NCBI RefSeq assembly: GCF_006864135.1
Contig: NZ_SADV01000006.1
Span: forward strand, 62,001-126,000
Direction: 5' to 3'
DNA: 64,000 nt
Origin: Lysinibacillus sphaericus
GTDB lineage: Bacteria > Bacillota > Bacilli > Bacillales_A > Planococcaceae
The notes beneath the pieces are model-generated. The model made no database searches, had not been told where the DNA came from, and worked only from the letters and a program-made list of their open reading frames with translations. Shown here piece by piece: positions 1 to 64,000 of this stretch. Both the position numbers and the translations under genes were made by a program. Position 1 is the first letter of the stretch, and each line of letters begins with the position of its first letter.

Positions 1-560
1 CATCATTTGAAATTGTAGATGCTTTAGGAAAAGCTCCAGACTATCTTTGCATCCCTGTTGGTAACGCAGGTAACATTACTGCATACTGGAAAGGCTTTAA
101 AGAATACGATGCAGCAAAAGGCTCTGGTTTACCAAAAATGTTCGGCTTTGAAGCTGAAGGTGCAGCAGCAATTGTAAAAGGTGAACCTATTGCTAATCCT
201 GAGACAGTGGCAACAGCTATTCGTATCGGTAATCCTGCAAGTTGGAAATTTGCAGAAGCAGCTCGCGATGAGTCTGGTGGTATTATTGACTCAGTTACAG
301 ACGAAGAAATTTTAGCTGCTTACAAATTAATTGCTGGCACTGAAGGAATCTTCGTTGAACCAGGTTCAGCTGCATCATTAGCTGGCGTTATTAAATCAGT
401 TGAAAATGGCAAAATTGCGAAGGGCTCTAAAGTTGTGACAATTTTTACGGGTAATGGATTGAAAGATCCTGATACTGCCATGAATGTCTCGACTGTAGAT
501 GTTGTTTCACTGAAAAACGATGAAGAAGAAATTCGAAAATATATCGAGGGCGTACTATGA
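1..560 (+). CDS. thrC: Threonine synthase, C-terminal part (cut by window edge)
   Basis: The reading frame is open from base 3 and runs off the left edge, so the true start is not visible. The residues match the PLP-dependent threonine synthase, which makes threonine from O-phosphohomoserine in the cytoplasm. The stretch [15 protein letters not shown] is the glycine/asparagine-rich phosphate-binding loop of fold-type II PLP enzymes, and the later [15 protein letters not shown] segment is typical of the C-terminal catalytic domain. The stop overlaps the thrB start by four bases (ATGA), indicating translational coupling in a hom-thrC-thrB type operon. Family assignment rests on motif recognition and the thrB neighbour. 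Confidence 0.95.
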
Positions 561-1471
561 GTAACATGTGGGAGATCACGGTTCCTGGGAGCACAGCAAA
601 TCTAGGTCCAGGCTTTGATTCAATAGGGCTTGGCTTATCCCTTTACTTAAAGTTAACCGTGTCTTTACAGGATAGTTGGGAAATTATCCACCTCGATGAT
701 AATGGTCCTAAAGAGTTTGAACTGGAAGAGCATTTACTATACGTCATTGCAAAAAAAATTGCGGAGAGATACGGGAAGCAACTACCTGCCTGCCGTGTTG
801 AAATGGCAAGTGAACTTCCATTAGCCCGTGGTTTAGGGAGCAGTGCAGCGGTCATCGTTGCAGGAATTGAACTAGCTAATCAAGTCTGTGACTTAGGCTT
901 AACTTTACAGGATAAACTCAATTTGTCCTCACAAATCGAAGGACATCCTGACAATGCAACAGCCTCGGTATTAGGAGGATTAACAATTTCTTCAATGAAT
1001 GATAATGGCGTTGTTGATACATTTCATGTTAATGATCTAGATGCTTCCTTCATTGTGTATGTGCCCGATGTCGAACTAAAAACAAGTGAATCCCGTTCTG
1101 TTTTACCAGAACAATTTGATCGAACATATGCAGTGAGGGCCTCTGCAAATGCAAATATGCTAGCTGCATCATTAATGGTTCGTGATTTCGAGCGTGCAGG
1201 TCGTTATATGGAGGCTGATTTATTCCATGAACCTTTCCGCGCCAATTTAATTCCACAATATAAAGAGATTCATGAAGCAGCAAAGGCTAATGGGGCATTT
1301 GGAACAGCTTTAAGCGGCGCAGGACCAACACTGATTTCTATCATTCCTACTGCTATTGCGCAAAATTTCGTAAATGCCATGAAAAATCAATTTCCAGAGC
1401 ATGAAATTATCTTAACAAAAGCCGATGAAAACGGTGTACAAGTAAAATTTGAACGTCTACTGCAAAAGTAG
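557..1471 (+). CDS. thrB: Homoserine kinase
   Basis: 304 residues, full length for the GHMP kinase ThrB, which phosphorylates homoserine to O-phosphohomoserine, the substrate of ThrC encoded just upstream. The N-terminus carries [12 protein letters not shown] (residues 10-21), the ATP-binding loop RGLGSSAA is at about 91-98, and the C-terminal [10 protein letters not shown] motif 3 is present. The ATG overlaps the thrC stop. The stop codon lies inside the stem of the intrinsic terminator, so the operon appears to end exactly here. Cytoplasmic. Identification is secure from motifs and operon position. Confidence 0.97.
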
Positions 1472-1480
1472 ACGTTTTTT
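1452..1480 (+). terminator. Intrinsic terminator of thrCB
   Basis: A 9-bp perfect stem (AACGTCTAC / GTAGACGTT) with a 7-base loop is followed by TTTT. The thrB stop codon is inside the 3' arm. Confidence 0.85.
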
Positions 1481-1499
1481 CTTGAAGGGGGGAAGTAGC

Positions 1500-2183
1500 T
1501 TGAAACCAATTATTTTCTGTGATTTTGATGGCACTATAACAGAAACAGATAATATCGTCTCTCTAATGACTCAATTCGTTCCAGAGGAATCTGAGAAAAT
1601 TGCTAAAGCAATGATGGAACAAACTATAACCTTTAAAGATGGCGTTTCAGCAATGTTCGCGCTATTATCAACTAAACAAAAGAATACTGTGATCCAATAT
1701 TTATTAGATACGGCCATTATACGTGAGGGCTTTGGCGATTTCGTTCGTTATGCACAAGAGAACCATATTCCGTTTTATATTGTTAGCGGTGGTGTCGATT
1801 TTTTCATTGAGCCACTATTAAAAAAATACGGTCCATTTTCCGGGATATATTGTAACAGTGCTGATTTTTCCGAACGGCAAATTAAGCTCGTTTTTCCAAA
1901 TAGCTGTGATGAAGAATGTGCAAAATTTGATGTACAGGGTTGCGGTTGCTGCAAGCCAAGCGTTATGCGAAAAGTTGCACAGAGTAATCATTTTAAAATC
2001 GTAATTGGAGACTCACTTTCTGATTTTGAGGCAGCAAAACAGGCAGATTTAGTACTTGCCAGGGATCATCTTATTAAACGCTGTAAAGACCTTCATCTTC
2101 CTTATAAGCCGTTTGAAACATTCTATGATTGCTTAGAAGCTGTAAAAAAGCTTATGGAAGCGGAAAAGGCTGTTTCCATGTAA
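1500..2183 (+). CDS. mtnX: HAD-family phosphatase, MtnX-like
   Basis: The frame is open from 1449, but the only start with a good ribosome site is the TTG at 1500, preceded by GAAGGGGGGAAG; upstream residues overlap thrB and its terminator. The 227-residue product begins KPIIFCDFDGTITETDN, the HAD motif I (nucleophile D8, acid D10). A serine-containing motif II (IVSGGVDFF) and the acidic motif III/IV (GDSLSDFEAA) follow. The overall pattern and CGCCKP segment resemble MtnX, the 2-hydroxy-3-keto-5-methylthiopentenyl-1-phosphate phosphatase of the methionine salvage pathway. No mtnW, mtnB or mtnD is nearby, so the substrate is inferred; another small phosphomonoester is possible. Confidence 0.75.
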   Translation: MKPIIFCDFDGTITETDNIVSLMTQFVPEESEKIAKAMMEQTITFKDGVSAMFALLSTKQKNTVIQYLLDTAIIREGFGDFVRYAQENHIPFYIVSGGVDFFIEPLLKKYGPFSGIYCNSADFSERQIKLVFPNSCDEECAKFDVQGCGCCKPSVMRKVAQSNHFKIVIGDSLSDFEAAKQADLVLARDHLIKRCKDLHLPYKPFETFYDCLEAVKKLMEAEKAVSM

Positions 2184-2197
2184 TTGAGATCAGAGCA

Positions 2198-2235
2198 ATA
2201 AGAGCGGTCTGCTAATACGGATCGTTCTTATTTCT
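2198..2235 (+). terminator. Terminator after the MtnX-like gene
   Basis: AATAAGAGCGGTC and GATCGTTCTTATT form a stem with G-U pairs, followed by a T-rich tail. A second weaker hairpin (2241-2274) may serve the convergent PAP2 gene on the other strand. Confidence 0.7.
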
Positions 2236-2329
2236 ACATAACAAAGGGAACCACCTGCAATTAGATGGCTCCCATTTCATGCTCATGATTTATTTTTCTC
2301 TTTAATTTCTATACCGAAAGCGAGCGACA

Positions 2330-2465
2330 GGTACAGAAGTCTCCCCACCTCTATAGGTGGTGAGATGAATGCGGGTTTAAGTTACTTTTCAGTGGGTGTC
2401 CAAACCTCCGCTCCCCCGGCGGATGTCAGTGAAATTGAGACGCAATTATGCCGAGGCATATTTGA
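2330..2465 (+). repeat. Dispersed intergenic repeat, short copy
   Basis: Starts with a hairpin-forming CCCACCTCTATAGGTGG, continues with GATGAATGCGGGTTTAAGTTAC and a TCAGTGGGTGTCCAAAC segment, and ends at the near-palindrome ATTATGCCGAGGCATA. The same order of blocks occurs at 29962-30194 and inverted at 14347-14530. The end overlaps the last codons of the PAP2 gene. This copy lacks the middle third of the longer ones. Confidence 0.75.
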
Positions 2466-3054
2466 TAATTCTCTTCCGACGTTCATACCAAATAACACAA
2501 ATGATAAACCACGTATAGCCCATACTCCATCCGGCCACTACATCTGAAGCAAAATGACGGGCTCCAGCAACTCGAGACAAACCAATAAGTACAGTTAAAA
2601 CAATTGCCCCAAGCCAAAGCAATGTCTTACGTCCCTTGCTATTGTTCTCCGAAAAAATATAAGCTATTGTAAATAAATACAAGATACCGGTCATAGCATG
2701 TCCAGAAGGAAAACTAAAGGATGTTAATTGTTCTTCAATCTCAGGTCTTGGCCGCTGCACCCATTTTTTCAATAATTGGTTAAGTACATTTCCACCTGCA
2801 ACCGTTAACAAAACAAATAATATACCTCGGTTATTTTTTGCTTTCCACGCTAAATACACGATTAAGACTATAGCTACGGATACTACAAATATCGGTTCTC
2901 CTATATAGTGGAAAAATTCTATAAAACGATTATTGAAATATAAATCTGCCATTTTTGTATCAAAAGTATTGATGAATTCACTTTGAAAAGTAACTCGTAA
3001 CACAAAAAAGATAATGAGCGTTAATACCGCTAAAGGATAAGCCCATTTTTTCAT
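2446..3054 (-). CDS. PAP2-family membrane phosphatase
   Basis: A membrane-embedded phosphatidic acid phosphatase/undecaprenyl-diphosphatase-like enzyme of about 202 residues. All three signature motifs are present, counted from the ATG at 3054: K-x6-RP (about 97-104), PSGH (116-119) and SR-x5-H-x3-D (160-171). Five or six hydrophobic segments surround them. The frame opens 12 bases earlier with a GTG (3066), but the ribosome site GAGGTGAAG overlaps that GTG and sits correctly for the ATG, so 3054 is preferred. Single gene, reading toward a dispersed repeat that overlaps its 3' end. The lipid substrate cannot be told from sequence. Confidence 0.88.
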   Translation of the reverse strand: MKKWAYPLAVLTLIIFFVLRVTFQSEFINTFDTKMADLYFNNRFIEFFHYIGEPIFVVSVAIVLIVYLAWKAKNNRGILFVLLTVAGGNVLNQLLKKWVQRPRPEIEEQLTSFSFPSGHAMTGILYLFTIAYIFSENNSKGRKTLLWLGAIVLTVLIGLSRVAGARHFASDVVAGWSMGYTWFIICVIWYERRKRIIKYASA

Positions 3055-3138
3055 ATAATACTTCACCTCAAGAACAATATGCTGTTATATTTTTCACATC
3101 ATATCATATTTACATCAACTAAAGGTGAATTTGGCTTT

Positions 3139-3359
3139 TTATCCCGTGTACAATTCCCAACGCAAAGATAACACCAAGAAGTTAGGTACAAGATTATCTC
3201 CTCGTAAATGTCCGATTGGTAAATCTTTATCTAACCCAATGTGCCCCCTCTTTCTTGGGGTAGGACAAATGTTTTTTCTTCTGCCCTATTAAAATAATTT
3301 GAAAGAGCTAATGCAACGATAAATAAGATTGCAACGATAGGTATTATTTTTCTAAACAA
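3139..3359 (-). pseudogene. Decayed membrane-anchored thioredoxin-like (TlpA/ResA type) fragment
   Basis: On the minus strand a TTG start with a GAGGAAGTG ribosome site opens a 42-codon frame (3231-3359). It gives a one-helix N-terminus followed by about 20 hydrophilic residues, then stops. Shifting frame by one base near 3232 continues as LDKDLPIGHLRGDNLVPNF and ends at 3139. A short membrane anchor followed by a G-x-x-x-P-x-F segment is how ResA/TlpA-like thiol-disulfide oxidoreductases begin. The CxxC-containing body is absent. This reading is an inference from a short fragment; it could also be a real 42-residue membrane peptide. Confidence 0.4.
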
Positions 3360-3388
3360 AATATACACTTCCTCATCTTCAGTTTAAA

Positions 3389-4288
3389 TTATTTTAATAA
3401 TACTGGATCGAATAACCAATCCTTCGGCCCAAAGTTTTTATCCTTCTCTCCTCTTACTTCACGAGATATATTGTTTTTATAAATTAATTCTCTAAACTTT
3501 CTACTGAACAAAGTCTTTCGATATAAATATCTACCGTCATGACTCCATTCTGCTGATAAGAAAACATCATTTTCAATATTGGTTATATCTTTACGATTAT
3601 AAATATCCGGACCATTGATTACCCCACTTAATCCACAACGACATGGAGGTTGCTCGGTCGCAAAATACAACTTAACTCTTTCAGCACTACTCTCTGGTAA
3701 TACTTGTGTAGGTATAATTTGAAAAGCTTTTTGCTTCCCTTCTTTCGGTCCTTGATGAATAACTTCTAACAGTTCATAGCCTTTCATATCCTCTTGCTTC
3801 ATTAATGTCGCTAATTCCTGTGAAGCAACCCAATATCCGCTCACATGAACTAGATGACGGTCTTTCATTTCTGTTGTATCTATCACTAATGGAGAAAGCT
3901 GCTCTTTTTCCATTAGTCCACAATGCTGGCAATAGGTGTTTATAGAAAATAAAGTTCCTCTATCATCTATAAACATATCAGGTGAGTTACCAGTTGAGTT
4001 TAGTGTGAACAATGGTGCTTGCTCATATTCGCTATCTGAAAAGTCAAAGTAAAAACGTTCTCCGATTGAAACAATTCCTAATTCGTGTTCCAATGATTTG
4101 TAGAGTGCTGCTACATGTTCATATGTTACGTCTTCATTTAAGGTAAAAATAGGATTAAAAGATGCCTTTAAATTTCTTTTTCTTATTTTAGGTGCACCTA
4201 TAAAAATACCATAGCGATTATAAACATTAATAACTTGATCTTGACTAGATTCATCTATAGAAAATAAATTTTCAAGTTCTACTTTCAA
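3389..4288 (-). CDS. Uncharacterised protein with CxxCG motifs
   Basis: 299 residues, not recognised. No signal peptide or membrane segment. A CQHCG motif lies in the middle and a PPCRCG motif in the C-terminal half, suggesting a bound metal such as zinc. This resembles the layout of the loosely defined double-CxxCG proteins known as immunity proteins in myxobacterial toxin systems, but that link is an impression, not a demonstrated homology. It lies downstream of comA on the same strand but beyond the terminator and inverted repeat that close the comQXPA locus, and has its own start near an AGG-rich site. No toxin gene is adjacent. Confidence 0.7.
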   Translation of the reverse strand: MKVELENLFSIDESSQDQVINVYNRYGIFIGAPKIRKRNLKASFNPIFTLNEDVTYEHVAALYKSLEHELGIVSIGERFYFDFSDSEYEQAPLFTLNSTGNSPDMFIDDRGTLFSINTYCQHCGLMEKEQLSPLVIDTTEMKDRHLVHVSGYWVASQELATLMKQEDMKGYELLEVIHQGPKEGKQKAFQIIPTQVLPESSAERVKLYFATEQPPCRCGLSGVINGPDIYNRKDITNIENDVFLSAEWSHDGRYLYRKTLFSRKFRELIYKNNISREVRGEKDKNFGPKDWLFDPVLLK

Positions 4289-4446
4289 AATACACGCCTA
4301 CCTTTATATAAAGTTTTATGGTGAAGTACGTTGACTAGCTAGTAACTTTAAAAAAATCTACAATCTCTACTTTCTTCATAGATAGCCAGGCTCTTATTTT
4401 AAACGAAATCTTATATAGTATTACCTACTATAGCAAATCTACTTAA

Positions 4447-4590
4447 CCACGATTATCTTAAGCGTACCAGTACTTACACCGACATTTCAACGTTGGGTTT
4501 ACGCCAATTTTTTGGCGGTTTTCAGCCCAATTTCCGGCGTGATTTGGCGGACATAGAAAAAACACCGCCATAATTTGGCGGTGTTATTAA
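4447..4590. repeat. Left inverted repeat flanking comQXPA
   Basis: Contains TTATCTTAAGCGTACCA, CATTTCAACG, GTTTACGCCA and several CGCCA/TGGCG palindromes. The reverse complement of 8800-8968 carries the same blocks in the same order (TTATCTTA, AGCGTATCA, CATTTCAATG, GTTTACGCCA, ACCGCCA...TGGCGGT). The two copies are diverged but collinear and inverted, enclosing the whole comQXPA locus. Confidence 0.65.
4561..4590. terminator. Bidirectional terminator after comA
   Basis: A perfect 10-bp stem (AACACCGCCA / TGGCGGTGTT) with loop TAATT has A/T runs on both sides. It lies about 135 bases downstream of the comA stop, within the left inverted repeat. Confidence 0.75.
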
Positions 4591-4722
4591 AAAAATATAG
4601 GTATTTAGAATTAAAATTCAGGTGTAATTAACTAGGTAAATATATAGTGTTGCGAAACCACCCAAACTCTCCCTTTTTATTGAAAAATATACCAACGAAA
4701 GTTAGTATAACATACAGACAAT

Positions 4723-5346
4723 CTATAGTAAATTCATTCTTTCTGCAAGATTTACAGCCTCTATCCGTGAATCTACATTCAGTAAAGAAAACAGCTGAGT
4801 TAAATATCTTTCGGTTGTTCGCTGAGGAATATTTAACTCTATCGCAATTGCTTTATTTGTATGCCCTTCCGCAATCAATCTTAAAATTTTCTTTTCTTTT
4901 TCATTTAAGTGAATATCGAGTTTGGCATCCTGCAATTGAAATTTATTATCCAGAAAATCCAAGAAATTTTGAGGTAAAACAATTTCACCATTTGCAATGG
5001 CTCGAACAGTTCGTAAAATTTGCTCTTTAGATGCTGTTTTAGCTAAAATACCTTCGATTTTCCTTTCTAAAATAAGTGGATAATAATCAGTTATATCATC
5101 ACCAGTATAAAGAATAATTGAAGCATTTGACTGGATAGCTTTAATGTTACGTCCTACATTAATGCCATTTTCTAACGGCATATTTATATCAATTAAGTAG
5201 ATATCATATGGCTTGTTTTTAATTCTCTGTATGACACGAGTTGCATCGCTTTCTGTATCAACTATAATATCTTCATTTTCTTGAAATAGGTTTTTCGTTC
5301 CCTCTAACACAATAGGGTGATCATCCACTATGAGCATCGTAATCAA
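4723..5346 (-). CDS. comA: ComA-like response regulator
   Basis: NarL/LuxR-type response regulator of about 208 residues. The receiver begins MLIVDDHPIVLEGT, matching ComA of Bacillus in order and spacing, with the phospho-acceptor aspartate near residue 53 (LIDINMP). The C-terminal helix-turn-helix contains NKAIAIELNIPQRTTERYL. In the known system ComP phosphorylates ComA, which then binds DNA and activates pheromone-dependent genes. The frame extends to a GTG at 5355, but the AGAAGGA site is only one base before it; the TTG at 5346 fits better and an ATG at 5337 is also possible. The gene overlaps the end of comP, so translation is probably coupled. Confidence 0.9.
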   Translation of the reverse strand: MITMLIVDDHPIVLEGTKNLFQENEDIIVDTESDATRVIQRIKNKPYDIYLIDINMPLENGINVGRNIKAIQSNASIILYTGDDITDYYPLILERKIEGILAKTASKEQILRTVRAIANGEIVLPQNFLDFLDNKFQLQDAKLDIHLNEKEKKILRLIAEGHTNKAIAIELNIPQRTTERYLTQLFSLLNVDSRIEAVNLAERMNLL

Positions 5347-7627
5347 GTGTATCACTTCCTTCTTTTACTGTAATTCTAATAGACATTCCTTCACTAACCT
5401 GTGAATCGATGTAAAACTGCCCGTTAAAGGCCTTTACACGTTCTTGCATACCTTGAATTCCCATCGATTCTGCGACAATTATATCCCCAATATTACAGCC
5501 TACACCATCATCCCTGTAGATAATTTCGAAACCATCGTCCATTTCCCGCAAATGAATTTCAACTGTTGTTGCATAGGAATGTTTTAACGCGTTATTGAGT
5601 AATTCTTGAAATAGTCGATAAATCATTAAATTCATACGCTCATCCTCTAAATAAAGGCGATCGATCGTATAAATTAACACAAAACTAGCTCTTTCTATTA
5701 CTTTGCGAATAAGCTTTTCTAATGCAGCATTCAATCCTAATGTATCTAATAATGGGGGCTTCAAATTTTCGCAATAAGCTCTTAAATCATGTAAAGATGT
5801 AACCATCTGCTGATGAATTTCCGCAAGTTTTGGCTGGATATCTGTTGCAACCTTCATATTGACTAGGACATCAACTTCCCGGGCAATATGGAGCTGCTCT
5901 TGCAAATTTGTATCATGTAATTCTTGAGCTAATTGATATTTTTCCTCTTCAAACCTTAACCATAATAATTTGCTTAACCAAGGTAATTGACTATCATCTG
6001 CTTGCCTCATATGCTTTAATTCTTCTAACAGTTCTTCTACCATCTTTGTATTTTCAATAAAATTATTTACATATAATAAGAGCAATTCAAGCCATAGAAG
6101 CTCTTCATCTTTCAAATGAATCGAATTATTATGTCGTAATACTAATGCTCTTTTATAATGAGCATCTTGATGGAGGAAAGCTAGATAGACTTGATCAAAT
6201 TTTTTAATTTCCCCTAATTTTAAATCTTCCATTAACATTGGATTAATCGGAAGACTGCCCTCACCCGTTGATGTAAATTGCTTTGTGTCATAGTCATAAG
6301 TTAATACAAATACATGTTCGAGCTCAAGATGGAGAGAAACCTCTTGCACAAATTTTTCTAGAAGATTATCTATTTTTATTGTTTTACCAATCTTATCTAC
6401 AGCTGTATATAACTGATGTATATAATCCCCTTTTGTCGAAAATAAGATTTTTCGTTTTCGATAATCGACTTTCTCTTTTATGTAAAAAAGAACAACTAAC
6501 GATGTAAAAGTAAAAAATGAAACACCTGATATGACGGTCATCGTTAAATATCTTCCTGCAATCCAATACAATCCAACTATAAACCACAAAGTAAAAATCA
6601 ATGAAAAGATTACATAATAACGTAATCTAGTAATATGATATTCGATATCAAATAGCCGCTCTGCTAACTGCGTAAAAATAAAACTAAACGGAATTAACAA
6701 TAAAAAAAGAGCACTAATTTCAGCAGAAAGTATATATTGATGAAATAAAATGTAAGGGAGCGCATAGAGAAAAAGGAATGGCAGAAACGGAATCATTATA
6801 CTAATTAATAAAATTTTTAACTGAGGCGATTTATATTTGAAATAGCTTAGCAATAAAATACTAAGTATGATAATAAGGAAAACGAAGAACATAGCTAGTA
6901 CAATATTCGAAAGTAAATTATTAACAGATGGGTAAATAATACCAATACCGCCCAATATCATTGCTATCACAGGAAGTATATAAAATAATTTTATATTATT
7001 AGAAAGCAACCAATTTGTTTTTAAAAATGTGTAATAATTCCTTAAGAAGTGGAGTAATAACACTAAGCATAGTAACATGCTACCACGGTTAACGATTACA
7101 CCAATACTGTTTAGACTGCCGGATGCACCAATGCTAACATAAGCCATGGAAACAGTGAGCATAAATAAAATGAGTAAACATAAAAGAGATGTATTTTTTT
7201 GTTTAAAATATAAGTAAAACACAATAATTAATGTTAAAAAAAAGTAACAAGAAGGTATTACCAATATGTAATGAAAATATTGCTCTGGTAAATCAAATCT
7301 ACTAACGCTCACATCCATTATTTGTCCGTTAGGCTTCATAATTGTTAGCAAGCTTGCCGTACGTAATAAATGATCATGTTTTATATTAGGGATATCCTCT
7401 ATATGAAGGTTATTTACACTTAAAATTACATCTCCTTCAGAAATTCGAATTCCATCCTCTAATTGTTTATTGTACGAACTAGTTACTACCCATTCCCCAT
7501 TCGCTTCTTTTAAATCTATACCCAAAAAATGCTTGCTGTAAGTAATATACAGTAGGTAAGTTCCTAGCAATATGTAAATACTTACAGCAAGCAGAAACCA
7601 TATACGTTTAAATATTTTTAGTTCCAA
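5321..7627 (-). CDS. comP: ComP-like membrane histidine kinase, pheromone receptor
   Basis: 768 residues, the size of Bacillus ComP. An N-terminal membrane helix is followed by an external PDZ-like loop (about 35-110, GDVILSVNNLHIEDI), then about eight membrane helices to about residue 390 and a cytoplasmic kinase. The HisKA_3 dimerisation box has ELHDTN with the phospho-acceptor His571. The HATPase_c domain has NNALKHS and RDDGVGCNIGD. Role by family: senses the isoprenylated ComX peptide outside the cell and phosphorylates ComA. The start is a TTG that overlaps the last ten bases of comX, so translation is probably coupled to comX. No other start is convincing. Confidence 0.93.
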   Translation of the reverse strand: MELKIFKRIWFLLAVSIYILLGTYLLYITYSKHFLGIDLKEANGEWVVTSSYNKQLEDGIRISEGDVILSVNNLHIEDIPNIKHDHLLRTASLLTIMKPNGQIMDVSVSRFDLPEQYFHYILVIPSCYFFLTLIIVFYLYFKQKNTSLLCLLILFMLTVSMAYVSIGASGSLNSIGVIVNRGSMLLCLVLLLHFLRNYYTFLKTNWLLSNNIKLFYILPVIAMILGGIGIIYPSVNNLLSNIVLAMFFVFLIIILSILLLSYFKYKSPQLKILLISIMIPFLPFLFLYALPYILFHQYILSAEISALFLLLIPFSFIFTQLAERLFDIEYHITRLRYYVIFSLIFTLWFIVGLYWIAGRYLTMTVISGVSFFTFTSLVVLFYIKEKVDYRKRKILFSTKGDYIHQLYTAVDKIGKTIKIDNLLEKFVQEVSLHLELEHVFVLTYDYDTKQFTSTGEGSLPINPMLMEDLKLGEIKKFDQVYLAFLHQDAHYKRALVLRHNNSIHLKDEELLWLELLLLYVNNFIENTKMVEELLEELKHMRQADDSQLPWLSKLLWLRFEEEKYQLAQELHDTNLQEQLHIAREVDVLVNMKVATDIQPKLAEIHQQMVTSLHDLRAYCENLKPPLLDTLGLNAALEKLIRKVIERASFVLIYTIDRLYLEDERMNLMIYRLFQELLNNALKHSYATTVEIHLREMDDGFEIIYRDDGVGCNIGDIIVAESMGIQGMQERVKAFNGQFYIDSQVSEGMSIRITVKEGSDTLDYDAHSG

Positions 7628-7776
7628 AATCCATTTTCTAAGCGTACGTCTTCTTCAAATGAATCAAGTATCGCTCTTTGCTCCAAAGCTGAAACTCCAA
7701 TTAATGAAGCTTTTTGTTCTTTTAAGAGTGCCACTAAGTCTGGGTTTTTTTCTAGATGTTGAATTACATTAATCAT
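7618..7776 (-). CDS. comX: ComX pheromone precursor
   Basis: A 52-codon gene between comQ and comP, too short for most ORF callers. ATG at 7776, with GAGGAGA seven to twelve bases upstream overlapping the comQ stop; TAA at 7618. The product begins MINVIQHLEKNPDLVALLK, has an internal K-A-S-L-I-G segment equivalent to the conserved A-C-L-I-G of Bacillus ComX, and ends LENGFWN. The tryptophan one residue from the end fits the residue that ComQ isoprenylates. Length, position, motif and C-terminal Trp all agree with ComX. The mature peptide boundaries cannot be read from sequence; by analogy it is the last 5-10 residues. Confidence 0.92.
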   Translation of the reverse strand: MINVIQHLEKNPDLVALLKEQKASLIGVSALEQRAILDSFEEDVRLENGFWN

Positions 7777-7788
7777 CTTAATCTCTCC

Positions 7789-8691
7789 TCAACTTATTAG
7801 TTTTTTTAGGTAATCTTTACATACTTCATTTATAGCTACATTTTCAAGAATATCTAATGCTCTAAACTTGTAAACATTCTTAATAGTAATTGCATAACGT
7901 ATTGCGCCACCATTTGTCAACTCATTTTCCGTAGCATTATTATCCAAAAATGCAACTATATCATCATTATAATAGTTTACAACAGAATTTGAAACATCAT
8001 TTCCCTGCGATAAAAGATAAATAATAGGCAATGAGTATCTTTTGTTTAGTAAATCATTTTTAGGTCCCCAAGTTTTTAAACTTTGAATATCATTTTTAAT
8101 TTGTTGGATAATACCTATATATTTCCCATACTCCTCAATCTCAGAAGATTTCTCCCCTTTTGCAAGCACTTCGCCAATTAAGCAGCTCATTGCTGTTAAA
8201 GAACCCGACTTTTGTTCAATCATTTGTATATATGATTGCTCATCCCTACAAGTATTAAGTAAATCTAGTTGCTGACCGTTTATACTTCGTAATGCATAAT
8301 CCTCTAGTATTTGAATAGCAATACTTTTGTGTTCAAAGGTAGACTCACGTATAGTTCTAGAAGCCATGACTAGCATAGCTAAAGCAACATTTAATGATAA
8401 TTCAGGTGTTTTAGTCCAACTGTAGTCTGAATCCTTGTCCTGCAAGTCGTCGATTATATCAAACGATAAAATTAAAAGTTCGATAGCTGCGGCAACTTTA
8501 TAAATGTCCTCGTTCAAACAATCTGTAAACGCTTCATAATGCCAATAACAAAGCTTGCCAAATGAATAGCCAACTGCCTTTTTTTCTTCTTTAAATTTTT
8601 TTAGCATCGACCGTAATTCATGACTGATCAATGTCTCGTTTTCAAATAGAATGTCCAATGCTTCATTAATTTGTTCGTCAAGCTCCTGCAA
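7789..8691 (-). CDS. comQ: ComQ-like isoprenyl transferase
   Basis: 300 residues of the trans-isoprenyl diphosphate synthase fold. The first aspartate-rich motif DDLQD is at 81-85, KSG of the substrate pocket at 161-163, and the second metal site is reduced to QIKND (197-201), as in ComQ rather than in chain-elongating synthases. ComQ cleaves and isoprenylates the ComX precursor on its tryptophan. The start is TTG with a strong GGGAGGAGAGGA site. It is the first gene of the comQXPA operon; comX starts 12 bases downstream. It could be mistaken for a polyprenyl synthase, but the neighbours settle it. Confidence 0.93.
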   Translation of the reverse strand: MQELDEQINEALDILFENETLISHELRSMLKKFKEEKKAVGYSFGKLCYWHYEAFTDCLNEDIYKVAAAIELLILSFDIIDDLQDKDSDYSWTKTPELSLNVALAMLVMASRTIRESTFEHKSIAIQILEDYALRSINGQQLDLLNTCRDEQSYIQMIEQKSGSLTAMSCLIGEVLAKGEKSSEIEEYGKYIGIIQQIKNDIQSLKTWGPKNDLLNKRYSLPIIYLLSQGNDVSNSVVNYYNDDIVAFLDNNATENELTNGGAIRYAITIKNVYKFRALDILENVAINEVCKDYLKKLIS

Positions 8692-8724
8692 TAGTCCTCT
8701 CCTCCCTTAAGTATGTTAATAAAT

Positions 8725-8730
8725 ATTATA
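8725..8730 (-). promoter_or_regulatory. Possible -10 element of comQXPA
   Basis: A perfect TATAAT on the minus strand lies 34 bases upstream of the comQ TTG. The hexamer 17 bases upstream (TAGTAT) is a poor -35, which would fit an activator-dependent promoter. Confidence 0.4.
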
Positions 8731-8799
8731 CAGATTAATGGGAAATAATACTAGAGACCGAAATCATAAGATAATATTTCACATTATATCATTAGCACA

Positions 8800-8968
8800 A
8801 TATACCGCCAAAAAGTGGCGGTATTTGTGGAAAGCACGCCAGTTCTTTATTTAGGGATAGTAAAATAAGTGGCGGAGTTATATTATTGACCGCCATTTTT
8901 TGGCGTAAACTCACCATTGAAATGGCGTCCTCACTGATGATACGCTTACATTAAGCTAAGATAAATTT
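8800..8968. repeat. Right inverted repeat flanking comQXPA
   Basis: Inverted counterpart of 4447-4590. It includes a perfect 9-bp palindrome ATACCGCCA-N5-TGGCGGTAT (8802-8824) and ACCGCCATTTTTTGGCGT (8890-8907). It lies 110-280 bases upstream of comQ, so it may also contain regulatory sites. The rest of the 8692-9187 gap is AT-rich with no gene seen. Confidence 0.6.
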
Positions 8969-9187
8969 GTATTCCGTTCGTACACTAATCTTAGAGTTAT
9001 AAAGTTCATTAGAAACTAGATTGTATACTATGTATATAAGTTGATTGGGGAGAGGACGGGCCGCTTCTCGGGATTAGAGTTATATTGAACGCCTATTCAG
9101 AATGGAAATCCCCTACGTTTATCGTGAAGTGCCATTTTCACATAATCTATTAACAAGGAAATTCTCGAAACACTGGGAGTGATTGAA

Positions 9188-9832
9188 ATGAAAAATGAAG
9201 TAAATGAAAACGTTTTATTACTTACAGCTAATTTTTCCTGTACAATTTTAATCTCTGAAGAAGAAATCACTATTAAAAAACCTTCGAAAGAACAACAATA
9301 TATTGAGCAAATTATTATTGATGCTGAGCAACAGGTTTTTAAAGAAACATTAGCAGAGTATAAAAGCAAATCTACATTTTCAAATTTTATTTGCAATATT
9401 CCTGGATTTGAAGATACTTTTCAGCAAAGGCTGGACAGTTTTATTGAACAATACGGAATTATAAGAGTATCCGAAGAAAGCCTGTCTATATTGCCTTTAG
9501 TAAGTCCATTTACTTCCGAATTAAACATACATACACCTGTACTCTATATGTCACCAAGCTTTAGTATTATAAACGCAAGAGGCAATTGCTCTAACGCTTC
9601 GTCAATTGGAAATGCTATTAAAATTGGAGAAACAGTCGGTTTACCTACTTATCTTTTTAATTCAGAAATGGAAATGTCCTCTTTAAGGGACGTCACTGCT
9701 GTAAAAAAAGCAAATTGGGCACCACAACAATCGACTGCCACTTTCACCGGGGTTTCCATTAATGACAATGGTTTTTCTCTAAATATTACTACAACATTAA
9801 ATTCATGGAATAGAACGTCCATTAAGCATTAA
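9188..9832 (+). CDS. Uncharacterised protein next to comQXPA
   Basis: 214 residues from ATG 9188, which has a GGGAG site eight bases upstream; a GTG at 9179 would overlap that site. Not recognised. No signal peptide or membrane helix. The N-terminal third is acidic and probably helical (around 25-60); the C-terminal part is rich in Ser, Thr, Asn and Gly (GVSINDNGFSLNITTTLNSW) and likely beta-rich. The gene diverges from comQ across the right inverted repeat, a position often held by pheromone-controlled genes, but nothing in the sequence proves such control. Codon use looks like its neighbours. Confidence 0.7.
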   Translation: MKNEVNENVLLLTANFSCTILISEEEITIKKPSKEQQYIEQIIIDAEQQVFKETLAEYKSKSTFSNFICNIPGFEDTFQQRLDSFIEQYGIIRVSEESLSILPLVSPFTSELNIHTPVLYMSPSFSIINARGNCSNASSIGNAIKIGETVGLPTYLFNSEMEMSSLRDVTAVKKANWAPQQSTATFTGVSINDNGFSLNITTTLNSWNRTSIKH

Positions 9833-9961
9833 TACTAGACTGGGTATGGCACAGATATAGTTATGTGCCTCGCCCTTCTTCCTTAAAATCGTTCTTTATG
9901 CCATTTTATAGTTCTTTGACTTTTTCCGACGATCTAGCGGTTCTTTCCGTCGCTTTGACTA

Positions 9962-9998
9962 TCTATCATTGCATTTCTATCGGACAATGCAATGATTC
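9962..9998 (+). terminator. Probable terminator-like hairpin
   Basis: ATCATTGCA and TGCAATGAT form a stem around a 13-base loop, 130 bases after the preceding plus-strand gene. The T-run is weak. The stretch 9865-9960 before it has three loose repeats of GTTCTTT...GAC of unknown meaning. Confidence 0.4.
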
Positions 9999-10014
9999 TA
10001 CTATTCATAAGAAA

Positions 10015-10044
10015 AAGGTGCCTCAAATGAACTTTGAGACACCT
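10015..10044 (-). terminator. Terminator of the siderophore/haem operon
   Basis: AGGTGCCTCAAA and TTTGAGACACCT form a near-perfect stem, followed on the minus strand by TTTTTC. Confidence 0.8.
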
Positions 10045-10051
10045 CTAATTA

Positions 10052-10366
10052 CTAACCTTTTACATAATAAACTTCTTGGCCGCTTTCGATGATATGATCT
10101 GGCTTAGGTTTACCCGCATTTGCTTTATGACCAGCAATATGTTCGGGACTCTTCTCCCAGTTTTTCCACGCTTCTTCTGATTCCCATCGAACCATAATTA
10201 GCACTTCCTCATCACCACGTCGTACTTTTTTTACAAGTACTTGCTTATCGATAAAGCCTGGCTGTTGTTCAAGCAATGACGGACCATCTTTTTTGGCGCC
10301 AAAACGCTCAACAACTTTATCCGAATTCCCTTCCGTAACGACAATACGTTTAATTTGTACAAACAT
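10052..10366 (-). CDS. IsdG/HmoA-family haem-degrading monooxygenase
   Basis: 104 residues, the usual size of the IsdG/HmoA antibiotic-biosynthesis-monooxygenase fold. It carries the pattern MVRWESEEAW...W and the histidine in SPEHIAGHK expected to bind haem iron. Such enzymes open the haem ring in the cytoplasm and release iron. It begins two bases after the stop of the siderophore-binding lipoprotein gene and is the last gene of a Fur-boxed iron operon, which supports an iron-recovery role. Whether it acts on haem here or on another ring is not visible from sequence. Confidence 0.85.
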   Translation of the reverse strand: MFVQIKRIVVTEGNSDKVVERFGAKKDGPSLLEQQPGFIDKQVLVKKVRRGDEEVLIMVRWESEEAWKNWEKSPEHIAGHKANAGKPKPDHIIESGQEVYYVKG

Positions 10367-10367
10367 A

Positions 10368-11375
10368 TTAGTTAAACGCCTTTAAAACGTCTTCAGCTTT
10401 TTGAGTTTCAGAAGTTAAACCGCCACCAGATAAATACCAAACTTGTGGATCTAAATAAAAGATTTTACCATTTTTCGCAGCGTGAGTAGCACCAACGATT
10501 TCGTTTTCAATTGCAGCTTTTGTACCAGACTCGCCTTCTGGATTTACAGCAGCATCACGATCAACTACGAATAAAACGTCTGGGTTTGTGTCACGGATAT
10601 ATTCGAAGCTTACATTGTCGCCATGTGTATCGACTTTAATTTTTTCATCAGCAGGTTTTACACCAAACACATCATGGATCACACCGAAACGTGAACCAGG
10701 ACCATATGCAGATAATGAACCTTCAGAACCTAGAACGATTAAAGCTTTTTCTTTAGCTGAAGCTGATTTAGCTTTAACTTCCTCTACTTTTGCTTCGTAT
10801 GCAGCAAATGCATCAGCAGCTTCTTTTTCTTTACCAAAGATCTTACCAGCTAATTCAGTTTTTTCTTTGAATGATTCCACGAAATTTTGATCATCTACAC
10901 CTACATATACAGTTGGCGCAATTTTAGATAATTCATCGTAAGCAGATGCTTGACGACCAGAGATGAAAATAATGTCTGGATTCATTGAAGAGATTGCTTC
11001 AAAGTCAGGCTCTTTTAAAGCACCAACATTAACATAATCTTTACCAGCATATTTACTTAAGTATTTTGGAACTGATTTTTGTGGAACACCTGCAACTTTA
11101 ACACCTAAAGCATCTAAAGTATCAAGGAAACCATAGTCAAATACAACAACATTCTTTGGTTGCTCTTTAAGCGTTACTTCTTTAAAAGTATCTTCACCAT
11201 CTTTGATAGCTGGGATCGTAAGTGGGTAAGATGTAGCTTCTTCCTTTTGCTCTTCAGCTGGCTTATCAGTTGAAGAACCTTTATCTTCTTTTTTTGCTTC
11301 GTCTTTAGAACCGCAAGCAGCTAGTACTAAAAGCATCATTGCCATTAACACAGTAAGTAATTTCCAATTTTTCAT
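10368..11375 (-). CDS. yclQ: Petrobactin-type siderophore-binding lipoprotein
   Basis: 335 residues with a lipoprotein signal ending LVLAAC (lipidated Cys21), a charged linker, then the class III periplasmic-binding fold. Segments such as SGRQASAYDELSKIAPT and SAYGPGSRFGVIHDVFGV match my memory of Bacillus YclQ, the petrobactin-binding protein, very closely. It captures ferric siderophore outside the membrane and delivers it to the YclNO permease. ATG has an AAAGGAG site. It lies 51 bases after the ATPase gene. Ligand specificity (petrobactin versus another catecholate) is inferred from homology. Confidence 0.9.
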   Translation of the reverse strand: MKNWKLLTVLMAMMLLVLAACGSKDEAKKEDKGSSTDKPAEEQKEEATSYPLTIPAIKDGEDTFKEVTLKEQPKNVVVFDYGFLDTLDALGVKVAGVPQKSVPKYLSKYAGKDYVNVGALKEPDFEAISSMNPDIIFISGRQASAYDELSKIAPTVYVGVDDQNFVESFKEKTELAGKIFGKEKEAADAFAAYEAKVEEVKAKSASAKEKALIVLGSEGSLSAYGPGSRFGVIHDVFGVKPADEKIKVDTHGDNVSFEYIRDTNPDVLFVVDRDAAVNPEGESGTKAAIENEIVGATHAAKNGKIFYLDPQVWYLSGGGLTSETQKAEDVLKAFN

Positions 11376-11426
11376 TGTAAAATTGCTCCTTTATTTTTTA
11401 GATGGACATTTCCATCTATTATTTTT

Positions 11427-12188
11427 TTAAGAGTTAAAATATACACAAATGCGACAACCATTCTGTTCTTGAACTGGGATATCCATATCGTAAATTTCCT
11501 TAAGCGCATCAGAGTTGATGATGTCATTTGTTGGACCGTCTTTGACAACACGTCCATTTTTTAATGCGACAATATGATCAGAGTATACGGAAGCAAAGTT
11601 AATATCATGTAATACAATGACAACTGTTTTCCCTAGCTCATCAACGAGCTTTCGCAAAATTTTCATGATTTGCACAGAGTGCTTCATGTCTAAATTGTTA
11701 AGCGGCTCATCAAGCAAAATATAGTCTGTATCCTGCGCAATAACCATTGCAATAAATGCACGTTGACGTTGACCACCAGATAATTCATCCAAATAATTGT
11801 GCTGAATATCCTTTAAATTCATATATTGAATTGCTTCATCTATCTTTAGCTCATCCTCAGGCTTCAAATTCCCTTTCGAATAAGGGAAACGCCCAAATGA
11901 AACAAGCTCACGAATTGTTAGGCGAACATTCATATAGTTTGACTGTTTTAAAATGGATACTCGCTTCGCAAAATCATCCGATTTCCAACGACGTACATCT
12001 GATTTATCGAGTAATACTTCTCCAGTGTCTGCATTAAGTAAACGGCTTACCATTGAAAGCAATGTTGATTTACCTGCGCCATTCGGTCCAATAAAAGACG
12101 TAATTTTCCCTGGTGCAACGTCCACACTGACATCTTGAATGACCGGTTTTTTCCCAAAAAACTTAGAGATTTCTTTTACTTGGATCAT
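11427..12188 (-). CDS. yclP: Siderophore ABC transporter ATPase
   Basis: 253 residues of an FecE/YclP-type ATPase. Walker A is GPNGAGKST, the signature is LSGGQRQRAF, Walker B is DYILLDEPLNNLD, and the switch histidine is in VLHDINFA. It drives uptake of ferric siderophore through the two permeases. Its start overlaps the permease stop by four bases, so the four genes behave as one operon. Confidence 0.94.
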   Translation of the reverse strand: MIQVKEISKFFGKKPVIQDVSVDVAPGKITSFIGPNGAGKSTLLSMVSRLLNADTGEVLLDKSDVRRWKSDDFAKRVSILKQSNYMNVRLTIRELVSFGRFPYSKGNLKPEDELKIDEAIQYMNLKDIQHNYLDELSGGQRQRAFIAMVIAQDTDYILLDEPLNNLDMKHSVQIMKILRKLVDELGKTVVIVLHDINFASVYSDHIVALKNGRVVKDGPTNDIINSDALKEIYDMDIPVQEQNGCRICVYFNS

Positions 12189-13138
12189 CCCGCTGACCTA
12201 CTTTCCTTCAATAATAAGTAGATGAAGTACACGCCACCTACGAAGTTTATAATAACGCTTAGTGTTGTATCGAAATTAAAAATACGTTCGACCACAAACT
12301 GACCACCGACCAAAGCTACAATACTCATTACACAAGAACCTGCGATTATCACAGAGTGCTTGTACGTCTTGAAAAATTGATACGATAAATTTGCCACGAT
12401 TAAGCCAAAGAAAGTAATAGGCCCAACAAGAGCTGTAGAAACGGCAATTAATACTGAAGATAATATGAGCATACGCTGTACAAGCTTGTCATACGGTACC
12501 CCTAAATTAATTGCTGTATCACGTCCAAGAGACATTACATCTAATTGGTTCATGTGACGCCAGCCATATACAAAGGTAATGATTATGACGACACCAGCAA
12601 GCCATACTAAATCCGAATTGACATTATTGAAGCTTGCAAACATTTTACTTTGTAAGCTTAAAAACTCATTCGGGTCTATTAGGACTTGGAAGAACGTAGT
12701 TACGCTTCCTAAAAACGTTCCGACAATCATACCGACAAGCAGCAAGAAATAAATCGGACGTTTTCCTTCCTTGAACAATACTCGATAAAATATTACCGCA
12801 AAGACAACCATCGCTAAAACAGCTAGTAAGAAATTGTATTTGGCGTTAATAACGAATATCGACATAGAGCCAAAGAAGAAATAGATGAACGTTTGAACCA
12901 TCATATATAATGCATCAAGTCCCATTACACTTGGCGTTAAAATACGGTTATGTGTAATCGTTTGGAATACTACAGTTGAATATGCAATCGCAATTCCTGT
13001 TAACGACATCGCTACCACTTTAATAAGGCGGCGTGGAAACGCATAATGATAGTTACCATTAAGCTCATAAAATACATACAGTAAAATAGATGCTACAGCC
13101 AAACCTAGTAAAATCAACATTTTTGTACGGCTACGCAT
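12185..13138 (-). CDS. yclO: Siderophore ABC transporter permease 2
   Basis: 317 residues, a FecCD-family permease with about nine or ten membrane helices. It contains the family segments TPSVMGLDALY near residue 73 and GPITFFGLIVANLSYQ near 230. With YclN it forms the membrane channel for ferric siderophore. It overlaps both neighbours by a few bases, indicating translational coupling. Confidence 0.92.
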   Translation of the reverse strand: MRSRTKMLILLGLAVASILLYVFYELNGNYHYAFPRRLIKVVAMSLTGIAIAYSTVVFQTITHNRILTPSVMGLDALYMMVQTFIYFFFGSMSIFVINAKYNFLLAVLAMVVFAVIFYRVLFKEGKRPIYFLLLVGMIVGTFLGSVTTFFQVLIDPNEFLSLQSKMFASFNNVNSDLVWLAGVVIIITFVYGWRHMNQLDVMSLGRDTAINLGVPYDKLVQRMLILSSVLIAVSTALVGPITFFGLIVANLSYQFFKTYKHSVIIAGSCVMSIVALVGGQFVVERIFNFDTTLSVIINFVGGVYFIYLLLKESRSAG

Positions 13139-14081
13139 ATGCTCTCCCCCTAAACAACATAATTAGGAAGATCGCACTTCCGATGACACCGACAGTCATA
13201 CTAATCGGAATTTCATAAGGGAAAATCAGTACACGCCCTACAATGTCGCAGAATAATAAGAACGACATACCTAGTAATGCTGTATGAGGCAATGTCTTAG
13301 AAAGATTATCCCCTTTGAACAGCGAAACTATATTTGGAATGATTAAACCAAGGAACGGTATCATACCAACTGTTAGCACCACTGTCGTCGAAATAAGTGC
13401 TACTAACACTAAACCTAAGTTCACAACGAATTTATAAGAAAGACCAAGGTTTTTTGCAAAATCCTCACCCATTCCTGCCACTGTGAAGCGGTTCGCATAA
13501 ATGTAAGCTAAAATCAGCACGGGTACACTTATGTATAAAAGCTCATAACGACCTTTCATCATTAATGAGAAATCTCCCTGTAACCATGCAGAAATGTTTT
13601 GGATAATATCCGCCTTATACGCAAAGAACGTCGTAATTGACGAAAGGATATTCCCAAACATTAAGCCAATAAGCGGAATAAAGATCGCATCTGTAAACTT
13701 TATTCGATTTAATATTTGCATAAACAATAATGTGCCGGCTAAAGCAAATATGAAAGCGAAGGAAATTTTTTGAAAGTACGTGACATTTGTGAAAAACATC
13801 ATTGAAATTAGTACCCCCAACTTTGTAGCATCTAATGTACCTGCTGTCGTTGGTGACACGAACTTATTCCTACTTAAGCTTTGCATAATTAAACCAGCAA
13901 TACTCATACCTGCACCTGCTAACAAAATTGCTACAAGCCTCGGTATACGACTGATAAAAAATAGTCTAGTTTCTTCTGATTCAAAATCTAATAGATCACT
14001 CGGTTTTATATCAACTACACCGATAAATAGTGAAACTATAGACAGAACAACAGTTGCTGTAAAAAGATATCTTTTTTTCAT
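13131..14081 (-). CDS. yclN: Siderophore ABC transporter permease 1
   Basis: 316 residues from the ATG at 14081, which has GGGGA five bases upstream; the frame also opens at ATG 14102 with a weaker site, so the start is not certain. FecCD-family permease with signature AGAGMSIAGLIMQSLSRN, SPTTAGTLDATKLG and GMIPFLGLIIPNIVSLF. It is the first gene of the yclNOPQ-isdG-like operon. Fur boxes lie just upstream, so the operon should be induced by iron starvation. Confidence 0.92.
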   Translation of the reverse strand: MKKRYLFTATVVLSIVSLFIGVVDIKPSDLLDFESEETRLFFISRIPRLVAILLAGAGMSIAGLIMQSLSRNKFVSPTTAGTLDATKLGVLISMMFFTNVTYFQKISFAFIFALAGTLLFMQILNRIKFTDAIFIPLIGLMFGNILSSITTFFAYKADIIQNISAWLQGDFSLMMKGRYELLYISVPVLILAYIYANRFTVAGMGEDFAKNLGLSYKFVVNLGLVLVALISTTVVLTVGMIPFLGLIIPNIVSLFKGDNLSKTLPHTALLGMSFLLFCDIVGRVLIFPYEIPISMTVGVIGSAIFLIMLFRGRAYA

Positions 14082-14118
14082 TGTAATCCCCGGTAGATTC
14101 ATTTTTGCTCGTAATCAT

Positions 14119-14137
14119 TGAAAATGATTATCATTAC
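14119..14137. promoter_or_regulatory. Fur box
   Basis: TGAAAATGATTATCATTAC is a close match to the 19-bp Fur consensus GATAATGATTATCATTATC, located 20-40 bases upstream of yclN. Confidence 0.88.
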
Positions 14138-14185
14138 TCACGATTCTCATTATAAGCGTGTTTCTATTCTCAGTCAACCTACAAC

Positions 14186-14200
14186 TGAGAATTATTCTCG
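14186..14200. promoter_or_regulatory. Second Fur-type box
   Basis: TGAGAATTATTCTCG is the 7-1-7 inverted repeat seen in Bacillus Fur sites. A half site TTTGAGAATCC follows at about 14207 and AAGAATTCTCAAC at about 14224, making a cluster upstream of the yclN box. Confidence 0.7.
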
Positions 14201-14299
14201 CTTTATTTGAGAATCCTTAAAAACAAGAATTCTCAACGAAAAATTTGCCTTCAGTGTTATTTCTAAAGTTAAAAATTTCTACATTTTTCACACAAATAA

Positions 14300-14346
14300 A
14301 AAGGTAATTGAGAATAAAATACTAATTCCTTCTCAATTACCTTATC
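14300..14346 (-). terminator. Terminator downstream of ykvI
   Basis: AAGGTAATTGAGAA and TTCTCAATTACCTT form a perfect 14-bp stem with a T-rich minus-strand tail. A dispersed repeat lies between it and the gene. Confidence 0.8.
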
Positions 14347-14530
14347 AAAGCAATTATACCTCGGCATAATTGCGTTCGGAGGCTTTCGGCCAATGGATGT
14401 ATTGCCACAGGTGACGTGGCGTTTTTAGACTGAGTTCTTCTATTTAAGCGGATGTTTAGACACCACTAAAAAGTGACTTAAAACCACATTCATCTCACCA
14501 CCGTAGAAGTGGGAGATGTGCTCCAAAGAA
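14347..14530 (-). repeat. Dispersed intergenic repeat, long copy
   Basis: Read on the minus strand it has the same blocks as 29962-30194: a CCCAC hairpin, GATGAATG, AAGTCACTTTTTAGTGGTGTC, CTCAGTCTAAAAACGCCACG, and a terminal AATTATGCCGAGG. It contains internal stems such as the GCCAC/GTGGC pair. Confidence 0.8.
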
Positions 14531-14531
14531 G

Positions 14532-15584
14532 TTAAGTTATTCGTCGACCGCCTTTTAGCCACGCAAAAATAATTAACACGATTAATACAAAACCGACATA
14601 TCCCATCACAGCATATAGCTTAGCTACAAGCGTTGTAAAACCCGCGAGACTTGCTAAAAAGGCCAAACTACCGATAAAAACGGCAGTTACCTTAAAACTG
14701 GCCTTATTAGGCTTTAAAAATCTCACCATAAATGAATAGAACATCCCCACTGCTGTATTATAAATCATCCCTAATAAAGAAAAGGACATCAATAGACCAA
14801 TAAGAGGATGAATTTCATTTGCCAAAGCTAACATTGGTATATCAATGCCAACGATAACATTCATTTTTGCAAGAAGAGACAGGTTAATAAGTAGAATTAA
14901 AGCTCCAAGCAAAATCCCACCAATAATACCTCCCAGCCCTGCCACTTTTTCATTGCGAATAGACCCACACATAACAGTTAAAAGAGAAAAACATACACCG
15001 ATATTAAAAGACAAATACAGTAAAGCAGTAACCCACCAGCTTTTAGAACTTACCTGTGCTTGTTGTGCAATAACAGCTTGTTCGACAAAGGTTAAATCCA
15101 TCGTAGCTAATGAATAGATCGCTATTATCGAGACAATTGCTAGCAGATAGGGCGTAGCAATTGCAATAACGTTTATAATGCTCTTCACATCCATCATAAC
15201 TGTCGCTATAGTAAGTACAATCATAAAAATGCTCCCAAGCCAAACGGGTAGTCCAAACATTTGATGTAACGTAGCACCCGCTCCTGCAAACATGATTACT
15301 GCTACACCGAATAAGAAAAGCGACAGTAAATAATCCATCACCAAACCTACAGCATTACCTGAAATTTGATAAATTAAATCCTTGTGCGATGTCGTACGTA
15401 ATCTTGAGCTAATTTGAGCAATGCACATTCCTACTAAGGCAAACCCAACTGTAGCTATAAGTGCACCATAAATCCCTTGAAAGCCATAGCTCGTAAAATA
15501 TAGTACGATTTCCTGTCCTGATGCAAATCCCGCACCGACAATAATCCCTACATAGGCACCACCGATTTGCAAACTTTTTTTCAA
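14532..15584 (-). CDS. ykvI: YkvI-family membrane protein
   Basis: 350 residues with about ten membrane helices. The start GGAYVGIIVGAGFASGQEI is the signature of the YkvI family, which is related to amino acid/branched-chain transporters of the LeuT fold. Function is unknown in the family; an amino acid permease role is likely by fold. Single gene with its own terminator. The start ATG has an AGGGAGAG site. Confidence 0.85.
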   Translation of the reverse strand: MKKSLQIGGAYVGIIVGAGFASGQEIVLYFTSYGFQGIYGALIATVGFALVGMCIAQISSRLRTTSHKDLIYQISGNAVGLVMDYLLSLFLFGVAVIMFAGAGATLHQMFGLPVWLGSIFMIVLTIATVMMDVKSIINVIAIATPYLLAIVSIIAIYSLATMDLTFVEQAVIAQQAQVSSKSWWVTALLYLSFNIGVCFSLLTVMCGSIRNEKVAGLGGIIGGILLGALILLINLSLLAKMNVIVGIDIPMLALANEIHPLIGLLMSFSLLGMIYNTAVGMFYSFMVRFLKPNKASFKVTAVFIGSLAFLASLAGFTTLVAKLYAVMGYVGFVLIVLIIFAWLKGGRRIT

Positions 15585-15617
15585 TCAGTTCTCTCCCTGT
15601 TTATCCTATTATTGGGG

Positions 15618-15832
15618 TCATCACCAAAACGTGTGGTTGATTTCCGTTCCGACTGGGCTCTTTGCCGCTGACGCTTCGCTTTCGCGCAGAAAAAAACATT
15701 TGCCGCTGACGCTTCGCTTTCGCGCAGAAAAAAAACATTTGCCGCTGACGCTTCGCTTTCGCACAGAGCAGAGCTTCCTGGGGCGTCCGATGAGCCGCTT
15801 CACTCGCGATGCTCGCTTTGGTGATGAACCTA
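15618..15832 (-). repeat. Dispersed repeat with a three-unit tandem array
   Basis: Opens with GTGTGGTTGATTTCCGTTCC (also at 63945 and 33885), then three 38-39-bp units each containing GCCGCTGACGCTTCGCTTTC, starting at 15664, 15702 and 15741. It closes with GATGAGCCGCTTCACTCG. The inverse of this array is at 19209-19460. Confidence 0.85.
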
Positions 15833-16939
15833 TTATTGATAGACCTTCTTACTGATTGTTTGCTTATCAATTACCTTCATATTAGGTGTATATCCAATTC
15901 CAGCCGTTTGTGGCACACGAATATAACCATCTTCTACAATTACTTCCGGTGTAATGATATCCTCATACCAATAATGACTAGAGCCTGCAGTATCCCCAGG
16001 CAACACAAAATTAGAGAGCGATGTTAATGCAATATTATGTGCTCGTCCGATTCCTGCCTCTAACATACCGCCACACCAAACAGGGATATTATTTTCCTTA
16101 CATAAATCATGAATTCTTCTTGCTTCCGTTAAACCGCCTACGCGTCCTATTTTTATATTAATAACACCACAACTACCTAGCTCTATAGCTTTTCGAGCAT
16201 CTTCGTAGGAGGTGATGCTTTCATCTAAGCAAATAGGCGTTTTTAACTTTCGCTGTAGCTTAGCATGATCGACAATATCATCAACTGCTAACGGTTGCTC
16301 AATCATTAATAGATTAAATGCATCCAGTTGCTGCAATACATCCATATCGTTCAATGTATACGCAGAATTAGCATCTACCATCAATGGCAGTTCTGGCATT
16401 TCAGCACGAATAGCACGAATAACTCCTACATCGTGACCGGGCTTAATTTTCACCTTTACACGTTTATAGCCTTTATTTACATGGCCTTTTAATAAATCAA
16501 TTAATGCCTCTGTGGAAGATTGAATACCTACGCTAACACCTACCTCTATTTGTTCCTTAACTCCGCCTAACGCTTGAGCAAGTGATTGCTTCGTTTGTTG
16601 AGCGTAAATATCCCAAATAGCCCCTTCAATAGAGGATTTCGCCATGCAATTACGACGAATAGCAGAGAACAAAGCACTGACTTCATCTGGATGCCCGACC
16701 TCTTTATGTAACAAGATGGGGATTAAGAAGTCTTCAAGCACATGCCATGTTGTTTTTAACGTCTCCTCTGTATACCACGGCGCTACAAAGGCAACAGCTT
16801 CTCCCCATCCTACAGTTCCTGATTGATCTATCGCTTCTATTAGTAAGAGCTCTTTTTCATCAATTGTGCCAAAACTCGTTGTAAATGGTGCTTTCATAGG
16901 CATTTTTATATGTCTCACTGTAATCTGTTCTAGTTTCAC
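15833..16939 (-). CDS. N-succinyl/acylamino acid racemase (OSBS family)
   Basis: 368 residues of the enolase superfamily, MenC/NSAR branch. The barrel has the KxK motif at K162/K164, metal ligands D189, E214 and D239, and the opposing K263 in NIKIGRVGG. The enzyme racemises N-succinyl- or N-acylamino acids. It is followed upstream in the operon by an acyltransferase and an M20 deacylase, the arrangement of the known pathway that turns D-amino acids irreversibly into L-amino acids in Geobacillus. No men genes are nearby, so menaquinone synthesis (o-succinylbenzoate synthase) is less likely, although many members do both reactions. Confidence 0.87.
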
Positions 16940-16961
16940 ACGATGTCACTCCTTATCCTTA

Positions 16962-17786
16962 TTATAAAGCTAATAAGGAGCGTCTGACTAATAGATAGCT
17001 GTGAACATATTCCTTATTCTTTTTCACTCGAACAATTGCATAATTTTGTTCAAACAATGTCGTTAAAATAGTACGTACTTTATAACGCCAGTCCTCCGCA
17101 AGCCTAGGACTTTCCACTTTCATCTTTTGTAAAAATTGAGGAATGGGTAATAAATAGGCGTCCTTATAATACGATTGCTCTTGCTGAAATTCACCATCAA
17201 CATCGAGCACCGGTAAGCCATCTACCGTTAAAGACCACGGTACAATTTCGTCAGCTTCTTCTTCCAGTTCATCTAGGGAATCCTCCACTCGATCGCGTTC
17301 AATCCACCATTCAACAACGATTCGATCTGAAGGTAGCCCATCGTTAAAGTCATCCTCGAGCGGACCATAGTAATCATTTTCGTACTGAAAACTAAAGGCA
17401 TTGAGCTTTAAAAATGATAAATTAGCCATACACGCTTCTAGCGGATCAAATAGCCAAATCACAAGCTGAAACCCATGTTCTTTTGCATATTCCTGTTGGG
17501 CATGCTTTAATAATTCACCTACACCTTGTTCACGATATGTTTCCTCCACGCCAATCATGTGTGAATGTAAATACATTTTTCCATGCCGATAGCCAACAAA
17601 GCAGTAGTTAAAGCCAATCAGCTTTTCTTCTAAATATGCTCCAAGGATTAACCCACCATTTTGTACAGCTGCTAACAATTGATGTGAGGGAATAGCCTGA
17701 CTCCCCCATATACTTTCGTTCAAAATTTGTACTTCTGCAATTTCAGTAGGTGCTATTATTTTTTGAATACGTACTTTCTCTAACAT
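16962..17786 (-). CDS. GNAT-family N-acyl/succinyltransferase
   Basis: 274 residues with an N-terminal GNAT domain: the acetyl-CoA loop region reads MIGVEETYREQGVGELLK (about 97-114). The C-terminal extension is acidic and lacks known motifs. In the D-amino acid conversion pathway this protein N-succinylates the D-amino acid before racemisation. It overlaps the deacylase gene by one base and precedes the racemase by 22 bases, which supports that role; donor and acceptor are inferred. Confidence 0.82.
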   Translation of the reverse strand: MLEKVRIQKIIAPTEIAEVQILNESIWGSQAIPSHQLLAAVQNGGLILGAYLEEKLIGFNYCFVGYRHGKMYLHSHMIGVEETYREQGVGELLKHAQQEYAKEHGFQLVIWLFDPLEACMANLSFLKLNAFSFQYENDYYGPLEDDFNDGLPSDRIVVEWWIERDRVEDSLDELEEEADEIVPWSLTVDGLPVLDVDGEFQQEQSYYKDAYLLPIPQFLQKMKVESPRLAEDWRYKVRTILTTLFEQNYAIVRVKKNKEYVHSYLLVRRSLLAL

Positions 17787-18931
17787 TATGCTAATCCCTC
17801 CTTTGAGTTCCCCGACTCCAATGCTAACAATACCGCTCTTGTAAGAATTTCAACTCCCGTCACAAGCCTCGCCTGCTTAAATTTCATCTTTGGATGATGT
17901 AGGCCTGGTGTCACCCCACAGCCTAAGCCTAACATCGTAGATTTTAAATGCGGGCGTTGAACAGTATAGTGATGAAAATCTTCTCCTCCAGGTGTATGAA
18001 CTGGCTTTCTTAAATTCGACAACCCAGTTGCTTGCACGATTGCCTGCTCCATAATATATTGAGCAGTTGGATCTACTTCAGCTGCTACTACATTTGCTAC
18101 TGTACGTAATTCAATCTGTACTTTATGCAAGATCTTGGAAGAATCAATAACCCTTTTTATTCCCTGTGCAAGGGCATCCATTACATCATTTTGCTGAGCT
18201 CGTATATCGATGGTAAACGCTGCACTTCCAGGAATAATATTGCCGGATTCTCCCCCAGCATGGAATTTGGTCATCTTAATTGATACAGGAACCATTGGAT
18301 CTGTATGAAGTGTTCTTAAATCTTCGATAATAGTTGCTCCTACTTCAATGGCGTTCACGCCGAGATGCGGTCTTGCTGCGTGGGCATCTTCTCCAATGAT
18401 TTCTCCCTCAAGCAATCGAGAGGCTCCATGATGCAATGCGGCACAATAAGTACCGTCTTCAAGCTCATGAACAGGTCTTACATGGACACCAAATAAAAAG
18501 TCTAAATCATCAATGATCCCTTCTTTTAAAACCGATAAAGCACCAGTTCCTTTTTCTTCAGCTGGTTGAAAAATCACACGAATTGTACCGTTGAATGAAG
18601 GAGCAAGCTCTTTCAAAAGTAATAGAGCACCAATTGCCATCGTCATATGTCCGTCATGGCCACAGGAGTGGTTCGCACGAAATTCACCATCTACTTCCTG
18701 CCATAACGCATCAATATCCGTACGCAAACCGACTTTAGGACTACCACTTCCTACGTCAACATAAAGACCAGTACTGTTTTTAAAGCGTATTGGTGAAAAT
18801 CCTTCACGCGTTAGTAAATCAACAATATAATTTGTTGTTTCTACCTCATGCCAGCTTATTTCTGGATTCGCGTGCAAATACGTGAAAATCTCCATTAATC
18901 TTGGCCTCAAACGACTTAAAGCTTCCTTCAT
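17786..18931 (-). CDS. M20-family N-acyl-L-amino acid amidohydrolase
   Basis: About 381 residues. Metal-site signatures of M20D amidohydrolases are present: SCGHDGHM, the catalytic PAEEKGTGA, and HHGASR / TPGGEDFHHY farther on, with a dimerisation domain between. It removes the acyl group from N-acyl-L-amino acids. As first gene of the three-gene operon it would release the L-amino acid made by the racemase. The frame starts at a TTG (18940), but the ATG at 18931 lies nine bases after AAGGAG and is preferred. Confidence 0.87.
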   Translation of the reverse strand: MKEALSRLRPRLMEIFTYLHANPEISWHEVETTNYIVDLLTREGFSPIRFKNSTGLYVDVGSGSPKVGLRTDIDALWQEVDGEFRANHSCGHDGHMTMAIGALLLLKELAPSFNGTIRVIFQPAEEKGTGALSVLKEGIIDDLDFLFGVHVRPVHELEDGTYCAALHHGASRLLEGEIIGEDAHAARPHLGVNAIEVGATIIEDLRTLHTDPMVPVSIKMTKFHAGGESGNIIPGSAAFTIDIRAQQNDVMDALAQGIKRVIDSSKILHKVQIELRTVANVVAAEVDPTAQYIMEQAIVQATGLSNLRKPVHTPGGEDFHHYTVQRPHLKSTMLGLGCGVTPGLHHPKMKFKQARLVTGVEILTRAVLLALESGNSKEGLA

Positions 18932-19208
18932 AGCATCCAACTCCTTAAATTATCATACTATTAAGATTATTATAACGAAAATGAAATCTTTTCACACAAA
19001 AAACATATTCCCGCATTCAGAAAATTACCTACATGATACAGTTTATTACGTTCAGACTGTAGATAATTTATTATATCGAGTCATAAAGTACATTGATTAA
19101 TCATCTTTTATCCACTTTTAATAATTAGAAGATGCTGATTTTCGCTAAAGGCTATAATAATATGCCTACATAAGTTAAATTTAAGGCTTATCATCGAAGA
19201 TTGGGGAT
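18932..19208. other. Intergenic region upstream of the deacylase operon
   Basis: AT-rich, presumably holding the promoter of the three-gene operon. No gene or strong motif seen. Confidence 0.4.
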
Positions 19209-19460
19209 GATATTTGATTAATTATGCCTCGGCATAATTGCGTCCGAAATCGGCTTTGTGCTTAGACCTGCAGATGTTTTTTTTGTGAAAGCGCAGTGCT
19301 AACGTAGCGGTAGCGGTAAATGTTTTTTACTGCGCGAAAGCGAAGCGGCAGCGGCAAATGTTTTCTTCTGCGCGAAAGCGAAGCGGCAGCGGCAAATGTT
19401 TTCTTCTGCGCGAAAGCGAAGCGGCAGCGGCAAAGCGCCAACCGGAACGGAAATCAACTA
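19209..19460 (+). repeat. Dispersed repeat with inverted three-unit tandem array
   Basis: Begins with the palindrome AATTATGCCTCGGCATAATT. After a spacer there are three exact 38-bp units containing TGCGCGAAAGCGAAGCGGCA, at 19331, 19369 and 19407, ending in CCGGAACGGAAATCAAC. This is the reverse orientation of the array at 15618-15832; the two enclose the D-amino acid operon. Confidence 0.85.
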
Positions 19461-19508
19461 CACGTTATGTGATGTGCAAAGTATCAACAAGATCTCTCTT
19501 CATACAAA

Positions 19509-19553
19509 AAAGATGCAAGTACAGTTATTTGAATAACTGTACTCACATCTTTT
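19509..19553 (-). terminator. Terminator of dtpT
   Basis: AGTACAGTTATT and AATAACTGTACT with flanking AGATG/CATCT form a long stem with T/A runs on both sides. Confidence 0.85.
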
Positions 19554-19555
19554 GA

Positions 19556-21043
19556 TTAGTTAATACCTCGCATAGCTTTTGAAATGAATGGCGAAAGTAC
19601 TAATATTATGATCCCTAAAACAATTGATAATGAGCCTAAGAAACCGAAGTATGTGAATTCACTTACCACTTCATAGACTTTTACAAGTTGTGCGTTGATT
19701 GCTTGCGCTGCTGCGCTTGTTAAAAACCAAAGTGACATCGTTTGTGCAGCAAAAGCCTTCGGAGCCAATTTTGTAGTAACTGACAACCCTACTGGCGATA
19801 ATAATAACTCCCCAACTACAACTAAAAAGAATGATAATACTAACCACCATGGACTTACTAAATCTGTACCACCGGATAAATACGCTGGTAGCATCATCAC
19901 TAAGAATGACAATCCTGCAAAGAATAATGCATAAGCGAATTTACGCGGTGTAGATGGTTGCTTATCTCCCCACTTCATCCATAACATGGCAAATAACGGA
20001 GCCATCGTAACGACGAATAAAGGGTTTAACGATTGGAACCAAGAAGATGGAATATGAAAACTACCAATATCCAATCGTGTACGACTATCTGCATACGTTG
20101 CTAAAATAGTCGCCCCTTGTTCTTGGATTGCCCAAAACATTACAGCCGATAAAAACAAAGGAATATAAGCGAGCACGCGAGACTTCTCATCCTTAGTTGT
20201 TTTCTCACTTCGATACATATAAATAAAGTACACCGTTGGAATTACAATACCTAGTATCGTAATAATTAAACCAAAAACATTCACTGTTAGTACGCCAGTT
20301 TTGATACCAATTGCCCCAGCAATAATAATAAGGAGCGCTATAATCCCAAATCGTGTAAAGACTTTTTTTCGTTCTTCAGGCAGTAACGGGTTGTTTACCT
20401 GTAACCCTGCCAACCCTAAATATTTTTTTTCTGTTAATTTAAAAATAATTAAACCAACTAACATTCCGATCCCTGCTGCACCAAAGCCTAGGTGGAAATT
20501 ATACTGTTGTCCAATTGTTCCGACAATTAATGGTGCAAGGAATGATCCCATGTTAATGCTCATATAGAAAATTGAAAAACCTGCATCACGACGATTATCT
20601 GTATCAGCGTACATATCTCCGACAATGCTTGAAACGTTCGGTTTTAATAAGCCTGTCCCAATGACAATAAAGAACATTGAAACAAATAACATGCTTACGC
20701 CACCAGGTAACGCTAGCAGGAAATGTCCAAACATAATGAACACGCCACCATAGAAAATGGTTCTACGTGTACCTAGTATTCGGTCAGCAATCCAACCACC
20801 GATAATCCCTGACATGTAAACCAGTGATCCGTAGATGGCCATAATGGAGTTTGCTAGTCCACGATCTAGACCTAAGCCGCCTTCATGCAATTCATAATAC
20901 ATAAAGAAAATCAGAATTGCTCGCATACCGTAGTATGAGAATCGTTCCCAAAATTCAGTGAAAAATAATGTAAAGAGCCCTTTAGGGTGTCCGACAAAGC
21001 CATTTTGAGGGACGGATTTTACAATTTCATCTTTAGTAGACAT
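19556..21043 (-). CDS. dtpT: Proton-dependent di/tripeptide transporter (POT family)
   Basis: About 495 residues and 14 predicted membrane helices. The family signature FFTEFWERFSYYGMRAIL (ExxERFxYY) is near the N-terminus and IVGDMYADTDNRRDAGFS-type PTR2 motif follows. It imports small peptides with protons. The frame begins at ATG 21067, but a GGGAGAGGA site inside that extension sits seven bases before ATG 21043, which is the likely start. Monocistronic. Confidence 0.92.
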   Translation of the reverse strand: MSTKDEIVKSVPQNGFVGHPKGLFTLFFTEFWERFSYYGMRAILIFFMYYELHEGGLGLDRGLANSIMAIYGSLVYMSGIIGGWIADRILGTRRTIFYGGVFIMFGHFLLALPGGVSMLFVSMFFIVIGTGLLKPNVSSIVGDMYADTDNRRDAGFSIFYMSINMGSFLAPLIVGTIGQQYNFHLGFGAAGIGMLVGLIIFKLTEKKYLGLAGLQVNNPLLPEERKKVFTRFGIIALLIIIAGAIGIKTGVLTVNVFGLIITILGIVIPTVYFIYMYRSEKTTKDEKSRVLAYIPLFLSAVMFWAIQEQGATILATYADSRTRLDIGSFHIPSSWFQSLNPLFVVTMAPLFAMLWMKWGDKQPSTPRKFAYALFFAGLSFLVMMLPAYLSGGTDLVSPWWLVLSFFLVVVGELLLSPVGLSVTTKLAPKAFAAQTMSLWFLTSAAAQAINAQLVKVYEVVSEFTYFGFLGSLSIVLGIIILVLSPFISKAMRGIN

Positions 21044-21390
21044 AAAAATATCCTCTCCCGATTTCATTATTCAATAATAATATTATTACCCAAAAGTAAG
21101 GATAAAAACTTTATTTCACCATACTAAAGTGTTTAAAAAACTTTTTCAAGAGTTTTAAAAAATGTTGAAATATTACACCTTTTCTCTAAATTCAGAATGA
21201 TTTTTGTAGAATTATAGCAAACCTGTTGCTATTCCTAAGTTTTCTCACTTTTTGATATCTACTAAATTACAAACTACCACAAAATTATTCTAAAATATTT
21301 TATAGTCAGATTATTTATTTTATTAACAAATAAGCTAGTATTATCTATAATTTCATTCACAACGATATAAATTCGCTTTACGATTACAAA
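21044..21390. other. AT-rich intergenic region upstream of dtpT
   Basis: Nearly 350 bases of high A+T without an ORF, repeat or recognisable operator. It presumably contains the dtpT promoter. Confidence 0.4.
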
Positions 21391-21429
21391 AAAGCACGCT
21401 AGAAACAAGGAGCGCTTCTAGCATGCTTT
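21391..21429 (-). terminator. Terminator of hflX
   Basis: AAAGCACGCTAGAA pairs with TTCTAGCATGCTTT with one mismatch; flanked by A and T runs. Confidence 0.85.
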
Positions 21430-21449
21430 TAGAACAATGATGTGATTGC

Positions 21450-22736
21450 TTATTTAATGACATATTGTTGGAATTTTGCGTAATCTGCTTCTTTTACCTC
21501 TATTGTTAGAAGCGTACCATTTTCTTCATACACTGTTTCATAGACAGAAGCATGTTCATTTAAATAAGAGACAATATTCCCCTGTTCATACGGAATAAGC
21601 ATATTACATGTTACATAAGCAGAGAAAATATGCTGACGTACCATTTGCAATAATTCTTCTAACCCTATCGCTTGTTTCGCAGAAATCCAAATATTATCAC
21701 CACTAATAACAGGATAAGGAACGTTTGCTATATCCGCTTTATTATACACATAAATTGTCGGAATCCCTTCAACGCCAACTGCCTTAAGCGTTTCATTTGT
21801 TACATCCATCATAAAGCCGTGCTCAGAATTGGAAACATCTACAACATGGAGCAGTAAGTCGGCGTCACGAGCCTCTTCCAATGTTGAGCGGAATGCCTTT
21901 ACTAAATGATGCGGTAATTTACTAACGAAACCAACTGTATCTGTTAATAGGAATGTCTTTTTATCAGATAATTCTATTTGACGGACAGATGTTTCAAGTG
22001 TGGCAAAAAGCATGTCCTTCTCAAACACCTGTTTATGATCTTCTTGCCCTATTTTCGAAAGTAGCTGATTCATAATAGTTGACTTACCAGCATTCGTATA
22101 GCCGACAATGGAAACGACAGGGATCGCATTTTTACGTCGTTGTTTACGCTGCGTCTCTCGTTGCTCCTTTACATGCTCTAGCTCCTTCTTTATTTTCGAA
22201 ATCTGATCCTCAATTTTCCGACGGTCGAGCTCGAGCTTTGTCTCACCAGCACCACGGTTTTTAAAGCCACCCCCTGTGCCACCACCTTGACGGCTGAGAG
22301 ATGCATGTAAGCCGACTAAACGAGGTAGCATATATTGCAATTGCGCTAACTCGACTTGCATCTGTGCTTCACGTGTTTTAGCACGACGTCCAAAAATATC
22401 TAAAATCAACATCGTTCTATCAATAACCTTCGTCTCCAAATCACGTTCTAAATTACGGATTTGCGAAGGTGATAATTCATCATTAAAGATTACTAAATTT
22501 GCTTGTGCTTCATCATAAAAGTTTTTTATTTCTTCAATTTTTCCAGTACCAACATAATGAGATGGCGTAATGCGCTCTAAATTTTGTGTGACAATGCCGG
22601 CAACTTCAACATTCAACGCTTCAGCTAAATTTTTTAGCTCCTCCATTGAATAATCAAAATGCTCATCATTCCGTAGATTTACACCAACTAAAACAGCTTT
22701 TTCCAACAATATATCTACTTCTTTAATTTTATCCAT
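21450..22736 (-). CDS. hflX: Ribosome-associated GTPase HflX
   Basis: About 428 residues. The N-terminal HflX domain is followed by a glycine-rich linker (RQGGGTGGGFKNRGAGETKLE), a helical segment and a G domain with GYTNAGKST (G1), DTVGF (G3) and NKAD (G4). HflX binds the ribosome and splits stalled 70S particles under stress. The frame reaches TTG 22754, but GGGAGG lies seven bases before ATG 22736, the preferred start. Single gene with its own terminator. Confidence 0.95.
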   Translation of the reverse strand: MDKIKEVDILLEKAVLVGVNLRNDEHFDYSMEELKNLAEALNVEVAGIVTQNLERITPSHYVGTGKIEEIKNFYDEAQANLVIFNDELSPSQIRNLERDLETKVIDRTMLILDIFGRRAKTREAQMQVELAQLQYMLPRLVGLHASLSRQGGGTGGGFKNRGAGETKLELDRRKIEDQISKIKKELEHVKEQRETQRKQRRKNAIPVVSIVGYTNAGKSTIMNQLLSKIGQEDHKQVFEKDMLFATLETSVRQIELSDKKTFLLTDTVGFVSKLPHHLVKAFRSTLEEARDADLLLHVVDVSNSEHGFMMDVTNETLKAVGVEGIPTIYVYNKADIANVPYPVISGDNIWISAKQAIGLEELLQMVRQHIFSAYVTCNMLIPYEQGNIVSYLNEHASVYETVYEENGTLLTIEVKEADYAKFQQYVIK

Positions 22737-22835
22737 CCACAAACCTCCCACCAAACTTTGGTGCTACTACGACAAATTTTCTTCATCTTACCATATAATG
22801 TCCTAATTCGTGTCGTTTAACATATATATCGTAAA

Positions 22836-22864
22836 AAATGCGCCTTTATGCAAAAGGCGCATTT
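22836..22864 (-). terminator. Terminator of putP
   Basis: ATGCGCCTTT and AAAGGCGCAT form a perfect 10-bp stem with A/T runs on both sides. Confidence 0.85.
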
Positions 22865-22869
22865 CATTT

Positions 22870-24357
22870 TTACTTACGTTCTTCTTTTAGTAATACTTCC
22901 GTGCGATTGAATTCGTCTTCAATATCTTTATTCGGTCTATATGTCAAAACACTAACAATAACCGCAACGATTAAGCATACAAAGAAGCCTGGAACAATCT
23001 CATATAATGTATCAGCTAAGAACTTTATTTTCCCCCAAACAAAGGCAGTTGCAGCACCAGCTACCATCCCACTTAGCGCTCCGTAATTCGTTAATTTTCT
23101 CCAATACAGCGACAGCAATATTACAGGACCGAACGCTGCACCGAAGCCAGCCCAAGCAAAGCCCACTAAGTCTAAAATAGAACTATCTGGATTCCATGCT
23201 AAAATCCCTGCGACGATAGCTACAACTAAAACAGCGACACGACCAACAAAGACATAATGCTTATCATCAGCCGTTTTATTAAATAAAGCTTTGTAAATGT
23301 CTTCAACAAGCGCTGACGAAGTAACAATTAATTGCGATGAAATGGTACTCATTACTGCGGCTAAAATGGCAGCTAGCATTATACCTGCAATAAATGGATG
23401 GAATAAAATTTGGCCAAGTACAATAAATACTGTCTCAGCGTCCTTTAATTCACCTGCATTTTGTTCATAATAAGCCACACCTACTAAAGCTGTTGCAATC
23501 GCTCCGAATAAACTTAACATCATCCAGCCAATACCGATACGACGAGCCTGCGTTGTTTCTTTTACTGAGCTTATCGCCATAAAGCGTACGATAATATGTG
23601 GTTGTCCAAAATAACCAAGTCCCCATGCAAGTGATGAAATAATTACTGCAGCAGTTGCATTTGAAGATAATAAGTTCAGATGATCAGGATTTACAGCTTT
23701 TATAGATGCTATCGTGTCTCCAATTCCACCTGTTAAAAACAATCCAAATAACGGTACAGAAATAAGTGCTATAAACATAATGAGACCCTGTAAAAAGTCT
23801 GTATAACTAACCGCTAAAAACCCTCCAAATAATGTGTATGCTACAACTACAGCAGATACAATTAATAAGCCAGTATGGTATTCATAGCCAAATGAGCTAT
23901 CAAAAAACTTACCCCCTGCAACCATTCCTGAAGAAACATAAAATGTAAAGAAGATTAAAATAATGATACCTGACGCAATTCTTATTAGCTTAGTGTTGTC
24001 ACGTAAACGATTATCTAAATAACTCGGAATAGTAATTGAGTCATTAGCAACTTGTGTATATACACGTAGCCTCGGTGCTACCAATAGCCAATTCAAATAG
24101 GCGCCAATTGTTAAGCCGATGGCAATCCAAGCCTTGGAAAGTCCGGCTAAATAGATCGCGCCCGGTAGACCCATTAATAGCCAGCCAGACATATCTGCTG
24201 CACCTGCGCTCAGCGCTGTAACAGCAGGGCCAAGCGAACGCCCCCCAAGCATATAATCCGTTAAATTTGATGTTTTCCTAAATGCATACCAACCGATTCC
24301 TAGCATGGCGATCATATAAATAATAATCGCAAGTAATTGATACATGTTTTCAGACAT
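22870..24357 (-). CDS. putP: Sodium/proline symporter
   Basis: 495 residues and about 13 membrane helices of the SSS family. The N-terminal GGRSLGPAVTALSAGAADMSGW and the later FGGFLAVSYTDFLQG segments are typical PutP residues involved in sodium and proline binding. It imports proline for nutrition or osmoprotection. Start ATG has AAGGGGAAAA upstream. Divergent from the methyltransferase gene. Another SSS substrate is possible but the match is strong. Confidence 0.92.
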   Translation of the reverse strand: MSENMYQLLAIIIYMIAMLGIGWYAFRKTSNLTDYMLGGRSLGPAVTALSAGAADMSGWLLMGLPGAIYLAGLSKAWIAIGLTIGAYLNWLLVAPRLRVYTQVANDSITIPSYLDNRLRDNTKLIRIASGIIILIFFTFYVSSGMVAGGKFFDSSFGYEYHTGLLIVSAVVVAYTLFGGFLAVSYTDFLQGLIMFIALISVPLFGLFLTGGIGDTIASIKAVNPDHLNLLSSNATAAVIISSLAWGLGYFGQPHIIVRFMAISSVKETTQARRIGIGWMMLSLFGAIATALVGVAYYEQNAGELKDAETVFIVLGQILFHPFIAGIMLAAILAAVMSTISSQLIVTSSALVEDIYKALFNKTADDKHYVFVGRVAVLVVAIVAGILAWNPDSSILDLVGFAWAGFGAAFGPVILLSLYWRKLTNYGALSGMVAGAATAFVWGKIKFLADTLYEIVPGFFVCLIVAVIVSVLTYRPNKDIEDEFNRTEVLLKEERK

Positions 24358-24540
24358 ACTTTTCCCCCTTATTTCCCCTTGAGTCTTTTTATTAAAAATT
24401 CCCTATATTTAAAATACCACAAATATACAAGATAACCTATAATTATTCAAAGTGCGACTTCTAAAATTTATAATAGCAAAGCAATTCATAAAATGTGTTA
24501 AACTAGTGCCATCTATAACACGATAAAGAAGGCGAAATGT

Positions 24541-25701
24541 ATGACATTTGAAGAAATGAAAACTCAGCTTATGGAGCGGATTATACAGCAGCAACTCGTT
24601 ACTGCTACGATCAGTCAACCTCGTATGAAATCAAACGAAGTAAAGCGTATAAAGCTAAAACCTTTATTACTGAAGGATACTTACCATATACAAGTTGAAT
24701 ATCAATTTGAACGTATTTTAAAACACGAAAATGTTCTATTAGAAAATTTTCCTGAGAAACTAGAAGCATTTTTTATCGATTACCGTCAAGCGCATATTGA
24801 TTTTATTGATGAAAATATACAAGTACAGCTATCAAAAAAGAACAAAGTACTATGGAAATCTGATAAGTCCTCAACGCCAAAGCAAGTTAATTTAGCGCAT
24901 AATCGGAAGAAAAACTATTTACTGGCAGAGGATAAGCCATACCCGTTTTTAATTCGTCTTGGTGTGCAAACAGAAGAAGGAAAAATAAAGAAACAAAAAT
25001 ACGATAAGTTTAAACAAATCAACCGCTTCATCGAATTTATTGATGATGCATTAACCTATTTGCCAAAGGATCGTCAGGTTCGTATTTTAGATTTTGGTTC
25101 AGGCAAATCCTATTTAACATTCGCCCTATACCATTACTTAAAAATCGAAAAGGGCTTAGACATTCGTGTCACTGGTTTGGATTTAAAGAAGGAAGTTATT
25201 GAAGAATGCTCACGAATTGCACAGGATTTAGGCTATGAGCAGCTTGAATTTCTAGTAGGAGATATTAATGATTATAATGAGGAGTCTGCTGTGGACATGG
25301 TGGTGACTCTACACGCTTGTGATGTTGCCACTGATATGGCATTAGCCCGTGCTGTGAAATGGGGAGCAAGCGTTATTTTAAGTGTCCCTTGCTGCCAGCA
25401 TGAGCTAAATCGTCAGCTTAACACACCAGCACTGGATATTATGCTTCAACACGGTCTCGTACGCGAACGTTTTGCAGCGCTCGCAACAGACTCAGTCCGA
25501 GCAGAAATCTTATCACTCGTTGGCTATGAGGCACAATTGCTAGAGTTCATAGATATGGAAAATACACCGAAAAACATTTTAATACGAGCCTATCATACAG
25601 GTAAAAAGCCAAGCTCTGAACAGCGCGCTAGCTATGATGCGTTTTTGAAGCTGCTAAATGCCAAGCCGTTTTTAGCGAATGAATTACAAGCTTACCTATA
25701 A
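24541..25701 (+). CDS. SAM-dependent methyltransferase (Methyltransf_32-like)
   Basis: 386 residues. The first 160 form an uncharacterised N-terminal domain. The SAM-binding fold starts at about 180 with VRILDFGSGKSYLTFAL (motif I), then VTGLDLKKEVIEEC (motif II) and DMVVTLHACDVATDMAL (motif IV). The LHACD and SVPCCQHEL residues are characteristic of a family also seen in eukaryotic METTL25-type proteins. The substrate is unknown. Ribosome site AGAAGG before the ATG; a TAAACT -10 like sequence lies at about 24497. Confidence 0.82.
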   Translation: MTFEEMKTQLMERIIQQQLVTATISQPRMKSNEVKRIKLKPLLLKDTYHIQVEYQFERILKHENVLLENFPEKLEAFFIDYRQAHIDFIDENIQVQLSKKNKVLWKSDKSSTPKQVNLAHNRKKNYLLAEDKPYPFLIRLGVQTEEGKIKKQKYDKFKQINRFIEFIDDALTYLPKDRQVRILDFGSGKSYLTFALYHYLKIEKGLDIRVTGLDLKKEVIEECSRIAQDLGYEQLEFLVGDINDYNEESAVDMVVTLHACDVATDMALARAVKWGASVILSVPCCQHELNRQLNTPALDIMLQHGLVRERFAALATDSVRAEILSLVGYEAQLLEFIDMENTPKNILIRAYHTGKKPSSEQRASYDAFLKLLNAKPFLANELQAYL

Positions 25702-25763
25702 AATGCCGCGTTATTTGTGAGTGAAGCGCGGGTATTTCTGAATTCACTTAAGCAAATGAAAAG

Positions 25764-25792
25764 GGCGGTCCAATAACTTCTGGACCGCCATT
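25764..25792. terminator. Shared terminator between convergent genes
   Basis: GGCGGTCCA and TGGACCGCC form a perfect 9-bp stem, with T- and A-rich flanks on either strand. Confidence 0.82.
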
Positions 25793-25796
25793 TCTA

Positions 25797-27116
25797 TTAT
25801 AGTTCTTGTCGTAATGCTTGAATAACGTCAATTTTCGTGGCCTTACGTGCTGGACGATAGCCTGATACCATCGCTACACCAATACTAATCGCTGATGCAA
25901 TAAGAACGAGCTGCCAAGGAATAAGTGAAAATGTAATGTCATTTTTACTAAATGCATCTTCCCCTGTTGCTGCTTCTAGAATTAAAGGTAATGCAGCATT
26001 TGCTACAAAGCTAATAACATATGAAATAGCTACAGCCATCAAAGTCCCAATAATACCGATGAAAGTACTTTCCATTAAGAACAATCGTTGAATAAGCTTT
26101 GGACTTGCTCCGATCGCCTTTAAAACACCGATTTCACGAGTACGCTCTGTAACCGCCATAGTCATTGTATTAAAAATACCAATCGAGGCAATCAATACAG
26201 CAATTGTTCCTACAAATATTAAACCGATTTTTAAAACTAGGAAAAATACATTCATTTGATCCAATTGCTCAGTAATTGAATAAACGCTATAACCTTTGTC
26301 TTTTAGTTTGTCTAATATCGGCTTTACATTTTCCATGCTGTCAGCAAAAATATTAAACTCGGAATAAAACATGTCATCCTCTTTAACATTACCTGTTGCT
26401 ACTAACTTTGTAGCTAACATCGGCTTTTGCTCTGTATCCATATAAACTGAGTTGTTGATCATCCAGTCATAGGAAGGCTTCTTCATAACACCGACAATCG
26501 TATATTTCATTTTCTCTGTCTCTTTTGCCCCATCAGTATGTGGCGTTAATAATAATTCGATCTCTTTACCAATTAATGAGTCCTTATAACCTTCCTCACT
26601 ACCATTATAAAACGTGCCTTCTAATTCAGCTTTTTTACTCTTTTCTTCAATAATTTTGCGCTCAGCATCATTGACTAATGTTTGAGCAAAATGGTAGCCT
26701 ACAACGATTTCGTTTGGCTTTGTTGGATACTTTCCTTCTGCAAGCTTGCCATTTACTTGCTCAAAATCATGCATATTTGCAACGTATAAATCAGATTGTG
26801 TATCACGATCCTCAAAAAATGAATGTGCGGATGCATTGACAGTAATCGTTTCGAGTACTGTTTTCACATGATCTATACTTTTTATTTCATTAATTTGTTC
26901 CTTTGTAATTTGATCATTCCCATGCACTTGAATTTTCGTCACTTTTTCATCCGATAATATTTCATTACGTAATGAATCCTGCAGCCCAAACCCAACTGAT
27001 GCGAGGACAATCAAAAATGCACAGCCCATTGTTGCCGCTAGCACGGTCATAAACACACGTAATTTATTTTTCTTTATATGCTGTTTAACAAAATCTAATT
27101 GATCTTTAAATAACAT
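25797..27116 (-). CDS. FtsX/MacB-family ABC transporter permease
   Basis: 439 residues: one N-terminal helix, an extracellular domain of about 230 residues (40-270), and three C-terminal helices with the FtsX signature TMTMAVTERTREIGVLKAIG. Such proteins are the membrane half of LolCDE/MacB-type exporters that move lipids, peptides or antibiotics, or signal to cell-wall enzymes. It is paired with the ATPase one base upstream. Substrate unknown; no adjacent two-component system. Confidence 0.88.
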   Translation of the reverse strand: MLFKDQLDFVKQHIKKNKLRVFMTVLAATMGCAFLIVLASVGFGLQDSLRNEILSDEKVTKIQVHGNDQITKEQINEIKSIDHVKTVLETITVNASAHSFFEDRDTQSDLYVANMHDFEQVNGKLAEGKYPTKPNEIVVGYHFAQTLVNDAERKIIEEKSKKAELEGTFYNGSEEGYKDSLIGKEIELLLTPHTDGAKETEKMKYTIVGVMKKPSYDWMINNSVYMDTEQKPMLATKLVATGNVKEDDMFYSEFNIFADSMENVKPILDKLKDKGYSVYSITEQLDQMNVFFLVLKIGLIFVGTIAVLIASIGIFNTMTMAVTERTREIGVLKAIGASPKLIQRLFLMESTFIGIIGTLMAVAISYVISFVANAALPLILEAATGEDAFSKNDITFSLIPWQLVLIASAISIGVAMVSGYRPARKATKIDVIQALRQEL

Positions 27117-27117
27117 A

Positions 27118-27804
27118 TTATGCTTCCTCCTTTACAAGTTCCCCATCGTACATGCGGAAACGTCGATGTGCTATCGTCGCTACTTCCTCGTCGTGAGTAA
27201 TGATGACAAATGTTAAGCCAAGCTCACGGTTTAGACTTTGAATGAGCAGCAATATATCTTGCTCTGTTTCCGAATCAAGACTTCCTGTCGGCTCATCCGC
27301 CAACAAAATAGGAGGATTTGTAATTAAGGCTCTTGCAATACTTACACGCTGTTGCTGACCACCGGATAATTCATTTGGGTAATGGTCTGCTACCTCTGTT
27401 AACCCAACCTTGTCCATTAATTTTTTCACCTTTTCTATACGCATAGCTCCCTTGATACCCTGTAACTTCAAAGGTAGCTCAATGTTTTCAAATGCCGTTA
27501 AGCCTGGCATCAGTTGAAAGTTTTGAAAGATAAATCCGAACTGTTGCAAGCGAAAAGCAGCACTTTCTGCTTCAGTGAGATGAGCTGTTTCCATTCCGTT
27601 TACCTTAATAGATCCTTGTTCAGATTTCATATATCCAGCTAATATTTGTAATAAGGTTGATTTCCCAGAGCCACTTTTCCCAACGATTGCGACAATCTCT
27701 CCTTTTTTTACCTCAAAATTGACACCCTTTAATACCGGAACCTGTTTTTCCTTACCTTTCTTTCCAATTAAAAATGTATGTTGTAAGTTCTCGACTTGAA
27801 TCAT
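27118..27804 (-). CDS. ABC transporter ATPase, LolD/MacB type
   Basis: 228 residues, with Walker A GKSGSGKST, Q-loop FIFQNFQLMPGLTAFENI, signature LSGGQQQR, Walker B ILLADEPTGSLD and H-loop ITHDEEVA. It powers the permease encoded one base downstream. The promoter region is the 500-base gap toward ykaA. Confidence 0.92.
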   Translation of the reverse strand: MIQVENLQHTFLIGKKGKEKQVPVLKGVNFEVKKGEIVAIVGKSGSGKSTLLQILAGYMKSEQGSIKVNGMETAHLTEAESAAFRLQQFGFIFQNFQLMPGLTAFENIELPLKLQGIKGAMRIEKVKKLMDKVGLTEVADHYPNELSGGQQQRVSIARALITNPPILLADEPTGSLDSETEQDILLLIQSLNRELGLTFVIITHDEEVATIAHRRFRMYDGELVKEEA

Positions 27805-27839
27805 TTTTAACTATACTCCCCTTTCACCTTCTTCTGACT

Positions 27840-27915
27840 CATAACGTAGGGTTGATTTACGTTCCTGCTGGTTGCTTCCCTACAAAAGCCATCCTAAATT
27901 TTAGGTTATGAGCCT
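27840..27915 (-). repeat. Fragment of the dispersed repeat family
   Basis: CGTAGGGTTGATTTACGTTCC and CTGGTTGCTTCCCTAC resemble the GTTGATTTCCGTTCC...CTGGG head seen at 15630, 33885 and 63945. The rest of the 27805-28304 gap is AT-rich. Confidence 0.5.
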
Positions 27916-28011
27916 TTACTTCTCCATTGTAGAATATAATTCTTAATAAAGTTGAAGGATAAAAATGAAGATATTCTTAAGAAAATGGAAAACGACAAGC
28001 AAAACATTTTC

Positions 28012-28028
28012 TTTACATTCGCTTTACA
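28012..28028 (+). promoter_or_regulatory. Possible PhoP box
   Basis: TTTACA-N5-TTTACA matches the TT(A/C/T)ACA direct repeat spaced by five bases that binds PhoP in Bacillus. It lies 280 bases upstream of ykaA, rather far, and a third repeat (TTCGGA) is poor. Confidence 0.35.
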
Positions 28029-28304
28029 ATTCATTCGGAAATTTTCCAAAACTTTATGTCCAAATAGTATCTTTTTGTATTAAACAGAGGGAAATTTCTT
28101 TATAAAACCTACCTTTAAGGCATTTTTCTGTATTAATAAAAACAAATACAGCAATACCTTTATTATTTTGTGAACAAATTGTATATTACAAAATTGTAAA
28201 GTTTTCTGTAGAATTGAAGAATTTTATGTAGATAATTTAAAGATTTTGTTATGATAGTAAAGTTTAGAGGCCAATTTATTTATATCCAGGAGGATTCGAT
28301 TTAC

Positions 28305-28925
28305 ATGCTTAACTCAAAAAAACAAGACCCTTTCTTTATAGCTTTGCATAAAATTGCTGAGAATATGAGAGAGGCCGTACATTACGCAAATGATTTTCGT
28401 ATTAACAGTGTGGCTGACCTAAAAGAGATTAGCATTACTATGAAAAATTACGAAACAGCTGGTGATAAGCTCATTCATGAACTAATCGTGATGCTAAATA
28501 AATCATTTATGACACCTATCGAACGCGAAGACATTCTAGAATTCGCCATTCGTATGGACGACGTATTAGATGGTACGGAGCATTGTATCGCTCATTTTGA
28601 GATGTTCTCTCTAACTGAGGTTGATGAATCAATGCGTACTTTCTTAGGCTATATTTCAAAAAGTGCTGATGAAATTGTAAAAGCAACAGAAGAGTTAAAG
28701 AAAAAGAATCTTATTGGCATGCGCCCACACGCAATTCTTATTAAGGACTATGAACGTGAATGTGATGAGGTGCAACGTTCGTCTATTAAACAACTATTTT
28801 TAAATGAAAAAGATCCAATTCGACTTATTAAATATAAAGATATATATGAACAACTTGAAGACATCGCTGATCATTGCCAAAACGTTGCAAATACTATGGA
28901 AACAATTATCATGCGTAACGCGTAA
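28305..28925 (+). CDS. ykaA: PhoU-like DUF47 accessory protein of Pit
   Basis: About 206 residues, mostly helical, of the DUF47/PhoU-like family. Two helical bundles carry acidic metal-binding patterns (ExxxD repeats around FAIRMDDVLDGTEH and YERECDE). It is thought to regulate the adjacent Pit phosphate carrier. The frame opens at 28251, but CCAGGAGG lies eleven bases before ATG 28305 and the extension overlaps that site, so 28305 is preferred. The pit gene follows after 19 bases, as in Bacillus ykaA-pit. Confidence 0.88.
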   Translation: MLNSKKQDPFFIALHKIAENMREAVHYANDFRINSVADLKEISITMKNYETAGDKLIHELIVMLNKSFMTPIEREDILEFAIRMDDVLDGTEHCIAHFEMFSLTEVDESMRTFLGYISKSADEIVKATEELKKKNLIGMRPHAILIKDYERECDEVQRSSIKQLFLNEKDPIRLIKYKDIYEQLEDIADHCQNVANTMETIIMRNA

Positions 28926-28944
28926 TTAGGAGAGGGCACTTACA

Positions 28945-29961
28945 ATGAACACAATCATTATACTAACTGTACTGGTCGTTATCTTTGCCCTAACATTTGA
29001 CTTTATCAATGGCTTCCATGATACAGCAAATGCTATCGCAACCTCAGTTTCCACTAGAGCATTGAAACCTCGTGTAGCTATCATGATGGCTGCGACGATG
29101 AACTTTATCGGAGCTATTACCTTTGTCGGTGTTGCAAAGGCTTTAACAAAAGACATTGTAGATCCTTTCTCTTTAAATGCATTTGAGGGAGACACGACCG
29201 GCTCAATCGTTATTTTAGCAGCACTAATCTCCGCTATTATCTGGAACTTACTAACATGGTATTTCGGTATTCCATCGAGTTCTTCACATACTCTAATTGG
29301 GTCCATTGCTGGTGCAGCAGTTGCTTCTGCTGGCTTCAGCGTTCTAAACTATGGCGGTTTTACTAAAATCATTATGGCCTTAGTGCTATCACCAATTCTT
29401 GCGATTTGCGCCGGCTTTATTATGATGACACTGTTTAAATTATGGTTTAAAAACTTAAATTTATATCGTACGAATAAAGGTTTCCGTACAATGCAAATTT
29501 TCACTGCCGCAATTCAATCTTTTACACATGGTACTAACGATGCACAAAAGGCAATGGGGATTATGACGATGGCATTAATCGCTGGGGGTTTGCATTCAGG
29601 AGATGAAATTCCGTTCTGGATACGAGCTGCAGCGGCAACTGCAATGGGGCTTGGTACTTCTATCGGCGGCTATAAAATTATTAAAACGGTCGGCGGTAAA
29701 ATTATGAAAATCCGTCCTGTAAACGGAGTTGCAGCAGATTTAGCATCTGCATCAGTAATCTTCGGTGCTACATTAATTCACCTGCCAGTATCTACAACAC
29801 ACGTTATTTCTTCCTCTATCATGGGTGTTGGCTCTGCACAACGTGTACGTGGAGTGAACTGGGGGATGGCGCGTAAAATCGTCACTACTTGGGTTATTAC
29901 AATGCCAATTTCTGCAGTTATGGCAGCTATTATTTACTTATTGTTATCGTTATTCTTTTAA
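28945..29961 (+). CDS. pit: Low-affinity inorganic phosphate transporter
   Basis: 338 residues, about ten membrane helices, PiT family. The duplicated signature is visible: FDFINGFHDTANAIATSVST at the N-terminus and FTHGTNDAQKAMGIM in the second half. It takes up phosphate, probably as a metal-phosphate complex with protons. Ribosome site TTAGGAGAGGG. Second gene of the ykaA-pit operon; the dispersed repeat begins right after its stop. Confidence 0.95.
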   Translation: MNTIIILTVLVVIFALTFDFINGFHDTANAIATSVSTRALKPRVAIMMAATMNFIGAITFVGVAKALTKDIVDPFSLNAFEGDTTGSIVILAALISAIIWNLLTWYFGIPSSSSHTLIGSIAGAAVASAGFSVLNYGGFTKIIMALVLSPILAICAGFIMMTLFKLWFKNLNLYRTNKGFRTMQIFTAAIQSFTHGTNDAQKAMGIMTMALIAGGLHSGDEIPFWIRAAAATAMGLGTSIGGYKIIKTVGGKIMKIRPVNGVAADLASASVIFGATLIHLPVSTTHVISSSIMGVGSAQRVRGVNWGMARKIVTTWVITMPISAVMAAIIYLLLSLFF

Positions 29962-30194
29962 CTTCTTCATCCCACCTCGATAGATGGTCGGATGAATGCG
30001 GATTTAAGTTACTTATCAGTGGTGTCCAAACATCTGTACCTGTCGCTACGCTTTCGGTACAAAAGACATCCGCTGAAACAGAAGAATTCAGTCTAAGAAC
30101 GCCACGTCCTGTGGCGACGACTGAGTGATCAACATCACGTTGGCCCAAATCCTACGGCGGATGTCACGGAATTACGCCAAGGCATAATTGAATT
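29962..30194 (+). repeat. Dispersed intergenic repeat, longest copy
   Basis: About 230 bases: CCCACCTCGATAGATGG hairpin, GATGAATGCGGATTTAAGTTAC, TCAGTGGTGTCCAAACATC, a GTACCTGTCGCTACGCTTTC palindromic part, GTCTAAGAACGCCACG, and a terminal GCCAAGGCATAATTG. Shares block order with 2330-2465 and, inverted, 14347-14530. No coding potential. Confidence 0.85.
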
Positions 30195-30206
30195 TGATCG
30201 CATACT

Positions 30207-30241
30207 AAGACTCCTGTTCCTTGTTGGACAGGAGTCTTTAC
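30207..30241 (+). terminator. Terminator downstream of ykaA-pit
   Basis: AAGACTCCTGT and ACAGGAGTCTT form a perfect 11-bp stem with a TTTAC tail. The dispersed repeat sits between pit and this hairpin. Confidence 0.85.
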
Positions 30242-30304
30242 ATTGTCACACGACAAAATGTGACACATCCTTTACACTATTCTAAAAGGAGGATAGTACC
30301 TACA

Positions 30305-32416
30305 ATGAAAACTTTTTCAGCTTTTATAACAGCCCACGCTAAAGCTATTGTAGCCTTATGGTTCGTCATTTTTATTACCATGGCTATGTTTGCCGTACAG
30401 CTTCCAAATAAGCTTCATGGAGATGGTTTTTTTGTTAAAGGCGATCATACTTACGTAACAAATGAGCTTGCAAAAACATTTGATTTGCCTTCCGATACAA
30501 TTTTGGTCGTCTTCAATCCAGCTGACGATAAGAAAATTCAAGATACATTAAAAAAATTAGAGAACGTTAAGGAGATTCATTCCATCCAGTCACCACTTGA
30601 TGATGCTTCTTTACAAAAGAATGGTATAGCTTATGCCATGGTTCATATGAAAAATAATGTGGATCATCTACCTGATGTTGTGAAAGACATCCGTTCATTA
30701 ATAGAGGATGACGGTGTGAGCATTACAGGCGGGCCTGTTATTTCAGCAGACATCAATACAGCAAGTCAAAAGGATTTAACATCAGCGGAAGCTATAGGCT
30801 TACCAATCGCTATCATAGTGCTATTACTTGCTTTCGGTACTGTCGTAGCCTCAATCTTACCTATCATTATCGGCATTGTCACTGTTGTAACTGCGTTTGG
30901 AATTTTGACTTTGTTTAGTGGTCCTATCAATTTATCAATTTTTGTGTTAAATATAGTACCAATGCTTGGACTTGCATTAAGCATAGATTTTGCCTTGTTG
31001 TTTATTAATCGATATCGCGAAGAACGTGCCCATACATCCATTGTACAGGCTATTCAAACAGCGATAGAGACAGCTGGCCGTTCTATCATTTTTTCTGCTG
31101 TTTGTGTCATGATCGGCTTAGGTGCCATGATTGTCATTGACGTCGAAATTTTTCACAATATCGCTTTAGGAGGCACAATCGTTGTATTTCTTGCAGTACT
31201 TTCTGGCTTAACCTTGCTCCCTGCTACAATGATGCTAATAGGAGATAACCTAAATAAATGGCGCTTATTACGTGTAAAGCCTGGTGGAGCGAATCGTTGG
31301 CGTGACTTTGCTGGCTTTGTCATGAAACATCCAGTGACCATCGTAATTGTGGCATTATTATTACTAGGTATTGGTATGATTCCGTTGAAGGATATTAAAC
31401 TTACAATTCCCCAAGTGGATTCATTACCAACAAAATATGATGCACGTGCAGCTTATGATCAGTTAGATAAAACGTTCGGACTTGGCGATACCTCAACTTT
31501 ATATTTGCTAGCAGAACGTAAGGAAGGCTGGGAAGATTTTGAGGCAAGAGAGCTTATTTTCAATATTCAAGAACAATTACTTGATGACCCTTTAGTGAGT
31601 CATGTATCAACCATTTATACGACAGCTAACATTAAGTCCCCTGAGGAACTGACGGCCTCTTTGAAAATTCCTCAAGCGGCAGAACAATTAAAACCAATAC
31701 TAAATACATTTTCTAAAGATAAGCAACTCTTTATCCCCATTACATTGGATGCAGCAGGTTCATCAACTACCGCCCAACAATTCGCTCGAACATGGCAAGA
31801 TAAAGATTTAGGTGTCAATTTTGCTCTTGGAGGTCATGCGAAATTCAATCAAGAAATTTTCGATGAAATCTCTAGTAAAATTTTCTTGGCTGTATCCATT
31901 ATTATCGTTTCAACGTTCTTTATTTTAATGCTCGCTTTCCGCTCTATTTTAATCCCACTGAAAGCGATTATTATGAATATTATTGGACTTTCTTCAGCCT
32001 TCGGTATTCTCGTCTACATTTTCCAATATGGACATTTGGGGATTGAAGCCGGTACGATTGTCCTTATTATTCCGGTAATTGTATTTTGTCTTGTATTCGG
32101 CTTAAGTATGGATTATGAAGTCTTTTTAATATCACGTATTCAAGAGGAATATTTAAAAGGGGCAGATAATACACGTGCTACGATTGACGGTCTAACCTCT
32201 ACAAGTCGTATCATTACGTCAGCAGCGCTTATTATGATAGTGATAACAGGGGCGTTCGCATTTACAGATGTAATGCCTGTGAAGCAAATTGGGGTTGGTA
32301 TAGCTATTGCCGTCGCTATCGATGCAACTATTATTCGTCTCATGCTCGTTCCAAGTCTTATGAAGCTCTTTGGGGACTGGAATTGGTGGCTACCCTTCGC
32401 GAAGAAGCAAAAATAA
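30305..32416 (+). CDS. MMPL/RND-family membrane transporter, YdfJ-like
   Basis: About 703 residues. Two repeats of one helix, an external domain and five helices, typical of bacterial MMPL exporters. Hydrophobic blocks contain IDFALLFINRYREER and LSMDYEVFLISRIQEEY, the conserved acidic and YD/E motifs that use proton flow. Role by family: export of lipids or hydrophobic compounds; substrate unknown. The frame opens at 30221 within the previous terminator, but AAAGGAGG precedes ATG 30305, which is the start. Monocistronic. Confidence 0.88.
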   Translation: MKTFSAFITAHAKAIVALWFVIFITMAMFAVQLPNKLHGDGFFVKGDHTYVTNELAKTFDLPSDTILVVFNPADDKKIQDTLKKLENVKEIHSIQSPLDDASLQKNGIAYAMVHMKNNVDHLPDVVKDIRSLIEDDGVSITGGPVISADINTASQKDLTSAEAIGLPIAIIVLLLAFGTVVASILPIIIGIVTVVTAFGILTLFSGPINLSIFVLNIVPMLGLALSIDFALLFINRYREERAHTSIVQAIQTAIETAGRSIIFSAVCVMIGLGAMIVIDVEIFHNIALGGTIVVFLAVLSGLTLLPATMMLIGDNLNKWRLLRVKPGGANRWRDFAGFVMKHPVTIVIVALLLLGIGMIPLKDIKLTIPQVDSLPTKYDARAAYDQLDKTFGLGDTSTLYLLAERKEGWEDFEARELIFNIQEQLLDDPLVSHVSTIYTTANIKSPEELTASLKIPQAAEQLKPILNTFSKDKQLFIPITLDAAGSSTTAQQFARTWQDKDLGVNFALGGHAKFNQEIFDEISSKIFLAVSIIIVSTFFILMLAFRSILIPLKAIIMNIIGLSSAFGILVYIFQYGHLGIEAGTIVLIIPVIVFCLVFGLSMDYEVFLISRIQEEYLKGADNTRATIDGLTSTSRIITSAALIMIVITGAFAFTDVMPVKQIGVGIAIAVAIDATIIRLMLVPSLMKLFGDWNWWLPFAKKQK

Positions 32417-32420
32417 AAAC

Positions 32421-32471
32421 AATCCGCAACCTTCCGTGAGCTCTCCCTCACTCAAAGGTTGCGGATTTTTT
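32421..32471. terminator. Shared terminator between convergent genes
   Basis: AATCCGCAACCTT and AAGGTTGCGGATT form a 13-bp stem followed by TTTTTT on the plus strand. Confidence 0.88.
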
Positions 32472-33081
32472 ATTTTGAATAAAGACAGTCGTACCATTCT
32501 TTTGCGGCTTCTACCTCAGGCATCGTTAGCTGATGACCATAATTAAACCATCCAGTTGTCACATCTGCCCCAGCCGACGATAAAAGTGCCTCTAAATCCT
32601 CAGATTCCTGAGCCGTACACATTGGATCATTCGTTCCAGCACCGATAAAGACAGGGATTGAAGAAAGTGTAGGCAATTCAATATCACGTCTAGGCACCAT
32701 TGGATGATGCAGTATTGCACCTGCCAGAGCATCCTCATAATGGAATAATAGGCTAGCAGCAATATTGGCGCCATTAGAGTAGCCGATAGCAACCACTCGA
32801 TTACGGTCAAATCCATACTGCTGTGCTGCTTCTAATAAAAAGTCATTTAATTCCTTCGTACGGAAAATTAAATCCTCTCTATCAAAAACACCTTCCGCTA
32901 AACGACGGAAAAAGCGTGGCATACCATTTTCAAGGACATTTCCACGGACACTTAAAATGCTTGCTGTATCATCAATTTCCTTTGCAAGGCCTATTAAGCT
33001 TTGTTCATTTCCACCTGTACCATGTAACAGTAATAAAATCGGTTTTGTTTCATCTGTTCCTTTATGAAAAACGTGCTGCAT
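32470..33081 (-). CDS. mhqD: MhqD-like carboxylesterase/phospholipase
   Basis: 203-residue alpha/beta hydrolase. The nucleophile elbow is GYSNGAN, the oxyanion LLHGTGGNEQ is at the N-terminus, and D and H of the triad are in GTNDPM and YGHQL. The sequence agrees over long stretches (SVRGNVLENGMPRFFRRLAE) with Bacillus MhqD, a hydrolase induced by quinones and catechols. Substrate is not known. Its usual dioxygenase partner is not seen here. It precedes nothing obviously related; a small membrane protein gene lies 18 bases upstream. Confidence 0.85.
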   Translation of the reverse strand: MQHVFHKGTDETKPILLLLHGTGGNEQSLIGLAKEIDDTASILSVRGNVLENGMPRFFRRLAEGVFDREDLIFRTKELNDFLLEAAQQYGFDRNRVVAIGYSNGANIAASLLFHYEDALAGAILHHPMVPRRDIELPTLSSIPVFIGAGTNDPMCTAQESEDLEALLSSAGADVTTGWFNYGHQLTMPEVEAAKEWYDCLYSK

Positions 33082-33099
33082 TTACAGTCCACCTCTCGA

Positions 33100-33291
33100 T
33101 TATCTTGAATTCGAGATAATTGTAGCCTGTGGCAAAATTAAATTCAAGCTCTTTGACTTATTAATTTCTCGATTTTCACGATTTGGCTGTTCCTCATGGT
33201 CTTTATAAAATTTCGTAATCGTAAATACAGAAAATAAACAAACAGCTATAACAACAACAATAACAATTCCCACTATTTTTTTCCCATTCAT
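33100..33291 (-). CDS. Small membrane protein, uncharacterised
   Basis: 63 residues: one strong N-terminal membrane helix (about 6-26) followed by a charged tail. ATG with GGGGGATAAG upstream. Not recognised. It may be cotranscribed with the hydrolase gene that starts 18 bases later. Short length makes it uncertain, but start site and composition look genuine. Confidence 0.5.
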   Translation of the reverse strand: MNGKKIVGIVIVVVIAVCLFSVFTITKFYKDHEEQPNRENREINKSKSLNLILPQATIISNSR

Positions 33292-33313
33292 TCGTTCTTA
33301 TCCCCCGAATTAC

Positions 33314-33775
33314 TTATTTCTTTTTACGAAAACCTTCTTCTAGTAAATATTCTTTTGCAGCTTCTTGTGTACCAAAGGCTTCCTCTAAATTTTCACCATG
33401 ATAAACATTCCAAGAACGTTGCTCAAAGGCTACCTTTAATTGAATACCTTCACGACTTTGCCAAACCTCTTCAATCGGCTCTTGCTCTTCTTCTTCCGAT
33501 AAATATTGAATGGCATCTTCAATAATTTCACGAAGTTGTTGTTCATCGTAGTCACGGATATTGACTAAACCTTTATCGTTTGCTTCTTTCTCGTAGCGCA
33601 ATAGATCACCAACAAAGACAAAGCCGTTGCCATTTGGATGCAGCTTTTCCACAACAATAGTCTTTTCGTAAAGGCTATCCATAAAGTGATAATTTAAGCG
33701 TTTTAATGAAATTTCCTTCTTCGTAAGTTCAGGAAATGAGTCGATGATGGCTTGCTTTTGTTCAAATGTTAGCAT
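33314..33775 (-). CDS. Uncharacterised cytosolic protein
   Basis: 153 residues, acidic with an EEEEQE stretch in the middle and a basic end (FRKKK). No membrane segment or known motif. Start ATG has AAAAGGAGC eight to ten bases upstream. I recognise it only as a conserved hypothetical type found in Bacillaceae; no function is proposed. It lies 22 bases upstream of the small membrane protein gene on the same strand. Confidence 0.7.
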   Translation of the reverse strand: MLTFEQKQAIIDSFPELTKKEISLKRLNYHFMDSLYEKTIVVEKLHPNGNGFVFVGDLLRYEKEANDKGLVNIRDYDEQQLREIIEDAIQYLSEEEEQEPIEEVWQSREGIQLKVAFEQRSWNVYHGENLEEAFGTQEAAKEYLLEEGFRKKK

Positions 33776-33879
33776 ATAAAAATGCTCCTTTTCTATTTAA
33801 TATCTCTTTTAGTATAACTTATTCTTCCTGTTATATTGAAGTAAAATAAGCAGTTCTAAAATTGTGCCTTCTCATCCAT

Positions 33880-33935
33880 AATGTGTGGTTGATTTCCGTT
33901 CCAACTGGGCGGCTTTCCTAGGGGGCTTCCTACCT
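33880..33935 (+). repeat. Head fragment of the dispersed repeat
   Basis: GTGTGGTTGATTTCCGTTCCAACTGGGCG repeats the starts at 15630 and 63945. The rest of the 33776-34166 gap shows nothing clear. Confidence 0.6.
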
Positions 33936-34166
33936 CTACCCAATCAACTTCTATACATGGCATACTCTTTAACAAAATTGATGATGAAACAAAAAATCAG
34001 AGCCTATCATTTTTCCTATAAAAGCAAAAAACCGCTTAAACTTTCTGTGGAAAAAGCAAGAATGTACCGATTTGGCACATACCTTATCCCACTGAAAAGC
34101 GAAGCGGATTTTACCTTTTACAATTATGTTTGAATTTTATGGAAGAATTTATCCATCCTTCACAAT

Positions 34167-34778
34167 TCATAACATTTTATCTTTTACAAACTGAATAACA
34201 TGGGCAACGTATAGTTCACGGTAAGGGACAAATTGTGCTGTACTTACTGGGCGCACAATTTTCACTCGTTGACCATCAGGGAAATATTCATAGCCTTCTA
34301 TATTCAGAGTAGCTGTTTCTCCTAAAAAGAATGCTTCTGCTTCATCGAGCTTTGCTCTTACGACTCCTGACACTTCCTCATACTGCAGTTCAAATGATTC
34401 CCAATCATGTTTGAATGGATATATATAAACATGACAAAATTCATTGTCTATCATGTTTTCCGAAACGATGCTACAAGATGTCATGCCCATTTTAACAACT
34501 TCATGTACGTCGACATCGAGTCCTAGCTCTTCCTTCACTTCACGAACTCCTGATTCTACTGTCTCTTCAGCTAATAGATGCCCTGCCGCTGTAATATCAA
34601 GCAAGCCCGGGTAGTCCTTTTTTTGTGAACTACGGATTTGGAAATAGATATAGTCCTCATTGACAAGCCAACAGTGGAATGTTTCATGCCATAGTCCTTT
34701 TTCATGTACCTCAGCTCTCGTTGCTATCCCAATCTGTTCATGTTGCTCATTAAAAACTTTTACAATTTCTTGTTCCAT
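34167..34778 (-). CDS. NUDIX hydrolase, YfcD/IPP-isomerase-like
   Basis: 203 residues. The Nudix helix is GHLLAEETVESGVREVKEELGL (about 65-86), a one-residue-short variant of the usual G-x5-E-x7-REUxEExGU. The surrounding fold (HETFHCWLV...YPGLLDITAAGH) resembles isopentenyl-diphosphate isomerase and YfcD-type hydrolases. It probably hydrolyses a nucleoside diphosphate compound; the substrate is open. It lies 12 bases after the AI-2E family gene, in a likely two-gene operon. Confidence 0.82.
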   Translation of the reverse strand: MEQEIVKVFNEQHEQIGIATRAEVHEKGLWHETFHCWLVNEDYIYFQIRSSQKKDYPGLLDITAAGHLLAEETVESGVREVKEELGLDVDVHEVVKMGMTSCSIVSENMIDNEFCHVYIYPFKHDWESFELQYEEVSGVVRAKLDEAEAFFLGETATLNIEGYEYFPDGQRVKIVRPVSTAQFVPYRELYVAHVIQFVKDKML

Positions 34779-34790
34779 TTTTTCCGACTC

Positions 34791-35891
34791 CTATACCGAC
34801 TTCGTAGCCTTTTTCTTAATCACGTTACGTTCATCATAAATATTGGATGCAATCACTTTTAATACTGCATAAAATGGTACAGCAATAATAATCCCAATGA
34901 AGCCTGCAATATTACCTGCTGCTAAAATAACTGTAATAACTGTTAACGGGTGGATATCGAGCGATTTCCCCATTACATTAGGCGTGATAAAGTTACTATC
35001 AATTTGCTGCGCCACGAGCGTGACAACAGACACCCATATGACTAACACTGGATCCTGCATAACAGCCACAATCAGTGCAGGTGTAAAGGCGATCCATGGT
35101 CCAATAAACGGAATCATATTCATAAAGAAAGCAAATATAACAAGAAGCAACGAATACTCTAGACCTATAATTAAATACCCGACATACATAATAGCTGCTA
35201 GTAAAAAACTAATTTGCAGCTGTCCTTGAATATAGCTACGTAAAACACCATCAATTTCACTTAACGTTTTCTTCACCCATTCACGACGTTCACCACTAAA
35301 ATATTTATAAATCGATGGTGCAAACTTTTCATGATCCTTCAACATAAAAATAAAGAAGAATGGAATTAAAATAGCTAATAAAGAGGCAGATACAACTGAT
35401 TGTAAAAACGATACTAACCCCTTACTTGCCACAACGGCAATATCCTGCACAGAATTCGCCATATTGTCGATAAAGTTTTTTAACTGGGGTGGGAAGTTAT
35501 CCTTGTTTTTAAACACATAATCAGCTGCATCTTGAATACTAGCACTAATCTGTGGTACATTTTTCACTAAATTATTAACCTGTACGGCAATCGGATTACC
35601 AACGATCCAACCAAAGCCACCAACAAGCGCTATTAGTCCAATGACTATCGTTAATATACTTGCCCATCTTGGAAATTTACGCTTCTCTAAAAATCTTTGA
35701 ATCGGCTCCGTAACATAATACAAAACACCGCCAAGTAACAAAGGTATAAAAATAGCCTTTAAAATAATTACTATCGGCGAAAAAATCCATTGAATCTCTA
35801 TAAAATATTTAATGACTAGTAGAGCAAGTAAAATACCTACCCCTACTTGAAACCAAACTTTCCTCGTCACTTTCTTCACTTCCTTTATCAC
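34791..35891 (-). CDS. AI-2E-family (PerM) membrane protein
   Basis: 366 residues, about eight membrane helices. It has the family segments GQLQISFLLAAIMYVGYLIIG and FMNMIPFIGPWIAFTPALIVA and a C-terminal PNVMGKSLDIHPLTVI. Members include exporters and the Na+/H+ antiporter-like PerM group; function here is not defined. First gene before the NUDIX gene. Confidence 0.85.
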   Translation of the reverse strand: MIKEVKKVTRKVWFQVGVGILLALLVIKYFIEIQWIFSPIVIILKAIFIPLLLGGVLYYVTEPIQRFLEKRKFPRWASILTIVIGLIALVGGFGWIVGNPIAVQVNNLVKNVPQISASIQDAADYVFKNKDNFPPQLKNFIDNMANSVQDIAVVASKGLVSFLQSVVSASLLAILIPFFFIFMLKDHEKFAPSIYKYFSGERREWVKKTLSEIDGVLRSYIQGQLQISFLLAAIMYVGYLIIGLEYSLLLVIFAFFMNMIPFIGPWIAFTPALIVAVMQDPVLVIWVSVVTLVAQQIDSNFITPNVMGKSLDIHPLTVITVILAAGNIAGFIGIIIAVPFYAVLKVIASNIYDERNVIKKKATKSV

Positions 35892-35964
35892 AGTTACTGA
35901 AAATACTACTTATATATTAACCATTTCGCAAGTATTCTATTATTTATTGTCAAAACAAAAGAGT

Positions 35965-36085
35965 TTTTGAAACTAAAAAATTCGCAACCCTCCAACAGGC
36001 TATTTTAGCGAACCCCTCAAATGCTAAAGCATCTGAGGTGGCTCGCATGGCTTGCCTTCAACAGGAGTGTCGCAAATTTTCACTA
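35965..36085 (-). terminator. Complex hairpin region downstream of the M3 peptidase
   Basis: Outer arms AAATTCGCAAC...AACAGG and CAACAGGAGTGTCGCAAATTT enclose a perfect CCTCAAATGCT / AGCATCTGAGG hairpin (one mismatch). Probably terminates the M3 peptidase gene. Confidence 0.5.
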
Positions 36086-36105
36086 ATGCTCTATAATGTA
36101 ACAGT

Positions 36106-37803
36106 TTATAATTTTATATCTTCTACTGAATTTAAGTAATCTTCAATATCACCAATAACCGATTCAACACAGCCGTCCTCAAATGGTGAAATTAAGCCTG
36201 CTTCTTTCACAAGCTTCGTAAAGGACATAGAGCCACCTAAACCACATAAATGAACATAGTCCCTCCAAGCAGCTTCAAATTCATCACGTGAACGTTTCCA
36301 GAATTGGAATGCACAAATTTGCGCTAACGTGTAATCAATGTAATAGAACGGACTTGAATAAATATGTCCTTGACGTTGCCATATACCGCCTGCTTCTAGA
36401 TAGCTGTTATGATCATAGTCACGATGTGGTAAATAGGTCTCCTCAATTTTTTTCCACGCAGCTTTACGTTCAGCTGGTGTCATATTCGGATTTTCATAAA
36501 TCACATGCTGGAACTCATCAACTGCAACACCGTAAGGAAGGAATAATAAGCTACTACTTAAGTGTGTGAACTTATACTTTTCTGTGTCTTCCTTAAAGAA
36601 TAGCTCCATCCATGGCCATGTGAAAAATTCCATACTCATCGAATGAATTTCACAAGATTCATATGTTGGCCATAAATATTCTGGGATTCCGATGTTACGA
36701 CTTGAATAGACTTGGAAAGCATGTCCAGCTTCATGTGTTAACACATCGATATCGCCTGAAGTACCATTAAAGTTCGAGAAGATAAATGGTGAGTGATAGT
36801 TTTCGATAAATGTACAATAACCGCCACTCTCTTTTCCTTTCTTCGCCACTAAGTCCATTAATTCATGGTCAATCATAAAGTTGAAAAATTCACCAGTCTC
36901 TGGTGATAACTCTTCATACATTTTTTTACCGTTCGCTACAATCCATTCAGGATCGCCTTTTGGTGTAGCATTTCCTGATACAAAGTTGAATGCTTCATCA
37001 TAGAACTTAAAATCAGAAATACCAATACGCTTTGCCTGACGTTCATATAATTTTGTGGCAATAGGTACGATTAAATCACGAACTTGATCGCGGAACTTCT
37101 TTACCATATCTGCATTGTAATCAATGCGATTCATTCGAATATAACCTAGCTCGACATAGTTTTTATAGCCTAATTTAACAGCGATTTCATGGCGCACCTT
37201 AACAAGCTCATCATAAAGTCGATCAAATTCCTCTTCATGATCCGCAAAAAAGCCAAAGCGTGCATCCGTTGCCGCCTTACGCACTACACGATCAGTAGAC
37301 TCTGCATATGGTCCAAGCTGAGCAAGCGTTAATGTTTCACCATTAAAGTCAATTTGTGCAGAGGCAACAAGTTTATTGTATTCTGATACGAGTTTGTTCT
37401 CCTTTTGCATTAGATCAATGACTACTGGTGCAAAGCCTTTAATTTGATAGGTTGCTAAATCAAATAATTGCTGACCCCATTTTTCTTCTAACTGCTCACG
37501 GAATGGTGAAACGATTAGCGCTTTATAATATTCTGTTGTTACCTCTTCCAACTCTGGTCCAACCTCATCAAAATAATCGCGTTCTGCATGATAAAATTCA
37601 TCATTTGTATCAATCGAAGCACGAATGTACACTAGGTTTGCCATTGTAGCGTAGTCATTGCTCAATCCATTTAATTTCTCAATTATTTCACTTTGCTCGT
37701 CCATCGTTTGAGCATTTTTAAATTCACCAATTAAGGATAATTGTTGCTCTTTCATAGCCTCGACATTTGGACGGCTGTATTCATAGTCTTTAAACATTTT
37801 CAT
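36106..37803 (-). CDS. M3-family oligoendopeptidase
   Basis: 565 residues. The zinc site is DVLTHEAGHAFQVYSS (HExxH), with the third ligand in YESCEIHSMSMEFF. It is a cytosolic metallopeptidase that cuts short peptides, of the M3 group near but shorter than PepF. Start ATG has GAGGGGAC. Monocistronic. Confidence 0.93.
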   Translation of the reverse strand: MKMFKDYEYSRPNVEAMKEQQLSLIGEFKNAQTMDEQSEIIEKLNGLSNDYATMANLVYIRASIDTNDEFYHAERDYFDEVGPELEEVTTEYYKALIVSPFREQLEEKWGQQLFDLATYQIKGFAPVVIDLMQKENKLVSEYNKLVASAQIDFNGETLTLAQLGPYAESTDRVVRKAATDARFGFFADHEEEFDRLYDELVKVRHEIAVKLGYKNYVELGYIRMNRIDYNADMVKKFRDQVRDLIVPIATKLYERQAKRIGISDFKFYDEAFNFVSGNATPKGDPEWIVANGKKMYEELSPETGEFFNFMIDHELMDLVAKKGKESGGYCTFIENYHSPFIFSNFNGTSGDIDVLTHEAGHAFQVYSSRNIGIPEYLWPTYESCEIHSMSMEFFTWPWMELFFKEDTEKYKFTHLSSSLLFLPYGVAVDEFQHVIYENPNMTPAERKAAWKKIEETYLPHRDYDHNSYLEAGGIWQRQGHIYSSPFYYIDYTLAQICAFQFWKRSRDEFEAAWRDYVHLCGLGGSMSFTKLVKEAGLISPFEDGCVESVIGDIEDYLNSVEDIKL

Positions 37804-37877
37804 AGAAGTCCCCTCTTTCTGTCATTTACCCCGTGATATTTCTATTATATGCCAAATCTATACTATTAATAAACAAA

Positions 37878-38453
37878 TTAATAGCCAATTATATAGGTTT
37901 TTAATAATGCTGCCCTTTCACGTAAATTTAACTTTATTTCCACTGATTTTGGCGTTTTTGCCGCAACAACATCTACTTCAAAACCTAAAGACTCAGCTAA
38001 ATACTTTGCACGCTTTAAATGAAAATCATTAGAGAGAATCGTGATTTTCTTAGTTCCTTTAGGCAACAGTTCTTTAGAAAATAGTAAATTCTCATAAGTT
38101 GAAGTTGATTGGTCTTCTACTAATATTCTGTTAGTATCTATACCCTTGTCCTGGAAATATTTAAACATTACTGAAGCCTCTGTCCTATCTTCATCCGCCC
38201 CTTGCCCACCTGAAACAATTACTTTTACATGAGGATATTTGTTTAAATACTTTACAGCCTCTTCTAATCTATTTTTCAATGAAAGCGATGGGATTCCACC
38301 CGTTTTTACCTTTGCTCCCAGGACAATCATGTATGTAGCTGTTCCATTTGCAGCCGGCTGGAAACCTTGTTTCATCTCCTCACCGAGCCAAATATAAACA
38401 GCTATACAAATAACAAGCAGTACAACCCCTAATCTAATTACCCATTTTCTCAC
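37878..38453 (-). CDS. YdcF/SanA-family (DUF218) membrane-anchored protein
   Basis: 191 residues with one N-terminal membrane helix and a DUF218 domain: MIVLGAKVKTGGIPS, VSGGQGADE, and NDFHLKRAKYLAESLG. Members are implicated in envelope and peptidoglycan-precursor functions; the exact reaction is unknown. Single gene. Confidence 0.85.
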   Translation of the reverse strand: MRKWVIRLGVVLLVICIAVYIWLGEEMKQGFQPAANGTATYMIVLGAKVKTGGIPSLSLKNRLEEAVKYLNKYPHVKVIVSGGQGADEDRTEASVMFKYFQDKGIDTNRILVEDQSTSTYENLLFSKELLPKGTKKITILSNDFHLKRAKYLAESLGFEVDVVAAKTPKSVEIKLNLRERAALLKTYIIGY

Positions 38454-38498
38454 ATTTATCCCCTCCCTTACCTTTTACTAACGTTTAAACAAAGAAAA

Positions 38499-38534
38499 AG
38501 GATGCTTGTACTAGAATTACTGTACAAACATCCT
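38499..38534 (-). terminator. Terminator of the chemoreceptor gene
   Basis: AGGATGCTTGTAC pairs with GTACAAACATCCT with one wobble, next to an A-rich flank. Confidence 0.8.
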
Positions 38535-38540
38535 GATTAA

Positions 38541-40283
38541 TTATCTTAATATAAAGCGCTTAATAGATTCCTGTAACGCCGTTATTTCATCTGTTAAGTC
38601 ACTGGAAGATTCACTAACAAGCTGAATGGCACGCTGTTGTTCATCAACAGATGCTGTTACTTCCTCAGATGCAGCAGCATTTTTCTCACTAATCATTGCA
38701 ATACTTTCGATGGATTGCATAATATTATCCTTTGAGCCATTCAAATATTCTACTCCCGCAGTCATTTCTCCAATGACAGAAATAATTTTCTCTACGGCCA
38801 ATTCAATTTCCTTAAAGGACGACTCTGTGATAGCAACCGAATCATTTTGCTTATGAACAATGACATTTGTTTTCTTCATCTCATCGTTCACTAAATTAGT
38901 TTCACTTTCGATTCCCTTTAAAGTTGTGCGCACTAGCTCAGTTGCTACAGATGTTTGGTCCGCTAGCTTACGTACCTCCTCAGCAACTACCGCAAAGCCC
39001 TTGCCATGCTCACCAGCTCTAGCCGCCTCTATTGATGCATTCAATGCAAGTAGATTCGTCTGATCAGAAATCTCAGTAATGGTACCGACAATGCCTTCAA
39101 TTTCTCTTACTTTCACAATTAAGCTATTAAATACTGCATAAACATTATTAATCAATTCCGAAGACTCGTGTGACCTCTCTTTTAAACTATTTAAATTTAA
39201 GAGCCCCTCTTGATTTGATCGCTTCATATGTTGAGATGCATCAAGCATTACTTCATTTTTGTCATGCAAAACCTCAATCTGCTGGGCAAAATCAATGGCA
39301 GTTCTATTCGTATCCTCAGCATCTGAAGCCTGCTTTACCGCACCGTCCGAGACCTCATTTATCGCTTTTACTATTTCATCTCCATAAGCGTTTGTTTCCT
39401 CTGCCACAGATGTTAAATTTGACGATGTCGATTGAATTTCTACAATAGCTTCCTCTACATCTGTAATTAATGTTTTCAGTTGATCAACCATTTCATTAAA
39501 TCCTTCATTTAATTGACCAATCTCATCTGAACGTTGTAGGTTTTCAATTTCCACGGTTAAATTCCCCTTGGCTACCTCACGTACACGTTTAGATAACTTT
39601 CGCACCGGTAAAGCTAAATGTCTTGAAACCAATATGACAACAGCCGTACCTATAATGATGGCACCTAATAATGTAATACCAATAACGAGTAATAATGAAT
39701 TAGCCTCTTTATTAAAGTCTTGCATATATGTACCCGATGCAATGATCCAGCCCCAATTAGGATCCTTTGCAGAATAAATTATTTTATCAGCTAATACATC
39801 TTGACCCGGTAGCTGAAACTCATATTGTGTAAATCCCCCACCAGCAAGTGCTCTTTCGGTTACTTCCTGAATAAAGTAATTGCCGCTACTATCTTTACCG
39901 TCCCATAGGTTTTCCCCTTCTCGAGTCGGATGGGCTAGAAATGTCCCTTTTTCATCTAAAGCATATATATAACCATACTCCCCTAAGTCTCCAGGATATT
40001 TACTTGGCCTCTTCCCTTCATTATCCTTTGACCCTAGAAGTGCCTCACGCACTTGCTCCTGTGCAACTTCTAAAGGAATGTCGCCCCTCTTAACACTCTC
40101 ATTCGCAAGCTCAATTAATTGCAAAGAAGATTCAACACTATTTTTAATAACTTGTTCACCAATATCATCCATACCTTTTTTGGCTTTATTATAGCTAGCT
40201 AAACCTATAACTAAGCTAGGGATAATTAATAGTGCTAATGAAATAATAATTAGTTTCCCCTGTATCGACTGTAAAAACTTCAT
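38541..40283 (-). CDS. Methyl-accepting chemotaxis protein with Cache sensor
   Basis: 580 residues: membrane helix 1 (about 10-30), an extracellular single-Cache domain (about 40-195, [16 protein letters not shown]...), membrane helix 2 (about 198-220), HAMP, and a long coiled coil. The signalling tip reads [19 protein letters not shown]. It would sense a small outside ligand and control CheA. Ligand unknown; Cache sensors commonly bind carboxylates or amino acids. It is not adjacent to other chemotaxis genes. Confidence 0.93.
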
Positions 40284-40404
40284 GCTTTAGCCCCCCTTTC
40301 CTCTTTGTCACCATGACTATTAATCTATATTATGTTATGATTTGAATTTTTTCACAATGGGTAAAACGTAATTTATGTTTGAATTATTCGCCCTTTTACC
40401 CAGA

Positions 40405-40472
40405 TATGCTTTTTCATCAGAACGCTGATGAGTAGGCTGGGCACTTTCCTGAGGCCAACCGATGAGCTGGAA
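40405..40472 (+). repeat. Fragment of dispersed repeat
   Basis: GATGAGTAGGCTGGGCACTTTCCTGAGGCCAACCGATGAGC resembles the CTGGGC...CCGATGAGC parts of 15618-15832. Confidence 0.5.
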
Positions 40473-40477
40473 ACATA

Positions 40478-40528
40478 GAAAAAACTATCTTTCTATAGAG
40501 ATATGCCTGATAGAAAAATAGTTTTTTG
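40478..40528 (-). terminator. Terminator of the ArsB-like gene
   Basis: AAAAAACTAT...CTAT pairs with ATAG...ATAGTTTTTT in an AT-rich long stem. Confidence 0.75.
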
Positions 40529-40544
40529 ATTTTATCGTATTTAC

Positions 40545-41840
40545 CTATGATAGGATGATTATCCAAGCCACTAAAGCTATTAAAGTAGCTGAAAGAGTTG
40601 GGATTGTTAAAATAATACCTATCTTTAAATACTGAACCCAGCCAATTTTTATCCCCTTTTGCGCCAATATATGGAGCCATAACAATGTTGCGAGTGAGCC
40701 AATCGGTGTCATTTTAGGACCTAAATTAGTTCCAATGACGTTTGCATAAATAAGCCCATCTTTAATAACGCCAGTTGCACTAGTTTCAGCAATAGCTAAT
40801 GCATCAATCATGACAGTTGGTAGGTTATTCATAATAGCTGACAAAATCGCTGCTACAAACCCCATCGTTATTGTCGATACCATCAACCCTTGCTGTATCG
40901 CGTGCTCTAATAAATTTGCTAACAATCCTGTCATCCCTACATTTTTCAAGCCGTAAACAACCACATACATACCGATAGAAAAGAACACAATATTCCACGG
41001 TGCCCCTTTCACAACTCTCTTTGTATCTACTATATGACTACGTCGCGCAAGCAAGAAAAAGATAGCTGCTACACCACATAAAATAAATGACACTGGAATT
41101 TTGAAAAACTCACTCGTCAAGAAACCAACTAATAATATCCCTATTACATACCATGATAATAAAAATAATCTCGTATCACGAATTGCCAGCTTTGGATTAT
41201 CAACTGCCTCAAGTGAATATTCTTTTGGAATCGAACGACGAAAGACTATATAAAGTACAGCAATGCTTGCCAGTAAAGAAACTAAGTTCGGTATCAGCAT
41301 ATGTAAGAAATATTCCATAAATCCAATACCGAAATAGTCTGCCGACACAATATTTGTTAAATTACTAATGACTAACGGTAATGATGTTGTATCTGCTATA
41401 AAGCCACTTGCAATAATAAATGGAAAGACCATTTTTTCGGTTAAATTTAACTTACGGATCATCGCTAGAACGATTGGTGTTAGTATTAGAGCTGCACCAT
41501 CATTTGCAAATAACGCTGAAACAACAGCACCTAGACAGGAAAGATAAATGAATAAGCGGATACCATTCCCCCTTGCGATGCGTGCCATATGGAGGGCAGC
41601 CCATTCAAAGAATCCTATTTCGTCTAAAATAAGTGAAATAAAAATAATCCCTATAAACGATAACGTTGCATTCCAAACAATCCTTGTTACCTCAACAACA
41701 TCTTGCCAAGTAACAACCCCGAGCGTCAATGCAATTGCAGCACCAATACAAGCAGACCAGCCGATCGATATTTTTCGTGGCTGCACTATTACAAAAAATA
41801 AAGTTACTAAAAATATAGCAATCGCTAATAAAGCTTGCAC
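40545..41840 (-). CDS. arsB: ArsB-family arsenite/anion permease
   Basis: 431 residues, about 11-12 membrane helices, ArsB/NhaD ion transporter superfamily. Conserved blocks [17 protein letters not shown] and [13 protein letters not shown], and [20 protein letters not shown] near the end match arsenical pump proteins. It expels arsenite. No arsR, arsC or arsA is adjacent, and a dispersed repeat lies upstream instead of an ars operator, so an alternative anion substrate remains possible. Confidence 0.82.
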
Positions 41841-41854
41841 CGTTTTCCTCCCTA

Positions 41855-41960
41855 AATCAATTATGCCTCGACCTAATTACGTCTGAAATCGGCTTTGTAC
41901 TTAGGCCTGTAGATGTTTTTTGCGCGAAAGCGAAGCGCCTTTGGACACCCTCTGAAAGAA
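41855..41960 (+). repeat. Dispersed repeat
   Basis: AATTATGCCTCGACCTAATTACGTC followed by GAAATCGGCTTTGTACTTAG, GCGCGAAAGCGAAGCG and a final CTGAAAGAAGTTG. Same order as 19209-19460 but with only one GCGAAAGCGAAGC unit. Confidence 0.75.
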
Positions 41961-41964
41961 GTTG

Positions 41965-41992
41965 AAAACCAGTAGCTTTAGCTACTGGTTTT
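41965..41992 (-). terminator. Terminator of the YebC-family gene
   Basis: AAAACCAGTAGC and GCTACTGGTTTT form a perfect 12-bp stem with a 4-base loop. Confidence 0.88.
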
Positions 41993-42002
41993 ATTGTTTA
42001 TA

Positions 42003-42722
42003 TTATTCGCCTAAATCAGCATTATGGTAAACGTTTTGGACATCCTCTAAATCTTCTAATGCATCAATTAATTTTTCAAATTTCGCAACGTCGTCACCAG
42101 TTAATGCTACTTCTGTTTGTGGAATCATTGAAAGCTCTGCTACTGTAAACTCTTGAACACCAGCTGCTTTTAAAGCTTCTTGTGTAGCAAAGAATTGGTC
42201 TGGCTCTGCATAAATAATGACAGCCTCATCTTCTTCTAGAATATCACGAGCATCAATATCTGCTTCCATTAAAATTTCAAGAACTTCGTCTGCAGATTTA
42301 CCTTCTAAACCGACTACTGCTGTTGAATCAAACATGTAGGCAACAGATCCACTGACACCCATATTCCCATTATTTTTACCAAATGCAGCACGTACATCAG
42401 AAGCAGTACGGTTAACATTATTCGTTAAAGCATCAACGATTAACATAGTACCAGCTGGTCCGAAACCTTCATAACGTAATTCGTCGAAGTTTTCATCGCC
42501 GCCACCCTTCGCTTTATCAATTGCTTTTTCAATAATATGTTTAGGAACACTGTATGTTTTTGCTCGTTCAAGAACAACTTTAAGGGCACGGTTTGATTCA
42601 GGATCTGGCTCACCTGATTTAGCTGCTACATAAATTTCACGTCCAAATTTTGCATTGATACGGCTTGTGCTTTGGTCTTTAGACGCTTTCTTTTCTTTAA
42701 TATTGTTCCACTTACGACCCAT
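42003..42722 (-). CDS. yeeI: YebC/PmpR-family regulator, YeeI-type
   Basis: About 239 residues. The N-terminus [16 protein letters not shown] and the [20 protein letters not shown] block define the YebC family, and the [20 protein letters not shown] form marks the YeeI/YeeN branch. YebC proteins act as DNA-binding regulators or, in recent work on the family, as helpers of translation through proline-rich stretches. The frame opens at GTG 42731, but AGAGAGTGG positions ATG 42722 as start. Monocistronic. Confidence 0.9.
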
Positions 42723-42921
42723 AGTTTCCACTCTCTTTCAAATTATAAGTTTATCAAAATAATAGATGCACACTGGCACATCTGTAAATGGTAATTCAAT
42801 ACTTAATGTATCTTTACTCTGCAAATAATAACACAAAATATGTTTGCAAAGCTAGATATCCCAATGTTTAAGGTGACTTTATTAAACATTAATTGTAAAA
42901 TTTTTTTCACTTAGATCCACT

Positions 42922-43386
42922 TTATAATTGGTTTTCTACTTTGATTTTTTCTAAAAGTGCATGACAGCCTTCTAAGGCTAAATCATAGGTTTCTTGAAAA
43001 TCTCCTGTATAGTATGGATCCGGCACGTCTTTTTGATGGTCGGTTAAATCTAAAAAGCGGAAAATCTTTGGAGAATCAGGATTACCAAGCATCGTTCGGA
43101 TGTTACGTATATTGCTTTCATCCATGCCAATAATGTAATTAAAATTTTCAAAATCAGCCTTTTGTACTTGTCGGCCCTGCATCCCTTTCGTTGAGATGCC
43201 ATACTCTTTTAGCTTTTCTTGTGTTCCTCTGTGAGGAGGTTCACCAATATGCCAAGAGCTTGTTGCAGCCGAATCTACTTCGACTTTATGACTTAAATGC
43301 TCTTTTTCTACTAAATCACGCATGACCGCTTCGGCCATTGGTGATCGGCATATATTCCCCAAACATACAAAAAGTACTCGAATCAT
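42922..43386 (-). CDS. yfkJ: Low-molecular-weight protein tyrosine phosphatase
   Basis: 154 residues. The catalytic loop is FVCLGNICRSPMAEA (C-x5-R) and the acid loop is VPDPYYTG, as in Bacillus YfkJ, a stress-related tyrosine phosphatase. The frame extends to 43485, but those 33 residues come from a dispersed repeat; GGGGAGGAT lies seven bases before ATG 43386. The 180-base gap downstream to yeeI shows nothing. Confidence 0.93.
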   Translation of the reverse strand: MIRVLFVCLGNICRSPMAEAVMRDLVEKEHLSHKVEVDSAATSSWHIGEPPHRGTQEKLKEYGISTKGMQGRQVQKADFENFNYIIGMDESNIRNIRTMLGNPDSPKIFRFLDLTDHQKDVPDPYYTGDFQETYDLALEGCHALLEKIKVENQL

Positions 43387-43407
43387 TTTTATATCCTCCC
43401 CAATCAA

Positions 43408-43465
43408 TTTCGCACTCGCGTAACTGTGGCTGTCGCTTTCGCGCAGAAAACATTTGCTAAATGAA
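43408..43465 (+). repeat. Fragment of dispersed repeat
   Basis: CTGTCGCTTTCGCGCAGAAAACATTTGCT matches the unit found at 15664-15740 and is followed by AAATGAAGATAAA, as at 56817. Confidence 0.6.
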
Positions 43466-43470
43466 GATAA

Positions 43471-43500
43471 AGCACTCAAAATCAATGATTCTGAGTGCCT
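43471..43500 (-). terminator. Terminator of plsC
   Basis: GCACTCAAAATCA pairs with TGATTCTGAGTGC. On the minus strand it is followed by TTTAT. Confidence 0.7.
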
Positions 43501-43601
43501 TCTAAGTTGTCCAGCATATAACCGGTAGGAAGCTACCCCACTTCAAAAGGTTGTGAAGGCTTGTATCTTCACAGGGAGTCCTTCTTTAAATATGTTTCAC
43601 T

Positions 43602-44210
43602 TTATCTCTTTTCTGCCGCAATACGCTTCTCTAACTCTTTAGTTAACGCTACTAATTCATGTTCAAGACGATGAGTAAATTCCTCGCGTCCCTCTTTACC
43701 TTTTCCAGTTACATAAAACGGCTCTCCATAAATTAGATAACCTTTTCCACGCCTAAAAACATCCCCAGCATTACGAGCACCAATGTAAGCGGCTGGTACA
43801 ATTTGAGCTTTAGATAGCTGTGCAATTGTAATCGCACCTTGCTTTAAATCCGAACCCTCAGCATTTCGTGTACCAGATGGGAAAATACCTACGATTTTAC
43901 CCTCTTTCAATAACTGTGAAGGGATTTTAATAACACTTGGTCCTGGATTGTCACGGTCAACGGGAAAGGCATTTAAACGCTCTATAAGCCAACCAATGCC
44001 TTTTTTATCAAACAATTGCTTTTTAGCCATAAAGTGAATTTCTCGAGGAGCCATTGACACTCCAAGGTTTAAAATATCAACATAGCCTGTGTGTGTACAT
44101 GCAATAATAAACCCACCTTCTTTCGGTAAGTTTTGCTCCTCATATACACGCGCCTTTGAACCCGTTAATTTTAATATCACTTTAACAACATTTGCTATAA
44201 ATTTATACAC
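43602..44210 (-). CDS. plsC: 1-acylglycerol-3-phosphate acyltransferase
   Basis: 202 residues. Catalytic HTGYVD (HX4D), the second block with FPVDRDN, and FPSGTRN (block III) are present, with a hydrophobic N-terminus. It adds the second acyl chain in phosphatidic acid synthesis at the inner membrane face. Single gene. Confidence 0.92.
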   Translation of the reverse strand: MYKFIANVVKVILKLTGSKARVYEEQNLPKEGGFIIACTHTGYVDILNLGVSMAPREIHFMAKKQLFDKKGIGWLIERLNAFPVDRDNPGPSVIKIPSQLLKEGKIVGIFPSGTRNAEGSDLKQGAITIAQLSKAQIVPAAYIGARNAGDVFRRGKGYLIYGEPFYVTGKGKEGREEFTHRLEHELVALTKELEKRIAAEKR

Positions 44211-44289
44211 TGTTTCATTCCTACCTTATTCAATAGTTATACCCATTGTAATCGAAAAGACCAGTATATCGCAATTGCATGTGAAATAA

Positions 44290-45126
44290 CTAGACTCTTC
44301 CCACTAATACATCAACATCAATCGTAATTTCAGTTAACCGGATATTGACTCCTTCTTTTTTATGCCAGCCCATCGGTGTCATTTCAAGCAGTGCTGGCAC
44401 AAGCTCTGTAGCTAGTGGTACCGTATACGTAATACGTTCTACACGAACATCGGCAAAGCTTTCTTTAAAGCGAGCAACGATTTGTTCATTCGAATAGGAC
44501 TCTTTAGTAGAATCCGCATATAATTGTGATCGAAGCTCATGTAAGTACCCGCTTTGAGGTACAACCTTAACAACACAACCATTCTCGGTTAATAAACGTT
44601 TAAACTCTTCGTAATTGGCAGGCGATAAAATATTTAATATGGCATCGAAGCTTGATTTTGCAAATGGACTTTTCGCTAAATCACCAACACACCAAATTTG
44701 CTCTGGATAATGTCGGGATGCAGCAAGTATGCCTTCTTTCGCTATATCAATACCTATGCCAATACTGTTACCTTTTTTATCTTTCATAATACGGGCTAAA
44801 TGCGAACCCTCACCACACCCTGTATCAAGCACGGTTTCTGCACTTGCAATTAGCTCTCTGATTTTTTCTTCTATCAAATCATAGATGCCACTATCAATAA
44901 CCGCTTTTCGAGATTCAAAGAGGTCTTTACTGTACTTAGAAATCGCACTATGTGCCAGCATATTGACGTAGCCCTGCTTGGCAATATCAAAAGAATGATT
45001 TGAGGAACATACTAATCTCCCTTGCTCAAATACACTCATTGACTCCTGACAAATTGGACAAGCAAAAACTGTTATATTTTTATCCATTAAAGCTGCCCCT
45101 GCAGCTCTTTTAGAAAGTGCTCCCAT
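44290..45126 (-). CDS. RlmA/TlrB-like 23S rRNA guanine N1-methyltransferase
   Basis: About 278 residues. An N-terminal zinc finger (CPICQ ... CSSNHSFD) precedes a SAM-binding fold with VLDTGCGEGSHLARI. This layout is that of RlmA-type enzymes, which methylate G745/G748 of 23S rRNA and, in the TlrB branch, confer resistance to some macrolides. The frame opens at 45177, but CAGGAGG precedes ATG 45126, whose first base is the last base of the MATE stop (TAATG). Tight coupling to an efflux pump suggests a joint drug-resistance role, which is inference. Confidence 0.87.
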   Translation of the reverse strand: MGALSKRAAGAALMDKNITVFACPICQESMSVFEQGRLVCSSNHSFDIAKQGYVNMLAHSAISKYSKDLFESRKAVIDSGIYDLIEEKIRELIASAETVLDTGCGEGSHLARIMKDKKGNSIGIGIDIAKEGILAASRHYPEQIWCVGDLAKSPFAKSSFDAILNILSPANYEEFKRLLTENGCVVKVVPQSGYLHELRSQLYADSTKESYSNEQIVARFKESFADVRVERITYTVPLATELVPALLEMTPMGWHKKEGVNIRLTEITIDVDVLVGRV

Positions 45127-46517
45127 TAATTCGCCTCCTGTTGTTCTGTAGGTGAAACAAGTGCAAAACGCTCCCACTTACGACTTCTCCATCTAAAGTA
45201 TACAATAATGGCTCGCATCCATTCATCTGCTGAAATCGCAAGCCAAATACCTACTAATCCCCAATGTAAAACGAATACGAACAAGTACCCGAGTGGAAGA
45301 CTCATACATACCATTGATAAGAAACCGATTTTCACCGGGAATCTTGCATCCCCTGAGGCACGCAACGAGTTAATAACAACAATATTCATTGTACGCCCTG
45401 TTTCAAGTAGAATGCTTAATGCTAAGACAGATGCTCCGATAGCTATTACCTCTGAATTATCAGTGAAAACGTACATAAGTTGCTTACGGAATATCGTCAC
45501 AACTACAACCATAGTTATCGTAAAGGCAAAAGCTGCTCGTACACTTAACCAAAGCTGATGATAAGCTTGATCTTTTTTACCAGCACCGACATTTCGCCCA
45601 ATAATTATAGCTGTACCCGTCCCGATTGCAATCGCAAATAAATATGTAAACATCGAAATATTCATAGCATATTGTCTTGCAGCAAGTGTCTCTGAGCCTA
45701 AATACGTTGCATAATAAAGGAAGACAATCTGACAAAACTGATAAAGCACCTGCTCAAATGCTGACGGTAAGCCTATATTTAATATTTTTCGAACATATTC
45801 CTTTGAATACTCGAAATAATACTCTAGCTTTACTCTTACTTCCATGACTTGATACAACAGCCAGAAAAACACAAGAACCGCTAATCCCCGACTTACAACC
45901 GAGGAAATTGCCGCTCCTTTTACACCTAACTCCGGTAATCCTAGGTTACCAAAGATTAAACCGTAGTTTAATACAACGTGTAACACATTCATACCTAGTG
46001 ATACATACATCGTTTGCTTTGTCCATCCATGTACACGGATAATCGCTGCTAACGCATTTATAATTGCCTGTAAAAAAATAAAGCTTCCTATGATTACTAA
46101 ATAGCTTTGGGCATATTTAAGCACTTCTCCCTGCAAGTTCATCATGGTCATTAAATGACTCGAAAAGAAGAAAAATAAGACACTCATCATTAGTCCAACG
46201 ATCAAATTCATCGTTACTGCTAAAGCGGAAATTTTCGCAGCTTCAAAAATGCGCCTTGAACCTAAGTATTGAGATACAACAATGGAAGCACCATTACCAA
46301 CTACTTCAAGTATTAAAATTGCAATATGAATATACTGATTGGCTGCACCAACCCCTGATACTGCATTATCTGATAAAGCACTGAGCATAAAAGTATCTGC
46401 TAATCCCATTAACATGAATAAAAATACTTCTAAAAATATCGGCCACGTTAAATGGAACAAGCTTAACTTATTTGGCTCTTTTAAATCACTTTCTCTTACT
46501 GTGTCTGACAATTTCAA
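45126..46517 (-). CDS. MATE-family multidrug efflux protein
   Basis: 463 residues with twelve membrane helices in two repeats. N-terminal FHLTWPIFLEVFLFMLMGLADTFMLS and later GVGAANQYIHIA and AIGTGTAIIIGRNVGAG segments are typical of MATE exporters, which expel cationic drugs using sodium or protons. It is translationally coupled to the rRNA methyltransferase. Drug range unknown. Confidence 0.92.
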   Translation of the reverse strand: MKLSDTVRESDLKEPNKLSLFHLTWPIFLEVFLFMLMGLADTFMLSALSDNAVSGVGAANQYIHIAILILEVVGNGASIVVSQYLGSRRIFEAAKISALAVTMNLIVGLMMSVLFFFFSSHLMTMMNLQGEVLKYAQSYLVIIGSFIFLQAIINALAAIIRVHGWTKQTMYVSLGMNVLHVVLNYGLIFGNLGLPELGVKGAAISSVVSRGLAVLVFFWLLYQVMEVRVKLEYYFEYSKEYVRKILNIGLPSAFEQVLYQFCQIVFLYYATYLGSETLAARQYAMNISMFTYLFAIAIGTGTAIIIGRNVGAGKKDQAYHQLWLSVRAAFAFTITMVVVVTIFRKQLMYVFTDNSEVIAIGASVLALSILLETGRTMNIVVINSLRASGDARFPVKIGFLSMVCMSLPLGYLFVFVLHWGLVGIWLAISADEWMRAIIVYFRWRSRKWERFALVSPTEQQEAN

Positions 46518-46579
46518 CTTCTCCTATACGCTTCATAAAGATTTTACGTGCGGTTATTTTCCCCACTACCAATTTTGTG

Positions 46580-46640
46580 ATGAGAGTTTTGTACCTGACG
46601 CTTCACTTTCGGTACAGTTAAATGACTACCCGTTACAGCG
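46580..46640 (+). repeat. Fragment of dispersed repeat
   Basis: GTACCTGACGCTTCACTTTCGGTAC is an imperfect palindrome also found as GTACCTGTCGCTACGCTTTCGGTAC at 30036-30060. Confidence 0.6.
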
Positions 46641-46727
46641 GGATAAAAATATATAGTATCTTATCATAGATTTTTAAGGTGTAAAGAGTTTTTATAATGA
46701 AACATTGTAAAGCTAGTATAATACGTA

Positions 46728-46763
46728 AAAACCCCTCTCACAATTTTATGCGAAAGGGTTTCT
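46728..46763 (-). terminator. Terminator of the tyrosine phosphatase gene
   Basis: AAACCCCTCTCAC pairs with GCGAAAGGGTTT around an AT loop. Confidence 0.7.
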
Positions 46764-46765
46764 TA

Positions 46766-47533
46766 TCATATTAAGTAATGATCCTGCAATTGCTTACGTT
46801 TTTCTGTTGTTAAACCAAACTCTTGCTCTAAAAAAGCGGTCTTAGAGCCGTATCGGTTATCCATTGCATCAAATGCCGCTTGTAAATAGTCCTCACGGGC
46901 CGACATTAAAGCATAAAATTGCTGCAATTCTTGATCGCTATAACCTAGCTGAATTGTCTGAGCCATTCGTTCTACTAAGGGACGTAGATATATATTTGTA
47001 TTTAAATAGTCCTCCATGATTGTTTCCTCAGGTACATCTAAAGCAAGTAAAATAAGTGCGCTACCAATACCTGTTCGATCCTTTCCCACCGCACAATGAT
47101 GAACAAGCCCTAAATTTTCAGGATGTTGAATCGTTGCTATTAACTTTTTAAACGAGTCATTATTAAAAGGCATTTGCGCATAAAATTCTCGGAACATCTC
47201 TAGGCTTACAACCTTATAAAAATCTTTTCCACCAGTGTTTGTAGGCATCTCAAAAGCATGATTTCCCTTTGCTGGTATTTGAAGATACTTGGCATATGGA
47301 AATACCGGATTAGGATTATTTTGAGCCTCATGGTTGTCTCGATAATCAAAAATTGTTTTCACACCAAGCGTTTTAAATAGCTCCTTATCTGCTTTCGTCA
47401 TTTTACCAAGTGCTGCTGAACGATAAATCAAACCATTCTTAACAGCACGTCCATCTCTAGACTTATAACCACCCATATCACGAAAATTATAAACTGCTTC
47501 AAACGGAACAATCTTCACATCAAACTGTTTCAC
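46766..47533 (-). CDS. Tyrosine/serine protein phosphatase
   Basis: 255 residues. The active-site loop is HHCAVGKDRTGIGSAL (C-x5-R), with NFRDMGGYKSRDGR at the N-terminus and YLNTNIYL after the loop, as in the Y_phosphatase3/IphP family. It removes phosphate from proteins or lipids in the cytoplasm. Single gene; substrate unknown. Confidence 0.88.
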   Translation of the reverse strand: MKQFDVKIVPFEAVYNFRDMGGYKSRDGRAVKNGLIYRSAALGKMTKADKELFKTLGVKTIFDYRDNHEAQNNPNPVFPYAKYLQIPAKGNHAFEMPTNTGGKDFYKVVSLEMFREFYAQMPFNNDSFKKLIATIQHPENLGLVHHCAVGKDRTGIGSALILLALDVPEETIMEDYLNTNIYLRPLVERMAQTIQLGYSDQELQQFYALMSAREDYLQAAFDAMDNRYGSKTAFLEQEFGLTTEKRKQLQDHYLI

Positions 47534-47682
47534 TCACTGCACCTCTCTCTGTTAGCAAGCATTCTTACTTCTATATTATAAAACAATCCGATATAATACC
47601 AATTTTCACACTAGGTATGTCATACACTACTTCGAGCGATGAGGGGAATTTAAGCAATACTTTATTGAAGAGGAGAAGGTGG

Positions 47683-48240
47683 CCGTATTACCTGATCACT
47701 TTTTCATCAAAGCTGAGCAGTTATCCACTTCACACGATCACTTCTTCAGCAAAGCGGAGCAGTTATCCATTTCACCTGTTCACTTTTTCATCATAGCAGA
47801 GCAGTTATCCACTTCTCCTAATCACTTCTTCAGCAAAGCGGAACAGTTATCCACCCTACCTGTTCACTTTTTCATCATAGCGGAGCAGTTATCCACTTCA
47901 CACGATCACTTCTTCATCATAGCGGAGCAGTTATCCACCCTACCTGTTCACTTCTTCATCATAGCAGAGCAGTTATCCACTTCTCCTAATCACTTCTTCA
48001 GCAAAGCGGAACAGTTATCCACTTCACACGATCACTTTTTCATCATAGCGGAGCAGTTATCCACTTCACCTGTTCACTTTTTCATCATAGCAGAGCAGTT
48101 ATCCACTTCTCCTAATCACTTCTTCAGCAAAGCGGAACAGTTATCCACTTCACACGATCACTTTTTCATCATAGCGGAGCAGTTATCCACTTCACCTGTT
48201 CACTTTTTCACATAGCGGAGCAGTTATCCACCTTATCCGA
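47683..48240 (+). repeat. 42-bp tandem array with DnaA-box-like sequence in every unit
   Basis: Thirteen TTATCCA[C/T] sequences start at 47721, 47763, 47805, 47847, 47889, 47931, 47973, 48015, 48057, 48099, 48141, 48183 and 48224. All spacings are exactly 42 bases except the last (41). Ten read TTATCCA[C/T]TT and three TTATCCACC. Each matches the first eight of nine bases of the DnaA box TTATCCACA, apart from one CAT variant. Spacers fall into a few types (CACGATCAC, CTGTTCAC, CTAATCAC). An ORF of 178 codons spans it but looks accidental: a 42-base unit keeps frames open, other plus-strand frames are also largely open, and there is no properly spaced ribosome site. Confidence 0.9.
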
Positions 48241-48249
48241 TCATCAAAA

Positions 48250-48272
48250 AAGCTGCCCATAAAGGACAGCTT
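48250..48272 (-). terminator. Terminator of btuF
   Basis: AAGCTGCCC pairs with GGACAGCTT; the minus strand continues with TTTTTT. Confidence 0.82.
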
Positions 48273-48295
48273 CAAAATACGCTTTTTCAATTAGA

Positions 48296-49264
48296 CTATT
48301 TAAATAACTCAGGGTATACTGCTTTTGCGATTAACTCAACTGCTTCGCCAATACGTGGACCCGGACGGTTTGAAATATCAGTATCTATAGAATAAACCGC
48401 TTTATTTTGAATAGCAGTGATTGAATTCCATCCATCACGAGAAAGAATTTCTGCCGCTGGGTCTTTCACATAGTTTATTGTTGTTAAAATGACATCTGGA
48501 TTTTTCGCAATAATATCTTCCTCAGATACTTTTGCCCAGCTTTTAAGGTCAGCAAAAACGTTGTTAACATTTGCAGCATTTAAAATTTCTTGTTGGAATG
48601 TACCAGAACCAGCTGTATAGATGTCTGGCTTTGGACTAATTTCTAAATAGATATTTTTTGGTTCTTTCACATCTTTAACTTTCGCTTGGACATCTGCAAT
48701 TTTACCTTTAATATCTTCATTTAACTTGTCGCCTTTATCTTTGATGCCCATAACCGTTGCGACTTGTTCAATATCCCCATAAACATCATCAAATGATTTA
48801 GCTGATTGAATGGCAAACACTTTAATACCCGCATCCTCAAGGCCTTTTAATGCATTTAAATTTTCTTCATCTTTGCCTCCGGTTGTATAGGCAATAACGA
48901 CATCTGGCTTTAGTGCTAAAATACGCTCGCTATTGAATGTTGTAGAAGTAGAAACACGCTCAATTTTTTGCGCTTCTTCTGGATACGTATCATACTCAGT
49001 TGCACCTACGATTTTATCGCCAACGCCTAGCGCAAATAAAATCTCTGTATTACTCGGTTGTAATGAAACAATAGTTTTAGGTACTGCATTAAACTCTACT
49101 TCTACACCACGATCATCCTTAACTTTATAGCTAGTAGTTTTCTCAACTTGTTGATCTTCTTTAGAAACAGTTTCTTTTTTTGTATCCTCTTTCGTGCCGC
49201 AGCCAACTAATACGAGGGCCAGCATCAACACAGAAAGCCATTGTAGCTTAAACATTTTCTTCAT
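48296..49264 (-). CDS. btuF: Cobalamin-binding lipoprotein, BtuF-like
   Basis: 322 residues. Lipoprotein signal ends VLVGC (Cys22). The binding fold has IVSLQPSNTEILFALGVGDKIVG and SNRPGPRIGEAVELIAKA, as in BtuF/YvrC. It captures vitamin B12 or a corrinoid for an ABC importer. The upstream cobalamin riboswitch supports B12 rather than iron siderophore. No btuC/btuD lies in this operon, so it must use a permease encoded elsewhere. It starts one base after the preceding gene. Confidence 0.87.
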   Translation of the reverse strand: MKKMFKLQWLSVLMLALVLVGCGTKEDTKKETVSKEDQQVEKTTSYKVKDDRGVEVEFNAVPKTIVSLQPSNTEILFALGVGDKIVGATEYDTYPEEAQKIERVSTSTTFNSERILALKPDVVIAYTTGGKDEENLNALKGLEDAGIKVFAIQSAKSFDDVYGDIEQVATVMGIKDKGDKLNEDIKGKIADVQAKVKDVKEPKNIYLEISPKPDIYTAGSGTFQQEILNAANVNNVFADLKSWAKVSEEDIIAKNPDVILTTINYVKDPAAEILSRDGWNSITAIQNKAVYSIDTDISNRPGPRIGEAVELIAKAVYPELFK

Positions 49265-49265
49265 T

Positions 49266-49853
49266 TCATTGATTCTCCTTTTTCTTTTTCATCGGGTATG
49301 ACTTACTAATAAACGGTATTTCAGCAATACCAGCATGCTGATTCATATAAACAGCCATTACAAAAAAGACATTGGCTAGCAATCCTAAATAATCAAAGAG
49401 AATAGCAGGTACTTCCCGTTCTTCAGATACTTTGTGCAAAACACGATATGATTTTTTCGCCTCACTACGGCATACATGTAATGCAGTAGCAGCCTCTGTC
49501 CCTTGAGGTAATACAAAGTTCTGTATTTCATCCTGAACATGACTAACATAGAAATCATAGCGATCACTTAGCCAAGTCAAATCATCTTCGGTTACCGCCA
49601 ATTTACCTCGTACTGACCCATTTACATGGTAAGCCATTGGTAAAATGGCTAGTAAATCATCTGATACTACCTCCACTGTTTCCTTTTTTACCGCCGCCAA
49701 AGCGACGCCAATATGTGTTGTAAGGCTATCTGTTCGAATTTCAAAATCTACCGTCGATGCCTTTTCACGCATAAATGGATAACAAGAATAACGTGCATCT
49801 TTTTTCAAATCTAAGTCCCCGCCTTCCTTCGTGAAAAATTCTACTTTATTCAC
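49266..49853 (-). CDS. PduO-type cobalamin adenosyltransferase-like protein (divergent)
   Basis: 195 residues. The central FVLPQGTEAATALHVCRSEA matches the PduO signature F-x-L-P-G-G-T...ALH-x-A-R-x-x-x-R-R-A-E in part, and FFTKEGGDLDLKKDARY corresponds to the N-terminal TKTGD...KDDxRV segment. Both are altered: the ATP-binding TGD becomes EGGD and the RR-x-E becomes SEAKKS. It may be a weak enzyme, a corrinoid-binding protein or a chaperone for B12. The start is a GTG only one base after AGAAGG, so the exact start is uncertain. Riboswitch control and pairing with btuF support a B12 role. Confidence 0.72.
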   Translation of the reverse strand: MNKVEFFTKEGGDLDLKKDARYSCYPFMREKASTVDFEIRTDSLTTHIGVALAAVKKETVEVVSDDLLAILPMAYHVNGSVRGKLAVTEDDLTWLSDRYDFYVSHVQDEIQNFVLPQGTEAATALHVCRSEAKKSYRVLHKVSEEREVPAILFDYLGLLANVFFVMAVYMNQHAGIAEIPFISKSYPMKKKKENQ

Positions 49854-49900
49854 ACCTTCTTAGAATTTCTTCCGGTGAAAGATAAGTGTACATAAAAAAA

Positions 49901-49930
49901 CGTTGTTCCCATTCCTAAGGAAACAACGAA
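49901..49930 (-). terminator. Terminator in the riboswitch expression platform
   Basis: CGTTGTTCC and GGAAACAACG form a stem with a long minus-strand T run (TTTTTTT), between the cobalamin riboswitch and the adenosyltransferase-like gene. B12 binding would be expected to favour this hairpin. Confidence 0.8.
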
Positions 49931-50004
49931 AATAACATAAATAGTGTCATATACACAACAAAGCCTATGTAATTGCCGCATATTCTCCTAGCTTCCGAAG
50001 AGTT

Positions 50005-50200
50005 ATCATACGTTCAAACAAAGGTTGGTCTCCTGGCTTGTACAGTTCACTACATTCAATCATGTCGTGCGTCATAAACTTTCCCATCAGATCATTCGAC
50101 AGTGGTATATCTTTATGATCCCTGTACTTACAGTTGCGGAAACAGCTTCGGTTTTTCACCGAATTCCCGATTATGCTATAGTTCAGCACCCTTATTCTGC
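50005..50200 (-). promoter_or_regulatory. Cobalamin riboswitch
   Basis: On the minus strand the conserved parts occur in order: GGGAA...CGGTGAAAAACCG, GCTGTTTCCGCAACTGTA, and the B12 box AAGCCAGGAGACC (50027-50039). These are the core elements of cobalamin aptamers, which bind adenosyl- or other cobalamins. It controls the adenosyltransferase-like gene and btuF. An 82-codon ORF within it is accidental. Confidence 0.95.
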
Positions 50201-50399
50201 AAGAATTATTCACTTGTTAAGCAGTTTATCATAGATTAATAGGAAAAAATAGATGTGGAATTAGAATAAACAAATACGATGGGTAAAGATCATGCAGGTA
50301 TCACCATATGCCCGTGCAGGTATTATATTTCATAGATTGATGTTATAAAAGCTATCTCTCAACGAAAGCATTTGCGCAAAAACAGCTATTTTACATCTT
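50201..50399. other. Promoter region of the B12 operon, otherwise empty
   Basis: AT-rich; should hold the promoter for the riboswitch transcript. No gene seen. Confidence 0.4.
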
Positions 50400-50948
50400 T
50401 TAACGGATGGCATTCTTATATTTCTTTTTATATTTACTATCTTCTTCTTCTTCAATCAATCGCTGTGCAATCTCTAGTAGTTTCGGGTCTTTCGTTTCAT
50501 CGAATAGCTTTTTAAAAGATACAATTATATCATAGCGTATCGATGTCGGGTGCTTTTCGTCTAAGCATATTTGAAATCTTTTCGCCAAATAGGACACGAC
50601 TAAATCTCTTTGTACCTGCCCTGCTAAACCTATTCTCCAAATCGCCTGCAAAGTATGTCTCGCAGTTTCTGTTTTTTCATCATACGTTACTGCCCAAATC
50701 TTTAAGAAGTCCTCTAATACTCTTTCTTCAGGATCACTTTTTGCTGCCAATGCGCATAAAAATTGTGCAGCACTTGCACGTACATGTCCATTTCTATATG
50801 TAAGAGCTTGAACAAGTTGTTCCCAAACTGAATATGTCCAATCAACTGGTTCCTGCATAATTTTCATTAATTCTTCGTATGATTTGTATTGAATATCAAG
50901 GTCACGCTCTGTTAAATTACTAAAAAGTTGCAAAATCTCTTTTTCCAT
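50400..50948 (-). CDS. HEAT-repeat-like helical protein
   Basis: 182 residues, wholly helical, with at least three helix pairs in the HEAT style (WEQLVQALTYRNGHVRASAAQFLCALA, then two more). Such proteins are scaffolds or partners of other proteins. No catalytic motif. Not recognised beyond that. The start ATG has GGTAGGG upstream. Single gene. Confidence 0.72.
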   Translation of the reverse strand: MEKEILQLFSNLTERDLDIQYKSYEELMKIMQEPVDWTYSVWEQLVQALTYRNGHVRASAAQFLCALAAKSDPEERVLEDFLKIWAVTYDEKTETARHTLQAIWRIGLAGQVQRDLVVSYLAKRFQICLDEKHPTSIRYDIIVSFKKLFDETKDPKLLEIAQRLIEEEEDSKYKKKYKNAIR

Positions 50949-51197
50949 GATTCATCCCTACCTTTATGAACGCAAAAATGGCAAACTTGTAAGTATTGTA
51001 TTAATTTCTATCATTCGTTACTTTACTACTACGAAACTAAAGTCACAAACAGTTTAATTTCAAAGTAAGATCTCTAATTGTTGTATTTCAAAATTATCAG
51101 AAATGAGTATCAATATGCAAGAAAACATTTCTTTCGGCTATAAAGACACATTTTACATGATAGCTTTTTAATTGGAATTAGCCTTCTATGAATCCAA

Positions 51198-51398
51198 GTG
51201 AAATACGCTATAACGATGACAATCATTATATGGATAATTGATGCTATACCTTACATCGGCTCTATTTTCATTTTAGTAACAGGTAATATGGTTGTAAATA
51301 TATCTACTTATGTAAATTTATTCATCTTAGATGTTATTTTACTCATTATTCATCGAGTAGTCGAGCCTAAATTAATGGATCTATATCTGGCTGTATAA
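51198..51398 (+). pseudogene. Fragment of an AI-2E/YtvI-family membrane protein
   Basis: A 66-codon frame from GTG 51198 without a good ribosome site. WIIDAIPYIGSIFIL and HRVVEPKLMDLYL match the conserved DLIPxxG and RQxxEPKLxG segments of the C-terminal half of AI-2E/YtvI proteins (compare the intact gene at 34791-35891). N-terminal and last parts are missing, and a stop codon lies just upstream in frame. Likely a gene remnant. Nothing else seen in 50949-51435. Confidence 0.6.
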
Positions 51399-51436
51399 TT
51401 TTTTCTCGGAGGGCCTTAAATACCGTCAAATAATAA

Positions 51437-51477
51437 AAAAGGTCATCTTTGTAATTTTTTTACAAGGATGACCTTTT
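51437..51477 (-). terminator. Terminator of the CwlO-like gene
   Basis: AAAAGGTCATCTTTGTAA pairs with TTACAAGGATGACCTTTT, an 18-bp stem with T/A flanks. Confidence 0.9.
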
Positions 51478-51509
51478 CGCTATTTAAATCGTCTATATAA
51501 TAGTAGGGC

Positions 51510-52721
51510 TTATTGAATACGACCGAAGCCTACTAAATATTGATTCCACCAATCAAGTGATTCAATGACAACACCTTTATTTTGAGCATCAATCATCGTG
51601 TTATTTCCTAAGTAAATACCTACATGCGCTATGCCTGAACCATAGCTGAAGAATACTAGGTCACCTACACGTGCTTCACTTGCTGAAATACGTTGTGTTG
51701 CTAAATATTGTTGTGATGCTGTACGTGGTAAAGATACGCCTGCTTGGTTGTAAGACCATTGTACAAGACCTGAACAGTCAAATCCTGTTGATGGGTTGCT
51801 GCCGCCCCAAACATAGCTACGGCCTAAGAATTGCTTTGCAGTTGAAATTGCATCACCCGAAGATGCAGTACCTGAACCAGAACCAACAACGACTTTTTGT
51901 GGTGATTTTTCATTGTTCGCTTTACCACTATTGTTAGCGTTGCTAGTATTACTGTTACTAGTATTATCGTTAACGTTGTTATTTGTTGCTTGTACTACTG
52001 GAGTAGCTGCTTGAAGTGCACGTAAACGAGCTGCTTCTTCCTCTGCTGCTTTACGTTCTGCTTCTAAACGTTCTTCTTCTTGTTTCGTTGCAATTTGTGC
52101 CTTTAACGCAAGAGATTTCGCTTCATTTTCAGCTTTTTTTACTTCCATTTCGCTTTCCTTTTGTTGAAGCTCTTGGAATTGCTTTTGAAGCTCTTTTTGT
52201 TTTTCATCTAATGTTGCTTTTTGTTTCTCTAAGTTAGCCTTATCAGCTTCTTGTTGATCTACTAAATCTTGGTCAGCATCCATTAATGTTTTTACCGCTA
52301 CGACACGGTCCATTAAATCTGCAAAGCTTTTTGCTTCAAGAACAGCATTTAAATAAACGCCCACAGTATTATCTTGAGCTTGGTATGCAGCCATACGATC
52401 ATTTAAAATCGCTGAACGTTGCTCAATACGTTTTTTAGTATCTACAATATCTGCATCAACTTCTTTAATATCTGCTTGTACTTTGTTAAATACTTTTACT
52501 TTTTCATCGATCTCTTTTTGTAGTTTAGTTAATTCTTCTTGTAGCTTTTTAACCTCTGTATCTATTTTAGCTTTCTTATCAATCATTTGTTGAGATGTTT
52601 CTTCTGCGTGCACTACGGTTGGTTGAACTGTATTAAATAATAAGCCGCCAGCTAGTGCTAATGCTAGCACCATCGACTTACGCCATTTATTGCGCTTACC
52701 CACGTTATTCTTTCCCTTCAC
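51510..52721 (-). CDS. cwlO: Secreted DL-endopeptidase, CwlO-like (NlpC/P60)
   Basis: 403 residues. A signal peptide (cleaved near VVHA-EE) is followed by a long coiled coil (about 42-235), an Asn/Ser-rich linker, and a C-terminal NlpC/P60 domain with catalytic FDCSGLV, AHVGIYLGN and the third polar residue in the ATMIDAQN region. The layout is that of CwlO, which cuts the D-gamma-Glu-mDAP bond so the wall can expand. In Bacillus cwlO is controlled by WalRK and its activity by FtsEX; two WalR-like boxes are upstream here. Monocistronic. Confidence 0.92.
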   Translation of the reverse strand: MKGKNNVGKRNKWRKSMVLALALAGGLLFNTVQPTVVHAEETSQQMIDKKAKIDTEVKKLQEELTKLQKEIDEKVKVFNKVQADIKEVDADIVDTKKRIEQRSAILNDRMAAYQAQDNTVGVYLNAVLEAKSFADLMDRVVAVKTLMDADQDLVDQQEADKANLEKQKATLDEKQKELQKQFQELQQKESEMEVKKAENEAKSLALKAQIATKQEEERLEAERKAAEEEAARLRALQAATPVVQATNNNVNDNTSNSNTSNANNSGKANNEKSPQKVVVGSGSGTASSGDAISTAKQFLGRSYVWGGSNPSTGFDCSGLVQWSYNQAGVSLPRTASQQYLATQRISASEARVGDLVFFSYGSGIAHVGIYLGNNTMIDAQNKGVVIESLDWWNQYLVGFGRIQ

Positions 52722-52876
52722 TAGTCAATTTCGCTCTTAGTATTTTAATGTAATCACTGGAACGATTATTTTATTTTCTCTTATATTTTATTAGCCTTTT
52801 AAAGTTTAGCATTATTAGCATAACTTTTATACTATTTCACGGCTTTTTAATCGTTTAGTAAAACTCGCAACATTCT

Positions 52877-52893
52877 TGTAATATTCATGTAAA
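52877..52893 (+). promoter_or_regulatory. WalR-like box 1
   Basis: TGTAAT-N5-TGTAAA fits the WalR repeat TGTWAH-N5-TGTWAH. It lies 156 bases upstream of the cwlO start but on the opposite strand to the gene. Confidence 0.5.
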
Positions 52894-52975
52894 TTCTATT
52901 AAATTCTACAAAACTACGTTTTATTCTACATAACAACGTTTTTAACTGCTTTACCATTAGACCCAATTTCTGTTT

Positions 52976-52992
52976 TGTAATGTTTTTGTAAT
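52976..52992 (+). promoter_or_regulatory. WalR-like box 2
   Basis: TGTAAT-GTTTT-TGTAAT, an exact match to TGTWAH-N5-TGTWAH, on the same strand as box 1. The region between is AT-rich. Confidence 0.5.
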
Positions 52993-53009
52993 ATTTCACG
53001 AGAACATTT

Positions 53010-53062
53010 ACCCATTATGGCTCGACATAATTGCATCCCGAATCTGCTGAAAGAAGTTAAAA
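53010..53062 (+). repeat. Short dispersed repeat
   Basis: ATTATGGCTCGACATAATTGCATCC joined directly to CTGCTGAAAGAAGTTAA: only the two ends of the element remain. Confidence 0.65.
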
Positions 53063-53068
53063 TAAAAA

Positions 53069-53093
53069 AGGTAAGGGAGCATTTCCCCTACCT
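53069..53093 (-). terminator. Terminator of the AarF-family gene
   Basis: AGGTAAGGGA pairs with TTCCCCTACCT; the minus strand continues TTTTTTA. A further repeat fragment (GATTGATTTCCACTCCAAGCTGG, about 53135) lies between it and the gene. Confidence 0.75.
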
Positions 53094-53171
53094 CATCTTG
53101 TTGCAAAAGAATAGATATAAATAATGTGTTTCAATAAACAAAGATTGATTTCCACTCCAAGCTGGTGCTTC

Positions 53172-55169
53172 CTATTGCCTCATAGAACGTAGCGCTTGGA
53201 TAGAAAGGCGTACCAAAAGAATGGCACATAAAAACAATCCCAAGTATGCAGCTGTATTTAAGTAAACAGCGTACGCTTCACGAATAAATTGCGAGATTGC
53301 TAAAAGTGCTACAGAAATAATCCCAAAGGTAATACCTACGAGAAGTAAGACTAAACGGGAAAACAAATTTGTAATAAAACGAGCATTATCCTCATCCGAA
53401 AAAACATCGTGATGTAACGTAATTTTTCCGCTCTCCACCCGTTGAATGAGCTGATTAACTCGTCTTGGCATTTTGTGCAATGCCGGAATAAGCATTGCTA
53501 ATTCTTCTTGTAAACGTTCCTTCGTTGCCATCGGTTCTTTAAATGGCTTAAGGAAGGATGCTCGCATATATGCAGATGAAAAATCTTTCGCTTCCGTGAA
53601 AATATCAAAATTCGGGTCAATTACCCGTAATGTCCCTTCCAATGTTACTAATGAACGCAGCGCTAAACCTACTGCTGGATAGAAAGTAAGACCGAAATCA
53701 CGAACAACCGTAAATAACGCATGTATTAATTCTTCTGTCGGAATTCGATCCACGTAAGAAATTTTCAAGAGAATTTGATCAATTGCTTGCTCTATTTTTG
53801 CACGATCTGCATGATCTGCATTTTCAACCAATAATGTTATGCCGTCAAATAAAGTATTTGAATCGCTTAGATGAATCCCCATTAAAATTAGCTTTAAGCC
53901 CTCTTGTTGTGTAGCTCCCAAACGGCCAACAGCCCCAAAATCAAGAAGGATCGGTGTGCCATCCGTCTCATCAATCTGAATATTTCCCGGATGTGGATCT
54001 GCATGAAATATACCCGAAACAAGCATCTGTTCAATGAAAGAACATAAAACAGTCCGCGCAAACTGCCTACGATCATTTTCTAATCGATTAAATTCAGCCA
54101 CAGCATTTGCAACGCTTTTCCCCCGTACATATTCCATGACAATAATATTTCCATTACAATATTCTGTATAGATTTTAGGAATTTTCACCTTATAATCGCT
54201 TTTTGTAAGAGCATTCGTCACCTGCAATGTATTACGAGCTTCAATATCTAAATGAATTTCCTCACGTAACCCATCGCCAAATCCTTTAGCTAGCTCTCGA
54301 AACCCAAGCGACTCAGCCCATGTAGATTTGTTTGAAAGCCAATTGGCAAACTCCTCTAAAATATCGAGATCGTCTCGCATGATTCCCTTCACTTCTGGAC
54401 GTAGTAGCTTCACCACGACTTCATCAAAATTTTTCAATCGTGCCTTATGTACTTGTCCGATAGATGCAGCCGCAATAGGCTCCATTTGAAAGCTTGCAAA
54501 TATTTCATTCATAGGCTTAGGAAGTGAATCTTCTAAAATTTGGGTTACTTGCTCTGACGATAAAGGCTTCACATTATGTTGTAGCTTCTCTAACTCGTCA
54601 ATAAAAATAGGCGAAAACAGTTCCTTACGAGTAGATAGTACCTGACCAAATTTAATAAATATCCCACCACATTGCTCCAAAGTAATCCTTAAAGCAATAG
54701 CAAGCTCCTTTTCGTTTTCTCGTTGTCTTGCGTATTTAATCGTTTGAACAACGCCATTTGTCACTGCTATTTTTAACACCTGACGCAAACGCTTTTGCTG
54801 TCGCCAGTAACTACGAAGGCGCAATAATATATTTTTTTTGCCATTCCGACGATCTCTAGCTGTCATACCACTTGGATCAAAAAGCTCAAAAACGAGATAG
54901 AGCAGCATCGAAATTAGTAGCATGCAGCCAATCCAAACAAGTGTACTGACCTCTGTCACTGTTTGCATCATTGGCTCGTATAAAAAATCTGTATGACGTA
55001 AATAGGTATACCAATAAACAAAGGACGTAAGCGTCACACTAATAACTACAGAAAGAACCCTACGTATAAAATTAATATTTGAACCAATTAATCGACCACT
55101 TACAAAGTAAATAAGTACTGATACAACAATGAGTTCGATTAAAAATTTCAAAAAAATCAACAGCGTCAC
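53172..55169 (-). CDS. AarF/UbiB (ABC1)-family atypical kinase
   Basis: 665 residues, longer than the usual 540-560. Two N-terminal membrane helices plus another near 65-90 precede the kinase-like core. The ABC1 hallmarks are present: IFIKFGQVLSTR (KxGQ), AAASIGQVHKA (Ala-rich loop), VVVKLLRP (lysine), FHADPHPGNI and LLDFGAVG. Two more helices end the protein. The family supports quinone biosynthesis or lipid handling at the membrane. The ATP-binding residues look intact. Confidence 0.9.
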   Translation of the reverse strand: MTLLIFLKFLIELIVVSVLIYFVSGRLIGSNINFIRRVLSVVISVTLTSFVYWYTYLRHTDFLYEPMMQTVTEVSTLVWIGCMLLISMLLYLVFELFDPSGMTARDRRNGKKNILLRLRSYWRQQKRLRQVLKIAVTNGVVQTIKYARQRENEKELAIALRITLEQCGGIFIKFGQVLSTRKELFSPIFIDELEKLQHNVKPLSSEQVTQILEDSLPKPMNEIFASFQMEPIAAASIGQVHKARLKNFDEVVVKLLRPEVKGIMRDDLDILEEFANWLSNKSTWAESLGFRELAKGFGDGLREEIHLDIEARNTLQVTNALTKSDYKVKIPKIYTEYCNGNIIVMEYVRGKSVANAVAEFNRLENDRRQFARTVLCSFIEQMLVSGIFHADPHPGNIQIDETDGTPILLDFGAVGRLGATQQEGLKLILMGIHLSDSNTLFDGITLLVENADHADRAKIEQAIDQILLKISYVDRIPTEELIHALFTVVRDFGLTFYPAVGLALRSLVTLEGTLRVIDPNFDIFTEAKDFSSAYMRASFLKPFKEPMATKERLQEELAMLIPALHKMPRRVNQLIQRVESGKITLHHDVFSDEDNARFITNLFSRLVLLLVGITFGIISVALLAISQFIREAYAVYLNTAAYLGLFLCAILLVRLSIQALRSMRQ

Positions 55170-55264
55170 CTCCGATGCTACTTCCTAATACTGCTAGTAT
55201 AACAAATTAAGACCTGTACTTCTTTTAATGTATAGAACGGTTGACCCGAGAAATAGTTCTTTAA

Positions 55265-55440
55265 TAAAGGAATGGTTTTGAGCGGCTTTCGCACAGAAAA
55301 CATCTGCTGCGCTCCAGGGTCTCGGGCCAACACGATGTTGGTCACGAAGGCGTTATCACAGGACGTGATGCTTTTAGCCTTCATTCCTTTATTGCTGATC
55401 CCCAAGGAGTCCCCAGTCTCAACTCCAATCAACTTATATA
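55265..55440 (+). repeat. Dispersed repeat, variant
   Basis: GAGCGGCTTTCGCACAGAAAACATCTGC, CCAACACGATGTTGG (perfect hairpin) and ACGAAGGCGTTATCACAGGACGTGATGC follow in turn. Blocks shared with 29962-30194 (CACGTTGG, GACGTG) and 43408-43465. No gene in 55170-55561. Confidence 0.6.
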
Positions 55441-55561
55441 ATGTCATCCATAATTTTTTGGATAAGCAGAAAATCTGTAATAATTATTAAATATAAAAAT
55501 CGAAGGATAACGTGCACATATACAGTCTCAAGATGTAGATTTCCATCTTTAGATAAAAAAA

Positions 55562-55590
55562 TACCTTTAGACATAAATTATCTAAAGGTA
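55562..55590 (-). terminator. Terminator of the TsdA-like gene
   Basis: TACCTTTAGA and TCTAAAGGTA form a perfect 10-bp stem; the minus strand continues TTTTTTT. Confidence 0.82.
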
Positions 55591-55638
55591 GATGAAACGA
55601 ATATTATTTCTACTCGCAAGGGATGTTCTCTCTTCATT

Positions 55639-56589
55639 TTATTTAGCAGAGAGTATTTGCTCCCAATTTATTGTGCCATTTTTAACTTGTCCCCGTTTTT
55701 CTTTATTCATAACATCATTAGGACGTTCGCCTTTTGGCCAATCTTTATCGTGATTTGCCCATTCAGGTCGATCCTGCGATAAGATAAAGGCTGCTAAATC
55801 AGCTGCATTTTGATCTGTCAAAGTACCTGCTGCACCAACCGGCATATTATGTTTGATGTAGCCAGCCATTTTCGACATTCTCGCCATACCCGCTCCATCA
55901 TTGAATGAGTTTTTACCCCATAATGCCGGACCTGTATTAGCACCAGTACCTGAGCCATCAGCTGCGTGACAAGTAATACAAGACTGGGCATATACTTCTT
56001 CACCATTCGTAACATCCGGTATAGGAATGTTCTTCATAGTACTTGTACCTACCCATTCACGCCTTGCCCCAATAGGTACACCTTCTGAAATATAGGCGAA
56101 GTATGAGACCATCGCTTCTAACTCTTTACTATTCATATCAAATTTCTTTCCGTTCATACTGCGAACCATACAACCGTTAATACGCTCCTCAATCGTTACA
56201 ATATCACCTGAGCGTGCAATATATTGAGGATAATTCGCCATAACACCTACCAATGACGAAACTTGCTCATCATAACCCGCCCCCGCATGACAGCTTGTGC
56301 AAGACAACTGATTCCCAACATATTCTTCTGCAGCAACATGTGTATTATTTACAAGCTCATAGCCGTATAATATTGCTTCCTTCATAGGTCCATCTGGTAC
56401 TTCTTCAATACTTGGTGGCGCATAGACAACTGACTGAGCAGCCGCTGTCGTTGGTATTTTTGTTTGTACAGCAGTTTCTTTACTTTCTCCTTTAGCATCC
56501 CCTAAAATTTTGTCGCTAATGACTGCCCCCACAAAAAGTGTACCTGCTAACAGTACTGTCCCCGCTACTCCTGCTACTATAGGTTTCAT
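55639..56589 (-). CDS. tsdA: Dihaem cytochrome c, TsdA-like thiosulfate dehydrogenase
   Basis: 316 residues with an N-terminal signal anchor (about 5-28), so it is displayed outside the membrane. Two haem sites: CTSCH at 97-101 and CITCH at 204-208. Between them ERINGCMVRSMNGKKF puts Cys140 about 39 residues after His101, the place of the unusual cysteine axial ligand of TsdA, and Met249 (KHNMPVG) could ligate haem 2. TsdA joins two thiosulfates to tetrathionate or the reverse. The sulfur-gene neighbourhood supports it. A general dihaem electron carrier is the alternative. A CstR-like site overlaps its leader. Confidence 0.8.
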   Translation of the reverse strand: MKPIVAGVAGTVLLAGTLFVGAVISDKILGDAKGESKETAVQTKIPTTAAAQSVVYAPPSIEEVPDGPMKEAILYGYELVNNTHVAAEEYVGNQLSCTSCHAGAGYDEQVSSLVGVMANYPQYIARSGDIVTIEERINGCMVRSMNGKKFDMNSKELEAMVSYFAYISEGVPIGARREWVGTSTMKNIPIPDVTNGEEVYAQSCITCHAADGSGTGANTGPALWGKNSFNDGAGMARMSKMAGYIKHNMPVGAAGTLTDQNAADLAAFILSQDRPEWANHDKDWPKGERPNDVMNKEKRGQVKNGTINWEQILSAK

Positions 56590-56593
56590 CTAC

Positions 56594-56611
56594 AATACCC
56601 CCCTTTGTATA
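56594..56611. promoter_or_regulatory. CstR-like operator, weak
   Basis: AATACC-N6-TGTATA, 5 of 6 matches in each half to the cstR operator TATACC-N6-GGTATA. It overlaps the ribosome site of the cytochrome gene. Confidence 0.4.
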
Positions 56612-56764
56612 ATCACCTATATTTTAGCAAAGCAGCATGTTTTCCGATGTGATTTCCCTCACACCTTACGTAAATAGAACCATTTAGAGGATAAAGTTAT
56701 GAATTCTTTTGTTCTATAACACATCAAACGAGACTTAATACCTCTCGCAGTATGCACTTTTTCC

Positions 56765-56826
56765 TAATCAATTTCACCTTGGCGTAATTACCGCTTTCGC
56801 ACAGTAAAAATTGCTGAATGAAGATA
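56765..56826 (+). repeat. Fragment of dispersed repeat
   Basis: CAATTTCACCTTGGCGTAATTACCGCTTTCGCACAG and TGCTGAATGAAGATAAA resemble 43408-43465. Confidence 0.55.
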
Positions 56827-56859
56827 AAAATGCCGAGTACAGATTACGCCCGGCATTTT
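56827..56859 (-). terminator. Terminator of the DsbA/FrnE-like gene
   Basis: AAAATGCCG and CGGCATTTT form a 9-bp stem around GAGTACAGATTACGC. Confidence 0.75.
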
Positions 56860-56868
56860 AGTGTTCTC

Positions 56869-57573
56869 TTATAATTTACATTCACCATCAGCACAAATAG
56901 CTTCACCATCACCTATCATCTTTAATACCGGCTGAATACCCGCTATCTCTGCAGCTTGATGTAACGTCCGTACAAAAACATCAGTTGGCTCCGCACCTTT
57001 AATACCGTAACGATTTTCGAAAACAAAGAACGGAACACTTTGTACACCTAGTTGTTGGGCATCATATCGATCTTTGTCTAAAGATTCACTGAAGTCGTTT
57101 GATGCTAGTACACCCTTTGCAACTCCAACATCTAAGTCTAAATTTTCAATGACTTTTAACAAGAACCTCTCATCGTTTAAGTCTTTTCCTTCCGTAAAAT
57201 AACCACTCATAAGCTCTTCCGTATAAACCGACTCTTTACCGAACTTCCTTGTCCATTTTGCCAATCGATGAGCTTTTTCAGTATGGGCTGTTTTCATTTC
57301 TTCAAAATTGTAATGCAAGTCAACCTCTTCAGCACGTCTCGCTATGCCCTTTGTTATTTCCTTTACTTCTTTTAACGTAGAGTTAAACTTCGCGGCCATC
57401 CCATCATATAAAGTTGGTGCATCTTTCTTAGGCGTATCTGGCCCAATTTGATATGCTTTATATTCAATTTCTACCTGCCCTGAATAACCCGCTAAGTCAA
57501 TAGCACGTTCCAATTCTCGTTTGCCAACATAGCAGAACGGACATGTAAAATCCGAAAAAACCTCAATTTTCAT
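56869..57573 (-). CDS. DsbA-family (FrnE-like) thiol oxidoreductase
   Basis: 234 residues, no signal peptide, so cytoplasmic. Thioredoxin fold with the active site CPFC near residue 11 and a helical insert; the cis-Pro loop is GVQSVPFFVFENRYG. FrnE-type proteins act on intracellular thiols. The end has GEAICADGECKL, with two more cysteines. Its place within the sulfur island suggests handling of persulfides or disulfides. It follows the TauE gene by 13 bases. Confidence 0.85.
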   Translation of the reverse strand: MKIEVFSDFTCPFCYVGKRELERAIDLAGYSGQVEIEYKAYQIGPDTPKKDAPTLYDGMAAKFNSTLKEVKEITKGIARRAEEVDLHYNFEEMKTAHTEKAHRLAKWTRKFGKESVYTEELMSGYFTEGKDLNDERFLLKVIENLDLDVGVAKGVLASNDFSESLDKDRYDAQQLGVQSVPFFVFENRYGIKGAEPTDVFVRTLHQAAEIAGIQPVLKMIGDGEAICADGECKL

Positions 57574-57586
57574 TGACTACCGCCTC

Positions 57587-58363
57587 CTACAATATATCCA
57601 CCCAAATTTTAATAGCAGATGCCAATATAAGCACCGCTAACATAGCTTGTAAAATTTTCGTATTTAATTTTTTCCCAGCTTTTGCACCTAGTGGAGCAGC
57701 TACTAGGCTAGCTATAATCATTATGAACGCGGGGTAATAATTAACTTGTCCCGTCATCAATTTTCCAATTGTCCCGCCTATTGAGGATATTAAAGTAATA
57801 GCGAGGCTTGTAGCGATTGTCATACGTGTTGGTATGCCCAATACTACTAGCATGATAGGTACTAACAAGAAACCACCAGCTGCCCCAACAATCCCCGATC
57901 CAGTACCAACAATAAACGCTAAAACAACTGCTATTAGTTTATTAAACGTTACTTCATCTAAAGGTTTGTCGTCAATTTGCTTTTTAGGAATAAACATCAT
58001 CACTGCAGCAATCAACGCCAATACACCATAAACGATGTTAACGCCGTCTTCAGATAAAAATTTGGAGCCAAAACTACCAATGAAACTTCCTGTTAATACG
58101 GCACCACCCATATATATCATTAATGATTTATTTAAATAACCACTTTTTCGATACGTCCACACCCCAGCAGCAGAGGCAAAAAACACTTCTACTGCACTAA
58201 TACCTGATACCTCATGTGCTGAAAAAGCAGCAAAACCTAGTAAAGGTGGGATGTATAATAACATTGGATATTTTATAATCGCTCCGCCAATTCCTAGCAT
58301 TCCTGATACAAACGAACCGACAAAGCCAATTAAAAATATTGTAATGATCCATGTTAGATCCAT
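57587..58363 (-). CDS. TauE/SafE-family anion exporter
   Basis: 258 residues, seven or eight membrane helices. The family motif [16 protein letters not shown] and its repeat [20 protein letters not shown] are present. TauE proteins export sulfite or other sulfonates. In this island it would remove sulfite made by persulfide oxidation. Transport direction and substrate are inferred. Confidence 0.87.
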
Positions 58364-58449
58364 AATTTTCCTTCTTTCCAGTTACTTCACTAAGGACCAA
58401 TAACGAAAGGAGGGCTGTGCTACCTTCAAATAGACAACCCCCACCAGTC

Positions 58450-58677
58450 TTAAGCTTTCTGAATAAAGAATGTAATGACGCCAGCATCTTCAGATTTATC
58501 TAAAATTATATGACCGCCAGCTTTTGCCCAAGCAGGGATGTCCGCTAAAGCTCCCTTATCCGTTACTTGAACCTCTAAAACTTCCCCTGAAACTAATGTA
58601 TCTATCGCTTTTTTTGTTTTCACTATAGGCATTGGACAAGATAAACCCTTTGCATCTAGTTGTAAGTTTGATTTCAT
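58450..58677 (-). CDS. tusA: TusA-like sulfur carrier
   Basis: 75 residues. LDAKGLSCPMPIVKTKKA holds the sulfur-carrying Cys of the CPxP motif. It accepts persulfide sulfur from rhodaneses and passes it on. It is nearly the same as the N-terminal domain of the TusA-rhodanese protein at 60503-61057, suggesting duplication. ATG with AAAGGAG. Confidence 0.9.
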   Translation of the reverse strand: MKSNLQLDAKGLSCPMPIVKTKKAIDTLVSGEVLEVQVTDKGALADIPAWAKAGGHIILDKSEDAGVITFFIQKA

Positions 58678-58734
58678 ATTTTTCTCCTTTGGAACGGCAA
58701 AGGTTGTAAGCGATTTTGCCGGTTTGTTTGATTT

Positions 58735-58884
58735 TCACGACTTTCCGAAGGATGAACACCTTCGCTTCGTGGCATTTACACGCTATTGCCACGCATGCGT
58801 ACTCATTGCATTTCGTGGTGTTCTTAGAACTGAGTCCTCTATTTCAGTGGATGTTGGGACACCCGCTGAAATAAGTTAAACGAA
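58735..58884 (-). repeat. Dispersed repeat inside the sulfur island
   Basis: GTGGTGTTCTTAGAACTGAGTCCTC, ATTTCAGTGGATGTTGGGACACC and GCTGAAATAAGTTAAA follow the order of 14347-14530. Preceded by an imperfect hairpin around GAACACCTTCGCTTCGTGG. It lies between tusA and the rhodanese-dioxygenase gene and may split the operon. Confidence 0.7.
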
Positions 58885-60012
58885 CTAGCGAACTGCGCAG
58901 CGATTCGGACCAATTTCCATCTCTGTTTGCTCATCCTGCGTTGGGGTAATCTTGCCCATATTTACTTGACGAATTTCTTGATATGCATTTGGCTGCGGAG
59001 GCAAATGCTCTGTTACGACGCTTCGGAATTTTGCTTCATCTTTAATATTTAAGCCGTGATTTTCGGCAAATAATTGTCCAAGATGTTTTGCTACAGTTCC
59101 ATCTTCATTTAGTTCATCAATAATCATAAAGTGAGCCGGTAAAACAATTAAATCATCCGATAATTCTCTGTATCGTTTGTAAAGTGTTTCACGTAAATCA
59201 CCCACCCAATCTTCTGCTAGACCCGCTAAATCAGGGCGTCCAATTGAATCAATAAACAAAATATCTCCAGTTAATAAATACTTGTTATCCACAACAAAGG
59301 ACGTTGAACCAATTGTATGACCAGGTGAATAAATCGCTCCTACATCAACTTGAGAGGCACCAACTTGTACAGTTGTTCCATCAAGTAAAGGTGTATAGTC
59401 AAACACAACCTCCTCTGCATCTTTTGGTGGTAAATAATACGTCGCACCAGTAGTAGCTGCTATATGTCGCCCACCAGAAATATGATCCGCATGCAAATGT
59501 GTATCGAACACATATTTAATTTTTACGTTTTTCTCTTCCGCAAAGCTTGTAAATGCGTCAGTAAAACGCACAGCATCGATAATCGCTGCTTCACCCTCAG
59601 AGATGACCATATAAGAAAGGCAACCCTTCCCTAAACGTACAAACTGATAAAGCTCACCCCCATCTGTTAAATCTCCAACTTTAATCGGTTCTAAATATTC
59701 ACTCCACGTTTTCATTCCACCTTCTAAATAAGCGATCGTACGTCCTGCTTCTGATAACATCTCAGCTACCATCAGCGATGATCCTTCTTTCGCACAAACG
59801 ACTAATACATCTTTACCCGTTGGAATCTTCGGTAAAATATCCTCAACGCCATCTAATAGCTCAAAATACGGAATATTGAGGTATTCAAATTTATGGCCAT
59901 CAATTTTCCAATCTTCAAACGCATCCGCATTTCGAACATCTAAAATAAATAGTTCTTCATCGTTAATTACTTTTTTCGCTACTTGTGCTGCGCTCCATTT
60001 TAGAACTGACAC
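58885..60012 (-). CDS. Rhodanese-persulfide dioxygenase fusion (CstB/PDO-like)
   Basis: 375 residues. An N-terminal rhodanese domain (about 1-105) has the candidate Cys in [10 protein letters not shown]. The metallo-beta-lactamase domain has [20 protein letters not shown] and [12 protein letters not shown], with the iron-binding His/Asp residues of persulfide dioxygenases. It should oxidise persulfide to sulfite, and with the rhodanese make thiosulfate. Domain order (rhodanese first) differs from staphylococcal CstB. Start is GTG with AGGGGGT upstream; a CstR-like site overlaps it. Confidence 0.87.
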
Positions 60013-60014
60013 TA

Positions 60015-60035
60015 TAGTTACCCCCTAAGGTATTA
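60015..60035. promoter_or_regulatory. CstR-like operator
   Basis: GTTACC-CCCTAA-GGTATT shares the six-base spacing and TACC/GGTA halves of the site before cstR. It overlaps the ribosome-binding site. Confidence 0.45.
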
Positions 60036-60094
60036 TTTTATCGAATTTTTTAGCGGAAAGGACTGTCCTCTCCGCTTGTATAGTTACAAATAAA

Positions 60095-60490
60095 TTAGAA
60101 TGTCAATGACGGTGCTGCATCTTTAGCAAACTCTAAAAATGTCACAGCTCCCCCAACCTCAATACCTTCAATAAAATCAGCTATCGTTAAACCCATTACA
60201 TCCATAGTCATTTGACACGCAATCAATTTCACACCTAATTCTTGTGCCATTTCCACCAATTGTGGAATTGCTGGTACATTAGCTTTAGCAAACCCTTCTG
60301 CAAAATGCTCCGCTCCAGCAGGCATAGGTAATGCATGCATCCCTTGTTTATGAATTAAATTTAATCCTTCGAATGTAAAGAAAATAGCTACTTCTTTTTC
60401 TGTAGCCGCCGCTGCCGTTGCAATATTGAATACCTTATACGCATCGAAAAGACCACCGTTACTTGCAATTATCGCTACTTTATTTGACAT
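60095..60490 (-). CDS. DsrE/DsrE2-family sulfur-transfer protein
   Basis: 131 residues. Rossmann-like DsrE fold with the conserved Cys in LIACQMTMDVMGL and a KVAIIASNGGLFDAYKVFN start. DsrE2-type proteins pass sulfane sulfur between rhodanese and TusA. Its neighbours are exactly such proteins. Good ribosome site TAGGAGG. It follows the TusA-rhodanese gene by 12 bases. Confidence 0.9.
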   Translation of the reverse strand: MSNKVAIIASNGGLFDAYKVFNIATAAAATEKEVAIFFTFEGLNLIHKQGMHALPMPAGAEHFAEGFAKANVPAIPQLVEMAQELGVKLIACQMTMDVMGLTIADFIEGIEVGGAVTFLEFAKDAAPSLTF

Positions 60491-60502
60491 AATAAATTCC
60501 TC

Positions 60503-61057
60503 CTAAATTTGTTTTGTTAAATGTCCCGTCCAGGATGTCATACCTGGCAGAACGTTAAATACCTTTGTAAAGCCTTGTGCCACAAGCTTTTGAGCAGCTA
60601 GATCACTACGCTTCCCTGTTCGACATACGACATAAACCTCTTGCTCTTTATCAAGTTCTGAAAGACGTACTTCTAGTTCACCCATCGGAATAGACTTCGC
60701 TCCCTCGATGTGTCCAAAAGCAAACTCTGCCTCTTCGCGAACATCGAGAATAAGACCTTCCCTTTCCATCGCCACTTCTAACGCAATTGTACGTTCAAAT
60801 ATTTTCTCATCCATTGTGTCGTCTGAGCATTTGCGAATGTAATGTTTAAGCACATTTTCTTCTTCCACAGTCCCAATATATTGATGACCTACAGATTCAG
60901 CCCATGCAGCAATATCTGCTTTCGAACCCTTATCTGTCGCTGAGACTTCTAAAATTTGACCATCCACTAAATCAGCCATCGCCTTTTTCGTTTTAACAAT
61001 TGGCATAGGGCAAGAAAGCCCCTTGGCATCTAGCTGAAAATCTACCTTCATACTCAT
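60503..61057 (-). CDS. TusA-rhodanese fusion (CstA-like)
   Basis: About 184 residues. TusA domain first (CPMP near residue 15), then a rhodanese with ILDVREEAEF and the active loop VVCRTGKRSD. Staphylococcal CstA also joins such domains and collects sulfane sulfur. The frame opens at 61072, but GGGAGG lies five bases before ATG 61057 and eleven before a second ATG at 61051. The gene has a CstR-like site just upstream. Confidence 0.88.
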   Translation of the reverse strand: MSMKVDFQLDAKGLSCPMPIVKTKKAMADLVDGQILEVSATDKGSKADIAAWAESVGHQYIGTVEEENVLKHYIRKCSDDTMDEKIFERTIALEVAMEREGLILDVREEAEFAFGHIEGAKSIPMGELEVRLSELDKEQEVYVVCRTGKRSDLAAQKLVAQGFTKVFNVLPGMTSWTGHLTKQI

Positions 61058-61070
61058 AACTTCCTCCCTC

Positions 61071-61086
61071 ATACCTGCACGGGTAT
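61071..61086. promoter_or_regulatory. CstR-like operator
   Basis: ATACC-TGCACG-GGTAT, a perfect inverted pair with the same six-base spacing as the cstR site. It lies next to the ribosome site of the TusA-rhodanese gene. Confidence 0.5.
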
Positions 61087-61128
61087 TATTTTTGTTAAAA
61101 AAAATATAGCAAGTGCTACAGCATCTCC

Positions 61129-61416
61129 TTACTGTACTTCACCATCCCAAGCGAGCATGCCACCAACCATATTGGATACATCGAAGCCTTGACTTTCTAA
61201 AAATTGAGTAGCACGACCACTACGACCACCTGATCGACAAACGATAACATATGATTCATTTTTATTTAACTCATGCATACGAAATTCAAGTAAGTCAAGT
61301 GGGATATGAATCATTCCCGGAATGTGCCCTGACTCCACTTCACGTACATCAATTAACTTTATTGCCTGACCTTGTTCTAAAGCTTGTTGTACTTCCTTTG
61401 TTGAAATTTCCTTCAT
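61129..61416 (-). CDS. Single-domain rhodanese
   Basis: 95 residues. IDVREVESGHIPGMIHIPL and the active loop VCRSGGRSGRA give a standard sulfurtransferase that moves sulfane sulfur from thiosulfate or persulfide to an acceptor. Cytoplasmic. Follows the membrane rhodanese by 12 bases. Confidence 0.92.
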   Translation of the reverse strand: MKEISTKEVQQALEQGQAIKLIDVREVESGHIPGMIHIPLDLLEFRMHELNKNESYVIVCRSGGRSGRATQFLESQGFDVSNMVGGMLAWDGEVQ

Positions 61417-61428
61417 GCCATTCTCCTC

Positions 61429-61770
61429 CTAATATGCGCTCATGCCTCCACGGACATTTGTGACACGTTCAAATCCTTGTTTTTTTAATTGCTTACACGC
61501 CTGACTACTACGCATCCCACTTTGACAAATGACCACTATCTCTTTATCTTTCGGTAATTTATCAAAACTCGAACCAAGTGGAATATTTTTAAATTGCGGG
61601 ATATTTCGCCCCTTATATTCAGCCGGTGTACGTACATCGATAAAAACTTTATCCTTATCATTCAACATACTTTTCAATTGCGCTGCCGAAATTGACTGCA
61701 CCCCTTTCGTTGGCTTCATTCGCCAAATGAAAAACGCTATAACAACAGCAAGTAAAATCCATGTTCCCAA
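61429..61770 (-). CDS. Membrane-anchored rhodanese
   Basis: 113 residues. One N-terminal membrane helix (about 2-17) then a rhodanese domain with VFIDVRTPAEYKGRNIP and the active loop VICQSGMRSSQA. The anchor would hold sulfur transfer next to the thiosulfate importer or membrane quinones. Likely first gene of the short rhodanese operon. Confidence 0.9.
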   Translation of the reverse strand: MGTWILLAVVIAFFIWRMKPTKGVQSISAAQLKSMLNDKDKVFIDVRTPAEYKGRNIPQFKNIPLGSSFDKLPKDKEIVVICQSGMRSSQACKQLKKQGFERVTNVRGGMSAY

Positions 61771-61790
61771 GTAACATTGCCTCCTTCCAC

Positions 61791-61807
61791 ATACTATTTA
61801 GGGTATA
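61791..61807. promoter_or_regulatory. CstR-like operator, weak
   Basis: ATACT-ATTTAG-GGTATA, one mismatch from the ATACC-N6-GGTAT pattern, between cstR and the membrane rhodanese gene. Confidence 0.4.
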
Positions 61808-61812
61808 TAAAT

Positions 61813-62073
61813 TTATCTGCTTTTCACGACTAAATCCATCGCCTCTTGGATGGCTGTATTCACTTTTCCCGCATCCCCTTCAGCAGTCGTTACACATTCC
61901 AATAAATTTTCACTAACAATTACTCCAATAGTCCGATCAACCGCAGAACGCACGGCAGATAGCTGCGTAATTACATCCTTACAGTTTTTTTCTTCTTCCA
62001 TCATGCGTAAAACACCACGCAGTTGACCTTCTATTCGCTTCACCCGATTAGCCGTTTTTGTACCGTAAGCCAT
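61813..62073 (-). CDS. cstR: CstR-type persulfide-sensing repressor (CsoR family)
   Basis: 86 residues, the all-helical CsoR/RcnR fold: N-terminal RVKRIEGQLRGVLRMMEE, then Cys31 and Cys60. The position four residues before Cys60, a histidine in copper-sensing CsoR, is Asn56. Two cysteines without that histidine is the mark of CstR, which is released from DNA by persulfides. The sulfur genes around it agree. An operator lies inside its own promoter. Confidence 0.9.
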   Translation of the reverse strand: MAYGTKTANRVKRIEGQLRGVLRMMEEEKNCKDVITQLSAVRSAVDRTIGVIVSENLLECVTTAEGDAGKVNTAIQEAMDLVVKSR

Positions 62074-62123
62074 ACTATCACGCCTCCTTTCAAAACGATT
62101 GATTGAACTTGCTTACGTGATTC

Positions 62124-62152
62124 ATGATATACCCCATTAGGTATATTGTCAA
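62124..62152 (-). promoter_or_regulatory. cstR promoter with embedded operator
   Basis: TTGACA (62147-62152) and TATCAT (62124-62129) on the minus strand are separated by exactly 17 bases. The inverted repeat ATATACC-CATTAG-type TATACC-N6-GGTATA (62127-62146) fills the spacer, a classic repressor position. Confidence 0.8.
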
Positions 62153-62270
62153 CATGCAAGCTTGAATTTTTCTTAATCATCGTTACAATATCAGTTCCCT
62201 CTTGTATCAACGCTTTATCGATCCCTTTCTGGTTGTTACCCTCATTTTCTTATCTTTCAGTTACAAAAAA

Positions 62271-62311
62271 AAGCGAGAAATCCGACGATTCTATCATCGA
62301 ATTTCTCGCTT
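62271..62311 (-). terminator. Terminator of tsuAB
   Basis: AAGCGAGAAAT and ATTTCTCGCTT with an inner CGATGAT stem; the minus strand continues TTTTTTTT. Confidence 0.9.
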
Positions 62312-62333
62312 AATAGCGCATTGCTATGAAGAC

Positions 62334-62558
62334 TTACTTCTTTTTAATAGTTATTGTCCAAGCAGCTTCGCCAACTTGTTCATACTCCGTTACCTCGTGC
62401 CCTTCTTCAGCAGCCCAACGAGGAATGGATTCGGTACCTTGTGTACAATCAAATTGCACTTCTAATTCATCGCCTGAATGTAAGTCTTTTATAGCTTCTT
62501 TTGCTTCTACTAAAGGAAATGGACAAACCATCCCCATTACTTCTAATGTTTTTTTCAT
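62334..62558 (-). CDS. tsuB: TusA-like sulfur carrier TsuB
   Basis: 74 residues. VMGMVCPFPLVEAKEAI carries the active Cys of the CPxP motif. It is placed just after the YeeE-type transporter, as in the TsuA/TsuB (YeeE/YeeD) thiosulfate uptake pair. The frame opens at GTG 62570; AAAGGAG fits ATG 62558 better. Confidence 0.87.
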   Translation of the reverse strand: MKKTLEVMGMVCPFPLVEAKEAIKDLHSGDELEVQFDCTQGTESIPRWAAEEGHEVTEYEQVGEAAWTITIKKK

Positions 62559-62578
62559 ATGAATATACACTCCTTTTT

Positions 62579-63640
62579 TTACGCTGTTATTACTTGCGCA
62601 GCTCGCTTAGCTTTTTTACTTGGTCGAACGAATACAAAGTAAGATGCTGTCCATGTACCTAAAATCATAAACCCTAATGAAATCCAGCCTTGCCAAGTCA
62701 TCATCGCTGTCATCACCAATCCATTACCAATTGAGCAACCTCCTGCTAAACCTGCGCCGAATCCCATCAAAAGTCCACCACAAAAGCTGTTAATCGCCGT
62801 TTTTGTATCTGGAATACGGAATCTAAATTCACCACTCATTTTTGCTGCGAATAATGATCCTAAGAAAATCCCTAGTACTAGGAAAACGCCCCAGTTGATG
62901 AAATTTATTTGTCCAGTCACCAAAAATTGCAAAATATTAGCAGAAGGTGTTGTAACGCCTAACCCTCCTATGCGACCAGTAGCAACACTTAATGGCCATG
63001 CTAAAGTTGCAATCACGCCAATAATTGTTGCAGTTATAAATGGATGCCAACGTTTTTCAAATAAAATATGTGCTAATCCCGTTTTTTTCGGCTTTAACCC
63101 CGGGATTTTCAATCGAGGCTTCTTGAGCTCACGGTATACGATATATGCTACAACTATTACAAAAATAGTTATAATCAACCAGTTGTTTACGCCAATTGTC
63201 TCGGCAATAGAATTACTTTCAATGCTCGTTTCTTTAATAGTCTTATCCAATGGCAACAATACGCCTGATTTCACCATTGCTGCTACAAGCATATAACCAG
63301 CTAATGCAATCCAACTGCCAATTAGACCTTCTCCTGCCCGATACCAAGTCCCTGTTGCACAACCACCAGCAAAAATAATGCCAATTCCAAAAATAAATGA
63401 ACCAACTATAACAGCTACGATCGGTAAAGAACCAGCACTAAATTCAAATACCTTCAAACTAATTAAGGTATATACACCTACACTTTGAATTGCTATCGCA
63501 ATAAGTAATGCGTAAAACATACGATTATCTTTTGTCAAATACATATCGCGGAAGCCGCCAGTTAAGCAAAAACGACCACGTTGCATAACAAATCCAAGTA
63601 AAGCTCCACAAATAAGTCCTGTAATAATCATTTGACCCAT
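62579..63640 (-). CDS. tsuA: YeeE/TsuA-family thiosulfate transporter
   Basis: 353 residues, about nine membrane helices in two halves. Each half has the cysteines that relay thiosulfate in TsuA: MQRGRFCLTGG at the N-terminus, FAGGCATGTWYRAGEG, and GLAGGCSIGNGLVMT. It imports thiosulfate and hands it to TsuB, encoded eight or twenty bases later. First gene of the island in the direction of transcription. Confidence 0.9.
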   Translation of the reverse strand: MGQMIITGLICGALLGFVMQRGRFCLTGGFRDMYLTKDNRMFYALLIAIAIQSVGVYTLISLKVFEFSAGSLPIVAVIVGSFIFGIGIIFAGGCATGTWYRAGEGLIGSWIALAGYMLVAAMVKSGVLLPLDKTIKETSIESNSIAETIGVNNWLIITIFVIVVAYIVYRELKKPRLKIPGLKPKKTGLAHILFEKRWHPFITATIIGVIATLAWPLSVATGRIGGLGVTTPSANILQFLVTGQINFINWGVFLVLGIFLGSLFAAKMSGEFRFRIPDTKTAINSFCGGLLMGFGAGLAGGCSIGNGLVMTAMMTWQGWISLGFMILGTWTASYFVFVRPSKKAKRAAQVITA

Positions 63641-63766
63641 CTACCATTCCCCTTTCAATACCAAGTATTCTTATAAGGTATATTACCACTTATTTTACTA
63701 TGAATTCAATCACTTTTTTTCATAACTGTGAAAAATCTAATAACTTTTTATGCATATTCACACAAA

Positions 63767-63811
63767 AACCCTTGCTACAAGTGCAGATAGCTGCTTCTTA
63801 TAACAAGGGTT
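63767..63811 (-). terminator. Terminator of the hmp remnant
   Basis: AACCCTTG pairs with CAAGGGTT around a loop that itself can fold (GCAGATAGCTGC). Minus-strand tail TTTTGTG. Confidence 0.6.
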
Positions 63812-63821
63812 CATTATTTGT

Positions 63822-63914
63822 TTATTTTGTTAATTGCATGGCTGAACCAAAGAATTCATAATGAACTTTTTCGTCTTTCACACCAATCTCATGTAAATCT
63901 TTAACTTCTTTCAG
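63822..63914 (-). pseudogene. hmp: C-terminal remnant of flavohaemoprotein Hmp
   Basis: The last 30 codons before TAA 63822 read VHYEFFGSAMQLTK at the end, matching the C-terminus of Hmp (HYEFFGPA...). Upstream of the CTGAAAGAAGTTAAAG at 63901-63915 there is a TAG and then the dispersed repeat, so the rest of the gene is missing here. Hmp normally oxidises nitric oxide and is about 400 residues long. Confidence 0.6.
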
Positions 63915-63934
63915 CTAATATTTTTGGATTATCA

Positions 63935-64000
63935 CCAAAACGTGTGGTTGATTTCCGTTCCGACTGGGCGCTTTGTAGCTGTCGCTATGCTTTCGCTACA
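63935..64000 (+). repeat. Dispersed repeat, cut by window edge
   Basis: ACGTGTGGTTGATTTCCGTTCCGACTGGGC is identical to 15629-15658 over at least 25 bases, followed by CTGTCGCTATGCTTTCGCTACA. Confidence 0.75.

Follow-up and report, generated by a model that had tools for sequence, protein, structure and literature searches.

The comQXPA quorum-sensing locus of B. subtilis consists of four genes that follow one another on one strand. The C-terminal Trp of its pheromone precursor, ComX, does not stand in the penultimate position, ComP combines PF07730 with PF02518, and ComA combines PF00072 with PF00196. A survey of such loci (Dogsa et al., 2014; PMC4008528) includes Lysinibacillus, reports two comQXPA loci in each of two Lysinibacillus species, and describes a non-B. 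subtilis-like clade in which overlap of comP with comA is most frequent and overlap of comX, comP and comA occurs in B. isronensis. B. subtilis ComA operators are inverted and direct repeats of TTGCGG, with 4- and 5-nt spacers, and some targets of ComA are carried by a mobile element (PMC4797271).

A ComX-type locus, which in Lysinibacillus is of an already known kind, occupies positions 4723-8691 of a 64,000-nucleotide stretch of a Lysinibacillus sphaericus contig (NZ_SADV01000006.1), hereafter called the window. Its genes are adjacent, in the order comQ-comX-comP-comA, on the minus strand (start codons are mechanical ORF starts):

7789-8691, minus strand: comQ, ComX modifying enzyme of the polyprenyl synthetase family, 300 amino acids, TTG start
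7618-7776, minus strand: comX, pheromone precursor, 52 amino acids, ending LENGFWN, with Trp51
5321-7627, minus strand: comP, membrane histidine kinase, with a loop that is possibly PDZ-like
4723-5355, minus strand: comA, response regulator of the NarL/LuxR type

Gene order and strand are the same as in B. subtilis, and ComX likewise has a C-terminal Trp, but here the Trp is penultimate, comX overlaps comP by 10 bp, and comP overlaps comA by 35 bp. A sequence-only reading of this DNA had described a complete comQXPA locus with a ComX of its own, and all four open reading frames were found in the order and with the overlaps that it gave. The locus outside B. subtilis is therefore real, but not new, Lysinibacillus being covered in PMC4008528.

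In Pfam searches, the 52-residue protein matched the ComX family PF05952 far above chance (46.8 bits, E 2.6e-12, cut-off 25), as the reading had anticipated; the K-A-S-L-I-G and GFWN motifs to which it drew attention are both present. The L. fusiformis MGMM7 record contains a relative with the annotation 'competence pheromone ComX'; an NCBIfam search of the window ComX gave no match. ComQ matched PF00348 with 68.5 bits (cut-off 27) and contains, as judged by eye, the Asp-rich motif FDIIDDLQDKD. ComA exceeded the cut-offs of both Response_reg and GerE (receiver and LuxR-type DNA-binding domains), the same pair as in B. subtilis. ComP had been read as a kinase with a PDZ-like loop. Its HATPase_c domain (PF02518) scored above cut-off (38.2 bits versus 26.4), but HisKA_3 (PF07730; 23.4 bits, E 8.7e-5, cut-off 24) fell slightly short, and the PDZ match was weak (16.9 bits, E 0.0086, cut-off 23.2). 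An AlphaFold2 model of ComP residues 1-350 (mean pLDDT 76) predicts one helix, a small beta region, and then a helical bundle, which we take for the N-terminal membrane helices. CtpA/CtpB proteases were among the weak Foldseek matches of this model (E values of roughly 0.01-0.1, with no match reaching 0.001), and receptors with helical bundles ranked beside them; the aligned portion of CtpA/CtpB is, on our reading, the PDZ domain.

Two features go beyond the first reading of the DNA: solo comX-comP pairs, and arrays of TGGCG half-sites that point outward from the locus. Both an extra solo pair and a different putative operator half-site set the system apart from that of B. subtilis; neither solo pairs nor flanking arrays are described for the non-B. 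subtilis-like clade in the portions of PMC4008528 consulted, and no report of solo comX-comP pairs or of a TGGCG operator was found in the open-licence literature searched.

The L. sphaericus genome that contains the window carries a second pair on contig C11, with comX (52 amino acids) and comP (784 amino acids) but without adjacent comQ or comA. No comQ or comA match was found in 15 kb at this locus (L003), which thus differs from canonical comQXPA; the neighbours of the pair are a divergent DUF418 gene and a gene of the beta-lactamase family. Searches with PF05952 revealed comX in all 32 Lysinibacillus genomes searched, at 73 places: 38 comQXPA loci, 33 solo comX-comP pairs (in 26 of the 32 genomes), and two comQX loci. 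A plasmid location of the solo pairs was considered and rejected. Searches hit three plasmid-labelled records (CP031730.1, NZ_CP130332.1 and CP065518.1, two of them named Stenotrophomonas); of the two that were inspected, CP031730.1 has a complete hub-type locus, and NZ_CP130332.1 has comQ-comX and comP-comA ca. 70 kb apart. ComX on phages was likewise rejected, a phage-collection search with the window ComX giving no match at E 0.001.

Phylogenetic and identity comparisons, as well as Mantel tests, were conducted with 67 of the 73 loci (four fragmented solo comP genes and the two comQX loci, which have no comP, were left out). The 29 solo ComPs cluster together in a tree built with a quick method (SH-aLRT 99). 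In 28 same-genome pairs, hub and solo ComPs are 77.9% identical in the DHp domain versus 44.7% in the ectodomain, and the ComX C-termini differ in all 28. ComX C-terminal distance tracks ComP ectodomain distance when kinase distance is removed (partial r 0.446, with 0 of 2000 permutations as high), a correlation that still includes relatedness; the ComX pro-region, intended as the control, gave a partial r of 0.302 in the same test, likewise with 0 of 2000. The solo pair has neither a modifying enzyme nor a regulator and therefore probably borrows those of the hub locus.

The Trp residue is penultimate in 65 of the 73 ComX sequences of the genus, and 23 of 31 hub ComX proteins end in WN. The C-terminus that had been called unusual is thus unusual relative to B. 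subtilis only. The further proposal, a separate pherotype private to this strain, is doubtful because another species, G200, shares the ComX end LENGFWN, and its ComP and that of the window are 92% identical along their length, all other hub-type ComPs being at most 80% identical.

The half-site arrays lie on both sides of the comQXPA locus, between it and two neighbour genes:

3389-4288, minus strand: conserved neighbour gene, putative array target, 299 amino acids, found beside 31 of the 31 hub-type comQXPA loci shown
4497-4581, minus strand: downstream array of half-sites, lying toward the 3389-4288 gene; 31 of 32 hub flanks on this side contain one or more palindromes
8805-8930, plus strand: upstream array of half-sites, directed away from the locus and facing the 9179-9832 gene; 30 of 32 hub flanks on this side contain one or more palindromes
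9179-9832, plus strand: divergent neighbour gene, putative array target, 217 amino acids, found beside 28 of 31 hub-type loci

The 9179-9832 gene was not seen beside the hub-type loci of G109 (where a contig end cuts the stretch), G192 and G201; neither neighbour product had a match in Pfam, PHROGs or NCBIfam. Outward-pointing arrays were present on both sides in 30 of 32 hubs. As in B. subtilis ComA operators (PMC4797271), one half-site is repeated in inverted and direct orientation, which here is seen as sequence architecture, but the half-site is TGGCG rather than TTGCGG, the palindrome arms are mostly 5-7 nt apart, and the direct repeats have a 10-bp period. The palindromes were judged by eye not to be mere hairpins, since an A/C change in an outer arm occurs without compensation, yet the inner palindrome at 4565-4581 also resembles a comA terminator. 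No such palindrome was found at the 33 solo and seven divergent loci. Upstream of solo comX there was likewise no array (22 of 33 were without a half-site in 400 bp, and none of the 33 had CTCGAG), so the solo pairs do not show up as targets.

The array core, with at most one mismatch, was found at 60 places in the 32 genomes (control, 1). Thirty-one of these are at hubs, 20 lie outside any ORF longer than 100 amino acids, and nine, set aside as chance, lie inside one. A CTCGAG element stands near 16 of the 20 non-ORF places and none of the nine in-ORF ones (background, 2.9%); it is present at most other arrays, though absent from the flanks of the window's own hub. The loose palindrome CGCCA-N5-7-TGGCG is not specific alone, with 13 places in the L. 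sphaericus genome (four at the hub, two at arrays, seven at neither) versus four in the control. In that genome, C1:5281 and C53:204377 have two mismatches to the core. The 20 other intergenic arrays mostly precede secreted-looking ORFs (signal peptides, the strand of downstream genes, and the inverted-repeat relation of hub flanks were judged by eye), and two adjoin phage lysis genes. One array target in the L. sphaericus genome only narrowly passes the NF053514 model (41.9 versus a cut-off of 40) and is a candidate relative of the BLB8/JUQZ-1 bacteriocin family.

Observed gene content, genome counts, the grouping of solo ComPs, selection on comP, the split in G014 (see below), and motif positions point to the window locus as the hub of a quorum-sensing network of the ComX type. 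ComQ would prenylate the penultimate Trp of ComX, whose C-terminal peptide would be released outside the cell and sensed by ComP, which would then phosphorylate ComA. The hub ComQ would also modify the solo ComX of C11, and the ComP of that pair would feed the hub ComA; two pheromone channels would thereby converge on a single regulator. Phosphorylated ComA would act at the TGGCG arrays, two serving as promoters directed outward from the hub and others standing before small secreted-looking ORFs, some of which adjoin phage lysis genes. From locus anatomy, we infer the sharing of one ComQ and one ComA and the binding of ComA to the arrays; the explanation as a whole appears reasonably probable. 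We advance more tentatively, at somewhat below even chances, an extension to most Lysinibacillus species searched: in 26 of 32 genomes, a single prenyltransferase and a single regulator would be shared by the hub and one to five additional ComX-ComP channels. The regulator would then fire arrayed promoters of secreted proteins that are bacteriocin-like and in part carried by prophages, and host pheromones would time the cargo of a resident prophage.

Alternatively, the window could contain a stand-alone, ordinary comQXPA locus, with the solo pair a functionless, decaying duplicate. Four of the 33 solo comP genes are indeed in pieces (L077, L083, L091, L098), and six of the 32 genomes have no solo pair; in one case beyond the four, G181:C1:1357148, a stop was flagged inside the match. 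However, 29 of 33 solo comP genes retain an ORF longer than 700 amino acids, dN/dS is 0.079-0.161 in six hand-picked solo pairs, and in all 33 solo ComX proteins the second or third residue from the end is still a Trp. Moreover, the solo locus of G014 holds its sole PF05952 match and the only close comP found, the remnant of its hub having comQ and comA with no comX or comP between. We therefore regard decay as improbable. Equally unlikely is that the solo pair is served by another prenyltransferase, or by the regulator of a third ComP/ComA-like kinase-regulator pair, which is located on contig C44 (a hidden comX beside it was sought, but none was recognised by eye and there was no PF05952 match). 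The L. sphaericus genome does encode another polyprenyl synthase, but next to the one close ComQ this is only 27% identical, over residues 63-226. There is also one close ComA, the next match being 47% identical and adjoining its own kinase. Third kinases with their own regulator, sampled from five genomes, are 57.4% identical to hub ComPs in the DHp domain, and solo ComPs are 56.3% identical to third kinases, versus the 77.9% that they share with hub ComPs of the same genome.

A regulator other than ComA may bind the arrays, their position at the hub then reflecting co-regulation, and hub-satellite sharing may hold anyway. We consider this a substantial possibility, though not the favoured one. 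It is consistent with a half-site and spacing unlike those of the ComA box in B. subtilis, and with B. subtilis-type boxes in the window being no more frequent than chance (at most three mismatches: TTGCGG-N4-CCGCAA, 13 versus 14.3 expected; TTGCGG-N5-TTGCGG, 30 versus 33.1). Binding by ComA itself, in contrast, agrees with the presence of arrays on at least one side of 31 of 32 hubs and with the restriction of the exact core to 25 of 29 genus genomes versus two of 171 other family genomes, both within an ORF. It also agrees with G201, a single case, which is the one hub without arrays and has TQRTVERYL in place of the PQRTTERYL of 30 hubs in the presumed recognition helix, and with the use by B. 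subtilis ComA of inverted and direct repeats and mobile-element targets (PMC4797271). The flanks read, by eye on alignments, as mutual inverted repeats, and could accordingly mark the two termini of a mobile element with comQXPA as its cargo. This was judged very improbable: the same neighbours surround hub-type loci, there is no transposase-like gene between the flanks in the window, and similar arrays, followed by elements that they have in common, occur one at a time in front of other genes. Because single arrays precede other genes, two outward promoters fit better than mobile-element ends.

If the shared-partner network is correct, ComX signalling in Lysinibacillus would be multi-channel, its channels having one modifying enzyme and one output in common. 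It would then be possible to test how several prenylated pheromones are integrated by one kinase-regulator family and how pherotype pairs duplicate and diverge, and quorum sensing would be connected with proteins that are secreted or linked to phages. The proposed operator would yield a candidate ComA regulon for Lysinibacillus, none having been found in the literature searched for the genus. In G014 the locus is found naturally split. The ComP of G014 has a long branch in the tree. The hub comA of G033 is split in two pieces.

The locus that the sequence-only reading had recognised in the 5.12-Mb genome containing the window (contig C62) consists of four ORFs on the minus strand, each with Pfam domain matches:

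7789-8691, minus strand: comQ, polyprenyl_synt
7618-7776, minus strand: comX, 52 aa, ComX family (46.8 bits; cut-off 25)
5321-7627, minus strand: comP, HATPase_c, with HisKA_3 just below threshold
4723-5355, minus strand: comA, Response_reg and GerE

The observation of the four genes was confirmed, including the 52-aa protein, whose profile match to ComX lies well above the cut-off. The PDZ-like loop that had also been ascribed to ComP is weakly supported: its Pfam match (E 0.0086) was under the cut-off, and Foldseek with a ComP model (mean pLDDT 76) gave CtpA/CtpB matches whose E-values ran from about 0.01 to 0.1, with 0.001 never reached; the CtpA/CtpB part aligned with the model would, in our reading, be the PDZ domain. 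We conclude that the window locus is a genuine member of the known comQXPA kind. What sets it apart from that kind, in a reading worth testing, is the combination of solo comX-comP pairs, which lack adjoining comQ and comA, and a putative regulon of arrays of TGGCG half-sites.

Loci of the comQXPA kind beyond B. subtilis are reported by Dogsa et al. 2014 (PMC4008528), who include Lysinibacillus, with two loci each in two Lysinibacillus species, and place the Trp within 5 to 10 residues of the ComX C-terminus. The six named relatives found for the window ComX all come from Lysinibacillus. Matches to PF05952 were found in all 32 genus genomes searched and, across the family with the genus included, in 50 of 200 genomes; a genome from another genus of the family has two comX matches separated by about 470 bp (G019:C1:995144-995751). 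A penultimate Trp is found in 65 of the 73 genus ComX, and WN ends 23 of the 31 ComX from loci of the window type (hubs). The separate pherotype proposed for this strain is doubtful: because the LENGFWN end of the window ComX recurs in genome G200, whose ComP is 92% identical to that of the window (other hub-type ComPs, at most 80%), the pherotype is, on these sequences, probably common to at least two species.

For the 73 PF05952 places, some 6 kb of flanking sequence was retrieved on either side where the contig allowed, and BLAST of neighbouring ORFs (same strand, midpoints within 4.5 kb) sorted these places into 38 comQXPA loci (31 of hub type, 7 divergent), 2 comQX loci and 33 solo comX-comP pairs. 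Solo pairs are spread over 26 of the 32 genus genomes, with five in G181, three in G202 and two in G195. Among the six genomes without one, G063, G115, G151, G161 and G185 carry extra divergent comQ-comX loci, and G201 is 86% complete. In the genome of the window, the second comX lies on contig C11, is 65% identical to the window comX and is followed by a comP of 784 aa, with a divergent DUF418 gene upstream and a beta-lactamase-family gene downstream. No comQ or comA relatives were found near it in the 15 kb fetched, and whole-genome searches returned one ComQ and one close ComA.

The best single argument for shared ComQ and ComA comes from one genome only, G014. Its sole PF05952 match sits in a solo pair, and at its hub site comQ directly precedes comA, separated from it by about 105 bp (by eye), and neither comX nor comP is present. 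The other ComP-like kinase of G014 is of a third type (about 47% identical) and adjoins a regulator of similar identity; in the ComP tree, the G014 ComP sits on a long branch. If the ComX system of this genome works, its ComQ and ComA would have to act in trans.

Several loci depart from these arrangements. The comP of solo pairs L077, L083, L091 and L098 is split in two pieces, as is the hub comA of L070 (G033), a locus still counted among comQXPA; comQ-comX pairs L119 and L120 (G161, G151) have neither comP nor comA found adjoining. In L. fusiformis MGMM7, comQ-comX and comP-comA (L137 and L209) lie about 70 kb apart on NZ_CP130332.1, a plasmid-labelled record in which housekeeping genes are nevertheless present. 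A comQXPA hub resembling those of Lysinibacillus, neighbours included (L136), was found in CP031730.1, labelled as a Stenotrophomonas rhizophila plasmid and probably mislabelled. On contig C44 of the window's genome, a third ComP/ComA-like pair (L131 4858-7678) shares 40-47% identity with that of the hub and adjoins no recognisable comX.

In a ComP tree of 72 rows, solo ComPs whose ORF exceeds 700 aa, 29 in number, cluster together (SH-aLRT 99, quick method). Hub and solo ComPs of the same genome (28 pairs) are 44.7% identical in TM1-loop-TM2; the membrane part stands at 59.8% identity, the linker at 61.2%, DHp at 77.9% and the catalytic domain at 67.8%. Hubs compared with five sampled third kinases (155 pairs) give 32.0% for TM1-loop-TM2, 41.1% for the membrane part, 36.8% for the linker, 57.4% for DHp and 46.4% for the catalytic domain. 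For comP, dN/dS was 0.079 to 0.161 among six hand-picked solo pairs; four hand-picked hub pairs spanned 0.045 to 0.222. The phospho-acceptor motif is HDTNLQ in 31 of 38 comQXPA ComPs (not matched one by one to hub type); of the 29 solo ComPs, 23 have HDTILQ or HDTVLQ. ComX C-termini are unlike in all 28 same-genome hub-solo pairs, mean identity being 27% around Trp versus 59% in the pro-region (ungapped comparison). With kinase distance removed and relatedness left in, ComX C-terminus distance correlated with ComP ectodomain distance (partial r 0.446), and the pro-region did so less strongly (0.302); since no permutation out of 2000 reached either value, the permutation count cannot separate the two.

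Within the window, CCGCCA-N5-TGGCGG with at most two mismatches has four matches versus 0.5 expected, all adjoining the locus, and the exact form CCGCCA-N4-8-TGGCGG is confined to two places genome-wide, which both adjoin the hub. The shorter CGCCA-N5-7-TGGCG is not specific (13 genome places versus 4 in the control; of the 13, the hub accounts for 4, other arrays account for 2, and 7 lie at neither). When 420-bp flanks of 32 hubs were scanned with [AC]CGCCA-N3-8-TGGCG[GT], at least one palindrome was found downstream of 31 and upstream of 30, the G014 hub having the downstream one only and the G201 hub none; whole-locus scans of the 33 solo and 7 divergent comQXPA loci found none. The two hub flanks look like inverted repeats of one another (alignments, by eye), and a divergent neighbour gene is present at 28 of 31 hub-type loci. 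The upstream flank of G127 runs into CTCGAGG and GCTATAGC toward this gene; the window's own flanks have no CTCGAG, and GCTATAG is in the downstream one. We read the flanks as two putative outward-pointing promoters. A loose palindrome at C62:92100 was rejected as an array because it lies within a Bacillaceae-1 RNA match (30077-30143, plus strand), one of two in the window (the other at 55327-55393, minus strand); a cobalamin riboswitch (87 bits) is at 50006-50209, minus strand.

The downstream array contains a direct repeat of 10-bp period, TGGCGTGATTTGGCG, present with one mismatch in the window. Exact copies occur in 25 of 29 genus genomes versus 2 of 171 other family genomes, and both copies outside the genus fall inside a 1,211-aa ORF. 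Allowing one mismatch gives 60 places across the 32 genus genomes, against 1 for a reversed-pattern control; hubs hold 31 of them, and 29 are non-hub places. Twenty of the latter are outside any ORF above 100 aa and have 1-5 extra half-sites within 150 bp, with CTCGAG near 16; the nine inside an ORF have 0-1 and no CTCGAG (background 2.9%). In 19 of the 20 non-hub arrays the repeat and the downstream gene share a strand (orientation assigned by us), and CTCGAGG-N4-20-GCTATAG marks two places in the window's genome, which are two of its three non-hub arrays.

The presumed recognition-helix stretch of ComA, on our assumed assignment of the DNA-contacting helix, reads PQRTTERYL at 30 hubs, SQRTTERYL in G014 and TQRTVERYL in G201 alone, whose hub has no arrays. 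We consider it more likely than not that ComA binds the arrays. According to passages of PMC4797271, B. subtilis ComA binds TTGCGG-N4-CCGCAA as well as a direct repeat whose spacer is 5 nt, and its targets include some in ICEBs1; the logic of those operators and of the arrays is alike, whereas half-site and spacing differ, and B. subtilis-type boxes are at chance level in the window.

Judged by eye, the first ORF downstream has a signal-peptide-like start at 16 of the 20 arrays and the second does at L158, and none was seen at L201, L204 and L207. Pfam searches of ten targets gave no match at E 0.01 for eight and matches below curated cut-offs for two. An NCBIfam search covering six of the 20 targets placed one from the window's genome above the cut-off of the BLB8/JUQZ-1 bacteriocin model (41.9 bits versus 40) and gave a second a match below its cut-off only; JUQZ-1, from Brevibacillus laterosporus, is described in a passage of PMC11747845 as an antibacterial protein of 12 kDa. 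Endolysin genes adjoin two of the three arrays of this genome, one also with a holin among the genes searched, and the L156 target matches phrog_8287, a phage family of unknown function (E 4.9e-17). Seven targets belong to one family, in which a constant start resembling a signal peptide is followed by variable sequence.
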